DNA of 64,000 nucleotides from Candidatus Zixiibacteriota bacterium (GTDB lineage Bacteria; Zixibacteria; MSB-5A5; GN15; FEB-12), in assembly GCA_022571985.1 (NCBI GenBank), contig JACZWU010000008.1:1-64000 (forward strand), given 5' to 3'. Numbering within the stretch: position 1 is the first letter of the stretch; every line of letters starts with the position of its first letter. A program made the position numbers and the translations under genes. The notes under the pieces were generated by a model. It saw only the letters and a program-made list of their open reading frames with translations. It searched no databases and was not told the DNA's origin. Below are positions 1-64,000 of the stretch, piece after piece.

Positions 1-381
1 GATAAGGCCGTTGAGCCAATTCAACCTCCTGAAATTGAATTGGAAAAAATAGTCGGCAATTGGTTTTGGCTTGAATCATGTGGAGGGATCGCCGGCATTT
101 GCTTTGATACTTCCGGATTCGGGAGTGAGGGAATCTCTTTCACCAAAGACGGCATATTCTATCGCTGGTGCGATGTTTGCTATCCGTTGCCAATTGATTA
201 CAAAATTGAACAGAAGACATCTTATTTCTACGGACCGGATACTATTGTAACTGCAATCGTGTTCATACATGAAGATGTGACTATTGTGGATTTGATAATA
301 AAACAGCTTGATGATAACGGACTTACGGTTATAGAAGACTGTGGTGACTGTTATGAGAGTGTTTACTCAAGAATTAATTAG
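1..381 (+). CDS. Putative lipoprotein, paralogue 1 of 3 (5' end outside window)
   Basis: The reading frame is open from base 1 to the TAG at 379-381, so the start and signal peptide lie outside the window. The first visible residues (DKAVEPIQPPEIELEKIVGN) match residues just after the lipobox cysteine of the next gene, so only about 20 N-terminal residues are missing. Shared features are IVGNW near the mature N-terminus, a SCGG turn, an (I)SFTKDG motif, YGPDTIV and a C-terminal DCxDCYESVYSRI. The GNW plus TKDG pattern resembles small lipocalin-like lipoproteins of the FCB group, which is only an inference. The function is unknown. Confidence 0.7.
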   Translation, partial: DKAVEPIQPPEIELEKIVGNWFWLESCGGIAGICFDTSGFGSEGISFTKDGIFYRWCDVCYPLPIDYKIEQKTSYFYGPDTIVTAIVFIHEDVTIVDLIIKQLDDNGLTVIEDCGDCYESVYSRIN

Positions 382-434
382 ATAGAATCAGCTTGCAGGA
401 CTGAAAACATTCAGCCCTTACAAAGTAGGTAACA

Positions 435-908
435 ATGAAAGCAAATGCAATTCTTCTGACTTTTTTCGCTATCTTCATTACGACTTCATGTAGCGATAAG
501 GCTGTTGAGCCAATTCAACCTCCTGAAATTGAATTGGAAAAAATAGTCGGCAATTGGTTATGGCTTGAATCATGCGGAGGGATTGACGGTAATTGCGAGG
601 ACTCTTCCGGATTCGGCGACGATGGTATATCTTTTGGTAAAGACGGTAGTTTTTTCGCCTGGGGTACTTTAGTCGATCCTATGGATGGAATAGAATACAA
701 TATCGAACAAAAGACGTCTTTTATATTCGGACCGGATACTATAGTAACTGCAATAGTGTTCAAACATGAAAGTGTGACTTTCACAGATTGGATAATAACA
801 ATTCTCGACGACAATTCACTTACAATTGTGCGAAACTGTGCTGACTGTTACGAAAGTGTTTACTCAAGAATTCGAACTACAGATCCAATTATTGTTGGGC
901 CGGATTAA
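435..908 (+). CDS. Putative lipoprotein, paralogue 2 of 3
   Basis: This 157-residue protein begins with a type II signal peptide (MKANAILLTFF...TTSC) whose lipobox cysteine is about residue 19, so it should be a lipid-anchored envelope protein. The mature part repeats the family pattern: IVGNWLWLESCGG, SFGKDGSF, FGPDTIVTAIV and DCYESVYSRI. A GTAGGTAAC sequence just upstream of the ATG may serve as ribosome binding site and recurs before paralogue 3. Four cysteines in the mature region (SCGG, NCED, NCADC) could form disulfides. It probably arose by tandem duplication. Function unknown. Confidence 0.75.
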   Translation: MKANAILLTFFAIFITTSCSDKAVEPIQPPEIELEKIVGNWLWLESCGGIDGNCEDSSGFGDDGISFGKDGSFFAWGTLVDPMDGIEYNIEQKTSFIFGPDTIVTAIVFKHESVTFTDWIITILDDNSLTIVRNCADCYESVYSRIRTTDPIIVGPD

Positions 909-1138
909 GTCAGCCTCTACAATACTCTCCCTCGGCTCCCTGGACTCCCACGGGACTTCGTGCGCTTCGGGACTTTGTTCGCTCGGGACTATAGTCAGGG
1001 TGACGATGTGTGAAAGATGGATTCCCGACTACTCGGGAATGACAGTTGGCTAAAGCTTAAACAATTCCTTGACGATTCTCGTCTTAATAGTTAGAATAAA
1101 TTGTCGATTATAGGAACTAATTAACAAAGTAGGTCACT
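909..1138. repeat. REP-like dispersed intergenic element
   Basis: The gap between the second and third lipoprotein genes is filled by a dispersed element with CGCTCGGGACTATAGTCAGGG, then AGATGGATTCCCGACTACTCGG and GGGAATGACA. ATTCCCG-ACTACT-CGGGAAT is a short inverted repeat. Closely related sequence occurs at about 1640-1735, 4842-4915 (inverted) and 5930-6055. Confidence 0.6.
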
Positions 1139-1618
1139 ATGAAAGCAAATACAATTCTACTGACTTTTTTCGTTATCTTGTTAGCAACTTCATGCAGCGA
1201 TAAATCTGTTACTCCAAATCAACCGCCCGGGGATGAACAACAAATAATCGGCAATTGGTTATGGGTTAAATCATGTGGCGGATTCGCCGGTGGTTGCACT
1301 GATAATTCCCCCTTGCCGAATATGGGCATCACTTTCACCAAAGACGGCATATTTTATGCCTGGTGCGATGTTTGCGATCCGCTTGAACTAGAATACAGCG
1401 TTGTGCGGAAGAAGTCATATATATACGGACCGGATACAATAGTGGATATGCTTGTGATAGGAAGTACAAGTATGTTTTACCCACAACAGATAATAAGACA
1501 TCTCGATGACAGTTCGCTAACGCTTGTGCAAGATTGTTTTGACTGTTATGAGAATTATTACTCAAGGATTCGAACTACAGATCCAATTATAGTTGACCCG
1601 GGTGGTGTCAGCCCCTAA
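1139..1618 (+). CDS. Putative lipoprotein, paralogue 3 of 3
   Basis: This 159-residue lipoprotein starts MKANTILLTFFVILLATSC; the cysteine of LATSC is the predicted lipidation site. It keeps the family motifs (IIGNWLWVKSCGG, ITFTKDGIFYAWCDVCDP, YGPDTIV, DCFDCYENYYSRI) but diverges more in the middle than paralogue 2. An AAAGTAGGTCACT leader precedes the ATG, as for paralogue 2. The tail DPGGVSP is an extension. It sits between two copies of the dispersed intergenic element. Function unknown. Confidence 0.75.
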   Translation: MKANTILLTFFVILLATSCSDKSVTPNQPPGDEQQIIGNWLWVKSCGGFAGGCTDNSPLPNMGITFTKDGIFYAWCDVCDPLELEYSVVRKKSYIYGPDTIVDMLVIGSTSMFYPQQIIRHLDDSSLTLVQDCFDCYENYYSRIRTTDPIIVDPGGVSP

Positions 1619-1624
1619 GAATGT

Positions 1625-1742
1625 TCTCGTGGGTTCCAGTGTCACCCGTCGAGCCCTCTCGGCTACGCTCTGGACGGCGCAGGATCAGTGTGACGAGTGA
1701 AAAAGATGGATCCCAGCCTGCGCTGGAATGACAGAAGAGGCA
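1625..1742. repeat. REP-like dispersed intergenic element
   Basis: This gap carries GTGGGTTCCAGTGTCACCC, CTCGGCTACGCTCTGGAC and AGATGGATCCCAGCCTGCGC followed by TGGAATGACAGAAG, a variant of the element at 930-1055. It separates the lipoprotein cluster from the convergent lar operon. Confidence 0.55.
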
Positions 1743-1748
1743 GTGGGA

Positions 1749-2936
1749 CTAAGTTTGTATCTTTGAATCGAGCATCTTCCTGGCAGCCGCTTTGGCTTCC
1801 TCAAATACAACCGCAATAGGCACGCCTTTTTCAGAGGCTGCCTTTTTGCAATCTTCATATTCGGGATGAATACTTTTTATGTCACCACCCAGTCTGCCGA
1901 CTTTGATACCGATGTCGCCATAGGAGGTTTCGACTGAAACGATTTCCCTGTGAAGCTTTTTTCTCCCAATACGCTGAATGCGCATTCCGAGCGTGGACAC
2001 TTCACTAAAAACTGTTGAGAGCACCTCATCCAGTCTCTCCGGTTCGATAATTATACTCATCATTGTCCCCGGCCTGTTTTTTTTCATCGAAATCGGCGTC
2101 ATATAAAAATCCAATACTCCCTGGCTTAAAAGCAATTCCGAGGTATAGCCAAGTAGTTCAGGATTCATATTATCTATATTGGTTTCCAGCAGAAGCACTT
2201 CATCGGACAAATATTTCTCTGTAGCAGCTTCCCCTAAGCAGATCCTCAATAGATTAGGGATTTCCAGATCCCGGCTGCCAGCCCCGTAGCCAATCCGGGA
2301 AACCGTCATATCCGGCATTGTTCCATAGCTTTTTGCAAATGCTTTGAGAATGGCCACACCTGTCGGCGTTGCCATTTCAGCTTCAATTCCCCGAGAATAG
2401 GTGGGAATCCCCTCAAGAATTTCCATTGTCGCCGGAGATGGTACCGGGATAGTACCGTGCTGACAATTTATGAAGCCGGTGCCTACTTGAACTCTGGACG
2501 AATATACTTCTTCGATACCCAGCTTGCTTATGCCATAGACCGAGCCAACAATGTCCACGATAGAATCGATGCCGGCGACTTCGTGCAGATGTATATGATT
2601 GATATCTTTTTGATGAATCTTCGCTTCCGCCTCTGCTACATATCGAAAAACTTTTTCAGATTTGATTTTGATTTTGTTCTGCAGATCGCTCTTATCCAAA
2701 ATATCAAGAATATTGGTGAAAGTCCGGTGAGGATGGCGCTCGGTGACACTAACATCAAACTTAACGCCCCTGATACCATTCCTGGAAGTCGTTTCAGCTT
2801 TTAACTTAATCCCCGGCAAATTCAGTTTCTGCATTTCGGACTCAAGGTCCTCTACCTCTAGCCCAAGATCGATCAGCGCCCCTAAAATCATATCACCGCT
2901 AATACCTGAGAAGCAGTCAAAATATGCTATCTTCAT
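1749..2936 (-). CDS. larC: LarC, nickel insertion into pincer cofactor
   Basis: LarC (DUF111 family) performs the CTP-dependent insertion of nickel into the pyridinium dithiocarboxylate nucleotide, the last step of nickel-pincer nucleotide synthesis. The 395-residue product begins with the diagnostic FDCFSGISGDM and has HLHEVAGIDSIVDIVG near residues 117-132 and the conserved EMATPTGVAIL near 185. In Lactobacillus larC is split by a programmed frameshift; here it is one continuous frame. It is the last gene of a larE-larB-larC operon, 14 bp after larB. Confidence 0.93.
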   Translation of the reverse strand: MKIAYFDCFSGISGDMILGALIDLGLEVEDLESEMQKLNLPGIKLKAETTSRNGIRGVKFDVSVTERHPHRTFTNILDILDKSDLQNKIKIKSEKVFRYVAEAEAKIHQKDINHIHLHEVAGIDSIVDIVGSVYGISKLGIEEVYSSRVQVGTGFINCQHGTIPVPSPATMEILEGIPTYSRGIEAEMATPTGVAILKAFAKSYGTMPDMTVSRIGYGAGSRDLEIPNLLRICLGEAATEKYLSDEVLLLETNIDNMNPELLGYTSELLLSQGVLDFYMTPISMKKNRPGTMMSIIIEPERLDEVLSTVFSEVSTLGMRIQRIGRKKLHREIVSVETSYGDIGIKVGRLGGDIKSIHPEYEDCKKAASEKGVPIAVVFEEAKAAARKMLDSKIQT

Positions 2937-2950
2937 TTATTTCACTGTTC

Positions 2951-3694
2951 CTAATTGAGACGGGCCACAAAGTGTCCGGCACCAAAACCGTTGTCAATGT
3001 TCATCACCGCCACACCGGGCGCACAGGAGTTCAGCATCGTCAGTAACGCCGCCAGACCCTCAAAGCTACTGCCATAGCCGATACTTGTTGGCACGGCAAT
3101 AACCGGTTTACGAGTAAGTCCGCCCACCACGCTGGCCAGGGCGCCATCCATGCCTGCTACAACAATAATTGCATCAGCGGAATTCATTAGCTGAATCTCC
3201 CCTGTAAGACGGTGCAGACCGGCGACGCCGACGTCATAAAGACGTTCAACCGAATCGCCTCCCAAAAGTTCAGCAGTAACAGCGGCCTCTTCGGCAATAG
3301 GGATATCCGATGTCCCGCCGGTTATGACGAGAATCTTTTTGTTTTTTTTCTTACTCTCGATCTTGCCTATGGCAACAATTCGCGCAACATCATAGTATAC
3401 CGCCTTGCCGTTTACACCGGCGATTGCCTGATAAATTTCATCGCTGGCTTTAGTGGCTATCACCGGTTGTTTTAGATCAGCTAACTTTTTGGCTATTTCG
3501 CTGATTTGTGCTGTCGATTTACCTTTGCAAAAGATGACTTCTGGAAATCCGGTTCTGAGCATCCGATGGGTATCCAGTTTAGCGAAATCGAGATTTTCAT
3601 AGGGAAGCGAGGTGAACGTCTCCAGTGCTTCGGGCACAGTCATGGAATTTTCCTGGACCCTTTCCAGCACGGCTTTAATTTTTATTCTGTCCAT
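2951..3694 (-). CDS. larB: LarB, pyridinium-3,5-bisthiocarboxylate synthesis
   Basis: LarB carboxylates and hydrolyses nicotinic acid adenine dinucleotide to give the dicarboxylated mononucleotide used by LarE. The 247-residue protein has the PurE-like C-terminal half: ITGGTSDIPIAEEAA near 123-137, then GMDGALASVVGGL and VPTSIGYGSSFEGLAALL. The N-terminal half carries LDTHRMLRTGFPEVIFCKGK, typical of the family. The ATG at 3694 lies inside the 3' end of larE (20-bp overlap), which implies translational coupling. Confidence 0.93.
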   Translation of the reverse strand: MDRIKIKAVLERVQENSMTVPEALETFTSLPYENLDFAKLDTHRMLRTGFPEVIFCKGKSTAQISEIAKKLADLKQPVIATKASDEIYQAIAGVNGKAVYYDVARIVAIGKIESKKKNKKILVITGGTSDIPIAEEAAVTAELLGGDSVERLYDVGVAGLHRLTGEIQLMNSADAIIVVAGMDGALASVVGGLTRKPVIAVPTSIGYGSSFEGLAALLTMLNSCAPGVAVMNIDNGFGAGHFVARLN

Positions 3695-4544
3695 TAGTCT
3701 TTATAAACGTGTTCATGCTGCCCATTCTGTAACCTTCCAGATCAACAGTGACATATTTGTAGCCTAAAGCCTTGAAGGCCGTTACGATTTTGTTCATCGA
3801 TGACTCTTTAAGCAATACCGGGAATTCATCTTTCGGCACCTCTATTCGAACCAGTTCACCATGTACCCTGACACGTTTCTGTTTGATACCCAGTTGTTCC
3901 AAAAACATTTCAGCCTTTTCAACTTTAGCAATGTTTTCTTCATAAAGACGGGTGCCATATGGGAATCTGGTTGAGAGGCAGGCTTCGGCCGGCTTATTCC
4001 AGGTTGGTAATTGCAGCTGTCTTGATAATATCCGAATCTCGTCTTTGGTCAGCTTGGCCTCTTTCAAGGGACTGTTTATTCCGAATTCGGTTGCCGCAGT
4101 CAGCCCGGGCCGATAGTCGGTGGTATCGTCGTAGTTGGTACCGTCCACCACCCAGGCTAAATTGTGTTGTTCAGCCAGCAGCAGCAGTTTTGTAAACAGC
4201 ATTTTTTTGCAGTAGTAGCAGCGGTCGGCAGGATTGGCGGCAAACTTTTCGTTTTTCAGTTCATTCTGATAAATTACTTCATGACTGACTCCGATCGAGT
4301 TAGCAATTTCTCTGGCACACTCCAGCTCTTTTGTTTTATAAATTGGAGAATGAGTGGTAACCGCCAGCACTTTACTGTTCAAAACATCAAAAGCAACTTT
4401 CAATAGAAATGTGCTATCCGTACCTCCGGAATAAGCCACCAGAACGCTGCCCATAGCAGTCAGTCGACTCACCAGCGCATGCAGCTTGGCAGAAAGAGAA
4501 TTGTCTATATCCAACGCATCATAACTAACACTTAGTTCAATCAT
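3675..4544 (-). CDS. larE: LarE, sulfur transfer for the pincer cofactor
   Basis: LarE is a PP-loop ATP pyrophosphatase that adenylates the LarB product and transfers sulfur to it. The PP-loop VAYSGGTDST lies near residues 36-45. I chose the ATG at 4544, not the upstream TTG at 4574, because GGAG stands eight bases before it; this gives 289 residues. A CYYC pair (NPADRCYYCKK) plus the cysteine in EACLSTRFPYG gives three cysteines. That resembles LarE proteins proposed to bind an Fe-S cluster rather than the single-cysteine sacrificial type; the assignment is inferred. First gene of the lar operon. Confidence 0.9.
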   Translation of the reverse strand: MIELSVSYDALDIDNSLSAKLHALVSRLTAMGSVLVAYSGGTDSTFLLKVAFDVLNSKVLAVTTHSPIYKTKELECAREIANSIGVSHEVIYQNELKNEKFAANPADRCYYCKKMLFTKLLLLAEQHNLAWVVDGTNYDDTTDYRPGLTAATEFGINSPLKEAKLTKDEIRILSRQLQLPTWNKPAEACLSTRFPYGTRLYEENIAKVEKAEMFLEQLGIKQKRVRVHGELVRIEVPKDEFPVLLKESSMNKIVTAFKALGYKYVTVDLEGYRMGSMNTFIKTNGQNKN

Positions 4545-5019
4545 CTCTGAGACTCCATAACTTAGCTGCAGCAAGCTGCCGTTTCAGGTCGCGGCCGGTT
4601 TGTAGTTTGACCAAAACCATATCGGAGTATTTGAGATTTGTCAAGATTCAACAGAACTGTTTCGAATTGATGCTAATTCTATCTAACTGCGCGGGACACC
4701 TCGCCTCATCAAGGGACAGAACTTTCGACAGACTCAGGACGGGGCGAGGACACGCCATGGCCGCCGTACACGAAACTAGTCAAATTGTTGCCAGCAATTT
4801 TGTCATTCCCTAGTCTTTAACTGTCTTTCCAACGTTTTAATCCCGAGCGTAGCCGAGGGGCAGGCTGGAATCCATCTACTTTGTCATTCCCGAGTAGTCG
4901 GGAATCCAGCCGCTGATACGAGCAGAAAAGTTTAGATTCAAAGTACATGGGGGGCAGATGGCACAACTGCCGCCCACAAACTAAATACTCACTTAGAAAG
5001 TGGGCACCCTGACTCCAGT
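4545..5019. other. Gene-free stretch with an inverted REP-like element
   Basis: No convincing gene is visible. At 4842-4915 lies an inverted copy of the dispersed element, with CATTCCCGAGTAGTCGGGAA, matching the copy near 1020-1050. GC-rich fragments at 4690-4790 look like degraded copies. Confidence 0.5.
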
Positions 5020-5616
5020 CTACAAAACCCCTGAAAACACCCAATCAGACTTGTCGTAGCGTAGCATTTTCATTTTGAAGGGACGAATAGTGACTGAATC
5101 AACCTGAGGTGCCTTCCATCTGACGGAAAATTCCACAATTAGCGAATCTGCATCCTTAGGAATATCCTGTCGACCAAACCAAAAATATATTCGTGGCCAT
5201 TGTAACTTACGTGTGTTGATCCGTTTACTTTGACGGGGCATTTTCAATCTATGATTCGAAGGAAGAAATGTAAATATCATCGAGTCACACTTAAAGTCGA
5301 TAGTGTCGGCAGTTGATCCACGAAACTCTAATGTAATGCCGTATTTTCCCTCCGGATATTTTATTCCTAGTGGCCCACCAATTCTGGAGATTATTGATAA
5401 AAAGCCTTCATAGCTTTCAAACTTCCCGATAGGGCAATAGATCATATCAGCAAATTCGAATTTCCCTTCCTCGTTTCTTGTCAATTCGGGCGAATGGAAG
5501 ATTCTAGTATGAATACGAGTACATACTATTAATGTGAACGAGAATAATAAAGTAAACAAGAGTATTGCTTTAATTGATTTCAGACTATACTCACAAGCAT
5601 TTCTACGATTTCGCAT
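5020..5616 (-). CDS. Membrane-anchored protein of unknown function
   Basis: I place the start at the ATG at 5616 because AGGGAG lies seven bases upstream; a longer frame to 5703 has no such site. The 198-residue protein has one N-terminal transmembrane segment (AILLFTLLFSFTLIVC, about residues 17-32) and a mainly beta-rich C-terminal region, presumably periplasmic. I see no catalytic motif. It stands alone between repeat-rich gaps and I do not recognise the family. Confidence 0.55.
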   Translation of the reverse strand: MRNRRNACEYSLKSIKAILLFTLLFSFTLIVCTRIHTRIFHSPELTRNEEGKFEFADMIYCPIGKFESYEGFLSIISRIGGPLGIKYPEGKYGITLEFRGSTADTIDFKCDSMIFTFLPSNHRLKMPRQSKRINTRKLQWPRIYFWFGRQDIPKDADSLIVEFSVRWKAPQVDSVTIRPFKMKMLRYDKSDWVFSGVL

Positions 5617-6216
5617 TTGAGACTCCCTGAACACAAAACTAAGTAGTTTCAACGGTACTTGCCTTGATATGTCCCACAGTTTATTAAACAAACACATAGC
5701 CATATCAATAAGATTAGATAATTGAGATTACTTATAAAATCAATCAATATTCGCGGGTGGCCTACCGTTTATAATGGATTCATGTCGAAATCCCCACCAA
5801 ACCCCTACAAAATACTCTCCCCCATGTAAATAGAAAGCAACCATCATTGTGACAAAAAACAGGTGAAAAACAATAGGAAAAATATATAATATAACAAAAC
5901 GAAGCCAATGGGCAGCTTAGGCTTTGCCTACCCTTCGGCTACGCTCAGGGTGACGATTATAGAAGATGGAATCCCGCCTACCCTTCGACTCCGCTCAGGG
6001 TGACAGATGAAAGATGGATTCCCGCCTGCGCCCCGTGACTACACGGGACTAAAGCTGGAAAGACAGAAGAGGCAAGAAAAGACAAAGTCGAGAATTGGGC
6101 GACCAGATAACGGCCTAATTTACGCGCTGTCTTATATCGCCGAAGTGGTCGGTGTCGCTGCAGGGTGGCCCACCATTTATGGTGGGTTCCTGTGTCACCC
6201 CCGGTTACTGTCGGCG
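5617..6216. other. Repeat-rich intergenic region downstream of kamA
   Basis: No gene is supported. It holds a decayed REP palindrome (GGTGGCCTACCGTTTATAAT, about 5754-5773), two runs of the CTACCCTTCG...CTCAGGGTGAC element (5930-6020), a GATTCCCGCCTGCG segment, a 45-bp near-copy of the 3' end of the radical SAM gene (6115-6159), and a REP palindrome CCCACCATTTATGGTGGG at 6169-6186. Confidence 0.6.
6115..6159 (-). repeat. Partial duplication of the kamA-family 3' end
   Basis: Bases 6115-6159 match 6217-6261, the last 45 bases of the radical SAM gene including the stop codon, with three mismatches. The copies are offset by 102 bp, and the intervening 57 bp contains a REP palindrome, so the duplication and REP insertion may be one event. 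Confidence 0.75.
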
Positions 6217-7413
6217 CTAATTTACGCTCTGTCTTATATCGCCGAAGTGGTCGGCGTCGCCGTTCTGTTCGTAATAGTCGTTGTGATAACCGCTGACCGG
6301 TTTTAACTGGTCCAGCCAGTAGGCCTTGTCATCGCGATGGCAGACAATCATACGCTGCTCGTCGCGTGGATTCTTGGCGCGGTGATATTTGAGATAAATA
6401 TGCCTTTCATCCACGCCGACAATTTCGATTTTGCCCGATTCGTGAGACATGGCATATTTCAGACGTTTCGATAGACCGGAGCACTTTTTCTTGGCCTTTT
6501 CAATTTTCTGATATGCCTCGACTATCGGCACTTCGAAAGGCTCGTTGCCCTCGGTCGGTCTCCCCTGAAAAACATAATACTGCGGCACGCCCATATAAGA
6601 AAGTTCGTTCCACAGCTCGGCCATGACCTCGGGGTCATCGGAGATACCGCGGATAATCGGGTTCTGATTGACACAGATAACGCCGGATTCGATGAGCATA
6701 GCAATCGCCTCGCGTGATTCCGGGGTCAGTTCGCGGGGATGGTCATAGTGGCACATCATATAGATACGTTTTTCAGGCGTAGAATATTTCTTGAACAGGT
6801 CCATCAGAGCCGGGTCATTGGTGAATCTAAAGGGATTAAAGGCCGGCATTTTGGAGCCAATACGAATAATTTTGAGATGGTCAATTTCTCTTAAAGACGC
6901 AAAGATTTTTTCTAACTTTGGCGTCTGCAAAATCATCGGGTCGCCGCCGGTTAAGAGCACATTGGTGACTTCGGTGTGATTTCTGATATATTCCAGACCG
7001 CTGCTTATATCATAGGTAACTTCGTCGTTATCGTTCATAAACAGCCGTTTGCGGAAACAATAGCGGCAGTAAGCGCCGCAGACCTCGTTGACCAGAAGCA
7101 AAACAGTAGTGCCGTATTTGTGCTGGACACCTTTTTCTACAGTAATGGATTCTTCGTTGGAGGCATCAAGAATGCCCCAGTCGTTTAGTTCCCTCTCATC
7201 GGGAATGACTAATCTGCGAATAGGGTCGTTGGGGTCTTTCCAGTTAATGAGCGAGACATAATAGTCATTGGTTCTGAAAGCAAACTTCTGGGCGACTTTT
7301 TTGAGCTTTTCTTTTTCGGCTTCAGGCAGTCCGGGCAGTTTGTCTATATTGAGAATATATTTGGCCCTTTTTCTTTTTTCTGTGCCGTCTTTTATAGGGG
7401 GGCTTGAACTCAT
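6217..7413 (-). CDS. KamA-family radical SAM protein (aminomutase-like)
   Basis: The 398-residue protein carries the radical SAM cluster motif CGAYCRYCFRK, with three cysteines for a [4Fe-4S] cluster, followed by LTGGDPMIL, as in lysine 2,3-aminomutases. These enzymes use SAM and PLP to move an amino group. The glycine-rich GGGGK PLP loop of classical lysine 2,3-aminomutase is not evident; MSHESGKIEIVG occupies the C-terminal region and may supply the lysine, so substrate specificity is open. I chose the ATG at 7413, preceded by AGGAGG with seven-base spacing, over an upstream candidate at 7449. Its 3' end is partly duplicated downstream. Confidence 0.85.
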   Translation of the reverse strand: MSSSPPIKDGTEKRKRAKYILNIDKLPGLPEAEKEKLKKVAQKFAFRTNDYYVSLINWKDPNDPIRRLVIPDERELNDWGILDASNEESITVEKGVQHKYGTTVLLLVNEVCGAYCRYCFRKRLFMNDNDEVTYDISSGLEYIRNHTEVTNVLLTGGDPMILQTPKLEKIFASLREIDHLKIIRIGSKMPAFNPFRFTNDPALMDLFKKYSTPEKRIYMMCHYDHPRELTPESREAIAMLIESGVICVNQNPIIRGISDDPEVMAELWNELSYMGVPQYYVFQGRPTEGNEPFEVPIVEAYQKIEKAKKKCSGLSKRLKYAMSHESGKIEIVGVDERHIYLKYHRAKNPRDEQRMIVCHRDDKAYWLDQLKPVSGYHNDYYEQNGDADHFGDIRQSVN

Positions 7414-7751
7414 TTTGAGCCTCCTGTTTCTAAATTCATCAACTGTCAATTTCTTTTTGGGAAGGTCACCGGTATTTTCGCTCCCGGACGGTCGTCATTC
7501 GCCGCGGAATTTCCGTGATATTACCCAAGGCGATAAACCTTCCAGTGGGGTTGACCATCTTCGGTCAGTTAAGAGAATCAGGCCAGGTAGCTAAATTGAA
7601 GCCCTTTGTTATTATTCGCCTGTCTATCGTTATAAGATACTAACCAATAGCCGCTCTGGCAAGCATGAGCGTGCAGAAATCAGCCAAAACGAGGCTGATT
7701 TTGAAGTTATCCCTATGGGGTTAAGAGAGTTAACCCCATAGAGTTCTGATT
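7414..7751. other. Intergenic region with two hairpins
   Basis: No gene is visible between the radical SAM gene and the DUF2723 gene, both on the minus strand. Two inverted repeats are present: AAATCAGCC/GGCTGATTT at about 7677-7701 and a 12-bp perfect stem at 7713-7741. The stretch nearest the radical SAM gene may hold its promoter. Confidence 0.45.
7713..7741 (-). terminator. Hairpin after the DUF2723 gene
   Basis: CTATGGGGTTAA pairs perfectly with TTAACCCCATAG around a five-base loop, starting 10 bases after the DUF2723 stop codon. There is no T-run, so it may stabilise the mRNA 3' end rather than act as an intrinsic terminator. Confidence 0.5.
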
Positions 7752-10535
7752 TTAGCGTCTGATCGGGTCGATTTGGATGCCGGTAGCCCCCAGTATCTGT
7801 CGCAGAAATGGATCATCGAGATTTCGCTTATATTCCGAATGCATCAGGGCTGCCCTTCGAATCTGCTGATACTCTCTTTTTTGCTGCAGAACCGCCACTA
7901 ATTTACGGAATGAATAGGTATTGTTGGCGTTAGCTTTAAATGCGTCCCAGAGAAGTTTCAGGCCATCATCGTACAACTGCGAATCTCCGTTGCGTTTGCT
8001 GATCTCGACTTTGATCAACCCCAAATCCTGAGAATAAAACATGTTTTCGGGATTTGATGCAGCGTATGACCTGAGGGTATCATGAACAAGCTGCAGAATT
8101 GAGTCCCCTTTGGCACTGTCTCCGCGCTTATCATAAAGGTCAGTCAATAAAAGCGCCGTTTGCCAGTATTCCGGATAAACGCTGATCATTTTTCCTGCCA
8201 GTTTCAGGGCCCGGGTAGTATCTCCACTTTTCAAGAGAGCATCGTAGATGCGGATGGCGTTGACCCCCATGGTCACATAGACACCGGTGGCATTGTCATC
8301 ACGATAGACCGAGGCATCGCTATAGCCGTCATACTTATATTTGTTCATATAAAGGTCGTAGCCCTTGTCAATATCGACAAGTCCCTTGGGCGGGTCACGG
8401 TCGAGTCTATAAACCACTCCGGTAGCAGTAGCCCGGCTTCTTAAGTTTAGAGGAGAGGCGGCATAGGGAGGGGAACTGAAATATATGGGGCTTTCCCATT
8501 TGTTTTCTAAAACTATACGGTCAACCAGCATATCCTGAACTTTTACAATCTGGTCACCGTAGCGGCTGGCCTGAAGAAAGGTTTGACGACGGTTCCGGGG
8601 AATATCAATGAACATCTTTTTGGGTCTGAAAATCAGATTGCCCGCTGGATCAATATATTCATCCCAGAGAATCTGGTCTTTTGAAAGATTTATGGGCACA
8701 CCGAAACGGTTTTGCTGCTGTTCAGCGTACCAGTCGGTATTGAGCAGCGACAGATTCACCACTCGAATATCTGTGCGGTAACCGTAAACTTCCTGCATGC
8801 ACCACAGCGGGAAAGTGTCGTTGTCACCGGAAGTAAACAAGATCGCGTTTTCAGCACAGCTGTCTAAGATATTTGCCGCATACAGATACGGAATGTAATT
8901 GTTTGAGCGGTCGTTCTGGTGGTAGCTGTGCCCCAGAGATATTCCGGGCAGGAGAGCCAGAACAGCACAGGCATAGACGACTTTTTTGCCAAGTTCCGGT
9001 GAGGAAGCTGCCAGTTTGTCACGGATAAGCATTATCAGAGCTGAAATACCCATGCCCATGGCAATGCCAAAAAAGACAAAGGCCGGCGTAAAGAAATAGT
9101 CACGGTTGCGGACTTCCTGATAAGCGTCGGTGGTCCTAAAATCGTACTGGGTGCCGTCGGCAAAATTCATATAGAGTACCAGACCGGCTGAGCATATTAA
9201 AAAAAGCGTAAAAAATGGCAGACCAATTTCCAGCCGTTTTTTTATAGCCACTACCATCCCCAGTATGCCTAAAGAAAAGAAAACGCTCAAGAACAACCAG
9301 CCGCCGGGAGAATACTGTTCTTCGAAATATGACCAGAAACCCATATTGGCGTGACGGCCAAACTGGTTTTCCCATTTGCCGCGCCGGTCAAACATGCGGT
9401 CTGTCATCGAAGTCTGCCCGTACTGTTTGCGGTCAAGAAAATCTATAAAAGTTTTATAGCTGCGGGAGGGATTGTTCTCGTCAATGTTAGGGTTCTGCGT
9501 AGAACGAATCGGTATGTACAAATGTGATGACATACCCAGGAAGCCCACAAAGATGATAGCCAGCCCTGATTTCCAATGCAGGTTCCATTTATATTTTGTT
9601 GCTAAGACTCCCAGAAAAGCCAGCAATAAAAAAGCAATCGGGGTTATTATCAGGTACTTTTCAAAGCCTATCATCACAGTAGAAACCGAGATAACCGCAA
9701 TCAGCAGGGCCCAGTTTATACTTCTGAAAGTCAAACCAACTAAAATCATGCCTAAAACTGCTGATACCAAATAGAAATTTGTGGAGATCTTGGCAATATT
9801 GATTCCTTCACCATGCTGGGCCATCAGGAAAATCAGAAATATTTCAGCTATTATGAAGCCACAGATAAGCGCCCAGTCCCGTGTGCTGGCTTCTTTTTTT
9901 ATTATGAAAAAGACTGCCGCGATCGGCACTACCAAAAATACGGTCATATGAGCGCCAATCCCCAGAAGAGCCAGATAAATGGCCAGAATCATCAGCCGTT
10001 CGGCTTTGGCAGTTCCTCTGACTTCAAAGTATTTTAAGGTCAGCCAGATTATGGCAACCGAAAGCGCCAGCGCCAGGCCGTAAACCTCTGCTTCTACAGC
10101 GTTAGCCCAGTTGGTCCGGCCAAAAGCTACAAAAAGACCTCCGGCAACCCCTCCGATATAGGCAATCATTCGGTTGGATTTGTCATCCCGCTTTTCGCCA
10201 AAGAAATAGCCGACCAGCCTGACTGTCAGCAAATAGCTGAAAAGGGCAGTAAAAGCCGAAGAAACCACAGAAATGTAGTTTATTCTGTATGAAATATCTT
10301 CCACAAAAGGGATTAACGCGATAACCCGGCCCAGCAGGATAAAAACCGGAGTTCCCGGCGGATGGGGAATTCCCAGAATATAAGCGCAGGCAATGAATTC
10401 ACCGCAGTCCCAGAATGCCAGAGTGGGCTGGACTGTCAGGGCATAGACGACAAAAGAGAGCAAGAATACTACTGCGCCTATAAAAGCATTGGTGCGGTCA
10501 AATTTTTCGCCGTTTGGTAGCACAGAAATGGACAA
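7752..10535 (-). CDS. DUF2723 (TMEM260-type) integral membrane glycosyltransferase-like protein
   Basis: The 927-residue protein opens with FWDCGEFIACAYILGIPHPPGTP, the signature of the DUF2723 family, which has a GT-C-like fold related to protein O-mannosyltransferases. About ten hydrophobic segments fill residues 20-530, then comes a soluble C-terminal region with TPR-like helices (about 730-900). DCGE in the first loop corresponds to the acidic catalytic loop of GT-C enzymes. The start is a TTG at 10535 preceded by AGGAGG five bases away. A lipid-linked sugar substrate would be typical, but none is shown by the neighbours. Confidence 0.85.
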   Translation of the reverse strand: MSISVLPNGEKFDRTNAFIGAVVFLLSFVVYALTVQPTLAFWDCGEFIACAYILGIPHPPGTPVFILLGRVIALIPFVEDISYRINYISVVSSAFTALFSYLLTVRLVGYFFGEKRDDKSNRMIAYIGGVAGGLFVAFGRTNWANAVEAEVYGLALALSVAIIWLTLKYFEVRGTAKAERLMILAIYLALLGIGAHMTVFLVVPIAAVFFIIKKEASTRDWALICGFIIAEIFLIFLMAQHGEGINIAKISTNFYLVSAVLGMILVGLTFRSINWALLIAVISVSTVMIGFEKYLIITPIAFLLLAFLGVLATKYKWNLHWKSGLAIIFVGFLGMSSHLYIPIRSTQNPNIDENNPSRSYKTFIDFLDRKQYGQTSMTDRMFDRRGKWENQFGRHANMGFWSYFEEQYSPGGWLFLSVFFSLGILGMVVAIKKRLEIGLPFFTLFLICSAGLVLYMNFADGTQYDFRTTDAYQEVRNRDYFFTPAFVFFGIAMGMGISALIMLIRDKLAASSPELGKKVVYACAVLALLPGISLGHSYHQNDRSNNYIPYLYAANILDSCAENAILFTSGDNDTFPLWCMQEVYGYRTDIRVVNLSLLNTDWYAEQQQNRFGVPINLSKDQILWDEYIDPAGNLIFRPKKMFIDIPRNRRQTFLQASRYGDQIVKVQDMLVDRIVLENKWESPIYFSSPPYAASPLNLRSRATATGVVYRLDRDPPKGLVDIDKGYDLYMNKYKYDGYSDASVYRDDNATGVYVTMGVNAIRIYDALLKSGDTTRALKLAGKMISVYPEYWQTALLLTDLYDKRGDSAKGDSILQLVHDTLRSYAASNPENMFYSQDLGLIKVEISKRNGDSQLYDDGLKLLWDAFKANANNTYSFRKLVAVLQQKREYQQIRRAALMHSEYKRNLDDPFLRQILGATGIQIDPIRR

Positions 10536-10680
10536 GTAAACCTCCTAAAGCAGTCTTAATGCTTACCGATAAATATAAGTAGCTTGTAATTGGCCTAAGT
10601 AAATGTATCGTATCCTAAGGCACAACTCTAAAGTTGTACAAGCAGGGCTTATTGAAAGATTAAATCATAAAGGTTAAATT

Positions 10681-10929
10681 ATGTTTATCTGGTGTTCAAT
10701 TCTATTCGGACTTGGAATTCTGGCTTTCCTCGATTCTATATTCAACATGGGTGATATATTTCGGCAGGTGAATTCAGTCTTCTTTATGCTCATTTCTCTG
10801 GCTCTTTTGATTCGGACAACTACCAAGATGAAGACAAAGAGCAAAGAGAATTACGAAAGCCGGGTTTATAATCTTGAGCAGCAAGTGAAAATACTAAAAG
10901 AAGGCCGCAAAAAGCTTCAGGAATATTAA
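10681..10929 (+). CDS. Small membrane protein with C-terminal coiled coil
   Basis: This 82-residue protein has two hydrophobic stretches (about 2-20 and 29-44) and a charged, heptad-like tail (ENYESRVYNLEQQVKILKEG) that suggests a coiled coil in the cytoplasm. A weak AAAGG precedes the ATG. Its last four bases overlap the 3' end of the convergent TPR gene. I do not recognise the family. Confidence 0.55.
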   Translation: MFIWCSILFGLGILAFLDSIFNMGDIFRQVNSVFFMLISLALLIRTTTKMKTKSKENYESRVYNLEQQVKILKEGRKKLQEY

Positions 10930-12779
10930 CTTGGGGCGCTGCCGGGTTCTGCCTCTCTCAGTATCTGCCTGACTTTATTGATGAAGGGGTAATTGGGGTA
11001 GCTCTCCAGAAGTGTTTTGTAAATCAGCTTCGCTTCATTTTGGGCATGGTCTGCATCTTCTGAATTAAACAGAATATCCGCTTTAATTTTAAGTCCGAAG
11101 GGCAAGTAATACGATTCGGGAAATTCTTCGGCCAGTCTGTCGACATAACTGACAGCTTTTTTTTCATCTCCATTTTCCAGTACGATTTCTGTCATCTGAA
11201 ACAAAGCAATATCTGCCAGAGCCTGGTTCAGGCCATTGACAGCGGCACTAAGACGGTAAACAGCTGAGTCAGGGAGGTTCATTTCTCGAAAAAGATAGGC
11301 CTCGGCAAAATAGTCCAAAAGCTCGGTTGCACCTTCAGCGCGGTCTATCAACAGCAGCAGCTTAATGGCATCGTTGACATATAGTCCTTTGGGATGTTTG
11401 ACTATCAATTCATTAAAAAGCGCGCTGGTCGAATCATATTTTTTATCGTAGAAATTTATCAGGCCCAAATTATATAAGACAAGTTCGGATATGCGGGAGT
11501 TTCTCTTAAGCGGCGTAAGTTCAGCGTATTCTTTTCTGGCGTTTTCCAGATCACCCATTTTCATATAGGCCTTAGGAATACCAAGCATCGATTCGGTATA
11601 AAATTGTCCGGCAAAATAGTGAGTTACAACTGAATCAAAATATATCAGGGCCAGATCGGGCTGGCCGGTTCTGTTCAGATAGATAGACCCGATGCGATAA
11701 GTTGCTTCCCATTTATCCTGAGGCCGAGGAAATGTTGCCGCAATGGTGTCATAGATAGCGATGGCGCCGGCATACTCGGCGGTCTCTTCGAGGGCCTTAG
11801 CATACTTAAAATAAAACTCCCCTTTGAACGGTTTATTGGCAATCTCTTTGACAGTCTGCTCGCACATCCGGATGACCTGGGGGTAGAGTTGGCGTTCCAT
11901 TGTCTCTCTTAAGTACTGCATGATACTGGTGCCTTTGAAATTTTCCGCAGAATCCTGTTTGAGCGCAAACTGATAGGCGTCGTCGAATCTCTCGGCCTTA
12001 AGATAGTAGGCTGACAAAAGACGGAAGACCCGGCCAGACGAGTCAGCATTGGCAAAACCGACCAGTACTTCTTCTGCTATATTTGCTGACTCCCCGAAAC
12101 TTAGAAGTTCCGAAAGTCCCTTTTCTGCTTTGGCAGCAAATCGTGAAGTCTCTCTTACTATCTTAAAATATTCCTGACAGGCCTCTTTATAGGCACGTCT
12201 GCTTTTGAGAATGCCGGCACGTTCCAGGGCCATGACAGTTGAATCATTGGAAATCTTTCTAAGTTCTAAAATTGCTGCCAGAGCATCTTCTTCTAAACCT
12301 GCTCCAACCATGCTTCTGATAACAGAGGCAGGCGCCCCCGGACGCTTGGGGTCGACCTGACTGAGCAGGTCATTGTAAATCTTCTTGCCCTCGTCTAGTT
12401 TCCCCTGTCCAATAAGACTCTCTGCTAGATTTAGCTGGTAACTGACATTGCCGGGAAATTTCTTGATGAGCCTCTTAAGCAGCAGTTCCCCTTTGGCATA
12501 TTGTTTGAGATGCTCGTAGCAGCTTTTAAGTGAGTTGCTTATGACTAAATTGTCGGGGTCAATTTCATAGAGAGTTTCAAGAACGTCTGCGGCTGCTTGA
12601 AAGTCCCGTGAAGACATCAGCTGGCGCGCCAATCGGAATCTGGGGTCGGTTGACAGATTGAACTGAACTTCGCCGGACGGCTTCTGTAGTTTGCGGCCTT
12701 CTGTCACTCCGGCGTCTAGTTGCAACGAAAGGGTAAGCAGGCAAAATACAGTTAATATAAGAAAACGACTAAAGCGCAT
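10926..12779 (-). CDS. Secreted TPR-repeat protein
   Basis: The 617-residue protein starts with a signal peptide (MRFSRFLILTVFCLLTLSLQLDAG) and is otherwise a series of helical hairpins with TPR consensus residues, such as AADVLETLYEIDPDNLVISN and AIAIYDTIAATFPRPQDKWEATY. It probably works as a periplasmic scaffold, as in YbgF/BamD-like proteins. The ATG starts directly at the stop of the upstream DUF4175-type gene (TAA overlaps by one base-step), so the two are likely cotranslated. No enzymatic motif is visible. Confidence 0.75.
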   Translation of the reverse strand: MRFSRFLILTVFCLLTLSLQLDAGVTEGRKLQKPSGEVQFNLSTDPRFRLARQLMSSRDFQAAADVLETLYEIDPDNLVISNSLKSCYEHLKQYAKGELLLKRLIKKFPGNVSYQLNLAESLIGQGKLDEGKKIYNDLLSQVDPKRPGAPASVIRSMVGAGLEEDALAAILELRKISNDSTVMALERAGILKSRRAYKEACQEYFKIVRETSRFAAKAEKGLSELLSFGESANIAEEVLVGFANADSSGRVFRLLSAYYLKAERFDDAYQFALKQDSAENFKGTSIMQYLRETMERQLYPQVIRMCEQTVKEIANKPFKGEFYFKYAKALEETAEYAGAIAIYDTIAATFPRPQDKWEATYRIGSIYLNRTGQPDLALIYFDSVVTHYFAGQFYTESMLGIPKAYMKMGDLENARKEYAELTPLKRNSRISELVLYNLGLINFYDKKYDSTSALFNELIVKHPKGLYVNDAIKLLLLIDRAEGATELLDYFAEAYLFREMNLPDSAVYRLSAAVNGLNQALADIALFQMTEIVLENGDEKKAVSYVDRLAEEFPESYYLPFGLKIKADILFNSEDADHAQNEAKLIYKTLLESYPNYPFINKVRQILREAEPGSAPS

Positions 12780-15700
12780 TTAGTTTTGAGAATTGTCTTG
12801 GTTCACTCTGCCGCCGGATTGAATTTGCAGCAGCGCTTTAAAATAGGCTTTGATCTGTTCTTCGTATTGCGCCGGATAATTGCCGCCCAGATATTCACGA
12901 AGTCTGTCTTCAAGATTGCTTCTGTCATTTAAGATATCGCTCGATAAGGCCGGCGGCAGATATGTCGCCGCCTGACTGGCTGTACTGGCCTGGCGCTGTT
13001 CGGTAAAGTCCCGTCTTTGAAGCGAACGCGAGGCTTCCAGCAGGCGCGAATATATCTTTAGCTGACGCTCGGTTGTTTCTGAGCCGACTTCACCTGTGCT
13101 CAGCGCTTCTTCTACTTCACGCATCTCTTTGGCGATATCATTCAGCCTGCCCAGAATCTGCCGCGAGTTCCCGAACTCCTGAGCTAACTGCTCCAGAGAT
13201 TTTCTCAAAGCCGCCTGTTCTCCGGCCAGTCTTTCGAAACTTTCCCGCGGATCTCCCTGACCCATCTTAGGGTTACTGCCGCCGGGGTTATTGCAGCTGC
13301 TTTGAGTCTGCTGGTTGAGCTTGTTTTGCTGGTTACTCATCTTTTCGAGTTGTTTCATACCGTTGTTACAATTGCTGGCATTATCGCATTGGCTTTGCTG
13401 GTCCAGGGATTCCATCAGTCGCAGTGAAGCTTTGTTTAAACCTGCCATAGCGTCGAGCTGGTTGCGTTTGGCCTGGGCCTGACTGCGGTTCTCTCCAAAA
13501 CCATCAACCGCCTGCTGCATTTTCTGCGTGGCTGCCTCGACAATAGCGTTTAATTCTGCCGCTACGAATGGTGATTGCTTGCCAAGCTCTGCTATTCTGT
13601 TTTTCAGACCGTTGCAGGATTTGGCCAGTTCCTGCTGCTGCTTTGCCATCTCGCGCTTGAGGGAAGACTGCTGCTGCATCAGAGCCGACTGCTGCATAAG
13701 TTCTTCCTGATTTTTCGAGAGATAGTTGGCGTCGTCTAAGGCCGCTCTCATTTCCTGTTTTATTTTTTCGCTGTCGTCACCCTGCATTTGTGCGAACATT
13801 TGCTGCATCTGGCCGACCATTTCACGAAGTTTCGATTCAGCCTGCTTGCCTTGTTTAGATGCTTTTTTCTTCTTCTTCTGGTTTAGCGCGTCCGACATCT
13901 GCTGCATATTTTCGCCGGCATCTGTTTTTTCTAAAGCCTCGGCGAACTCTCTTAATTCTTTTGAGTCCTGCATTTTAGCTTCAGCGGCCATTTTGTTTAA
14001 CTCAGCGATTTCCTTCTGGAGTTTTTCTAAATCTTTTTTGAGTTCATCTTCGGTTTTGCTTAAATCCGCAAGTTTTTCTTTGTCAGACGATTCCGTTTCC
14101 TTATTCATTTCTTCCTGACGGTCGGCCAGCTCTTCGGCTTTGCGCATCATTGCTTCCATTTTCTGCATAACCTGCATCTTTTTAAGCAGCGCCAGAGTCC
14201 GCTCCAGACGATCCAGCATTTCTTCCTGCGACAGCTGATAATCTTCCATGGCTTTCTGGATTTCATTTTGATCCATATTTTTGAGAGCTTCCATCAGGCG
14301 CTGCTGAGCTTTCTTCATATCAGGAGTGGCAACTTCTTCAAATAATTTTTGAATCTGCTGCATCTTTTCTAAAATTTCACGGCTCAAGAGTGCATTCTCT
14401 GCCATCTTTTCAATTGCCCGTTCCATTTCTTCGGCGTTCTTTTCAATTTCATCCGCCATCTGAGCGTTCTTGTCTACAATACCTTCCAGCTCTTTTTGCT
14501 GTTGCCAGTCGGCTTTGTTGACACTTTTTGACTGGGCACGGATTTTTCTGGCAGCATCTTTTAGCTTGGCCGCCATCTCGCGTCCCTGCCTGAGAAGACT
14601 TTCAGTATTGGTAACGCGCCGCGAAGTTTCCTGCTCCGACTGTGCAATGATTTCGTCAAGGGACGGAATACGCGCCACAAACTGGCGGGTCTTGCTTATT
14701 TTGGGGCCGGAGATTTTATCATTGTCGGCAACTTCAAAATAATAAAGACAGTAATCACCGGGGAACATATTGAGCTGGTCCATGTCCCAGTTAAATTCGA
14801 TTTCACCTTCGGTTTTAATTTTGTCCGGAAAATGAATAACCGCTACGTGCTCTTCGGAGGGATTGCCGCGATAGACGGTGGTAAATTTTAGCACCAAAGA
14901 TGAAAAACCATAGTCATCAAAAATGCGCACTTTAAGCGGCAGCACCATCTCGTCAGTCAGGTTGACATCAAAGCCGGGACGAAGCAGGCTGATTGAGGGG
15001 TACTCATCGGGCACAGCGGTGACATAGTACTGAATCGGGTCGGGGTTTTCTTCGCCTAAGTGGTCGGTCAGTCTGAAATAATATGACTGCGAATTTTCGA
15101 CGACCAGTGACGCTTCGGCTGTTTTGCCGCTAACTTTCATAGGCAGACGGCTCTCGTTGTCAAAAACCATTTCTACTTTTTCTACTTCAAGGTTCGAACT
15201 GGTTTTGATATTAACGCGGCTGCCGGTGACTGCCGAAAACGAACCGTTATTTTCGTCAATGACAGTCGGCTCCAGACCGGTATAGTCAGGATAAAAAATC
15301 GAAAGCTTGATGCCGTTAACTCTGGGCTTGTCGACTACATCAACTTTTTGAATATCTGTTTTTCTGCGTCCGGCCTGAACGTAGTAATCGAACGACCTGC
15401 TGACCTGCCTGAGTTTAACAGAAAACGAGAGCGAGTCGCCAAAATCTGTCGGTGCGCGTCTGATTTTTCGAATATCGATTTCGGTGGATTGCCAGTTACC
15501 GCCGGCAAAGCGGTGATACACTTTGGCAGTCTTCGGAAAGCCGTCGCCGGTTATGAAACCGCCGATTTCTATATCGCGATACTTAACCCATTCGGTCGAG
15601 CCGGGAAAGGCCGAGAGCTGATAGCCCAGGGGAGGCGCCACCACATCGGTCGGGTTGGAGTAAACTTCAAGCGAGTAGCCGAAGAAACCGGGGAAGATAA

Positions 15701-16202
15701 ACAAAACCGCAATTGAAAAAATTGCCGCCAGCCCGAACGTCCGGCCGGTCTTTAAAACCGAGCCGAAAGTTAAAGCCTCATTAAAATTTACATTGCCTGA
15801 TTTTTGCAGAGCCTGCACTAAAGTTAAATCTATCAACTCTGATGAATAACCAACAGGTTTTGAAGATCTTGAAAACTGTATAGCTGCAATCAAGACGCCT
15901 TTAAGATCAGGATGTTTTTCTTCAAGATTAACAGCCACCGAATCTATGTCGCCGTTAAAAAGTCTGGTAAGCGCAAATTTGGTGAAAAAATAAAGAGCAG
16001 CCGCGCCTGATATAGAAAGCAGCGAGATTTTCAGCCAGACCGGCAGAATAAAAACTGCCGCCAGTAGAGACAGTACAAACCAGGTCGCCAAAACCGCGGC
16101 GCCGGTGGCCAAAACACCTGAGCCGAACAAAGTCAGCCGCTGTTTGATAAGCACATTTTTAAGCTGGCTGGTAAGTTTTTCTGCAGAATTTATGTTGGCC
16201 AT
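12780..16202 (-). CDS. DUF4175-type large membrane protein with long coiled coil
   Basis: The 1140-residue protein has two or three N-terminal transmembrane segments (about residues 20-75 and 155-175), a beta-rich region (about 190-520) resembling DUF4175 proteins, and a very long Lys/Glu/Gln/Met-rich helical part (about 530-1000) that should form coiled coils. Related proteins are often encoded near MoxR/Bat-type clusters in FCB bacteria, in the company of DUF4159 proteins, as here. It is probably anchored in the inner membrane; its function is unknown. The TPR gene follows immediately and the DUF4159 gene lies 140 bp upstream. Confidence 0.75.
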   Translation of the reverse strand: MANINSAEKLTSQLKNVLIKQRLTLFGSGVLATGAAVLATWFVLSLLAAVFILPVWLKISLLSISGAAALYFFTKFALTRLFNGDIDSVAVNLEEKHPDLKGVLIAAIQFSRSSKPVGYSSELIDLTLVQALQKSGNVNFNEALTFGSVLKTGRTFGLAAIFSIAVLFIFPGFFGYSLEVYSNPTDVVAPPLGYQLSAFPGSTEWVKYRDIEIGGFITGDGFPKTAKVYHRFAGGNWQSTEIDIRKIRRAPTDFGDSLSFSVKLRQVSRSFDYYVQAGRRKTDIQKVDVVDKPRVNGIKLSIFYPDYTGLEPTVIDENNGSFSAVTGSRVNIKTSSNLEVEKVEMVFDNESRLPMKVSGKTAEASLVVENSQSYYFRLTDHLGEENPDPIQYYVTAVPDEYPSISLLRPGFDVNLTDEMVLPLKVRIFDDYGFSSLVLKFTTVYRGNPSEEHVAVIHFPDKIKTEGEIEFNWDMDQLNMFPGDYCLYYFEVADNDKISGPKISKTRQFVARIPSLDEIIAQSEQETSRRVTNTESLLRQGREMAAKLKDAARKIRAQSKSVNKADWQQQKELEGIVDKNAQMADEIEKNAEEMERAIEKMAENALLSREILEKMQQIQKLFEEVATPDMKKAQQRLMEALKNMDQNEIQKAMEDYQLSQEEMLDRLERTLALLKKMQVMQKMEAMMRKAEELADRQEEMNKETESSDKEKLADLSKTEDELKKDLEKLQKEIAELNKMAAEAKMQDSKELREFAEALEKTDAGENMQQMSDALNQKKKKKASKQGKQAESKLREMVGQMQQMFAQMQGDDSEKIKQEMRAALDDANYLSKNQEELMQQSALMQQQSSLKREMAKQQQELAKSCNGLKNRIAELGKQSPFVAAELNAIVEAATQKMQQAVDGFGENRSQAQAKRNQLDAMAGLNKASLRLMESLDQQSQCDNASNCNNGMKQLEKMSNQQNKLNQQTQSSCNNPGGSNPKMGQGDPRESFERLAGEQAALRKSLEQLAQEFGNSRQILGRLNDIAKEMREVEEALSTGEVGSETTERQLKIYSRLLEASRSLQRRDFTEQRQASTASQAATYLPPALSSDILNDRSNLEDRLREYLGGNYPAQYEEQIKAYFKALLQIQSGGRVNQDNSQN

Positions 16203-16342
16203 TTTGAACCTCTGGTTTTGATTCGGTCTCAGACTAATTTATTTATAGGGCAAAAATGCTGCCCGTCATTATATATAATATATATCGTTTATCGTCTAAC
16301 TATCTTACAATCGGCAGGCGAGAACTCTAAAAAAAGCCGTTT

Positions 16343-17074
16343 TTACTGTAACAACCCATAAGTTAGTATGTTCAGTCCCATTTTCAAAGCCTCGAGTCGC
16401 TTCTCTTCGGGGTCATTGTGCACCTGCTGGTTTTCCCAGCCGTCGCCTATATCTGATTCGACCATAAAATAGACCACCACCCGGCCATCCACGATTACGG
16501 CATATCCACGGGGAGGTTTGTTGTCATGCTCATGTATTTTAGGGGGGCCGTTGGGGAAATCGTAAAAACTGTGGTAAATTGGGTGGTCAAAAGGCAGCTC
16601 TGTCACTTCCCGCTCAGGAAATAGCGCCGCCAGTTCTTTTGTAAAAGAGGCTTCCAGGCCATAGGAATCATTTACGAATAGAAAGCCGCCTAGCGAAAGA
16701 TATTGCCTGAGCCGCTGCCGTTCTTCTTCTGAGAAACTTATAGTGCCGTGACCGGTGGCAAATAGAAAAGGATAGTTGAAAAGTTCCGGGTCGGTCAGTT
16801 TGACCACCCGCTCGACTGTATCTACCGGGTAATCTGTATTGTCGCGCACAAATTTGAGTAAATTCGAGATGGCCGAGCTGCCCCAGTACCAGTCTCCTCC
16901 GCCTGAATAATGCAGCCTGGCCACTTTGATAGCCGAGGGGTTGGGGTGATAGGCGGCATCTTCGGTGATTTTGGCTCCACGTGGAATCTGAATTCTTCTC
17001 TGAGCTAAAGCCGAGCTGGCTAAGCCAGCCATTATTGTGAGAATCAGCAGGAATTTTAGAGAGCGGATTACCAT
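16343..17074 (-). CDS. DUF4159 domain protein, secreted
   Basis: This 243-residue protein has a signal peptide (LKFLLILTIMAGLASSALAQ) followed by a DUF4159 domain: LHYSGGGDWYWGSSAISNLL, a FATGHG motif near residue 105 and GGFLFVNDSYGLEASF near 130. The fold resembles the class I glutamine amidotransferase-like domain, but no catalytic cysteine is obvious. Such genes commonly accompany DUF4175 and MoxR/BatA genes; here the DUF4175-type gene follows on the same strand, which supports a common envelope role. Confidence 0.85.
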   Translation of the reverse strand: MVIRSLKFLLILTIMAGLASSALAQRRIQIPRGAKITEDAAYHPNPSAIKVARLHYSGGGDWYWGSSAISNLLKFVRDNTDYPVDTVERVVKLTDPELFNYPFLFATGHGTISFSEEERQRLRQYLSLGGFLFVNDSYGLEASFTKELAALFPEREVTELPFDHPIYHSFYDFPNGPPKIHEHDNKPPRGYAVIVDGRVVVYFMVESDIGDGWENQQVHNDPEEKRLEALKMGLNILTYGLLQ

Positions 17075-17149
17075 ACTATAATATACACATTAATTTGGAT
17101 TTTGGCTGAAAAATGTTGGGGGGATTGCTGAATTTATGTTCTGATTACA

Positions 17150-17215
17150 GACGTTATGATCCCACCGCAAGCTGCCTGTCCTGAGCGTAGTCGAAGGGTG
17201 TGCGACCAATCATTT
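17150..17215. repeat. REP-like element
   Basis: ATCCCACCGCAAGCTGCC and CTGAGCGTAGTCGAAGGG followed by GTGCGACC are a diverged copy of the REP elements that flank the RAYT gene at 17.9 and 18.5 kb. Confidence 0.5.
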
Positions 17216-17222
17216 GTCTTTT

Positions 17223-17858
17223 TCACCTAGAAGACACCCACAAAACCATATCAATTTTCCTAGCACTCCAATTATTGGATTTAAATTCATGATTTAGTTC
17301 TTTTGCCTTTTGTTTCAGTATTTTGATCAGTATGACTCCATCTGTTATTTTCAATTGTTCTGGATTCATTTTTGAAAGCGCTGATTTTTCAGGTAATCCT
17401 TCAACCTCTAAGAGAGCTTTTACTACAAATTGGTCAACTGTTGCAAAGTGGAAAGGAAAAAGTACTGACAACAAACCTGAAGCGCCCGCCGTCCCCAATC
17501 CTCTGATTTCACATGCGGTTGTTAGTCCGACGAAAATATTCTCTTTATCAAAATTGAATATTCTTTCCTTAATTAAGAAGAGGGTTTGAAGACTGTCGCC
17601 TAGACCCAAATACTTCTTGAGATGATTAGAAGTTGTCTTATATCTATTTGGTGCTGTGTATTTCCAAAAAAAATATTTTTCTCTCAGAAATTCGTACCAC
17701 TTGTCCGCATCCAATTTCGCGATTTCCTCAACATTATTAGAGTCAAATTCTTTTTCAATTTTCATGTGGGTCGGCTTTACAAAGCTCCAGTATCTCTGTA
17801 GCGCCATAAGCCAATCTTGTTCGCTGTCACTATTCCACAACTCATTTGTTGATGGCAT
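17223..17858 (-). CDS. Hypothetical protein, possible helix-hairpin-helix-like fold
   Basis: The 211-residue protein has an AAGGAG ribosome binding site eight bases before its ATG. A conserved-looking core reads IRGLGTAGASGLLSVLFPFH followed by FATVDQFVVKALLEVEGLP near residues 120-160. This resembles the G-(x)n-ASxxL...P..F...D pattern of HhH-GPD DNA glycosylase-like folds, but the family catalytic lysine is not evident and I do not assign an activity. It lies between a REP element and the RAYT gene, which is a site of likely turnover. Confidence 0.5.
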   Translation of the reverse strand: MPSTNELWNSDSEQDWLMALQRYWSFVKPTHMKIEKEFDSNNVEEIAKLDADKWYEFLREKYFFWKYTAPNRYKTTSNHLKKYLGLGDSLQTLFLIKERIFNFDKENIFVGLTTACEIRGLGTAGASGLLSVLFPFHFATVDQFVVKALLEVEGLPEKSALSKMNPEQLKITDGVILIKILKQKAKELNHEFKSNNWSARKIDMVLWVSSR

Positions 17859-17886
17859 CTTTGTTTCTCCTTAATTGATTTAGATC

Positions 17887-17912
17887 GGTCGCCCACAGCT
17901 TGCTGTGGGATC
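17887..17912 (+). repeat. REP palindrome, left copy flanking the RAYT gene
   Basis: It contains CCCACAGCTTGCTGTGGG (17892-17909), a perfect 8-bp stem with a TT loop, preceded by GGTCG. The same 26-bp unit lies in inverted orientation at 18481-18506 with one mismatch. REPs in inverted pairs around a RAYT gene are the expected arrangement. Confidence 0.8.
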
Positions 17913-17932
17913 CTCACATACGAAAACTAATC

Positions 17933-18430
17933 TCAGAATTCGCTAATATCCATCTTCAAAGGTACATCAGTCTGCCCTTGATACCAATTATAACTTGACC
18001 AAAGCCAGTCTTCCTGCTGTTCCACCAACCCCCTGCGCACCGGATTTCTGTGACAATATTCAATTTTTTCACGCACTGCATCTGTCGTACGACAATTGTG
18101 GTCGTAGCAACGGCGTTGCCAAAATACTCTAGTTGTCTTTTCCGATTTCCCAGCAGTTATTCTGAACCATTCGCGAGCTGACAGAGATTTAATTTCTCCT
18201 ATCACTCTGCCGATTTGAGTGCCGTCAGGCGGATGGATAACAAGATGAACGTGCTCCGGCATTATGACATATCCCAGGATTAGAAAGTTGTATTTTTCTC
18301 GTGTGTTATTGAGACAGGTCAGGAGAATTTCTTTAGCACGATTGTCGTTGAGTGACGGCTCATCGCGGTAACAGTTAAAAGTGATGAATCTGGCCGTGCC
18401 GGTGTTGTCATAGTGTTTCAGCTTTGGCAC
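17933..18430 (-). CDS. REP-associated tyrosine transposase (RAYT, Y1/IS200-like)
   Basis: The 165-residue protein is a Y1-transposase domain. VIMPEHVHLVIHPPDG holds the HUH metal-binding pair (HVH near residue 61). EYCHRNPVRRGLVEQQEDW and LWSSYNWY near the C-terminus are typical of RAYTs. Single-strand nucleases of this type act on REP hairpins. It is full length for a RAYT and has inverted REP copies 20 bp after its stop and 51 bp before its start. A GTG start at 18430 is assumed; no strong ribosome binding site is visible. Confidence 0.88.
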   Translation of the reverse strand: MPKLKHYDNTGTARFITFNCYRDEPSLNDNRAKEILLTCLNNTREKYNFLILGYVIMPEHVHLVIHPPDGTQIGRVIGEIKSLSAREWFRITAGKSEKTTRVFWQRRCYDHNCRTTDAVREKIEYCHRNPVRRGLVEQQEDWLWSSYNWYQGQTDVPLKMDISEF

Positions 18431-18480
18431 GGGAAAAATATAGGCTTAGTGCAAATCGAGCGCAAGTGGTCGTATGTTAT

Positions 18481-18506
18481 GACCCCACAGCAAGCTGTGG
18501 GCGACC
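18481..18506 (-). repeat. REP palindrome, right copy flanking the RAYT gene
   Basis: CCCACAGCAAGCTGTGGG (18484-18501) followed by CGACC is the reverse complement of the left copy at 17887-17912 (25 of 26 bases). Next to it (18513-18545) is a CTCGGGACTAAAGCGGGAAT segment of the other dispersed element. Confidence 0.8.
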
Positions 18507-18593
18507 AAAGCCTCCGCTTCGCTCGGGACTAAAGCGGGAATGACATGCAAGGCCGGAATGACATGTAGGGCAGAAATAGCAAAAGAAGCAGGA

Positions 18594-18624
18594 ATAAAAA
18601 AGGGGCTGAATATATTCAGCCCCT
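18594..18624 (-). terminator. Intrinsic terminator of secD-secF
   Basis: On the minus strand AGGGGCTGAATA pairs with TATTCAGCCCCT and is followed by a run of T, about 30 bases after the secF stop. This is a textbook Rho-independent terminator. Confidence 0.88.
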
Positions 18625-18654
18625 GCAAGAAATACTTTCAACACATAAACTATT

Positions 18655-19587
18655 TCAATTCAATTTAAATCGTTTGGGTTTGCGTGCTTCCCATTCGACT
18701 ACTATCGGGCTGGCTACAAATATCGAACTGTAAGTTCCGATAATGACACCCAGTATCAAGGCCAGCGCGAAGTTCCTGAGAACTTCGCCGCCCAATATAT
18801 AAAGCGCCCCGACTACCAGAAGAACCGTTAGCGAAGTGTTGATAGTTCTTGAGAGAACTTCGTTTATGGAGGTGTTGACTGTCGAAGCAAACTCTCCTTT
18901 GGCGCGGAATTTTTTAAGGTTCTCACGGATGCGGTCAAAGACAACGACCGTATCAGTCAGCGAGTATCCCGCCAGAGTAAGAAGCGCGGTGACGATTAAC
19001 AAATCAAATTCGATACCAAAGATATAGACAATACCAACGACTGCCAGTACATCATGGAAGGTAGCGATAGTGGCCGCAATCCCGGAGCGGAAATCAAAAC
19101 GAATGCCAATGTACATGACAATGCCGATTATCGACCAGAAGACTGCCCACTGGGCATCTTTTCGAAGCGATTCACCAACCGCCGGCCCGATGATATGCTC
19201 TGAATCATGGGTAAAAGTATTGCCGGCAAAGTTTCCTCTGATTATTTCGTCCATGCGGTTAAGCCGCTGCTGTCCTTCGCTTTCGGTTTCAGGACGTTTT
19301 GTCTTGAGAATAAAAGCGTTGGGCAATTCAAAATCTTTTAGTTCTGTGATTTGTGCGTCGGGAAATTCCGAATGCAGCGCACTTCGCAGCTGGTCAATAG
19401 AAACCGGCTCGTCAAAGTGTCCGGTAACCATGACACCACCGGCAAAGTCAATGCCCAGATTGGCCTGGCCAGTCCAGATCATAAACAATCCTAAAAAGCC
19501 CGAAAGCACCAGCACCGCCGATATGGCAAAAGCGACTTTGCGGACGCCGATGAAATCTATATTTGTATCACCTATTATTCTAAACAT
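18655..19587 (-). CDS. secF: Protein translocase subunit SecF
   Basis: SecF works with SecD and SecYEG to pull proteins across the inner membrane using the proton motive force. The 310 residues include a first transmembrane segment (about 17-37), the GIDFAGGVMVTGHF motif near 45-58, and the membrane block with YSLTDTVVVFDRIREN near 210-225, which is diagnostic of SecF. AAGGA precedes the ATG. The gene starts 18 bp after secD and ends before a strong terminator. Confidence 0.95.
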   Translation of the reverse strand: MFRIIGDTNIDFIGVRKVAFAISAVLVLSGFLGLFMIWTGQANLGIDFAGGVMVTGHFDEPVSIDQLRSALHSEFPDAQITELKDFELPNAFILKTKRPETESEGQQRLNRMDEIIRGNFAGNTFTHDSEHIIGPAVGESLRKDAQWAVFWSIIGIVMYIGIRFDFRSGIAATIATFHDVLAVVGIVYIFGIEFDLLIVTALLTLAGYSLTDTVVVFDRIRENLKKFRAKGEFASTVNTSINEVLSRTINTSLTVLLVVGALYILGGEVLRNFALALILGVIIGTYSSIFVASPIVVEWEARKPKRFKLN

Positions 19588-19605
19588 TTTTTTCTTCCTT
19601 ACAAT

Positions 19606-21333
19606 CTATATGCTAAGTGTTTTATAAGATTTTCTGACTTCAAATATCTGCTTGGTGATTACATAAGCTGTGTATAAAGATATTGAAACACCAACGAACA
19701 GAGTAACCGCGAAGCCTTTGATAGGTCCGGAACCCAGCAGGAACAAAGCGCCGGCTGTTATCAGAGTGGTTACGTGCGAATCAAAGATAGCAATGAAAGC
19801 ACGGTTGTAGCCGGCATCGATTGAAGCCCTGACAGTTTTACCCGTCCGCAGCTCTTCTCTTATTCGTTCGAATATGAGAATGTTGGCGTCGATCGAAATA
19901 CCTATCGTTAAAATAATTCCGGCAATACCGGGCATTGTCAAAGTTGCCCCAACAGCTGCCATGAATGCCAGCAGAAAAAAGATATTAAACACCAGACCGA
20001 TATTAGCAATTATGCCGGAGAGGCGATAGTAAACGGCGATGTACATAAATACCAGAGCCAGTCCAATCAGCGATGAGAAAAAACCTTTTTTAATGGAGTC
20101 AGCGCCTAGTGTTGCACCGACTACATTTTTTTCTATAATTTCAACCGGAGCCGGCAGCGCTCCTGCTTTTAAGACAATACTTAAGTCACGGGCATTTTCA
20201 AAAGTGGCCGAGCTGCCCATGGTAATCTGTCCGCTGCCGCGAATTTTTCCCTGTATCATCGGAGCAGATTCCACCTTGTCATCAAGGAGAATTGCCATCG
20301 GTTTGTCAATGTTAGCGCCGGTAAGCTGCGCGAATCTTGCCGAAGCATCCCCGGAAAGTCTGAACTGCACCATCGGCCCGCCAAAGTTATCTCTGGAAGG
20401 CGCTATGCCCTCTAAGAATTTTCCCAGAAACTGAACCTTTCTCTTCAAAATATAGAGATAATATACTTCGCGCTGGTTGGTAATTTGTGATCTGGTGGAC
20501 CAGGCAAACTGCACATCAATAGGAATTTGTTTTTTGGTTTCCGGCAAATTAAGCCAGCGGACTATCAGCGCTTTTTGGTCTTTGTTGACTGCAAAACCGG
20601 GCCAGGAAATTCCGGTACGGTTATTAAACAGAATGGGGTCAAGGCGGCTCGAAAGCGGCCTGTCGTTTTCACTCAAACTTAAGGTTTCATCAAAATCAAA
20701 CAGTCCTGCAGTATCAACCAGACTGTCACCCATCAACTCGGCCAGTATATCTGAAGTCTTTATCTTTGAAGTATCATTGTCTTCTGTGGTCAGAGCCAGA
20801 CTGTCAGCATCGGTTGATTCTTCTTCCGTTTCACCTGCCTTGGCCCTTTCATAAGCTGCGATGACCGAATCGATACGGCTGATAATCAAGTTGGCGTTTT
20901 CAGCAGACTCTACCATTTTGAATTCTAACAGTGCCGTTTGGCCTATCAGCTGTTCTGCCCGACTGGCGTCGGTAAAACCGGGCAGGTCGACAACAATTCT
21001 GTCGTTGCCCTGTTTGTGAATCTGAGATTCAGTAACAATATCATCGATACGGTTGCGGATAATCTGAATGGCCCGTTCGACGGCGTCTTCTCTTTCTGCT
21101 TCATTAAGTTCTTCGAGCTTAACTCTTAAAACAACGTGGATGCCTCCCTGGAGATCAAGCCCGAGACGAATAGCTTTTTGCTCCAGAGTTGTCAGGGAGC
21201 CGGGGTCTTTTTCGACCATGGCGGCCTTGTCCTCGGGAGACAGAGTCCACAGCTTGAACGTATTCCAAAAGGCCATGACTGCCAGCACTAATAATATGAG
21301 AGTAACTACTACCCTCCAGTTACTTAACTGCAT
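19606..21333 (-). CDS. secD: Protein translocase subunit SecD
   Basis: SecD, 575 residues, has the N-terminal transmembrane segment, LGLDLQGGIHVVLRV near residue 55, the periplasmic domain with VDLPGFTDASRAEQLIG, and the C-terminal membrane block with GISIDANILIFERIREELR. An acidic low-complexity insertion (roughly residues 165-200, TEEESTDADSLALTTEDNDT) lies in the periplasmic domain, as in some FCB SecD proteins. It forms a two-gene operon with secF. Confidence 0.95.
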   Translation of the reverse strand: MQLSNWRVVVTLILLVLAVMAFWNTFKLWTLSPEDKAAMVEKDPGSLTTLEQKAIRLGLDLQGGIHVVLRVKLEELNEAEREDAVERAIQIIRNRIDDIVTESQIHKQGNDRIVVDLPGFTDASRAEQLIGQTALLEFKMVESAENANLIISRIDSVIAAYERAKAGETEEESTDADSLALTTEDNDTSKIKTSDILAELMGDSLVDTAGLFDFDETLSLSENDRPLSSRLDPILFNNRTGISWPGFAVNKDQKALIVRWLNLPETKKQIPIDVQFAWSTRSQITNQREVYYLYILKRKVQFLGKFLEGIAPSRDNFGGPMVQFRLSGDASARFAQLTGANIDKPMAILLDDKVESAPMIQGKIRGSGQITMGSSATFENARDLSIVLKAGALPAPVEIIEKNVVGATLGADSIKKGFFSSLIGLALVFMYIAVYYRLSGIIANIGLVFNIFFLLAFMAAVGATLTMPGIAGIILTIGISIDANILIFERIREELRTGKTVRASIDAGYNRAFIAIFDSHVTTLITAGALFLLGSGPIKGFAVTLFVGVSISLYTAYVITKQIFEVRKSYKTLSI

Positions 21334-21421
21334 TTGAATTCCTTTCTATAATTAAAGAACGCTAAATTTTATTGTGGAATTTTCAGCCCGGTCGGGCTTC
21401 AAAAGAAACGAATTAAATAGA

Positions 21422-21880
21422 TTAGCTGGTGCCGGAGGGTTTCTCTCCCAAGAGAGTAAACTGACGACCCAATTCGGAATCTACCATCGACAGCGTGTTT
21501 TTATCTCTGAAGCTGCTTCTTTGGTCTTTAGGAGCAGAGATGCTGGAGAAAGCTGAAGCTCTCCTGCTGTCTCTCTTAGATTGATTGCTTGTAGTTGTGG
21601 TCAGACTTGCTGCCATTATCCAGGCTGATGTTTCTGTTTTTGAGGCCGGATTAGTAGCCATGCCTCTGGAGCCTTCATCGCTACTGTTTCCATCTATCAG
21701 ACTCTCCAGTTCAAGCTGCTCATAGGCAGCTACTGAGTTCACCGGTTCTCTACTGTTTTCAGAGGTAAAACAGATGAGCAAAAAGGCGCTCAAGATTAAG
21801 GCCGGCAGCAAAGCTTTGTAGTCGATTTTAAAGCTGAGTCTAAATTTTATGGCAGAATTTTTCATACTTGGCTTGGGCAA
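21422..21880 (-). CDS. Hypothetical single-pass membrane protein, Ser/Thr-rich
   Basis: The 152-residue frame has one hydrophobic segment (ALLPALILSAFLLICF, about residues 24-39) and a Ser/Thr-rich, low-complexity remainder. No Shine-Dalgarno site is evident for the TTG at 21880 or the internal ATG at 21865, so the start is uncertain. It lies 88 bp upstream of secD on the same strand. Its reality rests on length, the membrane segment and position only. Confidence 0.4.
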   Translation of the reverse strand: MPKPSMKNSAIKFRLSFKIDYKALLPALILSAFLLICFTSENSREPVNSVAAYEQLELESLIDGNSSDEGSRGMATNPASKTETSAWIMAASLTTTTSNQSKRDSRRASAFSSISAPKDQRSSFRDKNTLSMVDSELGRQFTLLGEKPSGTS

Positions 21881-21972
21881 ATATAGCTACTTGCTTTTAT
21901 TCGTCAATTGGTTTTTGACATATAAGGGAATAGTTCGGCCAAATTGTTCAATTTCTGCAACATTTTAGCGGG

Positions 21973-23208
21973 CTATCTGGAAAAAAGACCTGTTTTTATA
22001 GTTGGCAGGATTGAGCCTCTGGCCTTAAAAATATAGATAGCTGCAAATACCATATAAATGACAGCCACTTCCATCCTTATTTGCTGCACAATTAATTGAG
22101 ATAGAAACAGCAAGAGCAGAAGAATACCGCTGGTGCGGTTGAATTTCAGGCAGATAAGCAGAGCTACTCCAAAGAGTGACTGGGCAGCTGTCAAGAAAAG
22201 TTCGGCGTTTTGAAAATTATCCAGCACAAAAGGTTTAACTTCCTGGCCGGAAATTGCATAAACCAGCGGGATTGTACCAACCAATAACGTCCACTGGTTT
22301 ACTTTGGAGGACATTATCGCTTTCATAGCTGCCCCTGCCTGACCTCGCAAGGACCAGGTGGCGACAATTATAAACTCCGGTGCCTCAGAAGCCAGAGGCG
22401 CCAGCCATTGTACCAGCAGGAATTTATCAATCCCCAATACACCGCCTGTCTCTACTAATGAGACAGCAAATGGCTCAGCTACAGCGAATATAGCCATCCC
22501 TGCAAATAAGAACATTATGGCAGTACAGACCCTGCGGGGGAAATCTTTCATATTAGCCACAATCTTGACTGGGCCTACCAGATCCGGCTCTTCAGATTCC
22601 ATTTTAGCTACTCTTCTGACATAGAGTCCATAAAGAGTTACCAGAATAACCGTATCTATGAGATTAAGGCTGCCTTTAAGCGGAATTGTAAAAGAATATA
22701 GTGTTGCCGCTGCCAGATAGAAAATTTCGACTCGCTGGTTCTCACTGAGTATTAATGCTTTTTTCTTAGTAGCCCAGATATATAGAAAAAGAATGACCGG
22801 CCAGCCCATACCGACCAAAAGCCTGTTGGCCCCAGTCATATTAGCTATGGCATAATGAGCCTGTTCGGGGTCATGAGCGGCTTTCCAGGTGAAAACAAAG
22901 TCGACGGCATACTCCGGAAGTACCGCCAGCAGGGCCATTATTGCAATTGCCAGAGACTGCGAAATATCAATCTGGGCAGCTTCAGCAGCCCATGAAAGGA
23001 TAAAAGCCGCACCAAAAATAGCCGCACCAAAAAGAATCGAACCTAAAATAGGTGAAATATGAGTTCCGGAAAAACCGAGCCAGATTCCGGGAAAAGTTAC
23101 CAGTACTGTCACGATAAAGGCCAGGTACAGCCCTGGAGGTGTCTGGTAATTGCGACCAGAATGGCTCATCGAATGAAAGTATGGTCCTGCAGTTTCAATA
23201 TCAGCCAC
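21973..23208 (-). CDS. Sodium/calcium exchanger-family membrane protein
   Basis: The 411-residue protein has about eleven membrane segments in two halves, each with an acidic alpha-repeat motif: LLAVLPEYAVDFVFTW (about residue 94) and PLASEAPEFIIVATWSLRGQ (about 270). This matches the CaCA (Na+/Ca2+ exchanger) superfamily, in which the two glutamates bind cation. A GTG at 23208 overlaps the end of the EIIA-CBS gene by eight bases; an ATG at 23169 is the alternative start. The overlap suggests co-regulation with the EIIA-CBS protein. Confidence 0.8.
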   Translation of the reverse strand: MADIETAGPYFHSMSHSGRNYQTPPGLYLAFIVTVLVTFPGIWLGFSGTHISPILGSILFGAAIFGAAFILSWAAEAAQIDISQSLAIAIMALLAVLPEYAVDFVFTWKAAHDPEQAHYAIANMTGANRLLVGMGWPVILFLYIWATKKKALILSENQRVEIFYLAAATLYSFTIPLKGSLNLIDTVILVTLYGLYVRRVAKMESEEPDLVGPVKIVANMKDFPRRVCTAIMFLFAGMAIFAVAEPFAVSLVETGGVLGIDKFLLVQWLAPLASEAPEFIIVATWSLRGQAGAAMKAIMSSKVNQWTLLVGTIPLVYAISGQEVKPFVLDNFQNAELFLTAAQSLFGVALLICLKFNRTSGILLLLLFLSQLIVQQIRMEVAVIYMVFAAIYIFKARGSILPTIKTGLFSR

Positions 23209-24106
23209 GGATTATCATGTTTACGATATCTTTGCGGAGCAGCACCCCGACCAGTTTATCATCAATTGCAACAAAGACGCGCCTGATATCTTTAAATATC
23301 ATCATGGCGGCCACTTCTACTATGCGTGTATCAGGCGTGGTGACCTCATAGTCGTCCCGATATAGCTGCGATACTTTAATCTTGTCTTCCTGTTTCAGTA
23401 ATTCTTCGAACGGTTCAACATCCAGAGAATAATTAAGATTCGAAATCAATGACTTGTAATCGGGCAATGCAGCTTTTATAAGGTCTCTGTCATTTATAAC
23501 GCCCACCAGCTTGCCGCTGTCATCAACTACCGCTAGAGCCGACAGCCGGTTACGAAACATTTCGTTGGCTACGTCCTTGAGTGTATCATCGGTAGTCACC
23601 GAAGAAATATGGTGACGCATGACATCGCGTACCAGAAGTTCCTTGTCGATGTTAACGTTCGCATTTGAAATCAGCTTAATCAGCTCAGCCTTATTATTAA
23701 CGTTTATAATAGTTTCCATAATCCCGGGCGTCCGTCCGAATTGTGCCAGACCTGATAATGTCTGCAGGTATAGCTTGGCAATCGTTGAAGGAGTCAGCAG
23801 CAGGCATACCACATGTACGGGGATACTATCACAGGTTCGGCCCTCAAGCCCGCTTTTGGAGATACCGACAAGTATATACATTTCATCGACAGCCTTTGTA
23901 CGCGCATGCGGAAAGGCGAAACCGTGACCATAGGAAGTATCTTCGATATCTTCTCTTTCCCTGACAGCTTTTAAGATTTTTTCATAGTCCAGCTTGACGC
24001 CTTCTTCTTTTATCAGGTTTAAGAGTTCTACCACAGCTTCATCTTTGCTTTTAGCTTTCAGGTCAATATTGACCCGGCGTTCCATTAAGAGATTGGCAAG
24101 TTTCAC
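23201..24106 (-). CDS. EIIA (PTS type 2)-CBS domain fusion
   Basis: Residues 1-150 form a PTS EIIA type 2 (fructose/mannitol/PtsN-like) domain with SYGHGFAFPHARTKAVDEM; the histidine of PHAR is the usual phosphorylation site. Residues 165-300 are a pair of CBS domains (VRDVMRHHISSVTTDDTLKD and KLVGVINDRDLIKA), which usually sense adenine nucleotides. No sugar permease is nearby, so a regulatory role, as for PtsN, is likelier than sugar transport. It lies between DUF502 (6-bp gap) and the cation exchanger (8-bp overlap), which points to control of ion traffic. GTG start. Confidence 0.85.
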   Translation of the reverse strand: MKLANLLMERRVNIDLKAKSKDEAVVELLNLIKEEGVKLDYEKILKAVREREDIEDTSYGHGFAFPHARTKAVDEMYILVGISKSGLEGRTCDSIPVHVVCLLLTPSTIAKLYLQTLSGLAQFGRTPGIMETIINVNNKAELIKLISNANVNIDKELLVRDVMRHHISSVTTDDTLKDVANEMFRNRLSALAVVDDSGKLVGVINDRDLIKAALPDYKSLISNLNYSLDVEPFEELLKQEDKIKVSQLYRDDYEVTTPDTRIVEVAAMMIFKDIRRVFVAIDDKLVGVLLRKDIVNMIIRG

Positions 24107-24112
24107 CTGCTG

Positions 24113-24739
24113 TTACCTTTCCATTTCCGCTGCCGGCTGCGGTTTTTTTTGTCTTAGAACCGCAGGAGAGACAACTCCGCCTGAGACCAGATATTTTATG
24201 GCTTCTTCTATAGTCATATCCAGATAAATAATATCCTCAGCCGGCACTATTACAACCATTCCGGAAATAGGTGTGGGCGTAGAAGGCACAAAGATCGCCA
24301 TGAAATCCCGTAGCTGGCCGTCTTTTTCCAGCTTAAATTTTTGAGAAATGAAGCATATAACAAAAGTACCTTTGCGGGGATATTCAATCAATACTACTTC
24401 CTTAAACGAATTCATGCTAGGCAGCGCGATAGCTTCCAGTAGCTGCTTGGCGGCAGAATAAACTGTCCTGATAATCGGCAGGCGATTCAGAATTTTTTCA
24501 ACCAGGCGGTGGATCTCGGCCCCGATAAAATTGCGCGTTAAAAGACCTGCCAGAAGAATCAAAAGAAAAGTAACCACAATCCCCAGACCGGGCAGATTGT
24601 AACCGAGGAGATGAAATAGAAGAGGCTGAAGCAGCCGGTCAAATGTATCAAACAGAAATTTGATGACAACATAAGTAAGTATTATGGGTACTACTACCAG
24701 AACGCCGGAAATGAAATATCGTTTTATAATCTTAAGCAA
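24113..24739 (-). CDS. DUF502 family membrane protein
   Basis: The 208-residue protein has two membrane segments (about 8-30 and 47-68) and the DUF502 motifs NRLPIIRTVYSAAKQLLEA, VVLIEYPRKG and FVPSTPTPISGMVVIVP. The family is widespread and its role is not firmly known. Translation probably starts at the TTG at 24739 after AGAGG. It is the first gene of a three-gene group with EIIA-CBS and the cation exchanger. Confidence 0.88.
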   Translation of the reverse strand: MLKIIKRYFISGVLVVVPIILTYVVIKFLFDTFDRLLQPLLFHLLGYNLPGLGIVVTFLLILLAGLLTRNFIGAEIHRLVEKILNRLPIIRTVYSAAKQLLEAIALPSMNSFKEVVLIEYPRKGTFVICFISQKFKLEKDGQLRDFMAIFVPSTPTPISGMVVIVPAEDIIYLDMTIEEAIKYLVSGGVVSPAVLRQKKPQPAAEMER

Positions 24740-24810
24740 CTGTAACTACCTCTTAGTCTTTTCGACTTGAAAATATCAGAGCTGCTTCTAAGAGTCAATA
24801 AATAAGAAAA

Positions 24811-26313
24811 CTATTCGACAATGAATCCGAAAGAGCGGGAAATTTCAAGCGAGAAATCCAGCAGGCTGTCGGGAAATACCCCAAACAATAAAGTGGCAGC
24901 TGCAGTCAGGGTGAGCACAGTCAGAAAGACCGGTGACAGTCTGACAGCAGCCGTATCCTGAGAACTTCCCTTAAACATTGAGAAGACTATAGCTACAAAG
25001 TAGAAAAATAAGATAGCTGCACAAAGCACGCCGAGGCCAGCCAGAATAAACATCCAATAGTATTGAAAATCGGTATTAGCCATTGAAAAGGCGGCTTCGA
25101 AAATTACATACCTAGCTACAAATCCGGCAGTAAGCGGCAAGCCCCCCAGAGATAAAAAGAACAGTCCCAGATAAAGAGCCAGTGGCCTGCTGCTGCTGTA
25201 GAGTCCGGACAGCTCCGATATAGTCAAAAGATTGCGGGACTTTTCCAGACTATAAAGCACACTCATAGCTCCAATCATTGCCAGTGAAAAGGCGACCAGA
25301 TGAAAGCCAATTGCCTGCGGACCCAGCTGGTTCATAGAGACTACGGAAGTCATCGCAAAACCGGCCTGTACGATTACCAGATAGAAAAGCATAGACCTTA
25401 TCTCTTTTAGCTGTATTATTTTAATCGTACCGGTAACAATCGCACCGGCGGCAACAAGCGAGACAAGTCTGCCCCAGTCGTTGGGCTGCTGCTCCGGACC
25501 GTAAAAAGCAAACAGACCGTTAACAAAAACCTTGGAAAATGACATTAGTATAACTGTAATATATGCTGTGGCCAGGAAGGCCAGAAGCGGCAGGGGAAGT
25601 TTTCGGTAAAGCTCCTTAGCCCAGCCGTGGAAGGGAGGCAAATGCATCTTCATCATAAATCCGGCTATTAAAGTCAAAACGCACAATAAAATCACAACTC
25701 CGATATCACGTTGGGTCAGATGAATTATCGCGATATTGATTTTCATCTGAAACAAGTCTGCTGAACCGGACAGACCATACAAAAACGAAAACCCGTACAG
25801 AATCAATACTGTAGAAAAGATACTGGTCAGCATGGCTTTTACCGCTACCGGCCTGTCCTGTTTACTCAAACTGATTATTATCATGAGCAGCAAAGGCAAA
25901 GTTGCCATCTCAAGCGAAACAAAAATGCTGATGAGATTTTCTGCCATTGAAAGCAGCATCATTCCCCCCGTTGAGGCCAGAAGCAACGGGTAGATAAGTG
26001 ACATTCTCTCGGGGACCTGTGCTTTAGTTGTGGTAAGCATCAGCAGACAGCTGACGACAGCAACAAAGGCGCAGATAAGCTTGAAAAACAGAGCAGTAGA
26101 ACTATTGATAAAGACTCTGCCTGCAATTTCTCCGTAGTCTGAAAGCAGGACCAAAACAATAGAGACAAGCAGCCCGCAAAGAGCGGCTATTGCCGAAAAT
26201 TGCTGGGTTCTGCTTTTTACAAATAACGAAATGGCTACAAGTAAAAATGACCAGACTAAGAGAAATATTTCCGGTAACAGCAGTGCTAAATTTGTTTCTA
26301 TTATTGCCGGCAT
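24811..26313 (-). CDS. nuoN: NADH-quinone oxidoreductase subunit N
   Basis: NuoN is one of the three antiporter-like proton-pumping subunits of complex I. The 500-residue protein has about 14 membrane segments, the conserved glutamate in SIFVSLEMATLPL, the lysine in KMHLPPFHGWAKELY, and GGLPLTAGFVARYVIF. It follows nuoK by 28 bp. Subunits L and M, normally encoded between K and N, are absent from this locus. Confidence 0.92.
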   Translation of the reverse strand: MPAIIETNLALLLPEIFLLVWSFLLVAISLFVKSRTQQFSAIAALCGLLVSIVLVLLSDYGEIAGRVFINSSTALFFKLICAFVAVVSCLLMLTTTKAQVPERMSLIYPLLLASTGGMMLLSMAENLISIFVSLEMATLPLLLMIIISLSKQDRPVAVKAMLTSIFSTVLILYGFSFLYGLSGSADLFQMKINIAIIHLTQRDIGVVILLCVLTLIAGFMMKMHLPPFHGWAKELYRKLPLPLLAFLATAYITVILMSFSKVFVNGLFAFYGPEQQPNDWGRLVSLVAAGAIVTGTIKIIQLKEIRSMLFYLVIVQAGFAMTSVVSMNQLGPQAIGFHLVAFSLAMIGAMSVLYSLEKSRNLLTISELSGLYSSSRPLALYLGLFFLSLGGLPLTAGFVARYVIFEAAFSMANTDFQYYWMFILAGLGVLCAAILFFYFVAIVFSMFKGSSQDTAAVRLSPVFLTVLTLTAAATLLFGVFPDSLLDFSLEISRSFGFIVE

Positions 26314-26341
26314 GATTTTATAGTTATCACAGTCAAATTTA

Positions 26342-26638
26342 TCAGTTCAGTAAATTGAGGTTTTCGTGGCTGTTTGCCTTGCTGTCCGAGCGCCACAGAT
26401 AAGCTGCGGCTACTGCAATTAGAAGTTCGAACGAACAAATTATGAGAATAAACAAAGCCCAGACATGCCCCAGTGGTTCGCTGTGCTCTAGAAATCTGTC
26501 AAAACTGATCAGATTTATTATAATAGCAGAGAGCATAATCGTTATGGAAATAATTATACCCATAGCGCTGCGGCGGGCCAGCGCACCAAAAACCCCGATA
26601 GCAAAAAGAGCCGCTGTAAAAGAAAGATAGTAAAACAT
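26342..26638 (-). CDS. nuoK: NADH-quinone oxidoreductase subunit K
   Basis: The 98-residue protein has three membrane segments and the NuoK pattern: ALFAIGVFGALARRSAMGI, then ELLIAVAAAYLW near the end. The membrane glutamate of segment 3 is present in FELLIAVA; the one in segment 2 is less clear. It follows nuoJ after one base. Confidence 0.85.
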   Translation of the reverse strand: MFYYLSFTAALFAIGVFGALARRSAMGIIISITIMLSAIIINLISFDRFLEHSEPLGHVWALFILIICSFELLIAVAAAYLWRSDSKANSHENLNLLN

Positions 26639-26639
26639 T

Positions 26640-27137
26640 CTAAAATATCTCTTTTCTTTTTAGAGAAACTGCCCAGACAGCCATCAGCAGCACAAAAGAG
26701 AGCAGGGAGATAATAGGCAAATAGTAAGTTTCAGCAATTATTTCCAAAGCTTTGTCAAGAGTGAGAATGTTGATATCCCGGGCATATTTCCAGACGCCGG
26801 TGTTCGCGACCAGGTAGAGATTTATCAGAAAAAAAACTGCGGCGGTAAATAAATAGAGCCGGCTGTAGCTGCTTAAAGTAAACCTGATAGGCTGTGAATT
26901 TTTTCTGCTAACTAAAGCAATTACCAGAAAACTGACTATAACCGGTCCTAATAATAAAAAGGCAACCAGCCCCAAGCCAACTGCACCCTGACTCAGTATA
27001 ACAATAATTACTGACAGTATCAAAACGATAAGTGCTCCTACTGCGCTGACGGCGTTTTCCAGTCTTACTGCCAGTACAGCGCTGACAAGCGACGACAAAA
27101 CTGCGGCCCAGAATAATATGCCCGGTTCAAAAGTCAT
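26640..27137 (-). CDS. nuoJ: NADH-quinone oxidoreductase subunit J
   Basis: NuoJ is a membrane arm subunit of complex I. The 165-residue protein has five membrane segments in the family spacing (about 7-25, 30-47, 52-72, 90-108 and 140-160). It begins the short nuoJ-nuoK-nuoN group; the RidA gene lies 47 bp upstream. Confidence 0.82.
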   Translation of the reverse strand: MTFEPGILFWAAVLSSLVSAVLAVRLENAVSAVGALIVLILSVIIVILSQGAVGLGLVAFLLLGPVIVSFLVIALVSRKNSQPIRFTLSSYSRLYLFTAAVFFLINLYLVANTGVWKYARDINILTLDKALEIIAETYYLPIISLLSFVLLMAVWAVSLKRKEIF

Positions 27138-27184
27138 TATTTACCGGCCAATCTAATTTGGTTAGAAGCATTCTCTATCTTTCT

Positions 27185-27571
27185 TTACTTGATAGCCAGG
27201 ATGGCATCTATTTCAACTTTTACTGCCATGGGCAATCCGGCCGCCTCAATAGTTGCTCTGGCGGGAGGATTGGACTTAAAATAAGCAGCATAGACCTCGT
27301 TGACTGCTGCGAAGTCTTTCAAATCTGTCAGGAATATGGTGGTCTTGACAATATTCTCAAAAGTTCCGCCAGCCGCCTTTATAACTTCGCCTAAATTATT
27401 CATCACCTGCCGGCATTGCTCGGCGGCGGTCTCGCCTACGATTTTTTTGGTCTGGGGGTCCAAGGGAATCTGGCCGGAGCAAAAGACCAGTTTACTGCAG
27501 TCTGTTTTGATAGCCTGCGAGTACGGGCCTATTGCCTGAGGGGCATTACTTGTCTGTATTGCTTCTTTCAC
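27185..27571 (-). CDS. ridA: RidA family enamine/imine deaminase
   Basis: RidA hydrolyses reactive enamines and imines made by PLP enzymes. I place the start at the GTG at 27571, six bases after AGGAG, giving 128 residues, the normal RidA length; an upstream frame to 27661 has no such site. Motifs are AIGPYSQAIK near residue 15, SGQIPLDP, the arginine in NPPARATIEAAGLP (about 105) and the C-terminal VEIDAIL. It lies alone between nuoJ and the HD-GYP gene, all on the minus strand. Confidence 0.9.
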   Translation of the reverse strand: MKEAIQTSNAPQAIGPYSQAIKTDCSKLVFCSGQIPLDPQTKKIVGETAAEQCRQVMNNLGEVIKAAGGTFENIVKTTIFLTDLKDFAAVNEVYAAYFKSNPPARATIEAAGLPMAVKVEIDAILAIK

Positions 27572-27679
27572 TTTTTCTCCTATGCAGCATGTTATCTCCG
27601 ATAAGTTATTGCTAATAGTTTGTGAATTCTGTTTCAACAAGTATATCTGAAGAAGAAGCAATTATTTGCTGGGAAGTTT

Positions 27680-28678
27680 TCAATCTTCGTCCTGGAAGCT
27701 GTCGTCACTAAGTCTTTCGGGACCCATCAGTTTTATGAAGGCTTTTAAGCATTCATCATCAAAAGCATTTTTCATTGAAAGTATCAGCTTGATGGCTGGA
27801 TAGGTTTCGATCGCTTTTTGATAAACGCGCTCGGTTGTCATGGCATCAAAGCAATCAACAATTGCTATAATCTTTGAATAAAGATGCATTTCATCTAAAG
27901 AGAGTCCCTCGGGATAACCGCTGCGGTCTCCCCGTTCATGATGCTGCATAACCGGCAGGTAACTATCCGCCGGGATTTCATCCGTCTGAGCTAATATATC
28001 AACACCCCACTTGGGATGTTTTTTCATAATTTCGAATTCTATTTTATTAAGCGAAGTCTTTTTGTATAAAATTCGTTCTGAAATTTTTGATTTACCAATA
28101 TCGTGCAGCAGAGCGCCGATGCCCAGCTCGTTTAAGAAAGTCGGGTCGGTGTGTCCCATCTGCTGCGCCAGCGCCACAGCAAAAGTGCAGACATTGACAG
28201 AGTGCGTGTATAAGTGGTAATCAAACGAAGTTATTTTAAGAAGATTATGGAAAGCCTCCCGCCCTTTGAGAATATAACCGACAGCACTGGCCACCAGGTC
28301 TTTGGAGCGCTTGATATTTTCGCCATAAGTTGGATTTTTGAGGACTTCCTGAATCAGGTTTGTCGAAGTTTCATAGAGGATAGTAGCTTTCTGAACTTCT
28401 TCAACATTGGGGTCATCGAGAATTATTGAGAGATTTTTTTCAATATATAATTGATATTTTTGGCGACAGTCGTTGGTTACGTACAGTTGTGAAACCTGAT
28501 TTTCCAGAAGTTTTTGGCGATTCTCTTCGGTAAAAGGCAGGTCGGCTGAACGGTAAAGGACCAGATTTCCATTAACCATTATATGCAGGTCAAAATCGAC
28601 AATGGAATCGATCCGAATCGAGTCCAGTAAGATAGCAATATGTTTCTGCTCAATCGCTTTAGATTCAGTTTCCAGCAT
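27680..28678 (-). CDS. HD-GYP domain phosphodiesterase
   Basis: HD-GYP proteins hydrolyse cyclic di-GMP. The 332-residue protein has an N-terminal region of about 140 residues and a complete HD-GYP domain: ALLHDIGKSKISERILYKK, KHPKWGVDIL, QHHERGDRSGYPEGL and KIIAIVDCFDAMTTERVY. The GYP tripeptide and metal-binding histidines are all present, so it should be active. There is no receiver domain. It may act with the flagellar motor genes found at 39-41 kb, an inference only. Confidence 0.92.
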   Translation of the reverse strand: MLETESKAIEQKHIAILLDSIRIDSIVDFDLHIMVNGNLVLYRSADLPFTEENRQKLLENQVSQLYVTNDCRQKYQLYIEKNLSIILDDPNVEEVQKATILYETSTNLIQEVLKNPTYGENIKRSKDLVASAVGYILKGREAFHNLLKITSFDYHLYTHSVNVCTFAVALAQQMGHTDPTFLNELGIGALLHDIGKSKISERILYKKTSLNKIEFEIMKKHPKWGVDILAQTDEIPADSYLPVMQHHERGDRSGYPEGLSLDEMHLYSKIIAIVDCFDAMTTERVYQKAIETYPAIKLILSMKNAFDDECLKAFIKLMGPERLSDDSFQDED

Positions 28679-28832
28679 TCAAACTCTGTCCTGCAAAATC
28701 ATCTATTTAAAACAGCCAACTCTGGCACGGATTATGGTACCTTTTCTTTATTTCTTATCGGCAGAGTTCTGAAATCTGCTTAAGGTAAACAGGCTTTAGA
28801 ATGGACGTTTTAGAGCTATGAGGAAGCTTTTT

Positions 28833-29453
28833 TCAGACTGTTTTATTGCGGATAGAATCCAGGACGGTCTTTAGTGAGCCGGTTATACTGGTCAGAATTG
28901 AAGAGTATTTTTTGAGTAAAACCGAATACTGCCATCTCATCTGGAAAGCCTGGTCTGGGAATTCGAACAGCTCCAGCAGTGTAGCCCGGCCGACTTCATC
29001 GAGGTACTGGATGACATAGAAGGGATATTCGGGGATATTTGGGTCATGGACTTCCCCCTTGCTGAGGCGCTCACGGTAGGCTTCTATTTTTTCAAGCATT
29101 ACTGTTCCGAAACACCAGGGAGTCATTATGACGCCGAATGTCGAACCGTCGGTATAAAAGCGCATAATACCTTTCATGAGCTGGTCAAGAATAATGCCCC
29201 GGGCACGGTAAAACGCCAGAGTTTCGGTTCTATCTACAGAAGTATCTGCTATTTTGGCGTACAGGGCCTGACGTTCGTAGCTGGCTCTGTTATAGACTCT
29301 CTCCAGAAAACCATAAAAGTCCTCAAAATAAACTTTGACATTCTCAGACAAAGTCATGATATAAAAGCCGCTTTCATCCCTGCGAACTTTGGGTTCGGTG
29401 GTGGCTGTTAATCTTTCGTTTGAAAATCCGCGTTGAAATTTGCCATCCAGCAT
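28833..29453 (-). CDS. Hypothetical protein, mostly helical
   Basis: Start placed at the ATG at 29453, where AGGAG lies five bases upstream; the product is 206 residues. It is charged, without signal peptide or membrane segment, and seems mainly alpha-helical. I see no known motif. It is separated by about 150 bp from the HD-GYP gene and by 264 bp from the TolB-like gene, so it is probably its own transcription unit. Confidence 0.6.
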   Translation of the reverse strand: MLDGKFQRGFSNERLTATTEPKVRRDESGFYIMTLSENVKVYFEDFYGFLERVYNRASYERQALYAKIADTSVDRTETLAFYRARGIILDQLMKGIMRFYTDGSTFGVIMTPWCFGTVMLEKIEAYRERLSKGEVHDPNIPEYPFYVIQYLDEVGRATLLELFEFPDQAFQMRWQYSVLLKKYSSILTSITGSLKTVLDSIRNKTV

Positions 29454-29717
29454 TGAAGCTCCTAAGGTTATCAAGTTCTCTTACAACTCCCTTAGAGCAT
29501 TGGCTATGCCGATAGACAGAGCCTGCCGGCATTATTTAAGAACACGAATATAGCGTTGTCCGATAAGAACTTACCTTCGGACTGAAGTTGAGCGGCAGAA
29601 ATCAGCCAGCTGATACAATTGCAGCGGTTAGATTATCTGCGCCTGATGGCAATATGTGTGAATTTAATTGCACAGTATGGAAGCAAAATACAATTACTCA
29701 GAGCTGATTTGGCAGCT

Positions 29718-30830
29718 TTAGTCAACCCAGTCGGCTATAAAGATATTCGTTTCGCCTTTTTCTTTGTTATCACGATTTGAGGCAAAAACCAGTTTTTGGC
29801 CGTCATGGCTGAACATGGGAAAAGCATCAAAAGTCTCATTATATGTAATCCGTTCAATCTCTTTTGAAGAAACATCTACCAGATATAAGTCGAAATTCCT
29901 GCCTTTGGGGTCGCTTAAGTTTGAAGAGAAAATGATTTTCCGGCCATTGGGATGAAAGTAAGGGCCAAAATTTGCAGCACCGTTATCAGTAAGCTTTATT
30001 GGCTGGCGATCTTTGAGATTCATCATGTAGATTTCAAGTTTTCCGGGACGGATTAGATTTTCTTTCAGCAATGCCTGATATTCTTCTAGTTCCTGTCCTT
30101 CGGGTCGAGAGGCCCGCCAGACAATTGACTTACCGTCGTAGGAGAAAAAGCCGCCGCCGTCATAGCCTGCCTGGTCGGTTAGCTGCTCGACATTTTTCCC
30201 GTCAATGTCCATCATGAAAAGTTCGAGGTCACCTGTCCGTAAAGACGTAAACAGAATCTTGCCGCCCTGAGGAGAGATAACGCCTTCGGCGTCGTAGCCA
30301 TTTGACTCTGTCAGACGAACCAGATTGCCGCCATCGGGGTCAGCTTTAAAAATATCAAACGAAGGATAAACTCCCCAGACATAGCCGCGAGACATATCCG
30401 GTTTTGGAGGGCAGTCGGCATCATTCAAGTGAGTTGAAGCATAGATTATGTAACTGTCATCGGGAGCTATAAAGCCGCAGCTGGTGGTACCTTTGCCGGA
30501 AGAGACCATTTTGAGATTGGAGCCATCGGTGTTCATAGTAAAAATGGCGTCACAGGAAAGTCCGTTGCGGGTTGACTGAAAGATTAAGCGGGAACCGTCG
30601 TGTGAAAAGTAGGCTTCGGCGTTTTGCCCGCCAAAAGTGAGTTGCCTAATATTTGCGAAATGCTTTTCTCCGTCAAATATAGTGGCATTTGATTTTTTCT
30701 GCGCCAGTTTTTGGGCTTGAGCTTTTTTAAAAGTTGCATCATCTACTTTTTCACCGCAACCTGCAACAATAACAACGGTTGTCAAAATTGTCAGTAATAG
30801 CCGCTGACCGGTGATGACGACTCTCAGCAT
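29718..30830 (-). CDS. TolB-like beta-propeller lipoprotein (PD40 repeats)
   Basis: The 370-residue protein has a lipoprotein signal ending VIVAGC and then PD40/WD40-like repeats of the TolB type: AYFSHDGSRLIFQSTRNG, AEGVISPQGGKILFTSLRTG and FPMFSHDGQKLVFASNRD. These form a beta-propeller that usually binds a partner protein in the periplasm. AAGGA lies nine bases before the ATG. A divergent secreted repeat protein starts 80 bp away. Confidence 0.85.
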   Translation of the reverse strand: MLRVVITGQRLLLTILTTVVIVAGCGEKVDDATFKKAQAQKLAQKKSNATIFDGEKHFANIRQLTFGGQNAEAYFSHDGSRLIFQSTRNGLSCDAIFTMNTDGSNLKMVSSGKGTTSCGFIAPDDSYIIYASTHLNDADCPPKPDMSRGYVWGVYPSFDIFKADPDGGNLVRLTESNGYDAEGVISPQGGKILFTSLRTGDLELFMMDIDGKNVEQLTDQAGYDGGGFFSYDGKSIVWRASRPEGQELEEYQALLKENLIRPGKLEIYMMNLKDRQPIKLTDNGAANFGPYFHPNGRKIIFSSNLSDPKGRNFDLYLVDVSSKEIERITYNETFDAFPMFSHDGQKLVFASNRDNKEKGETNIFIADWVD

Positions 30831-30910
30831 TTTGCAAAATCCTTTCGGTTACATATCTATTACAAAAGCACTATCTTTTTTACAATTGCATAATATCAGC
30901 CGGAGGTCAA

Positions 30911-33118
30911 ATGAATAATAGAATTATCGGGTGCGTTTTACTCATAAGTTTCAGCGCAAGTCTAACTTTTGCCCAAAATGATACAGATGTTTTAGAAAAA
31001 GTATTAGCCGAAGTCGGCTTTACCAGAGTTGACCTCGGTTATGATGACAAAGGCTACTTGACCCGATATCCGCTGGATATTCCCTACAAATTGACCTCGT
31101 TTGACGACCTTTTTGCCGAGCCTTTGAAGTTGTATGACTACGCCCGCGTGATGAGCAATGCTGTTGAAATTTTTCTCGAGCCGGCTTATGCTGACAGCGC
31201 AGACGACGGCCTTTACAAATTGGTTTACAATCTTGGAGTTGACAAAAGACGGGGCGGGTTCCGGTCGTATTCTGCTAATCTCATGCCTGCGCCCGATGTG
31301 AAGAACCCGATAGCCGAAGCAGTTCAAAGATTATATGAACAGGCTGGATTGAAACGGGAGCACTATACTTTTGGCCGGAAGGCCAATTATCCGGGTCTGG
31401 ATTCAATCATTATAGAGCAAACGAAAATCTTGCCCGATTCGGTAAGAATGATTATTGCTGAACTACTGGTAAATTTAGGAGAGGCAATCAGCTGGCGATA
31501 TCGGTCAATTCGTAATTGCAAGTATGATGATTTGCAGAAAGTGTTTGCCATTCGAGACCTGGCCGAAACGCAGACCGACGGCACAGTTTATTATCCGGAG
31601 ATAGATGACATTGCCAACTCCATCGACTGGCAGTCTTTGCACTATGCAGCACTAAAGACAGCTGCCGCCTCAGAGCAAGCAGAAAGAAAGTTATTGAAAT
31701 GGACTGACAAAGTCCCCAAAGAGTTCGAAATTGAAATCGAAACACCTTACGGGAAAATTGCTATTTTGTCACCAACCTATATCAAAAAACAGATGCCGCC
31801 GGCCAGATTTATGTCGGGTATCCGGGCTTCGAGACCGGCTTATTTTGAGATGGACGCCACCAATTTTCTGGCCATAATAGATTTTGGCCGTAAGTCTATT
31901 TATCAGGGTTCGGCCGGAGCGACGTCGTCGCTTGATAATCCGATATCGGTTATAATCGATCTGGGCGGCAACGACTACTACGGCTATCAGAGAAAGCACT
32001 ATGCGCCGACAACAGGTGTAGGAATTCTGGGAGTAGGCCTAGTAATTGACACTAAAGGCGACGACCACTATAACGGCTCGACCTTTGCGCAGGGAGCCGG
32101 ATTTTTTGGAGTGGGTGTGCTGCTCGACCGCGAGGGTGATGACAAGTACAAAGCCGAAGTTTCAGCGCAGGGCTGCGGCTATTTTGGAATCGGTTTGTGT
32201 CTGGACGGAACCGGCAATGATAAATATTATCTGTACGGCGACGGTCAGGGCATGGGCGGTGTCGGCGGTGGTGTGGGCGTGCTGGCTTCGTTTGGCGGCA
32301 ATGACAAGTACACGGCCGAGCCTTATTCAAAAGTTTTTGATCGCGGTGACTATCATAGCAAATTTGTCATAAACGGCAATCAAGCCCAGGGTGCCGGGTT
32401 TGGACGACGGGGTGACGGTTCCGATGGCCACAGTTGGGCCGGAGGACTTGGCGCAATTATCGATATCAACGGCGATGACCATTATTATTCGGGCAACTTT
32501 ACACTCGGTGTCGGCTACTGGTTTGGTACCGGTATCGCCATTGACCGCAACGGTAATGACATTTATGAGTCCTGTTACTTTACTCAAGGCTCCGGCGCGC
32601 ATTTTTGTAATGGCATCCTGATAGACGAAGGCGGCGATGACAGACATGAACTTTTTGAAACCGCCGGCGCCGGACTTGGCTTTGGCTGGGACTACACCAA
32701 CGCTTTTCTGATCAATAAAGGCGGCAATGATATTTACCGCGCTAAAATTATTTCGATGGGGCTGGCGCAGATTCGCTCTAATGCTTTTTTGATTGATATC
32801 GGCGGCGATGACAGCTACTACCTTGGCGAAAACACAGCCGGATTGGGTGAGGCAACCTTTCGCTCGAATTTCAGGAAGCCGTCGAATCTGACTCCTTATT
32901 TTAGCTATGCTAAATCGTTTGGCGGTTTTATAGATATTGGCGGCAACGACAACTATTATAGTTTCAAAGACAAAAAAGAAAGCCCGCATCCGACTGCCAA
33001 AAACAATTTTATCTGGCTGAAACCAGAGCGGACCGACAGCACTTTTGGCGCCAACAATTTTGGGGTTGGTATTGACATAGACAGCGGCACCATCCCGGAG
33101 TTTTTCAAGTGGGATTGA
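30911..33118 (+). CDS. Secreted protein with about ten GG(N/D)DxY repeats
   Basis: The 735-residue protein has a signal peptide (CVLLISFSASLTFAQ) and GGAGG before the ATG. Residues 30-330 form a helical N-terminal domain. From about 345 a 25-50 residue unit recurs about ten times: (I/L)D..G(N/D)D.Y, then a short strand ending in QG.G..G.G. Examples are IIDLGGNDYYGY, VIDTKGDDHYNG, LLDREGDDKYKA, AIDRNGNDIYES and LIDEGGDDRHEL. This suggests a beta-solenoid, with Asp/Asn turns that could bind calcium as in RTX proteins, though the RTX nonapeptide is not matched. Presumably exported; role unknown. Confidence 0.7.
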   Translation: MNNRIIGCVLLISFSASLTFAQNDTDVLEKVLAEVGFTRVDLGYDDKGYLTRYPLDIPYKLTSFDDLFAEPLKLYDYARVMSNAVEIFLEPAYADSADDGLYKLVYNLGVDKRRGGFRSYSANLMPAPDVKNPIAEAVQRLYEQAGLKREHYTFGRKANYPGLDSIIIEQTKILPDSVRMIIAELLVNLGEAISWRYRSIRNCKYDDLQKVFAIRDLAETQTDGTVYYPEIDDIANSIDWQSLHYAALKTAAASEQAERKLLKWTDKVPKEFEIEIETPYGKIAILSPTYIKKQMPPARFMSGIRASRPAYFEMDATNFLAIIDFGRKSIYQGSAGATSSLDNPISVIIDLGGNDYYGYQRKHYAPTTGVGILGVGLVIDTKGDDHYNGSTFAQGAGFFGVGVLLDREGDDKYKAEVSAQGCGYFGIGLCLDGTGNDKYYLYGDGQGMGGVGGGVGVLASFGGNDKYTAEPYSKVFDRGDYHSKFVINGNQAQGAGFGRRGDGSDGHSWAGGLGAIIDINGDDHYYSGNFTLGVGYWFGTGIAIDRNGNDIYESCYFTQGSGAHFCNGILIDEGGDDRHELFETAGAGLGFGWDYTNAFLINKGGNDIYRAKIISMGLAQIRSNAFLIDIGGDDSYYLGENTAGLGEATFRSNFRKPSNLTPYFSYAKSFGGFIDIGGNDNYYSFKDKKESPHPTAKNNFIWLKPERTDSTFGANNFGVGIDIDSGTIPEFFKWD

Positions 33119-33340
33119 GGTATACGTCGTAACTAGCTAATTTTGACAGAATGAGCCAAATAGTTTTGACTTGACAAACTTATTCAGGACAATAACTTGT
33201 GGCTATTGCCGAGTCAGCAAAACTTGGAGAGAGCATTTGACGTGTTGTTGCCGTATCGAGACTATATGTAATGAATGCACAAATAACGCAAGAACCGTGC
33301 AGAAAAAGCCGATAAACTAAGACATAGAAGCTTTTTGGAG

Positions 33341-33346
33341 TATAAT
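33341..33346 (+). promoter_or_regulatory. -10-like TATAAT upstream of the three-gene cassette
   Basis: A perfect TATAAT lies 27 bases upstream of the ATG at 33373. No clear -35 hexamer is found at the right spacing, so this is tentative. Confidence 0.4.
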
Positions 33347-33372
33347 ATAGAGATGTTGCCAACAACAAAATA

Positions 33373-34029
33373 ATGAAAATTATACGGAATTATAGTAGTG
33401 TAGTTACAGTCGGAGGCTTTAATCCTTCCATCTTTACTCCTGATTTCTTGACGAAAGAATGTAAAATAAAGCTTGGAGACTCGGGTGAATCAAGGGTTAC
33501 TCCTGTTCTTTCTGATATAAAATCAGGAAGTATTGAATTTCTTATGGAGTTAAATAGGTTTCAGATATTGGTAAGAAACTTGAGTGACTTTAAAAATCAA
33601 TTTCCTTTAGAAACTATGCTTTGTTACTTAGAAATACTCAAATATACTCCCTTGTCACTTCTAGGAATTAATTTTAACTACACTCTTATGGGCTGTGACT
33701 CTTCAGAACTCATCAAGAAGTTCAGCGATGTACTGGATGCCGGAGATGCATTTAATGTAGAGCCATCAGGAGTTAATATCTCGGCAAAGAAAATTAATGG
33801 AAATGCATTAAGGATCAATGAGGTAACAATTTCTCATGAAACTGACAAATTGTTCAAGAATTCGATCCGGCTAACTTTTAATACTGATAATGTAACGATA
33901 AATGACAATTATGAAATGAATGGATTAGATAAAGAACGAGAGAAAATCAAAGAAGTTCTGAATTATTTTCCCACACTCTTGAAAAGTAACAATTCCTTAA
34001 ATAAGAAAATTGAAGGGTTATTAAAATGA
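33373..34029 (+). CDS. Unrecognised gene 1 of a three-gene cassette
   Basis: The 218-residue product has no signal peptide or membrane segment. The region is more AT-rich than its surroundings. Its stop overlaps the start of the next gene (ATGA at 34026-34029), so the genes are coupled. I see no catalytic motif. The cassette lies between the secreted repeat protein and mfd and reads in the opposite direction to mfd. Function unknown; acquisition by transfer is likely from composition. Confidence 0.5.
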   Translation: MKIIRNYSSVVTVGGFNPSIFTPDFLTKECKIKLGDSGESRVTPVLSDIKSGSIEFLMELNRFQILVRNLSDFKNQFPLETMLCYLEILKYTPLSLLGINFNYTLMGCDSSELIKKFSDVLDAGDAFNVEPSGVNISAKKINGNALRINEVTISHETDKLFKNSIRLTFNTDNVTINDNYEMNGLDKEREKIKEVLNYFPTLLKSNNSLNKKIEGLLK

Positions 34030-34460
34030 GTAATGGAATTTCAACAGATATAACAGGAAATCCGGTACAGCTCGACACCCAGTCAGATGTGCAGCTTAAA
34101 GTTCAAGATATGGGTCAACATTTGTATTATCGGACGAAAATACATAAGAATTACAAGGATTCTATTGAGAGAAATCCGAACCTAGAAATTGCTTGGCAAA
34201 TCTTTGTAACAGGGGATAAACCTAAAGAAGGTGTTTATCTCTTGCGTGTTAATGAAGGAGATTCCTCATATTACGTTTACCTAGACGATGATATCGACTA
34301 TTTAAATAAACAATATGCGGATTCATTCAGGTCTATTCAAGTAACAGAGGATGAGAGTTACGAACGTTCTCCAGAAATTCATGATTGGTGTGTAGATGGA
34401 CTAAAAATGGATTGGAAACGTGCGAATGAATTATATAAGAAATTAATGGGAGAAAAGTAA
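34026..34460 (+). CDS. Unrecognised gene 2 of a three-gene cassette
   Basis: The 144-residue, acidic product begins at ATG within ATGA overlapping gene 1. It has a segment AWQIFVTGDKPKEGVYLLRV and YYVYLDDDIDYL that could be beta strands. No known family is evident. GGGAG at its own 3' end probably serves as ribosome binding site for gene 3. Confidence 0.5.
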   Translation: MSNGISTDITGNPVQLDTQSDVQLKVQDMGQHLYYRTKIHKNYKDSIERNPNLEIAWQIFVTGDKPKEGVYLLRVNEGDSSYYVYLDDDIDYLNKQYADSFRSIQVTEDESYERSPEIHDWCVDGLKMDWKRANELYKKLMGEK

Positions 34461-34462
34461 GT

Positions 34463-35092
34463 GTGCCTTCAGAGCACCCAAAACAAATTATAGTTCCTCC
34501 ATTCGATGAAGTATACTTAACACCTTCTGACCCAAAGTTCCTTCCAGAAACTGAGCAATCAGCCATATATGATGATATACATTTTAATTGCCTAAGTGAG
34601 AATTGCAAAGGAATAATTTTAACTTCTGAATGTGACTTGGTTCAGGGATCACCAGACGACTACGTACTTGTTGCACGTATTTGTCCAATTGGCTTGATAT
34701 GGGCTTGGTGGCTCAAAACAAAGAAGGACTATTCAGACAATGAAATTATAGGTGAAGAGCCCCTCAGCAGAGGCAAGAGAAAAGACATTCTTGAAGAGTT
34801 TAGTAAATATTACATCAATAATAGAACACATCAGTATCATTTTCTCCCTGAAAATAGTGGAGCAATCGACGCCTCTTTCATCTGTTTTGAACTCACAGAG
34901 TGTATGCAGGTCAAGAATTTCGACCCTAGTAAGAAAATCTGCGTATTAAAGTCTCCTTTTAGAGAAGCAGTACCTACGCGTTATTCAGCCTACATAGGAA
35001 GAATTGGCACTTCTGCAATCGATAACAGCTACAAGAAAACAGCCTTGGACTCCGTTTGTAAATTGAAAAACCCTCCTCAGCCTTCTGGCTGA
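34463..35092 (+). CDS. Unrecognised gene 3 of a three-gene cassette, TSECDL motif
   Basis: This 209-residue protein starts at a GTG (34463) two bases after the stop of gene 2. It contains GIILTSECDLVQGSPDDYVL, a motif type (ILT/SxxCDI) I associate with uncharacterised proteins of prophages and defence islands; no activity is established for it. A later AVPTRYSAYIGRIGTSAI may bind nucleic acid, but this is guesswork. Coupling of the three genes suggests that they act together. Confidence 0.5.
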   Translation: MPSEHPKQIIVPPFDEVYLTPSDPKFLPETEQSAIYDDIHFNCLSENCKGIILTSECDLVQGSPDDYVLVARICPIGLIWAWWLKTKKDYSDNEIIGEEPLSRGKRKDILEEFSKYYINNRTHQYHFLPENSGAIDASFICFELTECMQVKNFDPSKKICVLKSPFREAVPTRYSAYIGRIGTSAIDNSYKKTALDSVCKLKNPPQPSG

Positions 35093-35093
35093 G
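35065..35093 (-). terminator. Hairpin at the mfd 3' end
   Basis: CTCAGCC and GGCTGAG (35076-35093) form a 7-bp stem with a four-base loop. On the minus strand it is followed after five bases by TTTTT, so it may terminate mfd; it also overlaps the end of the convergent gene. Confidence 0.5.
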
Positions 35094-35114
35094 TCACAAC
35101 CAAAGTCAGTATTT

Positions 35115-38100
35115 TCAGACTTTACACAATACATTCTTCAAATAACCCAATCGTTCGGATTCTTTGATCACACCCAATTCTATCATGACTTCGTTTCGGC
35201 CGGCGAAAGAAAATTCCATCGGGCAGTCGGTAGCTCGGCGCAGCGACTCTATCTCTTTGCGCTCTAACTTGCGGGCTTCAGAAAACTTTATTGTCGCCCG
35301 GCCGCTTTTGACAGCCACTTTTTCAACTTCCAGAATCGCGGCAGCAACTTTAAGGGCGGTGCCATCGACCAGACTGACGGCTTCGGTCGGCATCTTTCCA
35401 AAGCGGTCGGTTATTTCATCGCGGATTTTTTCTACATCGTCAAGCGTGCGACAATCGGCCAGACGGCGATAGAGGTCAACTTTGTGCTGGCGGTCATTGA
35501 TGTAATGATCGCTTAAGTGCATTTCTATATCTGTTTCAAGTTTTGTTTCAGGCAGGCGGACAATCTCCTGTCCTTTTAGCTCGGCTACTGCTTCTTCCAA
35601 TAGTTTATTGTAAAGGTCATAGCCGAGTTCCTGCATAAAGCCGGATTGTTTGGCGCCTAAAATAGTTCCGGCGCCGCGGATTTCCAGATCGCGCATGGCC
35701 AGTGCAAAACCAGAGCCAAGATTGGAGTGTGACTCCAGCGCCCGCAGACGTTTTACGGCTTCAGCGGTCAGCCCTCGCAAAGGAGGCGTTATCAAATAGG
35801 CATAGGCCTGCTGTGCCGAGCGTCCTACCCGGCCACGCAGCTGATACAACTGCGCCAGGCCAAAGCGGTCGGCGCGGTTGATGATTATGGTATTGGCCGA
35901 GGGAATGTCCAGCCCGGATTCGATTATCGCCGTACACAAGAGCACATCGTATTTCTTATCGAGAAACTGTATCATTACTTTTTCAAGAGTTCGTTCGTGC
36001 ATCTGGCCATGGGCGATTACTATTTCTACCTGAGGCACAAGTTTTTTGAGACGCTCATAGACGGCATCTATCGACTTAATCCGGTTGTGCACAAAAAAGA
36101 CCTGCCCGCCCCGGTCTATTTCGCGCAGGATAGCCATAGCAATTTTGGCGTCTTCGTCTTCGGAAATTTCAGTAATAATCGGCCGGCGGTTTTTGGGCGA
36201 AGTATTAATCAGACTCATATCACGCACACCCATCAGTGACATCTGCAAAGTACGCGGTATCGGGGTGGCGGTCATCGACATCGTATCTACCGAGGCTCGC
36301 AGCTGTCTCAGTTTTTCTTTATGCGTAACGCCAAAACGATGCTCTTCGTCAATGACCAGTAATCCTAAGTCATGAAACTTTATATCTTTTGATAAGAGCC
36401 GGTGGGTACCTATGACCAGATCGATGGTTCCGTTTGACAAGCCTTTCAGGATTTCTATCTGCTGAGCTTTGGTCCGAAAGCGTGAAAGCATTTCCACTTT
36501 GACCGGAAACTCTGAGAGTCGTTCTGAGAAAGTTAAAAAGTGCTGCTGGGCCAGTACTGTTGTCGGCACTAAGATAGCCGCCTGTTTACCTCTGTCTATA
36601 ACCTTAAATGCCGCCCTGACGGCAACTTCGGTCTTGCCGTAGCCGACATCGCCGCAGACCAGACGGTCCATCGTTTTTTCCTGCGAGAGATCAAACTTGC
36701 AGTCATCAATTGCTTTTTGCTGGTCGGGGGTTTCTTCGTACGGGAAAGATGCCTCCAGCTGCTTTAGCCAGACAGTATCTTCACCGTAAGCAAAGCCGGT
36801 GTGGATTTTTCTTTCGGCGTAAAGTTTGATAAGCTTCTCAGCCATATCGGCGATAGATTTTTTGGTACGGGCTTTTAATTTTTCCCAGGCCGAGCCGCCC
36901 AGCCGGGAAAGTCTCGGTGGTGCATCTTTGCCGGCGTACTTGGCCACCCGGTTGAACTCTTCTATCGGTACAAAAAGTTTGTCGTCTTCGGCGTAGTGCA
37001 GCAGTAAACAATCGCGGCTGTGGCCGTCTATGGTGAGAGTTTTTAAGCCGCCGTAGCGAGCCAGACCGTATTCGGTATGCACCACGAAATCACCCTGAGT
37101 AAGCGCCGCATAATCAGTTATCGCTACACCTTCCTGATATTGTTTCTTACGGATACGGCGATGGTGACGGTGGAAAATTTCATGGTCGGTCAAAATTCCG
37201 AAGCCGCCGCTTTCGCAGACGAAACCGCCTTTGATGTCAAGTACCTGAATTTCCGGCAGTCTCTTTAGTTCCTCTCTGGCCGAGACCAGATCCTTAAAAC
37301 GCGCTGCCTGACCAGTAGAATCGGCCGCTACAAAATAATTCAGACCCTTGGCGCTGAATTCATTAAGTCCTTCGATCAGCCTGTCTAAGTTATTACCAAA
37401 GGCAGGATGGGGGCCGCAGCCAAAATCTATTATATCCTGACGTCCTCCTTTGAAGGGCAATCTGTCAATCGAACGGTATTTATTAAGCGACTCAAACAGC
37501 TTCTCTGGTTTCTGATAATACTTTTCCGGTTTTACCAGCGAGCTAATCTGCTCTTTTAGTCTGTCGTAAAGAGCCTGGCCTTCTTCAATAATATTCTCTG
37601 CTTCATCTTTGATCCTGCCCAGACTGTCTGTAAACAGAATTGTATCGTCGCTTAAGTAGTCAGAAAGTTTCCCCTGCTTCAGACCAAACATAACCGACAG
37701 CCATTCCAGGCCCGGCAGTTCGGGGTCGTTTAAGTACCTGTCACGGATGTAACCGGCGTCTGTTTCTGGAAGTTTTTCCAGATATTTTTCGACTGATTCC
37801 TGCGTGATAGGGACTTCCCGGCGGGGCAGGAGATTGACAGAGTCTACTCTTTCGATTGTCAGCTGAGTGGAAACGTCGAACAGCCGGATAGTATCTATTT
37901 CGTCGCCAAAGTACTCGACCCTGACCGGAGCATAGACAGCCGGGGAGAAAAAATCTATAACACCTCCTCTTAGCGCAAAGTCGCCTACTTCTTCGACAAC
38001 CGGCACCCGCCGAAAGCCAAGTTTGACCAGTTTATCTACCAAAATATCGAGTTCGTATTCAGTCTTGGTTTTAAGAGAAATGCTCTCTGCCACCAGCTGC

Positions 38101-38561
38101 TCGACCGGAATTGTCGGTTCCATCAGTGCCCGGACAGGACAGACAATAATTTCAATACTTTTGTCCAGTAGTCCGGCCAGAGTCGAAATCCGGATACCGA
38201 TAACCTCGCCGACTGGCGGTCTAAAATCATAGGGGAGAATCTGTCTTGAGGGAAAAAGGGCGACTTTTTCACTATCAGTAATAGCGATTATATCTTCATA
38301 AAAATCCACAGCTTCAGCAGATGACTGAGTAACCACTAAAATTGGCCTTTTTTTAATATTTGCCAGATTTGCTAAAGTAGATACGAGAATAGCGGGCGAA
38401 GAGCCCTCTAAGCCGCAAACGTTTATAGTCTCTAAGTTATTTTGGTTCAGTCTGTTACTTAGTTCAAGCTGGGGCTGATGCTTGGACCAGGCGGAGAATA
38501 TTGATGCTAAGGGGTTTATAGTCGATTTGAGGGCCTGAGGCAAATTTCTCTCCTTATTCAT
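35115..38561 (-). CDS. mfd: Transcription-repair coupling factor Mfd
   Basis: Mfd removes RNA polymerase stalled at DNA lesions and recruits UvrA. I place the start at the ATG at 38561 (1148 residues), since the upstream frame to 38648 crosses a hairpin and does not resemble the family. Order: UvrB-like N-terminal region, polymerase-interacting domain (DYAALTQGDFVVHTEYGLARYGG), then the RecG-like motor with Walker A GDVGYGKTE, DEEH box, SMTATPIPRTL, and the TRG motif region, ending in the C-terminal inhibitory domain. It appears monocistronic. The start lacks a strong ribosome binding site. Confidence 0.95.
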   Translation of the reverse strand: MNKERNLPQALKSTINPLASIFSAWSKHQPQLELSNRLNQNNLETINVCGLEGSSPAILVSTLANLANIKKRPILVVTQSSAEAVDFYEDIIAITDSEKVALFPSRQILPYDFRPPVGEVIGIRISTLAGLLDKSIEIIVCPVRALMEPTIPVEQLVAESISLKTKTEYELDILVDKLVKLGFRRVPVVEEVGDFALRGGVIDFFSPAVYAPVRVEYFGDEIDTIRLFDVSTQLTIERVDSVNLLPRREVPITQESVEKYLEKLPETDAGYIRDRYLNDPELPGLEWLSVMFGLKQGKLSDYLSDDTILFTDSLGRIKDEAENIIEEGQALYDRLKEQISSLVKPEKYYQKPEKLFESLNKYRSIDRLPFKGGRQDIIDFGCGPHPAFGNNLDRLIEGLNEFSAKGLNYFVAADSTGQAARFKDLVSAREELKRLPEIQVLDIKGGFVCESGGFGILTDHEIFHRHHRRIRKKQYQEGVAITDYAALTQGDFVVHTEYGLARYGGLKTLTIDGHSRDCLLLHYAEDDKLFVPIEEFNRVAKYAGKDAPPRLSRLGGSAWEKLKARTKKSIADMAEKLIKLYAERKIHTGFAYGEDTVWLKQLEASFPYEETPDQQKAIDDCKFDLSQEKTMDRLVCGDVGYGKTEVAVRAAFKVIDRGKQAAILVPTTVLAQQHFLTFSERLSEFPVKVEMLSRFRTKAQQIEILKGLSNGTIDLVIGTHRLLSKDIKFHDLGLLVIDEEHRFGVTHKEKLRQLRASVDTMSMTATPIPRTLQMSLMGVRDMSLINTSPKNRRPIITEISEDEDAKIAMAILREIDRGGQVFFVHNRIKSIDAVYERLKKLVPQVEIVIAHGQMHERTLEKVMIQFLDKKYDVLLCTAIIESGLDIPSANTIIINRADRFGLAQLYQLRGRVGRSAQQAYAYLITPPLRGLTAEAVKRLRALESHSNLGSGFALAMRDLEIRGAGTILGAKQSGFMQELGYDLYNKLLEEAVAELKGQEIVRLPETKLETDIEMHLSDHYINDRQHKVDLYRRLADCRTLDDVEKIRDEITDRFGKMPTEAVSLVDGTALKVAAAILEVEKVAVKSGRATIKFSEARKLERKEIESLRRATDCPMEFSFAGRNEVMIELGVIKESERLGYLKNVLCKV

Positions 38562-38578
38562 AGGGCAGCACAAAAGCC

Positions 38579-38603
38579 CCGTCTGAATAAACAGGCGGGG
38601 GTA
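38579..38603 (-). promoter_or_regulatory. Hairpin in the mfd leader
   Basis: On the minus strand CCCCGCCTG pairs with CAGACGGGG (one mismatch) around a short loop and is followed by CTTTTG, just before the mfd start. It could be an attenuator or a terminator of a transcript entering mfd. Confidence 0.35.
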
Positions 38604-38674
38604 CCAATAAATATCACTTTCTACAGAAATATAGGAAAAAACAGCCAATTATAGCAAAGAAATTAAGTTTTTTG

Positions 38675-38704
38675 TTGAAGAAAGTTGTGTAAATCCGGTA
38701 GAAT
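38675..38704 (+). promoter_or_regulatory. Putative sigma-70 promoter of the Hc1-like gene
   Basis: TTGAAG and TAGAAT are separated by 18 bases, about 50 bases before the start codon at 38754. Confidence 0.45.
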
Positions 38705-38753
38705 CAATTCGACTGACATAACAGAGATATTTTTAGAAAGAAGGAGAATTATA

Positions 38754-38924
38754 ATGTCAAGCTATCAGAAGCTTGTTGACGTGGTAAATGCAGCCCAGGG
38801 GGACGTAGATAAGGCCGAAGGCGGCAATAAAGCAGCTACCGGTCGGGTTCGTAAGGCAATGCAGGAAATTAAAAAAGTTGCTCAGGATGTCCGTAAGGAA
38901 ATGCTGGCACTTCGCGAAAAATAA
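38754..38924 (+). CDS. Histone H1-like (Hc1-type) nucleoid protein
   Basis: The start is the ATG at 38754, behind AGGAG; this gives a 56-residue basic protein. NKAATGRVRKAMQEIKKVAQ closely matches the N-terminal domain of Hc1-type histone H1-like proteins, with the pattern GNKAAxxRVRKAxxEIKK. Chlamydial Hc1 condenses DNA; here the Lys/Ala-rich C-terminal tail is absent, so this is the compact form common in Bacteroidetes and relatives. It has its own promoter-like sequence and an intrinsic terminator. Confidence 0.82.
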   Translation: MSSYQKLVDVVNAAQGDVDKAEGGNKAATGRVRKAMQEIKKVAQDVRKEMLALREK

Positions 38925-38946
38925 ACCAACTACACCTACCTCTGCC

Positions 38947-38985
38947 CGAATAAGCCCGCTTTATTAGTGGGCTTATTCGATTTTA
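38947..38985 (+). terminator. Intrinsic terminator of the Hc1-like gene
   Basis: CGAATAAGCCC pairs with GGGCTTATTCG around an 11-base loop and is followed by ATTTTAAA, 22 bases after the stop. Confidence 0.85.
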
Positions 38986-39034
38986 AACTGCCATTTAAAA
39001 AGAGATCAGGCGAAACGTTTTGATAGGGACTGCT

Positions 39035-39877
39035 TTAGTTGTTCAAAGCCACTTCTTCGCCAATTTCCATGTGGTCATATCCGGAAGCAACGTGCTGGTA
39101 TAAAACAACTATCGAGATTCGTCTGTTTCTGGGGTCGCTTGGGTCGTCCATGATCATTGGCATTCTGGAAGCAAAACCCCGGACTTCGTTAACCTGCTCC
39201 TTGTCCAGTCCTGACACATCCATAAGCCGCCTTGCAGAATTGGCTCTGGCTGCAGAAAGCTCCCAGTTAGTGAAGTCGCCTTCAGTGCTGGAAGCATCAG
39301 TATGGCCTTCTATAACCAGCTTGTTAGTTATTTTCCCCAGTTCATGGGCAATAATCATGAGCAAGATGGCACTGCTTTTGAGAAGTTTATCTGAACCGGG
39401 TTCAAAAAAAGCCCCGTCATCGGATTCATTCAGGGTTATACGCAGCCCATCAGAAGTGAGTGAGATACTGATATTTTTTTTGAGCTTATTAAAGACTTCC
39501 TGCTTTTCGAATTCATTCAGAATGTTTTTAGCGGTTAAAGTCAGCTTCTCTTTTTCAGCCTTGGTGGGTCCGCCGGACTTTTCTCTTTCTTTGGGGGCGG
39601 CTCTCTGGCTGGAGGCTTTTGTTTTCATAGGGCTTGAACTGCCCTTGAGCATGCCTGCTTCCACTTTTTGATTAAATCTTCCAGGGTCTCTGAAATAACC
39701 AGCAACCGCTTGTCTTACCTCCGGCTTCTGGCCTACCAACCACATGACCAGAAAGAAAGCCATCATGGCTGTCATAAAATCAGCAAGGGCTACTTTCCAG
39801 GCACCGCCATGGTGGCCGCCATGGCGGCGATGTTTTTTCTTCCTTATTATTATCGGCTGCAGTTGTTCTTCAGACAA
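39035..39877 (-). CDS. motB: Flagellar motor stator protein MotB
   Basis: The 280-residue protein has a basic N-terminus, one membrane segment with the proton-conducting aspartate in WKVALADFMTAMMAFFLVMW, and an OmpA-like peptidoglycan-binding domain (VIEGHTDASS and LSAARANSARRLMD). Translation probably starts at a TTG at 39877 behind AGGAG. motA ends five bases upstream of it. No other flagellar gene is in the window. Confidence 0.92.
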   Translation of the reverse strand: MSEEQLQPIIIRKKKHRRHGGHHGGAWKVALADFMTAMMAFFLVMWLVGQKPEVRQAVAGYFRDPGRFNQKVEAGMLKGSSSPMKTKASSQRAAPKEREKSGGPTKAEKEKLTLTAKNILNEFEKQEVFNKLKKNISISLTSDGLRITLNESDDGAFFEPGSDKLLKSSAILLMIIAHELGKITNKLVIEGHTDASSTEGDFTNWELSAARANSARRLMDVSGLDKEQVNEVRGFASRMPMIMDDPSDPRNRRISIVVLYQHVASGYDHMEIGEEVALNN

Positions 39878-39882
39878 AGTAT

Positions 39883-40740
39883 TTATCTCCTCTTAGCTTT
39901 GTCGCAAGCATCTTCTAATTCGATAAAGCCAGGGCGAACTTCTGCATAAAGTGACCGCCGGGCAAATTCTACGGCGATGACCCCGGCCACACCTTTGTGA
40001 AAAGACAATAAAGCATGTTTCATGCAGCTGAAATATTGCTTGGTGTCGTTGTTACGAAGTGCAAGACTTCGCGCCAGGGGTCCAAAAAATCCGTACGAAG
40101 CAAAAATGCCAAGGAAAGTACCTACCAAAGCTGCGGCAACACTCTGGCCTATTTCTGAAGGGGGGCCGTCTATATGGGCCATGGTTATAACAATTCCTAA
40201 TACCGCTGCCACAATTCCAAGTCCCGGAAGAGCGTCTGCAACAGAGCTCAACGCCTCTGACGGCAGACCTTCTTCTTCGTGCATCACTTCAATATCTTCG
40301 TCCATCATATCTTCAAGGTCATGCGGCTGCACCGAGCCGGTAATTATGACGCGCATAGTATCTGAGAAAAATGTGGAAGCGTGATCATTTTTGAGAAACG
40401 TCGGATAACGTTTGAAGATTTCACTCTCCTCCGGCTTTTCGATGTGGCTTTCCAGTCCAACCAGTCCGTCCCTGCGGGCAATGTTGAATACTTCAAACAT
40501 CATAACCAGCAGGTCTTCGTAATCCCGCTTGACGTATCCGCTCTTAAATACACCGGTAATCTGGGATATGAGATTTTTTATGACCGACATCGGATTGGCA
40601 ATTATCAAAGCACCGAGCGCAGCACCGAAGATAATCAGTACTTCCGAGGGCTGGTGTAAGGCTAAAAGCTTCCCGCCATGCCACATATACCCCGCTGTTA
40701 CAGAAGCGAGAACAATGATTGAGCCAACGATGACAAGCAT
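39883..40740 (-). CDS. motA: Flagellar motor stator protein MotA
   Basis: MotA, 285 residues, has four membrane segments: N-terminal pair (about 5-22, 32-55) and a second pair after the cytoplasmic loop with ADALPGLGIVAAVLGIVITM and AALVGTFLGIFASYGFFGPL. The proline/charged loop region carries the arginine and glutamate residues that contact FliG. First gene of the motA-motB pair, with AAGGA nine bases before its ATG. Confidence 0.93.
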   Translation of the reverse strand: MLVIVGSIIVLASVTAGYMWHGGKLLALHQPSEVLIIFGAALGALIIANPMSVIKNLISQITGVFKSGYVKRDYEDLLVMMFEVFNIARRDGLVGLESHIEKPEESEIFKRYPTFLKNDHASTFFSDTMRVIITGSVQPHDLEDMMDEDIEVMHEEEGLPSEALSSVADALPGLGIVAAVLGIVITMAHIDGPPSEIGQSVAAALVGTFLGIFASYGFFGPLARSLALRNNDTKQYFSCMKHALLSFHKGVAGVIAVEFARRSLYAEVRPGFIELEDACDKAKRR

Positions 40741-40959
40741 CTGTAAAATTCCTTTTTTACGGTTCTAATTAGTAGCTGATAGTCCTTTACCCTTGTCTTT
40801 TCGACCGTTTCGCTAAAAACCTAAAGTTTGGCAGGTAGAAGCCCCTCAAGTAGCCATAAAAACCTCATTTAGAGCTTCATAAAACTTGTTTGGCAAAGCA
40901 GGTGTCAATAAATTCTCCGCAACCACAAACCCTGCGATAGACTAAAAAGGACCGGATTT

Positions 40960-42318
40960 ATGCGTTTACTATCTGATAAGAGATTTCTGTTGGTGCTGAT
41001 TGCCTCTGCTGTGATTTTGGCAGTTCAATATGCATTCGCCTCTTCTGAGTCAGGCAGCAGCGGGCATGGAGAAGGGGTTCTGGAGATTCTGATTGCCTTG
41101 ATCGTGATTCTTCTGGCGGCGAAGATAGGTGGCGACTTGTTTGAACGAGTCCACCAGCCGGCTGTTTTGGGTGAGTTAGTAATGGGCATGATAATTGGCA
41201 ATCTTCACCTTTTGGGCTTAGATATTTTTGAACCCTTTAAGCATGATATTACTCTGGAAATCTTAGCCGAGCTGGGGGTGATTATTCTTCTTTTCGAAGT
41301 CGGCCTGGAGTCTACTGTACGGGAAATGATGAAAGTTGGCCTGGCCTCTTTCATGGTGGCCATGTTTGGCGTGATAGTGCCTTTCTTTTTGGGCTGGGGA
41401 GTAGCCCTGTGGTTTTTGCCCGAAGCCTCAACTCTGGTACATCTGTTTGTGGGAGCAACACTGACAGCTACTTCGGTTGGAATCACCGCCAGAGTTCTAA
41501 AAGATATCGGTAAAATGCGTACCAGAGAGGCCAAGATAATTCTCGGTGCGGCTGTCATAGATGACATACTTGGTCTGATTATCCTGGCTGTTATAACCGG
41601 AGTCATTTCTGCCGCCGCCGCCGGCTCCACAGACGGAATAAGCTCGGCTGCTATTCTCTGGATTATAGCCAAAGCGATATTGTTTATTTTGGGCGCTGTA
41701 GTTTTGGGGGCCTATGTTCTCCCCCATTATTTCAAACTGGGACTTAAAATGAAAGTGAAGGGTGTGCTTCTGTCCCTAAGCCTGCTGGTCTGTTTCCTGC
41801 TGGCCTATATCGCCGGGAAAGTTGGTCTGGCGCCAATTGTAGGAGCCTTTGCAGCCGGACTCATTCTTGAAGAAGTCCATTTCAGAGAATACAATAGGCG
41901 TGGTGAGTATAAGATTGAAGATCTTCTGGCGCCGATTGCCATATTCTTGGTACCCATATTCTTCGTGCGGATGGGTATGTTAGTTGACCTGACTACTTTT
42001 AAGCAGGTGGAGATACTTGGTTTTGCGGCTGTGTTGACTTTTGCAGCTATTATTGGCAAGCAGATCTGCTCACTGGCTATTTTTGACAAAACCATCAACC
42101 GCTTTGCAATTGGGCTGGGGATGATTCCCAGGGGCGAAGTAGGTCTGATATTCGCCGGAATTGGCGCCAAACTTGTGCTTGACGGCCAGCCTGTAATTGA
42201 TATTGGCACCTACTCAGCGGTAGTGATAATGGTGATAATCACAACTTTGGTCACTCCTCCGGCGCTGAAGTACGTCTTGTTGCGCGGGGATAAGGCCGCC
42301 CAGTTAAAAGCATCTTGA
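40960..42318 (+). CDS. CPA2-family Na+(K+)/H+ antiporter
   Basis: The 452-residue protein has an N-terminal signal-like segment and about 12 membrane helices. Typical CPA2 (KefB/NapA-like) motifs are QPAVLGELVMGMIIG near residue 68, the ALTATSVGITARVL region with AVIDDILGLIIL (two aspartates at the cation site), and MIPRGEVGLIFAGIG near the end. There is no KTN domain. It lies just upstream of the tRNA-fMet island. Confidence 0.9.
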   Translation: MRLLSDKRFLLVLIASAVILAVQYAFASSESGSSGHGEGVLEILIALIVILLAAKIGGDLFERVHQPAVLGELVMGMIIGNLHLLGLDIFEPFKHDITLEILAELGVIILLFEVGLESTVREMMKVGLASFMVAMFGVIVPFFLGWGVALWFLPEASTLVHLFVGATLTATSVGITARVLKDIGKMRTREAKIILGAAVIDDILGLIILAVITGVISAAAAGSTDGISSAAILWIIAKAILFILGAVVLGAYVLPHYFKLGLKMKVKGVLLSLSLLVCFLLAYIAGKVGLAPIVGAFAAGLILEEVHFREYNRRGEYKIEDLLAPIAIFLVPIFFVRMGMLVDLTTFKQVEILGFAAVLTFAAIIGKQICSLAIFDKTINRFAIGLGMIPRGEVGLIFAGIGAKLVLDGQPVIDIGTYSAVVIMVIITTLVTPPALKYVLLRGDKAAQLKAS

Positions 42319-42327
42319 AATTAACAG

Positions 42328-42350
42328 GCTCAGATTAGCTGTATCTGAGC
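42328..42350 (+). terminator. Hairpin after the antiporter gene
   Basis: GCTCAGAT and ATCTGAGC form an eight-base-pair stem with a seven-base loop, 10 bases after the stop. No T-tract follows, so termination may be Rho-assisted or the hairpin may protect the 3' end. Confidence 0.45.
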
Positions 42351-42401
42351 ACTCAAGGGAGCTTGACTTTGGGCGGGGGTAAGCTATATTCGCAATTCCA
42401 A

Positions 42402-42462
42402 AATTGATCGCGGGGCAAAGTCCCGCAGTCGCAAGTGAGACTTGCGAATTGAAAAAATTGAT
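42402..42462 (+). repeat. tRNA leader with duplicated AAAATTGATCGCGGGG
   Basis: The sequence AAAATTGATCGCGGGG occurs at 42402-42417 and again at 42453-42468, where it forms the leader and first bases of the tRNA. Between the copies are GCGGGG/TCCCGC and TCGCAAGT/ACTTGCGA inverted repeats. It may be a relic of an earlier tandem duplication of the tRNA 5' end. Confidence 0.5.
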
Positions 42463-42517
<55 letters not shown>

Positions 42518-42539
<22 letters not shown>

Positions 42540-43125
42540 AATCTAAGTCCCTGAAGCCCAACGGCTTCGGGGATTTCTTTTTGGGTGGGATTTCCTTCAG
42601 ATACCGGATTTTCTAACAGTTTTCTAACAAAACTTCCGAAAACTGTTTTGTCTAATCTCCGAGCGGCATCATTTTCAAGGTTGGGTATTAAATGTCCGTA
42701 TCGATCAAGAGTCGTTGTTGCCGACGCATGACCAAGTTGAGACTGGATGAACTTAATGTTCTCACCTTGAGAGATTAACAGTGATGCGTAAGAATGCCGG
42801 AGATCGTGGAAGCGTATCCGGCGCAAGCCTGCTCTGTCCAGTGCGGGATGAAACTCCCGCTTGATTAGGTTTTCGGGATCAAGAGGTAAACCGTGTTCAT
42901 TGGAAAATATCAAACCCAATTCGGATTTTCTTCCAAGCAAACGGTGTCGTTCAAGTGACTGACGAAGTATTGGAGACATAACAATCCGTCGAATTGAATT
43001 CCTCGATTTGGGATTGACGAATTCTCCTCGATAGATCGAACGCCTGACTGATATTTGATTGGAGTTCCAATCGATATCACCCCATTGTAAAGCGAGAAGC
43101 TCCCCACGTCTCATGCCAGTCATTC
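42518..43125 (-). pseudogene. int: Tyrosine recombinase (integrase), N-terminally truncated
   Basis: The reading frame continues to 43171, but homology to tyrosine recombinases starts only at about 43120 (MTGMRRGELLALQW). The remainder has all catalytic residues: the arginine of RRGE, the HDLRHS box, LGHASATTTLDRYGH with the histidine and nucleophilic tyrosine. The N-terminal core-binding and arm-binding domains are missing, because the gene is joined to the 5' part of hsdM. The 3' end extends 22 bases into the tRNA, as expected for an integrase that recombines at this tRNA. It is probably inactive by itself. Confidence 0.85.
42609..42629 (+). repeat. Tandem TTTTCTAACA pair, element end (likely integrase arm site)
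   Basis: TTTTCTAACA occurs at 42609-42618 and 42620-42629, with an 11-base period. The same tandem pair stands before the tRNA-like copies at 46.2, 48.7 and 50.2 kb. Confidence 0.65.
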
Positions 43126-44240
43126 TCGATAATCCAGCGACGGATTTCGCTTTCGCCACTTCCGGCATCACCTGTGAACAACGGTGAACCGTTCATTACG
43201 ATGGCGATGCGACTTCCGCCATTACGAGGTTTCATTTTAGCAAGCATTATTTGGAGAAAGAGCAATTGACCGTCGCTTATTCGTGGTAGCCCCGCACCGA
43301 AATTGCCCTTGAATGCGAGTTCAGCCTCTTTGCGAATTTCTTTTTGATCCTTTTTCCATTCCTTGCCATAAGGAGGATTGGAAAGCATGTAGTCGAATTT
43401 GACTCCATGAAGCTTATCTCGTGAAAGAGTCGAACCAAACTTGATATTCTCGGCGTTTTCACCTTTGAGTAAGAGGTCTGATTTGGCGATTGCGAAAGTC
43501 TCAGGATTTACTTCCTGTCCAAATAATTCAATTTGAGCTGTCTCATTGACGCTCTTGAGAATCCATTTTTTTGCTTCAGTAAGCATACCGCCGCTTCCAC
43601 AAGCTGGGTCGTAAACAGTTTTGATAATGCGTTTCTTTTTCAAGATATCCAAGTCAGGCGCAAAAAGCAGGTTTACCATCATTTGGATAATTTCGCGCGG
43701 GGTAAAGTGTTCTCCCGGATTTTCGTTTGAAGCTTCATTGAATCTACGGATTAGCTCTTCGAAAAGATAACCCATAGCAAGATTACTGACGTTATCGGGG
43801 TGAAGATCAACATTGCTGAATTTCTCGATGACCTGGTATGTCAGGTTAGCATCTTCGAGTGCGTCGATTTGGGTATTGAATTTGAACTTCTCTATGATTT
43901 CCCGCATTGATGGGCTGTAGGCATTGATGTATAGACGAAGATTCTTTCCTATGTTCTTGGGATCACCGAGGAGCTTCTCGAAATCATACTTCGAAGTATT
44001 ATAGAAACCATAACCGCTTGCCTTTTTCAAGAGACCATCCATCTCCTGTAGCTTACCCTTATACTGCCCGTACTTTTTGAGAACATCGGACTTAGTTTTC
44101 TCAAGTGCACAGTCCAGACGGCGTAGGACAGTCAGGGGCAATATGACATCTGGGTGTTTCGATCTCTTGAAGTCATCCCGAAGAAGATTGGCAATGCTCC
44201 AGATAAAGCCTACTGTATGTTGGTGGTTTGCTTGGTTCAT
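43115..44240 (-). pseudogene. hsdM: Type I restriction methylase HsdM, C-terminally truncated
   Basis: About 370 residues of a type I DNA methyltransferase M subunit: N-terminal HsdM domain (FKRSKHPDVILPLTVLRRLD), SAM motif I DPACGSGGML near 213-222 and NPPYGKEW motif IV near 288. Homology ends at RRWIIENDW, where the normal continuation (substrate-recognition end of HsdM) is absent; the frame then runs 12 residues into integrase DNA in a different frame, to a stop at 43077. A deletion removed the end of hsdM and presumably hsdS/hsdR. The gene is on the minus strand after the AbiE pair. Confidence 0.88.
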
Positions 44241-44242
44241 AT

Positions 44243-45073
44243 TTATTTCTTCTTTAAGTTGTCAATCAGACCTTTCAACTCTTCAAGTACTTTCGCAAAA
44301 TCAGGTAAATCATTTAGCTGATGGGCTAATCCACGCTCCCAATATCTTCTCGCTTCTTCTGTACGTTCTTTATTGAAGAAATCTTCTGTTTTGGGTGTTG
44401 GTATATCCATGAATTTGCACTTCTTCTTAAGTATCTCCCAAAGACGGTCATTTGAAAAGTCATCCTTATAATCCTTCAAGAGAATCCAAACATCATAGTA
44501 GTCTCTGCTTTTTCCTCGCTGAAGGATGCTTCTGAGCTTTTCTGATATGATTTCTTCCAGTGAATAAATCTCAAGCTCTGTTTCGATATCGTCTGAGTAT
44601 CCGGAGAGCAATATTCTTTTAACCGGCTCGGAAACGAGTACTTCTTCAAAAGCGATATCTATTCGAATATTGTTCTTCTGTCCGCTTGATTTCCGAAGCG
44701 GGCCGTCATAGCCAAGTTTGAATTGGGCTGAGACCAACTCATGACCAGATTTTGGATATTGGGAATATTCCACAACTCGCATACTTAGACCGAATAGTTT
44801 TCCAACTCTATCTACCGTTTCCTGAAAAACAGATTTCACATCTTTGGGTTTCAGTTTTGCTTTTGCTGTAAAATCAAGGTCTTCGGAGAATCGCCATTCA
44901 GGGTAATAGAATTTCTTAAGAGCGGTGCCACCTTTGAAAAGAAAACTTTGCTTGAATAGGTCAATCTGAGAAAGAGACATCAGCACTTTCGACAGGACGT
45001 AATCCTTCTCGATTATCCCGGGGTCGATTTTAGCTTGAGCCGCCAGTGTCCGAATTTGATTAGCATCTATCAT
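44243..45073 (-). CDS. abiEii: AbiEii/AbiGii family nucleotidyltransferase toxin
   Basis: The 276-residue protein has the AbiEii signature SFLFKGGTALKKFYYPEWRFSEDLDFT, where KGGTAL and SEDLDF are the nucleotidyltransferase motifs (GS and DxD-like). AbiEii is the toxin of type IV toxin-antitoxin and abortive infection systems. It follows the AbiEi antitoxin gene by four bases, the usual order. Both are full length and apparently intact. hsdM starts two bases after its stop, so the cargo is one operon on the minus strand. Confidence 0.9.
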   Translation of the reverse strand: MIDANQIRTLAAQAKIDPGIIEKDYVLSKVLMSLSQIDLFKQSFLFKGGTALKKFYYPEWRFSEDLDFTAKAKLKPKDVKSVFQETVDRVGKLFGLSMRVVEYSQYPKSGHELVSAQFKLGYDGPLRKSSGQKNNIRIDIAFEEVLVSEPVKRILLSGYSDDIETELEIYSLEEIISEKLRSILQRGKSRDYYDVWILLKDYKDDFSNDRLWEILKKKCKFMDIPTPKTEDFFNKERTEEARRYWERGLAHQLNDLPDFAKVLEELKGLIDNLKKK

Positions 45074-45077
45074 AAGG

Positions 45078-45902
45078 TTAGTGAATTCTCCACTCAGTTA
45101 GATTATCAGGATTCACATTTACTCGAAGATTCCATTCTTTGTTCTGAATCCCAGCCGTGCTTTTTTCACTTGGGTCAAGCAGAGCAAGATTGGGTGTAAT
45201 GTTTTTCAAAAGCTTCTTACGAAACTTCGGTCTTGTGATTTCGAGTACATCCATGAGATAGCCGAGACGTTTCATTATCGCCCCGTTCTTCATTTTCAGA
45301 GCATATTCAAGTAGCCTGCTATAATCCAATTCTTTTCTTCCGTTCCATAAGCCTTTGGCTATCTCGACAACTTCTCCGCAATAGCGTGGCTGATCTAAAC
45401 AATCGATGATGGTTTTCTCTTTGTCAGCAACGACTACTTTTTGGCTTCCTACCCAGTGTTCTTCAAAACCGAAAAACTTTTCTTTCTTAAATCGTATGAA
45501 TTTAATCTGCATTCCCTTAAGCTCGATGGGCAGTTTGGTCTTTAGGGTGGCCACAAAGATTGTCCTTGATGGCTGTTCCGTCCATCCATAAAAAGAAATG
45601 GCAGTCCAGAAACTAAGGTAGTAAGGCGTAATCATCTGGGAGGCGATTATAACGCCTTCTTCGGTATACTGACCTGTCTTCCAGGCCTCAGGTGGTATAA
45701 GCAGATACTTTGCTCTCTCGATACGCTGTAGTTTGCTTTTCTCAACCAAACGATGGATTATCTGTGAAGCAGCTATGTTGGTAATACCTAATAATTCTGC
45801 GGCATCAGATACGGTGAATATCTTAAGACCCTTGCTACCAACTGTAGCAATAAGCTCTGCCTCTTTTGCCCCTAATCCGGTCATTTTATTTCGGTTAATC
45901 AT
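45078..45902 (-). CDS. abiEi: AbiEi-family antitoxin
   Basis: The 274-residue protein has a winged helix-turn-helix at the N-terminus (FTVSDAAELLGITNIAASQI about residues 30-50) and the AbiEi C-terminal domain (IKFIRFKKEKFFGFEEHWVG). AbiEi antitoxins repress their own promoter and neutralise AbiEii. The start is an ATG at 45902. The toxin gene follows after a four-base gap. Confidence 0.85.
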   Translation of the reverse strand: MINRNKMTGLGAKEAELIATVGSKGLKIFTVSDAAELLGITNIAASQIIHRLVEKSKLQRIERAKYLLIPPEAWKTGQYTEEGVIIASQMITPYYLSFWTAISFYGWTEQPSRTIFVATLKTKLPIELKGMQIKFIRFKKEKFFGFEEHWVGSQKVVVADKEKTIIDCLDQPRYCGEVVEIAKGLWNGRKELDYSRLLEYALKMKNGAIMKRLGYLMDVLEITRPKFRKKLLKNITPNLALLDPSEKSTAGIQNKEWNLRVNVNPDNLTEWRIH

Positions 45903-46035
45903 TATTGCCTTTCACACAATGATAATACAACAAAATAATTACGGCTGTCAAGCAAGTTTTAGGTACTACGGAAACCTGAAGCGTTATTGATATGAAGAAA
46001 ATCCGAGGGTATGACATCCCTTTTGACATACACCT

Positions 46036-46219
46036 CTTTCTAACACTTTTCTAACAAAACGAGCAAAAACAGCAGATAATAAGCGAAAACACCAGACACT
46101 GTATTCCCTGTAAGTAATTGCTACTACTACAGGTTAGTGTCTGGTGTTCTCTGTTGGTTGGACTAATGAGCTGGCTCATAACCCGAAGGTCGCGGGTTCA
46201 AATCCCGCCCCCGCTACCA
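46036..46219 (+). repeat. Attachment-type repeat R1: TTTTCTAACA pair, nested hairpin, tRNA 3' half
   Basis: In order: two arm-like repeats (46036-46056), outer stem AACACCAGACACT/AGTGTCTGGTGTT (46088-46100, 46136-46148) around an inner CCTGTA/TACAGG stem (46107-46112, 46128-46133), then 47 bases matching the tRNA from the anticodon loop to CCA (46173-46219). In the copied T stem the pair A:T of the intact tRNA is replaced by G:C on both sides, so the structure is kept. Confidence 0.88.
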
Positions 46220-46715
46220 AAATTCGTTGCATCGCAATTAGTTATGCATTCTCACGGTAAAATAGTCTGTCAAAGTTCCAGCCCGAAGGTCAAAATTATG
46301 GTGTCTATTAATTTCTAATGATCCTTCTAATTTGGGGAATTTCTGTATTGTGACCTTCGGGTTCTAACGGATTTTTGCAAACTTAAGTGAAGCTTTTGAG
46401 AGCTTCAGGGCTTGTGAACCGTTCATCCAGCGGACGCGTAGCCCATTACCGATGCGCGTCATACAGAATTGTAATCATGTAACCTCCTAATTATTGGAAT
46501 GTGACTGTGTGGTTTTTGTTTTAATCACATTTAATCATAGATTGTTCTAAGAGATTATCAATTGCCTAATATGGCAAGCCCAAAATGAGAGGCACATATC
46601 AAGAAGTCTCGAGGACAATAAAGCTTGATTAATGATTCCTTATTGTAAATAGTAAATCATATTTGTAAATTATAATCCAAGAGGAACTAATAATCAACAG
46701 CTCGAGGGTTGCGGT
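46220..46715. other. Gene-free start of the second element
   Basis: No gene or tandem repeat pair is visible; GTTCTAACGG at 46369-46378 is the only trace of an arm-like sequence. The region is AT-rich and ends at the PLP decarboxylase start. Confidence 0.4.
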
Positions 46716-48431
46716 GTGTTTGCGGAGCTGAAATTAACAATTCTAAAGGACTTAGGCAATAGAATGAAGGACTCTCAAATATATGGCATCATTAAGTCAT
46801 TGTTTCCTATGCCAGGTGATGAAAATCTCCTGTCAAAGTACATCGAAACCTTTCAAACGAGCATCGAACATAAATCAGAACAATTGATCGCACGACTGCC
46901 AGGAGTCACCAATGAGGCGGAATATTCTCGTCTAGTCGAAAAGTATTCGAAACTACCAAAGTCATGCCCAAACCCGATCGACAAATGCAATCAACTAGTA
47001 AGCGACTTATTCGTCGGATTCCCAATATGGAGAAGCCCGCTACTTCAATACAACGTCGCAGCCCCAGTCAACGTCGCAGCAGCAGCCATGTATTCTCTTG
47101 CGCTCGACAATAATATTTTCAGCATCAGTGACAGTTTTGCCGGAAACACCCTCGTCGCAGAAGAAGCTACTGTCCAGATATTAGGGAACATGATAGGCAT
47201 CAAGAATGCGAAGGGATGGTTTACATTCAGCGGTTCAGCCACGATTCTATATGGCATCAAAGTTGGACTCAAGAAAGCCGATCCAGAATCTGCGAGAAAA
47301 GGAATAACTAAAAGTGTGTCGATTATTTCAACAGAAGATGGTCACTTCGCAACCACGTATTCTGCTGAATGGCTCGGCATCGGAACAGATAATGTTGAAC
47401 GAATTAAAGCTAATGCCAACAGAACAAGTAGTCTTACTGATCTCGAACAGTTATTAAGAACTCGAATGGAAAATGGAATTCGAATCGCTGCAATTGTAGT
47501 CAATGGAGGTACAAGTTATGGCCATGTCATAGACGACATCAAGACCATAGTTGAACTAAGAGATGCGCTAGTAAAAGAATATAAACTCGAATACAGCCCC
47601 CATATTCATGTTGACTCCGTCATTGGTTGGATGTGGCTCTTCTTCCACAACTACGATTTCAAGCAGAATGAACTAGGAATCACTGACGAAGCCCTAGAAC
47701 TCATTCAGCTACAATACCAGAAGATCTCCGAATTGACATACGCAGACTCATGGGGAGCAGACTTTCACAAGAGCATCGGAGGGTGCCCAGCAGACTCCAG
47801 CGTATTCATACTTAACGATCAAAACGATGCCATTCATCTCTCTAAAAAGGAAGATCCCGTTGAGAGCATGCATCAAATAGCCGAAGAATTTGCAACCAAC
47901 TCTCCGGTAATATACACATTAGAGAATTCGCGATCTTCTGGCCCCCCACTTGCCGCACTTACATCGCTCCATTCAATGGGGAGCATAGGATTTCAACGAA
48001 ATCTCGCAAATCTAATCGAAACAAAGCTTACAATGAAACGCCTATTCCTGAAACATCCAGACATATCCATATGCGACCCATACGAACTCGGCTATGTGTT
48101 GATGATTAGAATGTACCCACCATTGATCAAGAATAACGAACTGAAGGGACAGGAATTATCTAGCAATTCCCCACACCTATTCTCATTTGTTGAAGAAACG
48201 AACATTTACTTATTGGACTTCTTCAACTGGGATCGTAAGTACAGAATGGACTCCAGCGGTGAAATTGAATACTCATTCAGCACTTCGTTCGTATTGCTTC
48301 CTACCGGACAAGGTCTCTACGCTCTAAAAATATATCCAAATTCCCCACACACCAACGAAATCTATGCTAAAGACACAGTTTCGACCATCCTCAATTCTAA
48401 AAACACATTTGATGCGATTATAAGAAGATAG
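46716..48431 (+). CDS. PLP-dependent group II decarboxylase-like protein
   Basis: The 571-residue protein resembles the glutamate/aromatic amino acid decarboxylase group: WFTFSGSATILYGIKVGL (phosphate-binding part), HVDSVIGWMW with the aspartate that contacts the pyridine nitrogen, and WGADFHKSIGG near residue 356 with the lysine that should bind PLP. The substrate is not predictable. A GTG at 46716 follows GAGGG. It is the only gene of the second integrated element, and its codon use and AT-richness look different from the chromosome upstream. Confidence 0.78.
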   Translation: MFAELKLTILKDLGNRMKDSQIYGIIKSLFPMPGDENLLSKYIETFQTSIEHKSEQLIARLPGVTNEAEYSRLVEKYSKLPKSCPNPIDKCNQLVSDLFVGFPIWRSPLLQYNVAAPVNVAAAAMYSLALDNNIFSISDSFAGNTLVAEEATVQILGNMIGIKNAKGWFTFSGSATILYGIKVGLKKADPESARKGITKSVSIISTEDGHFATTYSAEWLGIGTDNVERIKANANRTSSLTDLEQLLRTRMENGIRIAAIVVNGGTSYGHVIDDIKTIVELRDALVKEYKLEYSPHIHVDSVIGWMWLFFHNYDFKQNELGITDEALELIQLQYQKISELTYADSWGADFHKSIGGCPADSSVFILNDQNDAIHLSKKEDPVESMHQIAEEFATNSPVIYTLENSRSSGPPLAALTSLHSMGSIGFQRNLANLIETKLTMKRLFLKHPDISICDPYELGYVLMIRMYPPLIKNNELKGQELSSNSPHLFSFVEETNIYLLDFFNWDRKYRMDSSGEIEYSFSTSFVLLPTGQGLYALKIYPNSPHTNEIYAKDTVSTILNSKNTFDAIIRR

Positions 48432-48531
48432 AAGGCAGGCAACTCTTTTGGTATGACCCCAGTTGATATACCACTTTTTAAGTTAGTTTTATCATAGCAC
48501 TACAGCACTCGCTTGCTCTTGACATACACTT

Positions 48532-48751
48532 CTTTCTAACATTTTTCTAACAAGACGAGCAAGAACAACAGATAATAAGAAGAAACACCAGACACTTTGT
48601 TCCCCGTAAGTAGTTGCTACTACTACAGGTTAGTGTCTGGTGCTTTCTGTTGTTAGGATAACTGAGCAAGCTCATAACCCGAAGGTCGCAGGTTCCTTTC
48701 GTTTCACTCAGGATCTCCACTTCGTTTCGACAAATCCTGCCCCCGCTACCA
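48532..48751 (+). repeat. Attachment-type repeat R2, tRNA copy interrupted in the T-loop
   Basis: It has the same order as R1: arm-like repeats at 48532-48552, hairpin AACACCAGACACT/AGTGTCTGGTGCT (48584-48596, 48632-48644), tRNA 3' half from 48671. The tRNA copy is split after GGTTC by about 36 extra bases (CTTTCGTTTCACTCAGG...) and resumes AAATCCTGCCCCCGC up to ACCA at 48751. Confidence 0.88.
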
Positions 48752-48792
48752 AATAAACTGAACCACAATAAGTTACAAGCTTATTGTGGTTT

Positions 48793-48824
48793 TCTTTTGT
48801 CCACGAATAATTAGCTTTCTAACA
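48793..48824 (+). repeat. Element-end repeat, also at 61.6 kb
   Basis: TTTGTCCACGAATAATT followed by AGCTTTCTAACA recurs at 61598-61626 (TTTGTCCACGAAAAATT then CACTTTCTAAAA). The copies may be left ends of related elements. Confidence 0.55.
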
Positions 48825-48907
48825 AAACATTTTTGAACTGTATTTATGACGAGATAAAAAAAGGACAAGTCATTAAACTTGTCCTTCATTTGTTATATCA
48901 TTTAATT

Positions 48908-49024
48908 CTATTTCAATAAAATCATCTTCTTAGTTTCAATAAAATTTTCTGAAGCTAACCGGTATAAATAAATCCCACTCGCTAAGCGCGAAGCATCCCA
49001 TTCTACAGTGTGATATCCTAACAG
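48908..49024 (-). pseudogene. C-terminal sorting-domain-like tail, separated from the hydrolase by a stop codon
   Basis: Directly after the hydrolase stop (TAG, 49025-49027) and in the same frame, 38 residues are encoded that end at the TAG at 48908-48910. They contain YHTVEWDASRLASGIYLYR and end KKMILLK, which is the pattern of FlgD-like/type IX secretion C-terminal domains (GxHxVxWDxxxxASGxYxYxL...KKMxLLK). Either the stop is a mutation in a longer gene, or the tail is a remnant of another gene. Confidence 0.72.
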
Positions 49025-49948
49025 CTATTTCTTATCAACATGAGTACCAGATTTTCCAGTCAATTCATCCAGTGTTTCGTGAAGCAATCGGTTGAAAGTA
49101 GCGGGGCTTTCCTGAGGGATAAAATGACCGATACCTGTGACGGATTTCATTTCAAAGGAAGATGCATGTTTTCGATTTGTCTCCATTTCAGTCGGTGTCA
49201 TATCAGAATTGATTGCACGAATTGGAACTCTGACGTCCCTTAGTATTGCCTGGACATCTGTTCTGAAATAGTTTTCAAACGCACTCATTGCAACCTCCTG
49301 AGGCGCCGCACTCATATCGGCGACAACCCAGTTAACAAGAGCACTATCGGCATCTTTCAGGAACATACCCCGAACAAAACCATCCACGCTTGCAGCAAAG
49401 TCAGCTCTGAAGGGCTTAGCGATTTCAGTTACCTGTTCCCGTGAAAATCCAGTACCAAATTCCTTAAAACAATCCACGCCAATTACACCGATGATTCTCC
49501 CAGAAAGCTGCCGCGCAGCCTCAAGACTCACCTTACCACCCATCGAATGACCAGTTAACACAACTTTATTTGGGTTGACTTTGTTAACAACTGAAGCTAC
49601 GTCGGCGCCGAAGGCTGCCATGGTCCAGTCTTCCCTACCGAGCCCAGATTCACCGTGGCCACCTAAGTCGACCGTCACAACCTGATAAGTCTTGGAAAAT
49701 TCACCCACCTGATTCTTCCAGTATCCTCTGTCACAATTCCAGCCATGGACAAAAACCAGAGCTGGTTCACCTTCTCCGACGACTTCATAGTGAATCATTA
49801 CACCATCAACTGATGACACACTGTCAACGATTGGAGCAGTTACCTTCGTAGTTGTATCAGTATCTTTCTGGCAAGAAATCAGCATCAGATATACTAGAGC
49901 TAGTTGACTGACCAAAAAAAATACTGATAATCTTTTCTTCATTTCCAT
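49025..49948 (-). CDS. Alpha/beta hydrolase, lipoprotein
   Basis: The 307-residue protein has a lipoprotein signal peptide (LVYLMLISC) and a canonical alpha/beta hydrolase fold: HGWNCDRGYW (oxyanion-hole region), VDLGGHGES, nucleophile elbow GHSMGG with the serine near residue 141, and GIGHFIPQESP with the catalytic histidine near 285. Probable ester or lactone substrates; not determinable. ATG follows AAGGA by six bases. It is the only intact gene of the third element. Confidence 0.85.
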   Translation of the reverse strand: MEMKKRLSVFFLVSQLALVYLMLISCQKDTDTTTKVTAPIVDSVSSVDGVMIHYEVVGEGEPALVFVHGWNCDRGYWKNQVGEFSKTYQVVTVDLGGHGESGLGREDWTMAAFGADVASVVNKVNPNKVVLTGHSMGGKVSLEAARQLSGRIIGVIGVDCFKEFGTGFSREQVTEIAKPFRADFAASVDGFVRGMFLKDADSALVNWVVADMSAAPQEVAMSAFENYFRTDVQAILRDVRVPIRAINSDMTPTEMETNRKHASSFEMKSVTGIGHFIPQESPATFNRLLHETLDELTGKSGTHVDKK

Positions 49949-50073
49949 CGAATTCCTTTCTTTAGCGCATAATAAATTTTAGTATCTTAATTTAACGGAA
50001 TTGGTTTGAAAATAAACTGTCATTGAGAAGGCTGACTTTGCAAGTTTATATTATTTAGTTTTGTTATTCATCT

Positions 50074-50254
50074 CTTTCTAACAATTTTCTAACAAGACAA
50101 GCAAGAACAGCAGAGAATAAGAAGAAACACCAGACACTGTGTTTCCTGCAAGCAATTGCTATTACTACAGGTTAGCGTCTGGTGTTTTCTGTTGGTTGGA
50201 CTATTGAGCTGGCTCATAACCCGAAGGTCGCAGGTTCAAATCCTGCCCCCGCTA
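50074..50254 (+). repeat. Attachment-type repeat R3 and tRNA 3' half without CCA
   Basis: Arm-like pair at 50074-50094, hairpin AACACCAGACACT/AGCGTCTGGTGTT (50126-50138, 50174-50186), then GGCTCATAACCCGAAGGTCG followed by the intact T arm; it ends GCTATT rather than GCTACCA. Confidence 0.88.
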
Positions 50255-50321
50255 TTAAGAAACGCAGGTTTCCCTTTCGCTTCGCTTGGGGATCTCCGCT
50301 ATCGATTCGACAAACCGGTCC

Positions 50322-50465
50322 CCCGCTACTAAGTTTAAACTCCTGAAGTTCAACAGCTTCGGGAGTTTCTTTTTGTGTGGGATTTTCTTCGGAAATCGGA
50401 TTTTCTACCATTTTTCTACCGCTTTTTCCAAAGACGGCTTCATTGACCAGCCCCCGAGGCGTATC
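50322..50465 (-). pseudogene. Integrase 3'-end remnant 1
   Basis: The translation NEAVFGKSGRKMVENPISEE followed by NPTQKETPEAVELQEFKLSS matches the end of the truncated integrase at 42.5 kb (VFGSFVRKLLENPVSEGNPT). Only the C-terminal part remains. It points at the degraded tRNA copy, as in the intact arrangement, and marks the left end of the fourth element. Confidence 0.8.
50401..50421 (+). repeat. Tandem TTTTCTACCA pair, left end of the fourth element
   Basis: TTTTCTACCA at 50401-50410 and TTTTCTACCG at 50412-50421, period 11. The same variant, and not TTTTCTAACA, precedes R4 at 57.3 kb. Confidence 0.65.
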
Positions 50466-50689
50466 AACCAACAGATCGTTTGACTGTTGCAATGACTGGA
50501 CTAACTTAACAAGTGGTACAACTAATGGGGGCCGGTCAATAGGCTTCGAGCGCATCACGCAAACGCTCGCAGTTCCAGCGAACGGAATCGTCTTTGGTCA
50601 TCGTGTAGATACTGTCCGGAAACTCCGGGCGTCGGCTTCGATGGAGTGATACTGCGTACGATCAATGGCGGAGCCGACTGGATTTCAAT

Positions 50690-51355
50690 CTAAGGTTCAG
50701 GATAAGAAATTTGACCGCAAGGAATGAGGATACATGCAAATGGAGAACGACCGCTATAAAAGTCAAGTTTAAGCCCTAATGCTAATTGAGGATCAGTTGA
50801 TTTATCTTGATTCATTAGACTATCACATGCTTGAAAATTGTCGCTATCGCCTTGTGCGAATAGCGCATTCGGAACTACGCCACAGTTTGTAGGCCTGGAA
50901 TATAGTGTCCCAAATGTTACTACGCTTTTTTCCCCAGGTTCAAGGGTTTTATTTAAGATATATGGGGTATCTAAGCACCTGTCTAAAAAGTTGCCTAATC
51001 CATTAGTTATGACGTTAATTAAAGCTGCTGTATCTGGTGTCAGTTCTTTTGGCAATAAGAATACTTTATACTTTTTATCGCCACAAGCAGCTGGAAAATC
51101 GTATTCATTTGATAAAGCTATTTGAAGATGAATTGCAATTGTACTGTCATTAGTGATAGTAGCTGTGATATATCTGTAATTGTGCTTAGTTCCAAGAGTG
51201 TCTGTGTGAGTTAATCCTTGGTTAGGACCGTATTCAATCTGCAGCCCACTTTTCGACCCTCGTCGGTCGTCTGACGTGCGCTGTGCCGGTGCGACGATGG
51301 GAGAAGCGAGCAGTGCAACCAGAAGTGTCCAGTGAAGTACTGACGCGTTTCGCAT
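50690..51355 (-). CDS. Secreted protein of unknown function
   Basis: The 221-residue protein has a signal peptide (LHWTLLVALLASPIVAPAQ) and a beta-rich mature part with six cysteines (AACGDKK, RCLDTP, TNCGVVP, ACDSL, FACILIPCGQ). I do not recognise the family. It lies between an integrase remnant and a propeller-like pseudogene in the fourth element and has higher GC than the defence-like cassette. Confidence 0.5.
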   Translation of the reverse strand: MRNASVLHWTLLVALLASPIVAPAQRTSDDRRGSKSGLQIEYGPNQGLTHTDTLGTKHNYRYITATITNDSTIAIHLQIALSNEYDFPAACGDKKYKVFLLPKELTPDTAALINVITNGLGNFLDRCLDTPYILNKTLEPGEKSVVTFGTLYSRPTNCGVVPNALFAQGDSDNFQACDSLMNQDKSTDPQLALGLKLDFYSGRSPFACILIPCGQISYPEP

Positions 51356-51875
51356 TTTCTTTCCTTTCTGTTGGCCAACAATTCGGACGCGCGAGCGCCA
51401 GCTTCACCCGCGCTCAGCTTTCCCGCGTCGTGTCAGTGGATCCTGTCGAATTATACAAGCACCGTAGCCCTGAGTTCCTTGCAATCCGAACCAGATATTG
51501 CCCGCAGCGTCTTCTCCGATTGAAAACACCCGATCAAGCTACAGGTCGAGATGACCACACTGGGCAATCGATGGAATCTACAACTGTGAAGGCACCCACG
51601 AAAGACGTTTATTCGGTCATTTGTAGAGCGCATCGAAATCGAATATCCGTTGGCGGAACTTCACTACACCTGCCCACTACGCCACCCGAGGGGTGTAAAC
51701 CACTGACCGAAGAAGTTCTGCATATGGGAAGAATTGGCTCCCCGTGTTGTACACTTTGCGAACCTTACGGTTTGAAGTTCGGGGGCGTGGACGCTAAGTC
51801 CCCCGGCAGGACGATCTTAGAACTTTTCTCTTTTGGATGCATCAGGTCTCCTGCTTCCAAACAGTTAACACATAG
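51356..51875. other. Gene-free stretch with a beta-propeller remnant
   Basis: No intact gene is visible in 520 bp. On the minus strand, 51421-51538 encodes one propeller-like repeat interrupted from its neighbours by stop codons. The rest (51640-51875) shows nothing I can name. Confidence 0.4.
51421..51538 (-). pseudogene. Two-component-regulator-type propeller remnant
   Basis: The frame reads DRVFSIGEDAAGNIWFGL, the consensus of a propeller repeat (V.SI.ED..GNIWFGT) of hybrid two-component regulators. Just upstream are in-frame stop codons, so this is a decayed gene fragment. Confidence 0.5.
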
Positions 51876-52922
51876 TTATTTTAGGGAATCATGCGAAACA
51901 TTGACCAGTTCATAGAAAACGCCTTTTTTCAAGTGTTCGCCCATAAGAAAAAGTCCAGTAGTATAGGGATCAATTTCAAACCCTTTAACTGCTCTTGGCG
52001 CGAGATATCGTCGCAACTGTTCCGCTCGGTCTGTTTGTCCCAGTTCCTTGGCCAAGCAATAGGCCCAAGCCGTCGCGAGTTCGTTCGTCGAGGACTCCTT
52101 CTCAGCCTCACGTTCACCGACTTGAACATAGGCGACATCTCCCTCGTAAATCACATGTCGCTGCCAACTCTCAAACCAGTCGGACGCCTTTTCAGGCACG
52201 ACCCCGCTCATCAGGAAAAGCGCCCAGATATCGGTGCCAATCGCGCGACTCTCTATGTTTGCTTCAGCACTGTTCGGTTGAGTGCCGTAGTAAAACATCG
52301 AGCCGGTCTCCTTGCCAACCAGGAGATTACCCTCAACCGACTCTAGCCAATCGGCATTCGCGGCGGAAAAGTTGGTTTTGAACAGGCGGTCATGTAGCAC
52401 ATTGTTGATTAGCATGTGTGCATTGCACTGTAGCATCGACACGTTGTCGAAACAGCTTACGCCGCAGCTTGGAGATTCCGATGCCTGTTTCCAGAGATTG
52501 CGGGAGAGATCGCTGTAGGTTGTCGATTTGCCGTCGAGTTCGATACGGTCGGCAGGCGGCTCTCCAAAGGCATCAATGTAGAATCCGATAAACGTCGCTA
52601 GTCGCCCGGCATAGGTCAGGTTTCCCTTCTGCAGTGGCCAAGTCCGCTCTTTCTGCCAGGGGGCATACCAGTACTTCCAAGATCGATCATCAAACAAACC
52701 TCGATAAATTGTATCAAGTTGCGGCCGAAGCTTATCGGCCTGGCTTGGGTCTCGTTTGAGCACCACGAAAAGCCCCAGCGCCGAATAAATAAGTTGATAC
52801 CGGGTCCCCATGGCCTGTGATTCATCTTTTGGTTGGTAAAATTTGGTCCAATCGATATCTTGACCTGAAAAACAAATTTCGAGCCGTTCCGCCGCCGCCG
52901 CGGTAGCGTCATTTATAATCAT
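51876..52922 (-). CDS. Helical barrel protein, possibly linalool dehydratase/isomerase-like
   Basis: The 348-residue protein has features of an alpha/alpha-barrel enzyme: LTYAGRLATFIGFYIDAFG near 103-121, and CGVSCFDNVSMLQCNAHMLI near 152-171. The pattern is like that of linalool dehydratase/isomerase-type proteins (YSG-type helix, a cysteine-rich region followed by QCN.H), an assignment from memory without search. It starts at ATG (52922) overlapping the end of the Mrr-like fragment; homology may begin later. No signal peptide. Confidence 0.45.
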   Translation of the reverse strand: MIINDATAAAAERLEICFSGQDIDWTKFYQPKDESQAMGTRYQLIYSALGLFVVLKRDPSQADKLRPQLDTIYRGLFDDRSWKYWYAPWQKERTWPLQKGNLTYAGRLATFIGFYIDAFGEPPADRIELDGKSTTYSDLSRNLWKQASESPSCGVSCFDNVSMLQCNAHMLINNVLHDRLFKTNFSAANADWLESVEGNLLVGKETGSMFYYGTQPNSAEANIESRAIGTDIWALFLMSGVVPEKASDWFESWQRHVIYEGDVAYVQVGEREAEKESSTNELATAWAYCLAKELGQTDRAEQLRRYLAPRAVKGFEIDPYTTGLFLMGEHLKKGVFYELVNVSHDSLK

Positions 52923-53088
52923 AGTCTTTCTCCATCACGTTCCGCATTCTTTCTCGTGTTGAATAGGTGGAGAGATCACCAATCTTTGTCCATCCTAAGC
53001 AAATAAAGCCTTCATCGCGCGCGCTAAGTGCTATTCTATCATTGTTACCGATATGAACAACCCAAAGCCTTTCACAATCTGTAAACAT
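52909..53088 (-). pseudogene. N-terminal fragment of a Mrr-type restriction protein
   Basis: The 59-residue fragment reads LWVVHIGNNDRIALSARDEG, then ICLGWTKIGDLSTYSTRER. This is the N-terminal pattern of restriction endonuclease-like proteins of the Mrr group (WLVRxGxxGExxxxALxxG...IGWxxxGDLSxYxxREEL). A TGA ends it at 52909, overlapping the start of the next gene by 14 bases. The nuclease domain is missing. Confidence 0.5.
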
Positions 53089-53616
53089 GATTATCCATTC
53101 TAATGTTTTAAAAATCGGTGTTAGCAAAAGTACTAATTTTTCAACTTACAATCAACACAGAATAAACTGAAGTTTATAGTGTAGTTCAATGAGAGGCAAC
53201 AATTTTGTACAAGTCACATTTACAATATCCATTCCTTAAGTAATTAGGAGACAAGTGGTATGATGCCAACGAATAGTTAAGTGGAGTTGGTCTGTAAGAG
53301 ACGAGCAATAAGCGGACGAATAGAGAAAGATAAGATATGTGTAGAAAATCCATCAAAACTAGTTATGAATATCAATACCTGAATGGAGCTATGGCATAAT
53401 CTGAAACAACAGCTCTCCGCTTTCCTCACACAGAAAGAACTTGCGGGTAACAACTATCTAATTTTTGTAACTGATTGATTAACAATAAAAAAGCTCCCCC
53501 GAATAGACGAGTTTTGCAACTGGTTGAACGGAAATCATACAATTGTGATTGAACAACTTTCTCAATCTGTTATATTGTGATGATCAGATCTCTTGAAATT
53601 GAGTGGAAGCCTATAT
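53089..53616. other. AT-rich gene-free stretch upstream of the nuclease cassette
   Basis: No gene is visible in 528 bp. At its right end a promoter-like TTGAAC (53549-53554) and TATATT (53571-53576) with 16-base spacing precede the cassette; the rest is AT-rich without clear repeats. Confidence 0.4.
53549..53576 (+). promoter_or_regulatory. Putative promoter of the nuclease cassette
   Basis: TTGAAC and TATATT with a 16-base spacer lie about 40 bases before the ATG at 53617. Confidence 0.4.
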
Positions 53617-54231
53617 ATGGATTCAAAACAGACTTGGTATGGATACTATTTTAAGCTGGAGCAGGTAAACAAATTCTTAAGCAGTCTAAGCGAGACGGCA
53701 TTTCGGCGCACCAAGGTACATGAGTTATTCATAACATGGGTTGTCGCTCGGTTTCTTCAGTTCCAAAAGAAGAGCGAGCACGTTATAGGATTTCCGGTTC
53801 TTGAAGAACGCGAGGGTTTGGTTCTATCAGACTTTCTAAATAATGATATTGTACTGGATAATGACAATTTCGATACTGTTATTACCGACATTAGTGATCT
53901 GAAGACCCCTATCCGGCTTCAGATCAAGCGGTATACATGGGTCAAGGATGCCAACACCGAAGACTTCTATAAATTTATGTGTAAGAAAGTGCGAAGATAT
54001 GGTTCCGCTCCTGAAATCAATTTAGTTTTTCACATTCATCAGAAAAATATGAAGTTTAATTTTCCGAAATTTGGTAAGCTACTCAAAGGAGAAAATTTTG
54101 GAGTCGGAAGCATTATTGCATTCTCTGCTACACAACTTAAACAGAAGTGCTTCTTGTTCGAAATCTTTCCCAATTATACAGGTGTTTTATGGTATCCGGT
54201 GGCAAAAGACGTCCAGAACCAGAACGACTAA
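53617..54231 (+). CDS. Putative PD-(D/E)XK nuclease-like protein, cassette gene 1
   Basis: The start is the ATG at 53617, behind GGAAG; a TTG 24 bases upstream is too close to the promoter. The 204-residue protein has FDTVITDISDLKTPIRLQIK, where D...QIK resembles the restriction nuclease-like fold (D-(x)n-(E/Q)xK). It also begins with a helical region similar to DUF4365-like proteins. The 3' end overlaps gene 2 by 43 bases in another frame. It is likely part of a defence system together with genes 2-4. Confidence 0.5.
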   Translation: MDSKQTWYGYYFKLEQVNKFLSSLSETAFRRTKVHELFITWVVARFLQFQKKSEHVIGFPVLEEREGLVLSDFLNNDIVLDNDNFDTVITDISDLKTPIRLQIKRYTWVKDANTEDFYKFMCKKVRRYGSAPEINLVFHIHQKNMKFNFPKFGKLLKGENFGVGSIIAFSATQLKQKCFLFEIFPNYTGVLWYPVAKDVQNQND

Positions 54232-54638
54232 AACGTGGCAAGGGCTTCCACAAGAAGATCCAAGCACAATGGGAGTCAGAAGCTGAAGGTAGTGTTTTCT
54301 CGGAAAGGTGGGTTATCAAGAAAACTGGCCGAAACGGAAGAGTTGACATATTTGTAAACGACGATGATCCTGATGGATGCATAGCAATAGTGGAGATCAA
54401 AGCATCTGATTGGGACATAATGACTAAACAGGCAGTGATGCGAAATATAAGAAGGCAGATCAGACAAGTGTGGGGGTATATTGAATCTCAGATCGATGGT
54501 GAGAATTATGTATCGACGGGAGAGCGCAAGAGCGTGAGTCCGGGTATCCTGTTTCCAACAAAGCCAAAGGATGTAGAGCGATTAAAGTTAATTGAGAGGC
54601 TGTTCATTGAAGAGGGCATAGTCGTTGTTTGGCGGTGA
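54189..54638 (+). CDS. Putative PD-(D/E)XK nuclease, cassette gene 2
   Basis: The ATG at 54189 is preferred over one at 54147 because AGG lies nearby and the overlap is smaller; the product is 149 residues. It contains GRNGRVDIFVNDDDPDGCIA followed by IVEIKASDWD: the VD...EIK arrangement is the PD-(D/E)XK nuclease core. No helix-turn-helix is obvious. It overlaps gene 1 by 43 bases and is followed after 161 bases by the ATPase gene. Confidence 0.6.
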   Translation: MVSGGKRRPEPERLKRGKGFHKKIQAQWESEAEGSVFSERWVIKKTGRNGRVDIFVNDDDPDGCIAIVEIKASDWDIMTKQAVMRNIRRQIRQVWGYIESQIDGENYVSTGERKSVSPGILFPTKPKDVERLKLIERLFIEEGIVVVWR

Positions 54639-54799
54639 GCGTTCAATTGATAGTGTCGCATATACGAGAGGGTCGGTGGCTGACGCTAATTGCATGGCAT
54701 CCGGACAGGATTCCTTTAATATTGACTTTTCTGTTATGTGGCCCCATCTTTTATTAACTGAACTATTTTGGAGTTACAGCTTATCGACTGCGTAGTAAC

Positions 54800-56254
54800 G
54801 TGGAGCGAATCGAGCTTACTAATATTATGATTGACTTTCTTGAACTGTTGTCAGACTACCCTCTCCAAATTGCTGTCATTGCATCAATTATCGGTGCGTA
54901 TCTGTGGCCTATCATTGGTAGATTTATACGGAATTTGTTTGTTCGGATACGATACCCCAACGTGAAGAGGGGATATTGCTCTGAAAACCTTCGCATTGAA
55001 AGTTTTTCGAGCGTAGCATTTGAGAGAAATGGCGATCCAATTCTGCTTGAAAGGATGTGGATAAGAAACTTCAAAAACATTTCCGACATTGATTTGCTTT
55101 TCACAGAAGAATCTCAACTGGAGGGCAATTGGTCTTGTATTGCTGGGATAAATGGAGCTGGAAAGACTACTGTTTTGCAGGCCATATCTATTATACTCAT
55201 GGGTGAGAGACTTGTCACCGAACTTGGTCGAGAACGTTTAAGAAGATTTCTACGTCGGCACAAAGGAGCGACACACAAGGCCGAGATCGAAGCCGTGGTT
55301 CGACAAGGCAATAGGCGGTGCAGGTTATATCTTCCCCTCGATGAAAACGGAGTAGACAATTCGAAACTTCTGTCTCACAAAGATTATCATCTAATGAGTA
55401 CTGTGTGGAAGTTGCTCGGTGATCAATTAGTAGTCTCCTACGGTGCATCTCGCAGCTTGTCGGATTCGCTGGATAATCGATACTCGAATGTAAGTAGAGC
55501 AGTCCAGCGTCATATGACATTGTTTGACCCTTTGTCTCAGATTGCGAACGTTGAGGCTGTAATAGGAGAAAAAAGTGAAATATCTGTAAAAGTCGTCCGA
55601 GTATTGAGCAATTTGATTAGAGAGACACTAAGCGATAAAAGCATTGGACTATTACCGGTCATCAGAGATTCAGGCATCACGTTCAAGCAACGAACTGCAT
55701 CTGTGCAAGCGATCGATTTACCTGATGGATATAAATCAACATTAGCGTGGTTCGCTGACATGTGCTCCACTTGGATTTCAGCCACCGTTCCTTCAGGAAG
55801 AAAAGGAGATGATCCGCGAGCGATAACCGGAATAGTCCTCGTAGATGAAATAGGACTTCACTTTCATCCCAGCTTGGAGCGTTCGATAATATCAATGCTT
55901 CGACGAGTTTTGCCGAACGTACAGTTCATAGTCACCACTCACTCACCCTTAGTGTTGTCCAGCTTTGATAGATCAGAGATCATCCTTTTTGACAAAGATG
56001 CTGATGGTGGTCTAAGGTATCTCGATAGACAGATTTTTGGCTTCACAACGAATGAAGTCTACGAATGGCTGATGGGTACAATACCCCAAAGTCAGGTTAT
56101 GGAGGAATTGCTTAGAACGCGCGATGAAGACTCATCTGTGTACTTATACCAGAGTCCACAAACAAATGAGCTCGAAGCAACAGAAATTCAGAACAGACGT
56201 AGGCAGTTGCTGAGAGAACTGGGCTTATTCAAGGGAAAGTATGAGAAGAATTAG
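54800..56254 (+). CDS. Septu-like (PtuA-type) ATPase with N-terminal membrane segment
   Basis: The 484-residue protein has a hydrophobic segment at residues 21-40 (PLQIAVIASIIGAYLWPIIG), followed by an ABC/SMC-type ATPase of the AAA_15/AAA_21 kind: Walker A AGINGAGKTT (about 115-124), signature-like LPDGYKSTLAWF, Walker B IVLVDEIGLHFHPS and the switch histidine in VTTHSPLVL. In Septu systems such an ATPase (PtuA) acts with an HNH nuclease (PtuB), here encoded next with a 14-base overlap. A membrane anchor is not typical for PtuA. The GTG start at 54800 is not supported by a strong binding site. Confidence 0.72.
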   Translation: MERIELTNIMIDFLELLSDYPLQIAVIASIIGAYLWPIIGRFIRNLFVRIRYPNVKRGYCSENLRIESFSSVAFERNGDPILLERMWIRNFKNISDIDLLFTEESQLEGNWSCIAGINGAGKTTVLQAISIILMGERLVTELGRERLRRFLRRHKGATHKAEIEAVVRQGNRRCRLYLPLDENGVDNSKLLSHKDYHLMSTVWKLLGDQLVVSYGASRSLSDSLDNRYSNVSRAVQRHMTLFDPLSQIANVEAVIGEKSEISVKVVRVLSNLIRETLSDKSIGLLPVIRDSGITFKQRTASVQAIDLPDGYKSTLAWFADMCSTWISATVPSGRKGDDPRAITGIVLVDEIGLHFHPSLERSIISMLRRVLPNVQFIVTTHSPLVLSSFDRSEIILFDKDADGGLRYLDRQIFGFTTNEVYEWLMGTIPQSQVMEELLRTRDEDSSVYLYQSPQTNELEATEIQNRRRQLLRELGLFKGKYEKN

Positions 56255-57209
56255 ACGGCTACGAGCGACTATTCATTCCCTTGAGCAGTTTGAGAATGCA
56301 ATCATACAAGAATATCTTGCAGTTCCCACAGAATTCAAACCAGTGTATAGGTCCAATCGATGGAGAACTTCAGAAATTTTGGGCAGTCTATTAGCGAGTC
56401 ACGGTCGCTCCTGCGCCTATTGTCAAGGTACACTTACGCAAAGTGATAGGGGAGATGTTGAGCATTTTCGACCAAAGTCTCACTACTGGTGGTTGACCTA
56501 CAATATACGCAATTATCTTATTAGTTGTGCAAGGTGCAACCGAGTCAGGAAAGGTGATAGATTTCCTTTGGCCGATGGCGTGCCTAACTATGATTTCTCA
56601 CGTAGAAGCGAGCTCAAAGAAGAACCCAGACTGCTCGCAGATCCTTACACCGATGAAGTCGAAAGGTTGTACGGGGCTGTAGTTGATGATACGCTTATCT
56701 TAGTCTTACCACTTGTTACAACATCTGACGACGATAATTCTATGAGAATTAGTGAGTACACAAAGGATTTCTTTGATTTCAATACAAATGGATTGCTTGT
56801 TAAAGAGCGCACTGACACAGTTTTCAAAGCTTTAGGTGCAATGAAGAGACTAAGGCAGGGAGATCTTACAGCAGAAACTGACATAACAAGGCTTGCAAAC
56901 AGGTATTCACCTCATGGCATTGCTGTTCGCCAAATACTTATGCCAAAGTACGATGCTCAATTGCCTTCTGAAGCCGCTCAAGTAGACTGGTTCGTGGACG
57001 ATACGATTGTAGAAATGAAGATGCTGGACAGAATTATTGCCGTTAATACAAACGCAAAAGACGCACGTTTTTTGAAGGAAATTAATGGTTGGGCTCTTGC
57101 TACGCTTTGGCATAATTCGCCGGCCGACAATTTAGAGGCGATCGAGAGAAAACTCAACAACGAAAACTACTCAGACTATGTTGAGCAATTCCAACGATTA
57201 CTCTCTTAA
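56241..57209 (+). CDS. HNH nuclease, PtuB-like partner of the ATPase
   Basis: The 322-residue protein has an HNH nuclease domain with zinc-binding pairs: CAYC at residues 58-61 and CARC at 96-99, with GDVEHFRPKSHYWWLTYNI between them; EH near 74-75 and N100 fit the HNH core. AGGG precedes the ATG, which overlaps the ATPase gene. PtuB is the effector of Septu-type antiphage systems and cuts nucleic acid when PtuA senses infection. The longer C-terminal half (about 115-322) is not recognised. Confidence 0.75.
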   Translation: MRRIRRLRATIHSLEQFENAIIQEYLAVPTEFKPVYRSNRWRTSEILGSLLASHGRSCAYCQGTLTQSDRGDVEHFRPKSHYWWLTYNIRNYLISCARCNRVRKGDRFPLADGVPNYDFSRRSELKEEPRLLADPYTDEVERLYGAVVDDTLILVLPLVTTSDDDNSMRISEYTKDFFDFNTNGLLVKERTDTVFKALGAMKRLRQGDLTAETDITRLANRYSPHGIAVRQILMPKYDAQLPSEAAQVDWFVDDTIVEMKMLDRIIAVNTNAKDARFLKEINGWALATLWHNSPADNLEAIERKLNNENYSDYVEQFQRLLS

Positions 57210-57342
57210 GGGCTGAGATGCCAAACTGCGAGTTCGAGCGTCCAGTCAAGCTCAGTTGTAAGCGGTTTAATAACTTGCGGTTATGATTGGCTCCCCTAAC
57301 AGGACTCGAACTTTCATGCAGTGATTACATACTATGAACTCC

Positions 57343-57551
57343 TTTTCTACCATTTTTCTACCAAGCGTAGCCAAAGCAGCAGAAAAAGCGGAGCAACACC
57401 AGCCAAGCTGATTCTCGTAAGTCGTTGAGAGTCATACCTGTTGTTATCTGGTGTTACCCCGTGTTAGGTACATTGAACGGGCTCATAACCCGAAGGTCGC
57501 GGGTTCCTTTCGTTTCACTCGAGACTATAGCAAATCCTCCCCCCGCTACCA
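57343..57551 (+). repeat. Attachment-type repeat R4, variant TTTTCTACCA
   Basis: Two TTTTCTACCA repeats (57343-57352 and 57354-57363), a diverged hairpin AACACCAG/CTGGTGTT (57395-57402, 57448-57455), and a tRNA 3' half from 57479 (GGGCTCATAACCCGAAGGTC) whose T-loop is interrupted by about 25 bases (CTTTCGTTTCACTCGAGAC...). It closes the fourth element. Confidence 0.85.
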
Positions 57552-57655
57552 AGCTTAAACTCCTGAGGTTCAACGACCTCGGGAGTTTCTTTTTGGGTGG
57601 GAATTCCTTCAAATTCCGGATTTTCTAGCAGTTTTCTGGCAAATCTTCCAAAATA
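57541..57655 (-). pseudogene. Integrase 3'-end remnant 2
   Basis: The frame encodes FGRFARKLLENPEFEGIPTQ and then KETPEVVEPQEFKLGSG, homologous to the C-terminus of the 42.5-kb integrase. A stop codon lies just upstream. As in the other two copies, the end of the gene enters the tRNA-derived sequence. It marks the left end of the fifth element. Confidence 0.82.
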
Positions 57656-57675
57656 TTATTATTTCATTTGAAACC

Positions 57676-57704
57676 TTGACAAATATTTGGCGTATTAGTA
57701 TCAT
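57676..57704 (+). promoter_or_regulatory. Sigma-70-like promoter of the PadR-family gene
   Basis: TTGACA at 57676-57681 and TATCAT at 57699-57704 with a 17-base spacer. It lies directly upstream of the palindrome described next. Confidence 0.65.
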
Positions 57705-57721
57705 ATTGGTATTATACCAAT
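57705..57721 (+). promoter_or_regulatory. Palindromic operator candidate ATTGGTA-TTA-TACCAAT
   Basis: A perfect seven-base inverted repeat with a three-base spacer follows the -10 box and covers the likely transcription start. Autoregulation by the downstream PadR-family protein is a reasonable inference. Confidence 0.6.
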
Positions 57722-57749
57722 GGCATAATACTTGGAGATTGAAAGAAAT

Positions 57750-58124
57750 ATGAATTTAGATACCGAATACCTGAATCAGCTCTTACATACGTGGGAAGAA
57801 ACATACAAAAAAGGACAATTGACTCTTTGGCTTTTATTAGCATTAAGAGACTCACCCAAATATATGGGTGATGTAAGGGAATTTATACAGGTCAATACAA
57901 GTGGCATTATTACTTGCGAAGAACAGAGTGTGTATAGAGCATTACGAAAATTTTATGATTTGGAAATTGTGGATTTTGAAATGCGTGATGGCAAGAGCGG
58001 CCCCTCTCGCAAATACTATTTTCTAACAGAATTAGGTCAAAAGTTATTAAGAACATTTATCAAAAGAAATATTAAGATCATGTATACAAATAAAATTTCA
58101 CATTTATTCTCAGATAAGGGTTAA
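57750..58124 (+). CDS. PadR-family transcriptional regulator
   Basis: The 124-residue protein has a PadR-like winged helix: LTLWLLLALRDSPKYMGDVR, EEQSVYRALRKFYDLEIVDF, then RKYYFLTELGQKLLRTF. It starts at the ATG at 57750; an earlier TTG at 57732 is less likely. It lies in a three-gene plus-strand set with a small membrane protein (five-base gap) and a beta-lactamase-fold protein, and may regulate them through the upstream palindrome. Confidence 0.8.
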   Translation: MNLDTEYLNQLLHTWEETYKKGQLTLWLLLALRDSPKYMGDVREFIQVNTSGIITCEEQSVYRALRKFYDLEIVDFEMRDGKSGPSRKYYFLTELGQKLLRTFIKRNIKIMYTNKISHLFSDKG

Positions 58125-58128
58125 ATTT

Positions 58129-58548
58129 ATGCTTAAATTATCAAAAAACCTCATATTTTTTGGAGTACTAGTTTTTATTTACTCATTAGTATTCAATCAT
58201 TTTTATGGGTTACATGTTACAGCGGATCAATGGCTAAATGTTGCACGAGTTGCGGCGATCTACGGTTGCAGTATTTTTATCACCGGATTAATTCTAGGTA
58301 TTAAAGATCCGGTGAAAGACTCAAGGTTTGATCAAGGATTTCAATATCATTTAGTTACATTTATAGTTGTCAATATAACACATCTCCTATGGCCTCTTGT
58401 TGTACATTCAGAAATAGAAAGTTCTGTTCAAATCGGTGTGCTTGCTCGAGTTTTATCGGTAGCCGCATGGGGCGTGGGATTATTGGTTCATTATTTGTTA
58501 ACTAGAAAAACTATCAAAGGTATCCCGCGTGATAAAGTATTTGATTAG
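58129..58548 (+). CDS. Small integral membrane protein
   Basis: The 139-residue protein has four hydrophobic segments (about 6-25, 38-56, 82-100 and 110-130). It starts four bases after the PadR gene, a common arrangement in which PadR-type proteins regulate a membrane protein. I do not recognise a specific family. Confidence 0.6.
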   Translation: MLKLSKNLIFFGVLVFIYSLVFNHFYGLHVTADQWLNVARVAAIYGCSIFITGLILGIKDPVKDSRFDQGFQYHLVTFIVVNITHLLWPLVVHSEIESSVQIGVLARVLSVAAWGVGLLVHYLLTRKTIKGIPRDKVFD

Positions 58549-58789
58549 CCAATGAATAAACAAATAGTCTGCTTTATGAAGTATTCTCAATAAGTAGAAT
58601 CTCGAGGATTCTGCCAACAATCTGACCGACTCGATTTGCTATCGTAACTGTCGGCAACCAATAGTGATACGTTTTTGTCAAAATGTATGATGGAGAGCTA
58701 TGTGCAGTTTAAAAGTAGGTAAAAGAATAATTACATGCAACTTGTATAGAAGTTACAAGTTAAACAAATAGTAAATGAAAGGATTTATT

Positions 58790-60556
58790 ATGTTACGTTT
58801 CGACATTCACAAATTAGCAAGATTCATTGTTTGCATGTCTGCATTGGGGATGAGTGTTGCCTGTTTCGCTCAAAGTAAGCAAACCTCGCCAAGCATTAAA
58901 CTTGACGACTATTTCACGAAATTCGAATCTCACGGATTCTCTGGCTCAGTTTTGGTAGTAAGAGATGATATTATTCAATTGAAAAAGGGTTATGGGTTTT
59001 CAGACCATAATAAGGGAATTCCCGTTACAGTTAAAACAGCCTTCTCTATCGGTTCACTGACAAAACAATTTACCGCCTCTGCGATATTGCGTCTCGAGGA
59101 AGCTGGACTGTTAAGCGTTTCTGATTCGATTAGTCACTACCTCGACTTTATTCCAGAGGATAAATCCCAGGTGACTATTCATCAACTACTCAATCACACA
59201 TCCGGCATTGAAAGTGATTATTGGGACGGCAATCCGGAATTGTCTGAGCAAGAATATCTTGCGATGGTATTGTCGAAAGAACTTATCAATGTTCCCGGAG
59301 AAAAATACAGGTATTCCAATATCGGTTACCATTTGCTCAAAGAGATTATTGAGAACGTAGCGCAAGAAGATTATGAAAATTACTTGAAAAACACTTTCTT
59401 TGATCCTCTTGGAATGGAAAATACCGGTTTTTCGCTACCTCAGTGGAGTGATGGGCAGCTGGCACATTACCAGGACTGGACTACAAACGCCTGGGGAGTG
59501 GACGTTGAAATTCCAACGCAGCGGCCAGTGTATTTTCACCCAGAAGGATCAGGCGGTTTACTTTCAACCATTAATGACCTCTACCTCTGGCATCAAGCGC
59601 TCATGGGCGGAAAAGTACTGCAAGAATCATCGCTAAAGAAAATGTTCACTCCCTATCAAAATCACTATGGATACGCGTGGAACATAAGCACGACAATTCG
59701 CGGTACAACGCTCCACTATCATGGCGGAACAGATTACGACATGGGAACAACTGCAGGTATCTACCATTATCCGGACGATAACACCATGGTAGTGTTTCTG
59801 AGCAACACAAATCTAAGCCGGACAGTCACTCACGAGTATTTGATGAACCAGATTGAGGGGATCTTGTTTGACGGTGAAGTCGCAATGCCACCGGCTTCAA
59901 CATCACGATTATCAAAGGAGAATCATCCAATGACAGGAACATACTTATTGCCTTCTGGTGACTCTTTGAAAGTTGTAGAAAGGCGAGGACACATAAGAGT
60001 TATTTCAGAGGATGAAAATGGCACTATGATACTTCGATTCCCGGAAAGCGGAGTTACTCCCAACCCTTCCGAATACGACAATCTATTCGATTCAATATTT
60101 AGTGCTATTGATACTGGCAATATTGAGCCGTTGCGCTCTGCACTATGGACAGTAGTAAATTTTGATTCATATAGTAAACTAATAGTCGGTGCATGGAGTT
60201 ATTACAAGCAAACTTTCGGAGAATTCAAAGGTGCTCGTATTGTTCATCAACGTTCATTTGTATTTCAAGATCGATCTGAAGAATGGTCTTTCGTTTTGTT
60301 TGATTTTGAAAATGGAAAAGCAATCATACGGGCAATGCTTGATCAAGAAGGGAAAGTGTATTTTAAGCGAGTACCTATTCTAGAACATTTCGAAATGACA
60401 CTAGGTTATTTTTCTGGAACCGTGTTTACTTCATGGGACTGCTTTCTCGCTGGTAGTTCAAAATTCGAATTCAAAACAGGACAACAGGGTGAACCTGATC
60501 TGCTTGAGATCACAAAAGGAAAAGCAAAGCTGGTCGCCAAATTAATTGAAAAATAA
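58790..60556 (+). CDS. Beta-lactamase-fold serine hydrolase (class C-like), secreted
   Basis: The start is the ATG at 58790, six bases behind AAAGGA; this gives 588 residues with a signal peptide (LARFIVCMSALGMSVACFAQ). It has the penicillin-binding protein/AmpC motifs: SIGSLTKQF (SxxK, nucleophile serine), YRYSNIGYHLL (YxN) and HYHGGTDYD (HxG in place of KTG). The C-terminal 200 residues are an extra domain. Such proteins are often esterases or D-amino peptidases; drug resistance should not be assumed. Confidence 0.85.
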   Translation: MLRFDIHKLARFIVCMSALGMSVACFAQSKQTSPSIKLDDYFTKFESHGFSGSVLVVRDDIIQLKKGYGFSDHNKGIPVTVKTAFSIGSLTKQFTASAILRLEEAGLLSVSDSISHYLDFIPEDKSQVTIHQLLNHTSGIESDYWDGNPELSEQEYLAMVLSKELINVPGEKYRYSNIGYHLLKEIIENVAQEDYENYLKNTFFDPLGMENTGFSLPQWSDGQLAHYQDWTTNAWGVDVEIPTQRPVYFHPEGSGGLLSTINDLYLWHQALMGGKVLQESSLKKMFTPYQNHYGYAWNISTTIRGTTLHYHGGTDYDMGTTAGIYHYPDDNTMVVFLSNTNLSRTVTHEYLMNQIEGILFDGEVAMPPASTSRLSKENHPMTGTYLLPSGDSLKVVERRGHIRVISEDENGTMILRFPESGVTPNPSEYDNLFDSIFSAIDTGNIEPLRSALWTVVNFDSYSKLIVGAWSYYKQTFGEFKGARIVHQRSFVFQDRSEEWSFVLFDFENGKAIIRAMLDQEGKVYFKRVPILEHFEMTLGYFSGTVFTSWDCFLAGSSKFEFKTGQQGEPDLLEITKGKAKLVAKLIEK

Positions 60557-60566
60557 GTCTAACTCA

Positions 60567-60716
60567 TTCTAGCCTTTTTTATAATAGAGTCAGCAAGTAC
60601 AACAGATAAAAATGGAAAACACCAAACACTGTGTTCCCCTTAAGTAATTGCTATTACTACAGGTTGGTGTCTGGTGTTCTCTGTTGTTCGGACAACTGAG
60701 CAAGCTCATAACCCAC
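60567..60716 (+). repeat. Attachment-type repeat R5, truncated tRNA copy
   Basis: It contains TTCTAGCC (60567-60574), hairpin AACACCAAACACT/GGTGTCTGGTGTT (60618-60630, 60666-60678) and a stub of the tRNA, AGCTCATAACCC, ending at 60716. The TTCTAGC variant matches the left end of the same element (TTTTCTAGCA at 57621-57630). Confidence 0.82.
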
Positions 60717-60806
60717 CCTCTATCTTGACTTTATCGATGACATGACTAAATTAACAAAAATCACAATCAACAAAGCTCATATTCTGAAGGAAAAGGAACT
60801 ATTCGC

Positions 60807-61520
60807 ATGAAGCGCAGTAAGTTTTTTCTTATCATGTCGGTTATCTTTTTGGCGGTTGTCCTGGTCGGTTTTACGCGGTCTCTTTATTTGAGTTCGTATT
60901 TTGAGTTTCCGGAATTGCCAGTCCACTTGATTCTGCACGGCATTGTATTAACCATCTGGTTTTTACTAGCCGCCGTACAACCGATTCTAATCGCCACAAA
61001 TAAAACAAAGACGCACAAAAAGCTCGGGTTGACAGGCTATAGTATGATTGTGGCAGTGGTCGCGGTGAGTTTATTAACTTTGGTTATTCGTGATATACCG
61101 ACGATTGATGAATTCCCCGGACGTTCAAGTGGAAACTTACTTTCACTATTCATATTTTCTTTCTGTGCGATATTGGGGTTGAGATTTAGAAGTAAGCCAG
61201 CTATGCACAAGCGGCTGATGATTCTGGCATCCATACCTATACTTGCTCCGGCGACAGACAGAGTTATACGAATCCCGGTGTTGAATGATTTTTTTGGCAA
61301 GATATTATTCTGGTTTCCAGGGCCTCCCGAAATAGCCTTTGCGACTATTTTCTTTCTCGGAATGATTATCGCTGTTGTTGTTAACGACCTGATCTCAGAA
61401 AAGAGAGTCCATGCAGGTACATTATGGGGGCTGGGTATAATATTTATAGTCGCGCCAGCTGCTACTGCTGCTTTAACGCTCAGCGGCGCCTGGGCAGCCT
61501 TGGTACGGCTGGTCGTGTAA
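60807..61520 (+). CDS. Polytopic membrane protein of unknown function
   Basis: The 237-residue protein has seven predicted membrane segments; HLILHGIVLTIWFLLAAVQP and KTHKKLGLTGYSMIVAVVAV place histidines at membrane borders, a pattern of small membrane proteins that may bind heme or metal. AAGGAAAAGG precedes the ATG. The last 24 codons are almost duplicated at 62964-63042. Function not known. Confidence 0.65.
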   Translation: MKRSKFFLIMSVIFLAVVLVGFTRSLYLSSYFEFPELPVHLILHGIVLTIWFLLAAVQPILIATNKTKTHKKLGLTGYSMIVAVVAVSLLTLVIRDIPTIDEFPGRSSGNLLSLFIFSFCAILGLRFRSKPAMHKRLMILASIPILAPATDRVIRIPVLNDFFGKILFWFPGPPEIAFATIFFLGMIIAVVVNDLISEKRVHAGTLWGLGIIFIVAPAATAALTLSGAWAALVRLVV

Positions 61521-61898
61521 ATGCCATTGATAGCACATATTTTTTAGCAAGAAACCCACCGCAAGCGGATGGGCCACCAACCCTATTGAAGTGCTCTTTT
61601 GTCCACGAAAAATTCACTTTCTAAAAAAATATTTCATAGAGTCTTTGTGTTTAAGAAAAAGGGAAAGATTTTGGTCCTACCCTAATGTCATAACCTTGTA
61701 TGCCGGGTTTAACTTTAGTACTTAGGAAGTTCATCATTATTCCACATCTCTAGTTTGATCTTGATGGATTCATCCGATTGGATCTCCCAAATAACAAGAT
61801 ATTTTCCGGTATCAGTAATTGGATAAGGTGGACCAGACGCCGATTCTTACCGGGCGTCCGTTAATGAAACACTAATTTTAGATATCTCGTCTATTCAC
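61521..61898. other. Gene-free stretch with REP palindrome and element-end repeat
   Basis: The region contains CCCACCGCAAGCGGATGGG followed by CCACC at 61555-61578, a REP variant in reverse orientation, and at 61598-61626 the repeat shared with 48793-48824. A degraded frame follows; nothing else is recognised. Confidence 0.55.
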
Positions 61899-62603
61899 TC
61901 AATCAATGCGCTCGAACAGGATCGTTACTCCTGTGTCAAATGTTCCCTTTCCGGTGCAGGAAATTTTCTTATTTTTTCCGGCGCCTTCGGTCTTCATCTC
62001 CCAATCTGTCATCACGACCGTGTTCTGTGTACCAACTGAGGGCGGCCAGTTATTTGGGTCAGTTATCGTGCCATGTGTTGTTATCCCATATTTTATCTCA
62101 GTCACCCCATCAGAGCCGGTCGCATTAAAAAAGAACTGCCCCTTGGCCAGACTTGGCGTTTTCTTCTTTTCAGTAATGACCCTCAAGGATACGATGAAAT
62201 CACCAGAGCTGAAACAGCTTCCGCCCCCGGCCAGCGCGGTTTGGAAATAAGCTAAATTGAGCGTCATTCCAGGTTGGTCAATCCAGATTTGCCTGGATGA
62301 GGGTTGCGTTTTTTTGGTACGTTGTTCAGGTCCGCCGCTAATATCTCCTGAAAAAGTCGCGCGATAAGTAGCTTCACTCGGGCCTGCAGATGCCGCCAGG
62401 CTGCTAAATTTGGAATCCGTTTGCTCATTTGTATTCAGAGTCGTGGCCTCGGCATAAGTTGATTGGTCATCAGGTGAATGGGTTGACAAGCTTTTGTCCG
62501 AACAACCGACTGTAAATACAGTAATCAACAAAAGTGAAAAAATTGCCAATGAAGCGGTCAACAGAGACGGGACTTTTAGCTGTAGTTGATTTGCTGCTTT
62601 CAT
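61899..62603 (-). CDS. Lipoprotein of unknown function
   Basis: The 234-residue protein has a type II signal peptide (SLLLITVFTVGC); cysteine near 34 is the lipidation site, followed by a Ser/Thr-rich linker and a beta-rich domain with GGGSCFSSGDFIVSLRV and ISCTGKGTFDTGVTILF. AAAGGAGG six bases before the ATG is a very strong ribosome binding site. I do not recognise the family. Confidence 0.65.
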   Translation of the reverse strand: MKAANQLQLKVPSLLTASLAIFSLLLITVFTVGCSDKSLSTHSPDDQSTYAEATTLNTNEQTDSKFSSLAASAGPSEATYRATFSGDISGGPEQRTKKTQPSSRQIWIDQPGMTLNLAYFQTALAGGGSCFSSGDFIVSLRVITEKKKTPSLAKGQFFFNATGSDGVTEIKYGITTHGTITDPNNWPPSVGTQNTVVMTDWEMKTEGAGKNKKISCTGKGTFDTGVTILFERID

Positions 62604-63047
62604 TGTCTACCTCCTTTACCAAAAAATTGTGATTAGTCTGTATCCTGCTCCCCGCATACTTACGTTGTAGTTGGGATTGATACATTATCTGTCAATGCTA
62701 TCAATATAGGTCGCTTCTCCTCAATAACAAGGATTTTTGCCACTATTTATCCGCTTTTGACTAAAGTAGGGAAATTGACCATAATAACAGTTTCCTGCCC
62801 TGGCTTACTTTGAACTCAAAAATGCCTTTTTGGGACTGGATCGATACTTAGCGGAAGAGCAGTCGGTGATAGTGCTGTAACTGCCAACCGACCTTATTCG
62901 GCAGTGCAGCTTTCTCTTTTGTCGAAGCACTCTGGTATATCTTTAGGGCGGCTTCGGTTCCTTCAACGATTGTCGCGCCAGCTGCTACGGCTGCCTTGAC
63001 ACTCACCGGCGCCTGGGCTGCATTTGTTCGGTTGGTTATTTAAGCGC
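62604..63047. other. Gene-free stretch with a duplicated gene end
   Basis: Apart from the duplicated 3' end at 62964-63042, no gene or strong hairpin is visible in these 444 bp. Confidence 0.5.
62964..63042 (+). pseudogene. 3'-end fragment of a paralogue of the 60.8-kb membrane protein
   Basis: The frame encodes TIVAPAATAALTLTGAWAAF then VRLVI and a stop, nearly identical to the last residues of the 237-residue protein (VAPAATAALTLSGAWAALVR). No upstream part of the gene is present. A former second copy, decayed or deleted by rearrangement, is the simplest explanation. Confidence 0.8.
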
Positions 63048-63848
63048 TCAGATACTCTTGCGACTTTCTTGATGGACGCTAGGTTTACTTACAATGCTGC
63101 CGTACAGCTTTCCAATAATCTTCCCCAATCTCTTCTTACCTGCTCTGTAGACAATAGTCAAATTGGAATAGAATAATCTGATTTTGTCTATGAGAGAGAC
63201 AGAGATTGTACCACTTAGCACGAAGACCGAGTCGCTTTTGTCTTTGTACCATATCTTATAGTTGTTGTCGTTCATCCACTGCTGCAGCTTGTCTAAGTAC
63301 GGATTGACATATATGCCGCCGTGGGTTTCGATAGAGATCACCGCCGGCCTGCTGGTCATATGTTTTATCACAAACCATTCGCTGCCTTCGGTATCTACTG
63401 ACAAGAGATCAATGGTGCCGTCATCAATTTCGCTAAACAACCTGGCTTCTGCCGTGAACTTTTCCGCTTGCTCTATATTGCAATCATCATTGACCAAAGC
63501 CGGACTGCTGGACAGGGAGCTGACAAAAGTTGAGCTTTCGCGCTGGCACAATTCTACTCTGCCATTAAAATCACAGAGGGCGCACTCGTATAGAGTGACA
63601 TTTTTATAGTCTGCAAACTGAGATTTTATTAGCACGATAGAATTTGGGTCCGGCTCTACCAGAGTTGTTTTGATGCTATCTTGAATGTACTGATATATAT
63701 TTGAAGTCTGAGGATGCCAGACGCCGATTTCTGCCACGTGGGTTGGACGGAACCCTTTTGCTTTTAACCTTTGGTACAAGAGAGAATTGCAATTTTTTGT
63801 CATATCAGGTAACTGCGGATAAGATAACAAAATACAACGTTGTTTCAC
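63048..63848 (-). CDS. FkbM-family methyltransferase
   Basis: The 266-residue protein has a Rossmann methyltransferase fold of the FkbM type: AEIGVWHPQTSNIYQYI (SAM-binding loop), LVEPDPNSIVLIKSQF, LYECALCDFNGRVELCQ and IDLLSVDTEGSEWFVIKHM, where SVDTEGxE is characteristic of the family. These enzymes often O-methylate sugars or polyketides. The start (GTG at 63848 or ATG at 63803) is uncertain. Confidence 0.85.
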   Translation of the reverse strand: MKQRCILLSYPQLPDMTKNCNSLLYQRLKAKGFRPTHVAEIGVWHPQTSNIYQYIQDSIKTTLVEPDPNSIVLIKSQFADYKNVTLYECALCDFNGRVELCQRESSTFVSSLSSSPALVNDDCNIEQAEKFTAEARLFSEIDDGTIDLLSVDTEGSEWFVIKHMTSRPAVISIETHGGIYVNPYLDKLQQWMNDNNYKIWYKDKSDSVFVLSGTISVSLIDKIRLFYSNLTIVYRAGKKRLGKIIGKLYGSIVSKPSVHQESRKSI

Positions 63849-63875
63849 AGCGATAGATATTAACGAATAATTAAC

Positions 63876-63903
63876 AAAAAGTCAGGAGCGCAAGGCTCCT
63901 GAC
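63876..63903 (-). terminator. Intrinsic terminator for a minus-strand gene outside the window
   Basis: On the minus strand GTCAGGAGC pairs with GCTCCTGAC around a five-base loop and is followed by TTTTTG. It lies upstream of the FkbM gene and could end a transcript from beyond 64 kb. Confidence 0.75.
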
Positions 63904-64000
63904 CTACAATTGCATTAACTTCGCACAATTCCCTTCAGATTAACAAAGTAAAAATAGCTCGGCAACTTATGTTAAGTCTACTTAAAGGCGATGACCGCGC

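Follow-up and report, generated by a model that had tools for sequence, protein, structure and literature searches.

The window, a stretch of 64,000 nt from a Candidatus Zixiibacteriota genome, contains at 17887-18506 a locus which in its architecture is an ordinary, textbook REPtron. A complete gene for a transposase of RAYT type lies there between two inverted REP palindromes. We consider it probable that a single-copy Y1 HUH RAYT, placed between its inverted cognate REPs, has spread the approximately 40 copies of the REP that are dispersed over the genome. New in this locus and its relatives are the consensus tag GTCG, the tag variants with matched arms found over the whole phylum and, as a suggestive result, covariation between residue 19 of the RAYT and the third base of the tag.

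Architecture of the locus

The two palindromes belong to inverted units of 26 bases, identical at 25 of 26 positions when 17887-17912 (GGTCGCCCACAGCTTGCTGTGGGATC) is compared with the reverse complement of 18481-18506 (GGTCGCCCACAGCTTGCTGTGGGGTC). Counted in full, the inverted arms are 42 nt long and match at 88% (17887-17928 and 18465-18506). With the intact reading frame of 165 aa, this bears out the first-pass annotation, which had described two 26-base copies facing each other around a complete RAYT gene. When the window was searched for the palindrome with up to three mismatches, only the sites of REP A and REP C were returned, against 0.04 expected. REP A has the stem CCCACAGC/GCTGTGGG with a TT centre, and as single-stranded DNA it folds into 7 bp with a loop of 4 nt (-6.7 kcal/mol, z -2.5, DNA folding). 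All features are collected in Table 1.

Table 1. Features of the REPtron and related elements in the window. CM, score of the covariance model.
Feature	Position	Strand	Remarks
RAYT / TnpA-REP gene	17933..18430	-	165 aa, GTG start; NF047646, PF01797, 4er8
RAYT codon N19	18374-18376		
RAYT codon H60	18251-18253		
RAYT codon H62	18245-18247		
RAYT codon Y125	18056-18058		catalytic
REP A	17887..17909	+	tag GGTCG 17887-17891, hairpin CCCACAGCTTGCTGTGGG 17892-17909; CM 51.7 bits
REP A conserved 3' tail ATCCTCACATACGAAAACT	17910..17928	+	within 42-nt arm; tail bases 8-9 CA
REP C	18484..18506	-	inverted relative to REP A; tag GGTCG 18502-18506, hairpin 18484-18501; CM 50.5 bits
REP C conserved 3' tail GTCATAACATACGACCACT	18465..18483	-	tail bases 8-9 CA
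REP B	17151..17209	-	GTCG tag, split by CCTGAGC..GAAGG-type palindrome; CM 19.7 bits
Solo REP	6162..6196	+	tag GTGG, hairpin CCCACCATTTATGGTGGG; CM 38.8 bits
Diverged solo REP CCATCCGCTTGCGGTGGG	61545..61580	-	CM 32.6 bits
211-aa ORF between REP B and REP A	17223..17858	-	unrelated ORF instead in G001

RAYTs are always flanked by two inverted REPs (PMC2817692), and both this arrangement and the origin of the flanking REPs from a dispersed intergenic family were found here. Relatives of the palindrome had also been proposed at 6169-6186, 61555-61578 and 17155. The first two coincide with a GTGG-tagged REP and a diverged REP, respectively. The palindrome at 17155 is related as well; however, it is interrupted by another palindrome and is therefore not simply a REP with an altered stem, as had been assumed. 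The GGTCG flank noted beside the hairpin is present and could be refined to GTCG, a divergent form of the GTAG-type tag.

The RAYT protein

The product scored 117.6 bits against the NCBIfam model NF047646, REP_Tyr_transpos (cut-off 80), while the IS200 model NF033573 gave 39.7 bits, under its cut-off of 55; PF01797 was matched as well. The protein contains the HUH motif H60-V-H62 and a single tyrosine in the Y---NP signature (Y125-C-H-R-N129-P130), as in TnpAY1 class 2, and H60, H62, W104, Y125, N129 and P130 are invariant in 33 RAYT relatives. The sole significant match in a PDB sequence search was E. coli TnpA-REP, 4er8, which is also the best fold match (Z 17.8, rmsd 2.8 over 144 residues, 25% identity) to the AlphaFold model of the window RAYT (pLDDT 89.5). 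Fold, HUH, tyrosine, WQ motif and Y---NP are common to both enzymes, whereas the REP in the window is a perfect palindrome with GTCG and that of E. coli is bulged and has GTAG. The IS200/IS605 transposases of IS608 and ISDra2 matched the fold at Z 11-12. They share with the window RAYT the HUH and tyrosine and a guide tetranucleotide 5' of the hairpin, but the window RAYT differs in having Y---NP for Y---Q, in the absence of tnpB and in its score below the NCBIfam IS200 cut-off. Compared with the sister species, the gene has dN/dS 0.125 (dN 0.052, dS 0.415), and secF has 0.139. Judging from the RAYT model, the 4er8 fold, the invariant residues and the dN/dS value, the window RAYT is intact, under selection and probably functional.

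Two further RAYTs are present in the genome (L020, C1:408493; L021, C2:121721), each bracketed by its own, different inverted repeat with a GTAG tag. Several RAYT/repeat pairs per genome have been described for other hosts (PMC6006769). The multiple near-identical transposase copies of IS200/IS605 elements were not found in this genome; its three RAYTs are mutually diverged, with about 29% identity, and their REPs differ. Within some 900 bp there are at least four copies of the repeat belonging to L021.

The REP family in the genome

The pattern CCCACNNNTTNNNGTGGG matched 19 times in the 2.93-Mb genome and the reversed-pattern control 0 times; for the half-pattern CCCACNGCTTGC the numbers were 26 and 0. 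This clear excess answers the doubt, raised with the first-pass annotation, that the hairpin could be no more frequent than by chance. The covariance model R1, built from 18 copies, gave 39 matches at E<0.001, the 18 copies among them. Three of the eight stem pairs were altered on both sides, with 100% of the cells paired, and the covariation score was 0.273 compared with 0.065 after shuffling; as the 18 copies were picked by a pattern fixing the outer five stem pairs, only the inner three could vary, and the most variable pair was a free one. The stems thus covary, as had been claimed, and this covariation, the genome-wide family, the RAYT model and 4er8 together support the earlier reading of a RAYT bracketed by inverted REPs. 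Among the best 30 copies, 26 lie outside any ORF of at least 120 aa. The tag is GTCG in both arms of the locus and in most copies in the genome, and not only the stem but also the unpaired tag and tail are conserved.

Genomes with a RAYT match have from 3 to 65 REPs and those without one (n=3) have 2-6; REP numbers do not strictly track the presence of RAYT, since G017 has a RAYT yet only 3 REPs. One REP pair, C1:161062/161647, whose spacing of 585 bp comes close to the 589 bp around the RAYT, was searched for a RAYT relic; none was found between the two REPs, which bracket another small ORF. The own genome also contains GTGC-tagged REPs (L018, L032, L035, L036, L042) without any GTGC-type RAYT, and the congeneric G002 has a GTGC-type RAYT (L157) and has retained GTCG REPs. 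The picture resembles a reciprocal loss of RAYTs in which the REPs stayed on as orphans.

Tags of RAYTs across the phylum

Relatives of the window RAYT at E<=1e-30 were found in 57 of the 132 genomes of the phylum examined; the relatives' genomes, where named, are Ca. Zixiibacteriota MAGs. Tag and hairpin were recognised on both sides at 56 of 82 RAYT loci. The same tag stands on both arms at 48 of these 56 (shuffled mean 10.2, max 21), and the hairpins are letter-identical at 29 (shuffled mean 2.3). Single-tag loci comprise GTGG (19), GTGC (17), GTAC (11), GTAG (8), GTCG (4), GTAA (2) and GTAT (1). On the RAYT tree the tag changes 26 times, compared with 35.9 in shuffled sets (min 30), and the hairpin core 17 times, compared with 29.2. 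The four RAYTs with GTCG on both arms, that of the window included, form one clade (support 90). As read from these loci, tags vary over the phylum but agree within one RAYT and track the RAYT tree. Beyond the Zixibacterial set, RAYTs (almost all of them from Planctomycetes and Acidobacteria) show this architecture too, their tags being GTGC or GTGG and their stems different. At some RAYTs (L263, L276, L280, L287, L069) bulged REPs (CCCACCCAGAGC..GCGTCGGGTGGG) resembling those of E. coli were seen, and bulged and perfect-palindrome hairpins both occur within one RAYT clade.

The canonical foot GT[AG]G, i.e., GTAG or GTGG (PMC6006769), is replaced by GTCG in the window. Since a GTMG degeneracy, which covers GTCG, is reported for some REP families (PMC3733652), we treat GTCG as a tag variant and not as a different kind of element. 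Indeed, the unpaired 5' tetranucleotide, the 8-bp stem, the very short loop and the TT centre are those of the GTAG superfamily (PMC3733652). The window family differs from this superfamily in having GTCG as its consensus instead of as a minority variant, and in the distinct RAYT residue that accompanies the tag. The CGTC superfamily (PMC3733652) also has an 8-bp stem and a short loop, but its repeats have no flanking transposase and its stems begin with AT pairs; the window REP, with its GTCG tag, unfitting CCCAC stem and RAYT, does not belong there. The REPtrons of Stenotrophomonas, Pseudomonas and E. coli (PMC2817692) resemble the present one in the Y1 RAYT, the two inverted REPs, the dispersed intergenic REPs and the own REP of each RAYT, and differ from it in that the window has GTCG for GT(A/G)G and a moderate copy number of about 40. 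The host phylum of the window is not among the hosts in the cited REPtron literature.

Candidate cut site

Corneloup et al. (PMC8266576) found in vitro that the cleavage dinucleotide is the complement of tag base 4, followed by that of tag base 3 or tag base 2. Applied to GTCG, the rule predicts CG or CA. One of these stands at tail bases 8-9 in 15 of 17 GTCG copies in the genus and in 7 of 15 in other genera, the latter being the fairer figure because the position was picked after the copies of the own genome had been viewed. With other tags the share is about 14% (binomial p 0.002 for the GTCG copies of other genera). GTCG copies keep CG or CA at this position even where the remaining tail has diverged, and tail bases 8-9 are a putative cut site. 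As a general law the rule was rejected: over 233 Zixibacterial REPs tail base 8 came out top with a family-wise p of 0.11, and all non-GTCG tags pooled gave 131 observed and 130.0 expected agreements, which is chance. We retain it as a prediction for the GTCG REP only.

Residue 19 and the third tag base

Co-evolution of RAYTs and REPs is known. To our knowledge, only three in-vitro models have addressed the shift of a RAYT lineage between tags. In the present set column 19, placed by the AlphaFold model in strand beta1 (FITF-N19-CYR), has the strongest tie to tag base 3 among 176 alignment columns (z 15.3, next column 7.9). With C as base 3 the residue is N in 4 of 4 RAYTs and with G it is S in 30 of 36; with A (n=22) it is C in 12, G in 4, S in 4 and A in 2. 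In simulations of tag base 3 along the tree (about 1200-2800 runs per rate) column 19 never attained its observed value (p <0.0005), and the best of all columns attained that value in 3-5% (family-wise p 0.03-0.05). The parallel change of residue 19 and tag base 3 suggests how RAYT/REP pairs could stay matched. The beta1 region is one of those that contact GTAG in TnpA-Ec (PMC8266576), and residue 19 may likewise contact and read tag base 3.

Two readings of the association were weighed. It is a real possibility, with somewhat less than even chances, that shared descent has produced the association by accident, without any contact. For residue 19 the well-supported branches yield just three independent pairs, a number insufficient for a sign test, and the family-wise p is no better than that given above. 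Furthermore, the residue of E. coli 4er8 aligned to position 19 is N, though its tag is GTAG, contrary to the pattern within the clade; any code of residue 19 would thus be local to this clade. Among 52 RAYTs from outside the set whose two arms carry equal tags, 50 have S with G as base 3, one has C with G and one V with A, and being mostly in one state they confirm consistency more than change. What speaks against mere descent is the first rank of column 19 with its wide margin in z, the position of the residue in beta1, with the contacts of that region in TnpA-Ec, and a second lineage: another RAYT with N19, L137, located on a different branch, has GTCG on one arm, though GTAG on the other. 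The second reading, which we put forward tentatively and with some doubt, is a two-part code, in which residue 19 would read tag base 3 and the same base would set the cleavage dinucleotide. N19 would then go with GTCG and CG/CA, S19 with GTGN, and C, G or A19 with GTAN, so that the specificities of RAYT and REP drift together.

The approximately 80 RAYTs with seven tag types and matched arms in one phylum amount to a natural mutagenesis series. The series singles out one residue and one base for exchange in a standard cleavage assay, and for GTCG elements it gives a predicted cut dinucleotide. If the two-part code is true, natural RAYTs would be ready-made ssDNA nucleases with predictable and switchable specificity.

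Genomic neighbourhood

In related genera (G011, G026, G030, G014) the DUF4159 gene comes directly after secF, and the locus is empty. In the genus of the window this gap is expanded and is different in each species. The RAYT with REPs A and C is common to the own genome (G000) and G001, in the same place, and between orthologous REPs G001 has an unrelated ORF of 215 aa in place of the 211-aa ORF. At this locus G002 lacks the RAYT; it has a GTCG REP together with some 45 nt from the end of the element, and other ORFs. The alignment of the window with G002 breaks within 35 bp of the REPs at 6196, 17151 and 18508; as REPs sit between genes, these breaks may be just the usual intergenic instability.

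Several minor observations were made in this comparison. The gap between secF and DUF4159 (window 17075-18654; L233, L234) is a hot spot, with different ORFs in the three congeneric species and boundaries at REPs. In G002 the REP is followed by a diverged duplicate, about 200 bp long, of the 5' part of the DUF4159 gene (L234:6769-6969). The 211-aa ORF has a match in only 1 of 60 relatives (G031, 64% identity); that it might be a defence gene was considered and rejected, as neither a PADLOC nor a Pfam match was found. About 2 kb of the window, 33115-35115, is missing from G002, which has 38 bp there, and no REP is nearby.

Proposed activity of the REPtron

The dispersed REPs would be present or former non-autonomous elements spread by the RAYT of the window. 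In single-stranded DNA, such as the lagging strand, the REP would fold into its hairpin, and the RAYT would bind the hairpin together with the 5' tag GTCG. Y125, with the metal site of H60 and H62, would then cut the DNA and rejoin it, approximately 8 bases beyond the hairpin, at CG or CA, the dinucleotide being set by the tag. The predicted ssDNA substrate is GGTCG-CCCACAGCTTGCTGTGGG-ATCATAACGA, i.e., tag, hairpin and following bases, with the cut C-G or C-A at tail bases 8-9. Architecture, REP family, stem covariation, a selected RAYT, matched arms, the tracking of tags with the tree, residue-19 covariation and CG/CA tails all support this at the level of sequence; binding and cutting of the REP by the RAYT, and the spread of REPs by it, are what we infer. 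No transposition event was caught in the genomes compared. The own genome has no second copy of the window RAYT and the gene stands in the same place in G000 and G001, which gives no sign of recent gene movement. The best-supported reading is that the window RAYT would recognise the GTCG hairpin and at some time has probably spread the REPs.

Domestication is a less likely reading, though one with several arguments in its favour: the RAYT would have ceased to move REPs, and a set of them, a relic of older spread, would serve as fixed ssDNA processing sites for a host function in replication or genome structuring. The single copy, the same locus in two species and purifying selection close to that of secF agree with this; low-copy RAYTs are described in the literature, where 'domesticated transposase' is a term in use (PMC8266576, PMC6006769), and GTCG REPs have been kept in G002 despite the absence of the RAYT from the locus. 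The match of tag and hairpin, RAYT by RAYT and over deep divergence, needs continued recognition, an argument which does not separate recognition from movement. That the RAYT and both REPs move as a whole, as an autonomous IS200-like transposon, is improbable. In its favour, the inverted ends of 42 nt lie close about the gene, the related genera have an empty locus, and near-identical units recur in G034 (L236, RAYT 2643-3137 and 4481-4975); against it, there is one RAYT of the window type per genome here, the location is shared with G001, solo REPs far outnumber the units, and recombination accounts for the G034 copies, a direct tandem on a single contig. The remaining explanation takes the palindromes for elements acting in RNA, as terminators or mRNA stabilisers, which flank the RAYT incidentally. 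It fits GC-rich intergenic hairpins and roles reported for REPs elsewhere (PMC3733652), but it is highly improbable, given that tag and tail, not just the stem, are conserved, that tags match on both sides at 48 of 56 RAYTs, and that there is a covariation with a RAYT residue for which RNA offers no explanation.

The tandem in G034 (L236, G034:C86:1500-7490) consists of the RAYT unit with its REPs twice in direct orientation at a spacing of 1838 bp, and a third, truncated RAYT gene start lies there beside a REP.

Interrupted REPs

At least ten REPs are split by a second palindrome, often of the CCTGAGC-N4-CGAAGG type. These are found at 17151-17209 in the window, at L233:6611-6659, and in the own genome at L026, L030, L033, L035-L037, L040, L042 and L044. 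The CCTGAGC-N4-CGAAGG palindrome itself has 23 copies, compared with 0 for the control. We considered that the interrupted REPs could be Y-shaped elements with two hairpins, and rejected this, since folding z values of +1.1, -1.0 and +1.1 do not point to a designed structure; REP B folds poorly. The interrupted elements resemble REPs that a second palindrome has disrupted. The ortholog of REP B has the short form in G001 (L233:7392) and the interrupted form in G002. Between G000 and G001 the state of interruption differs at two orthologous REPs, in opposite directions.
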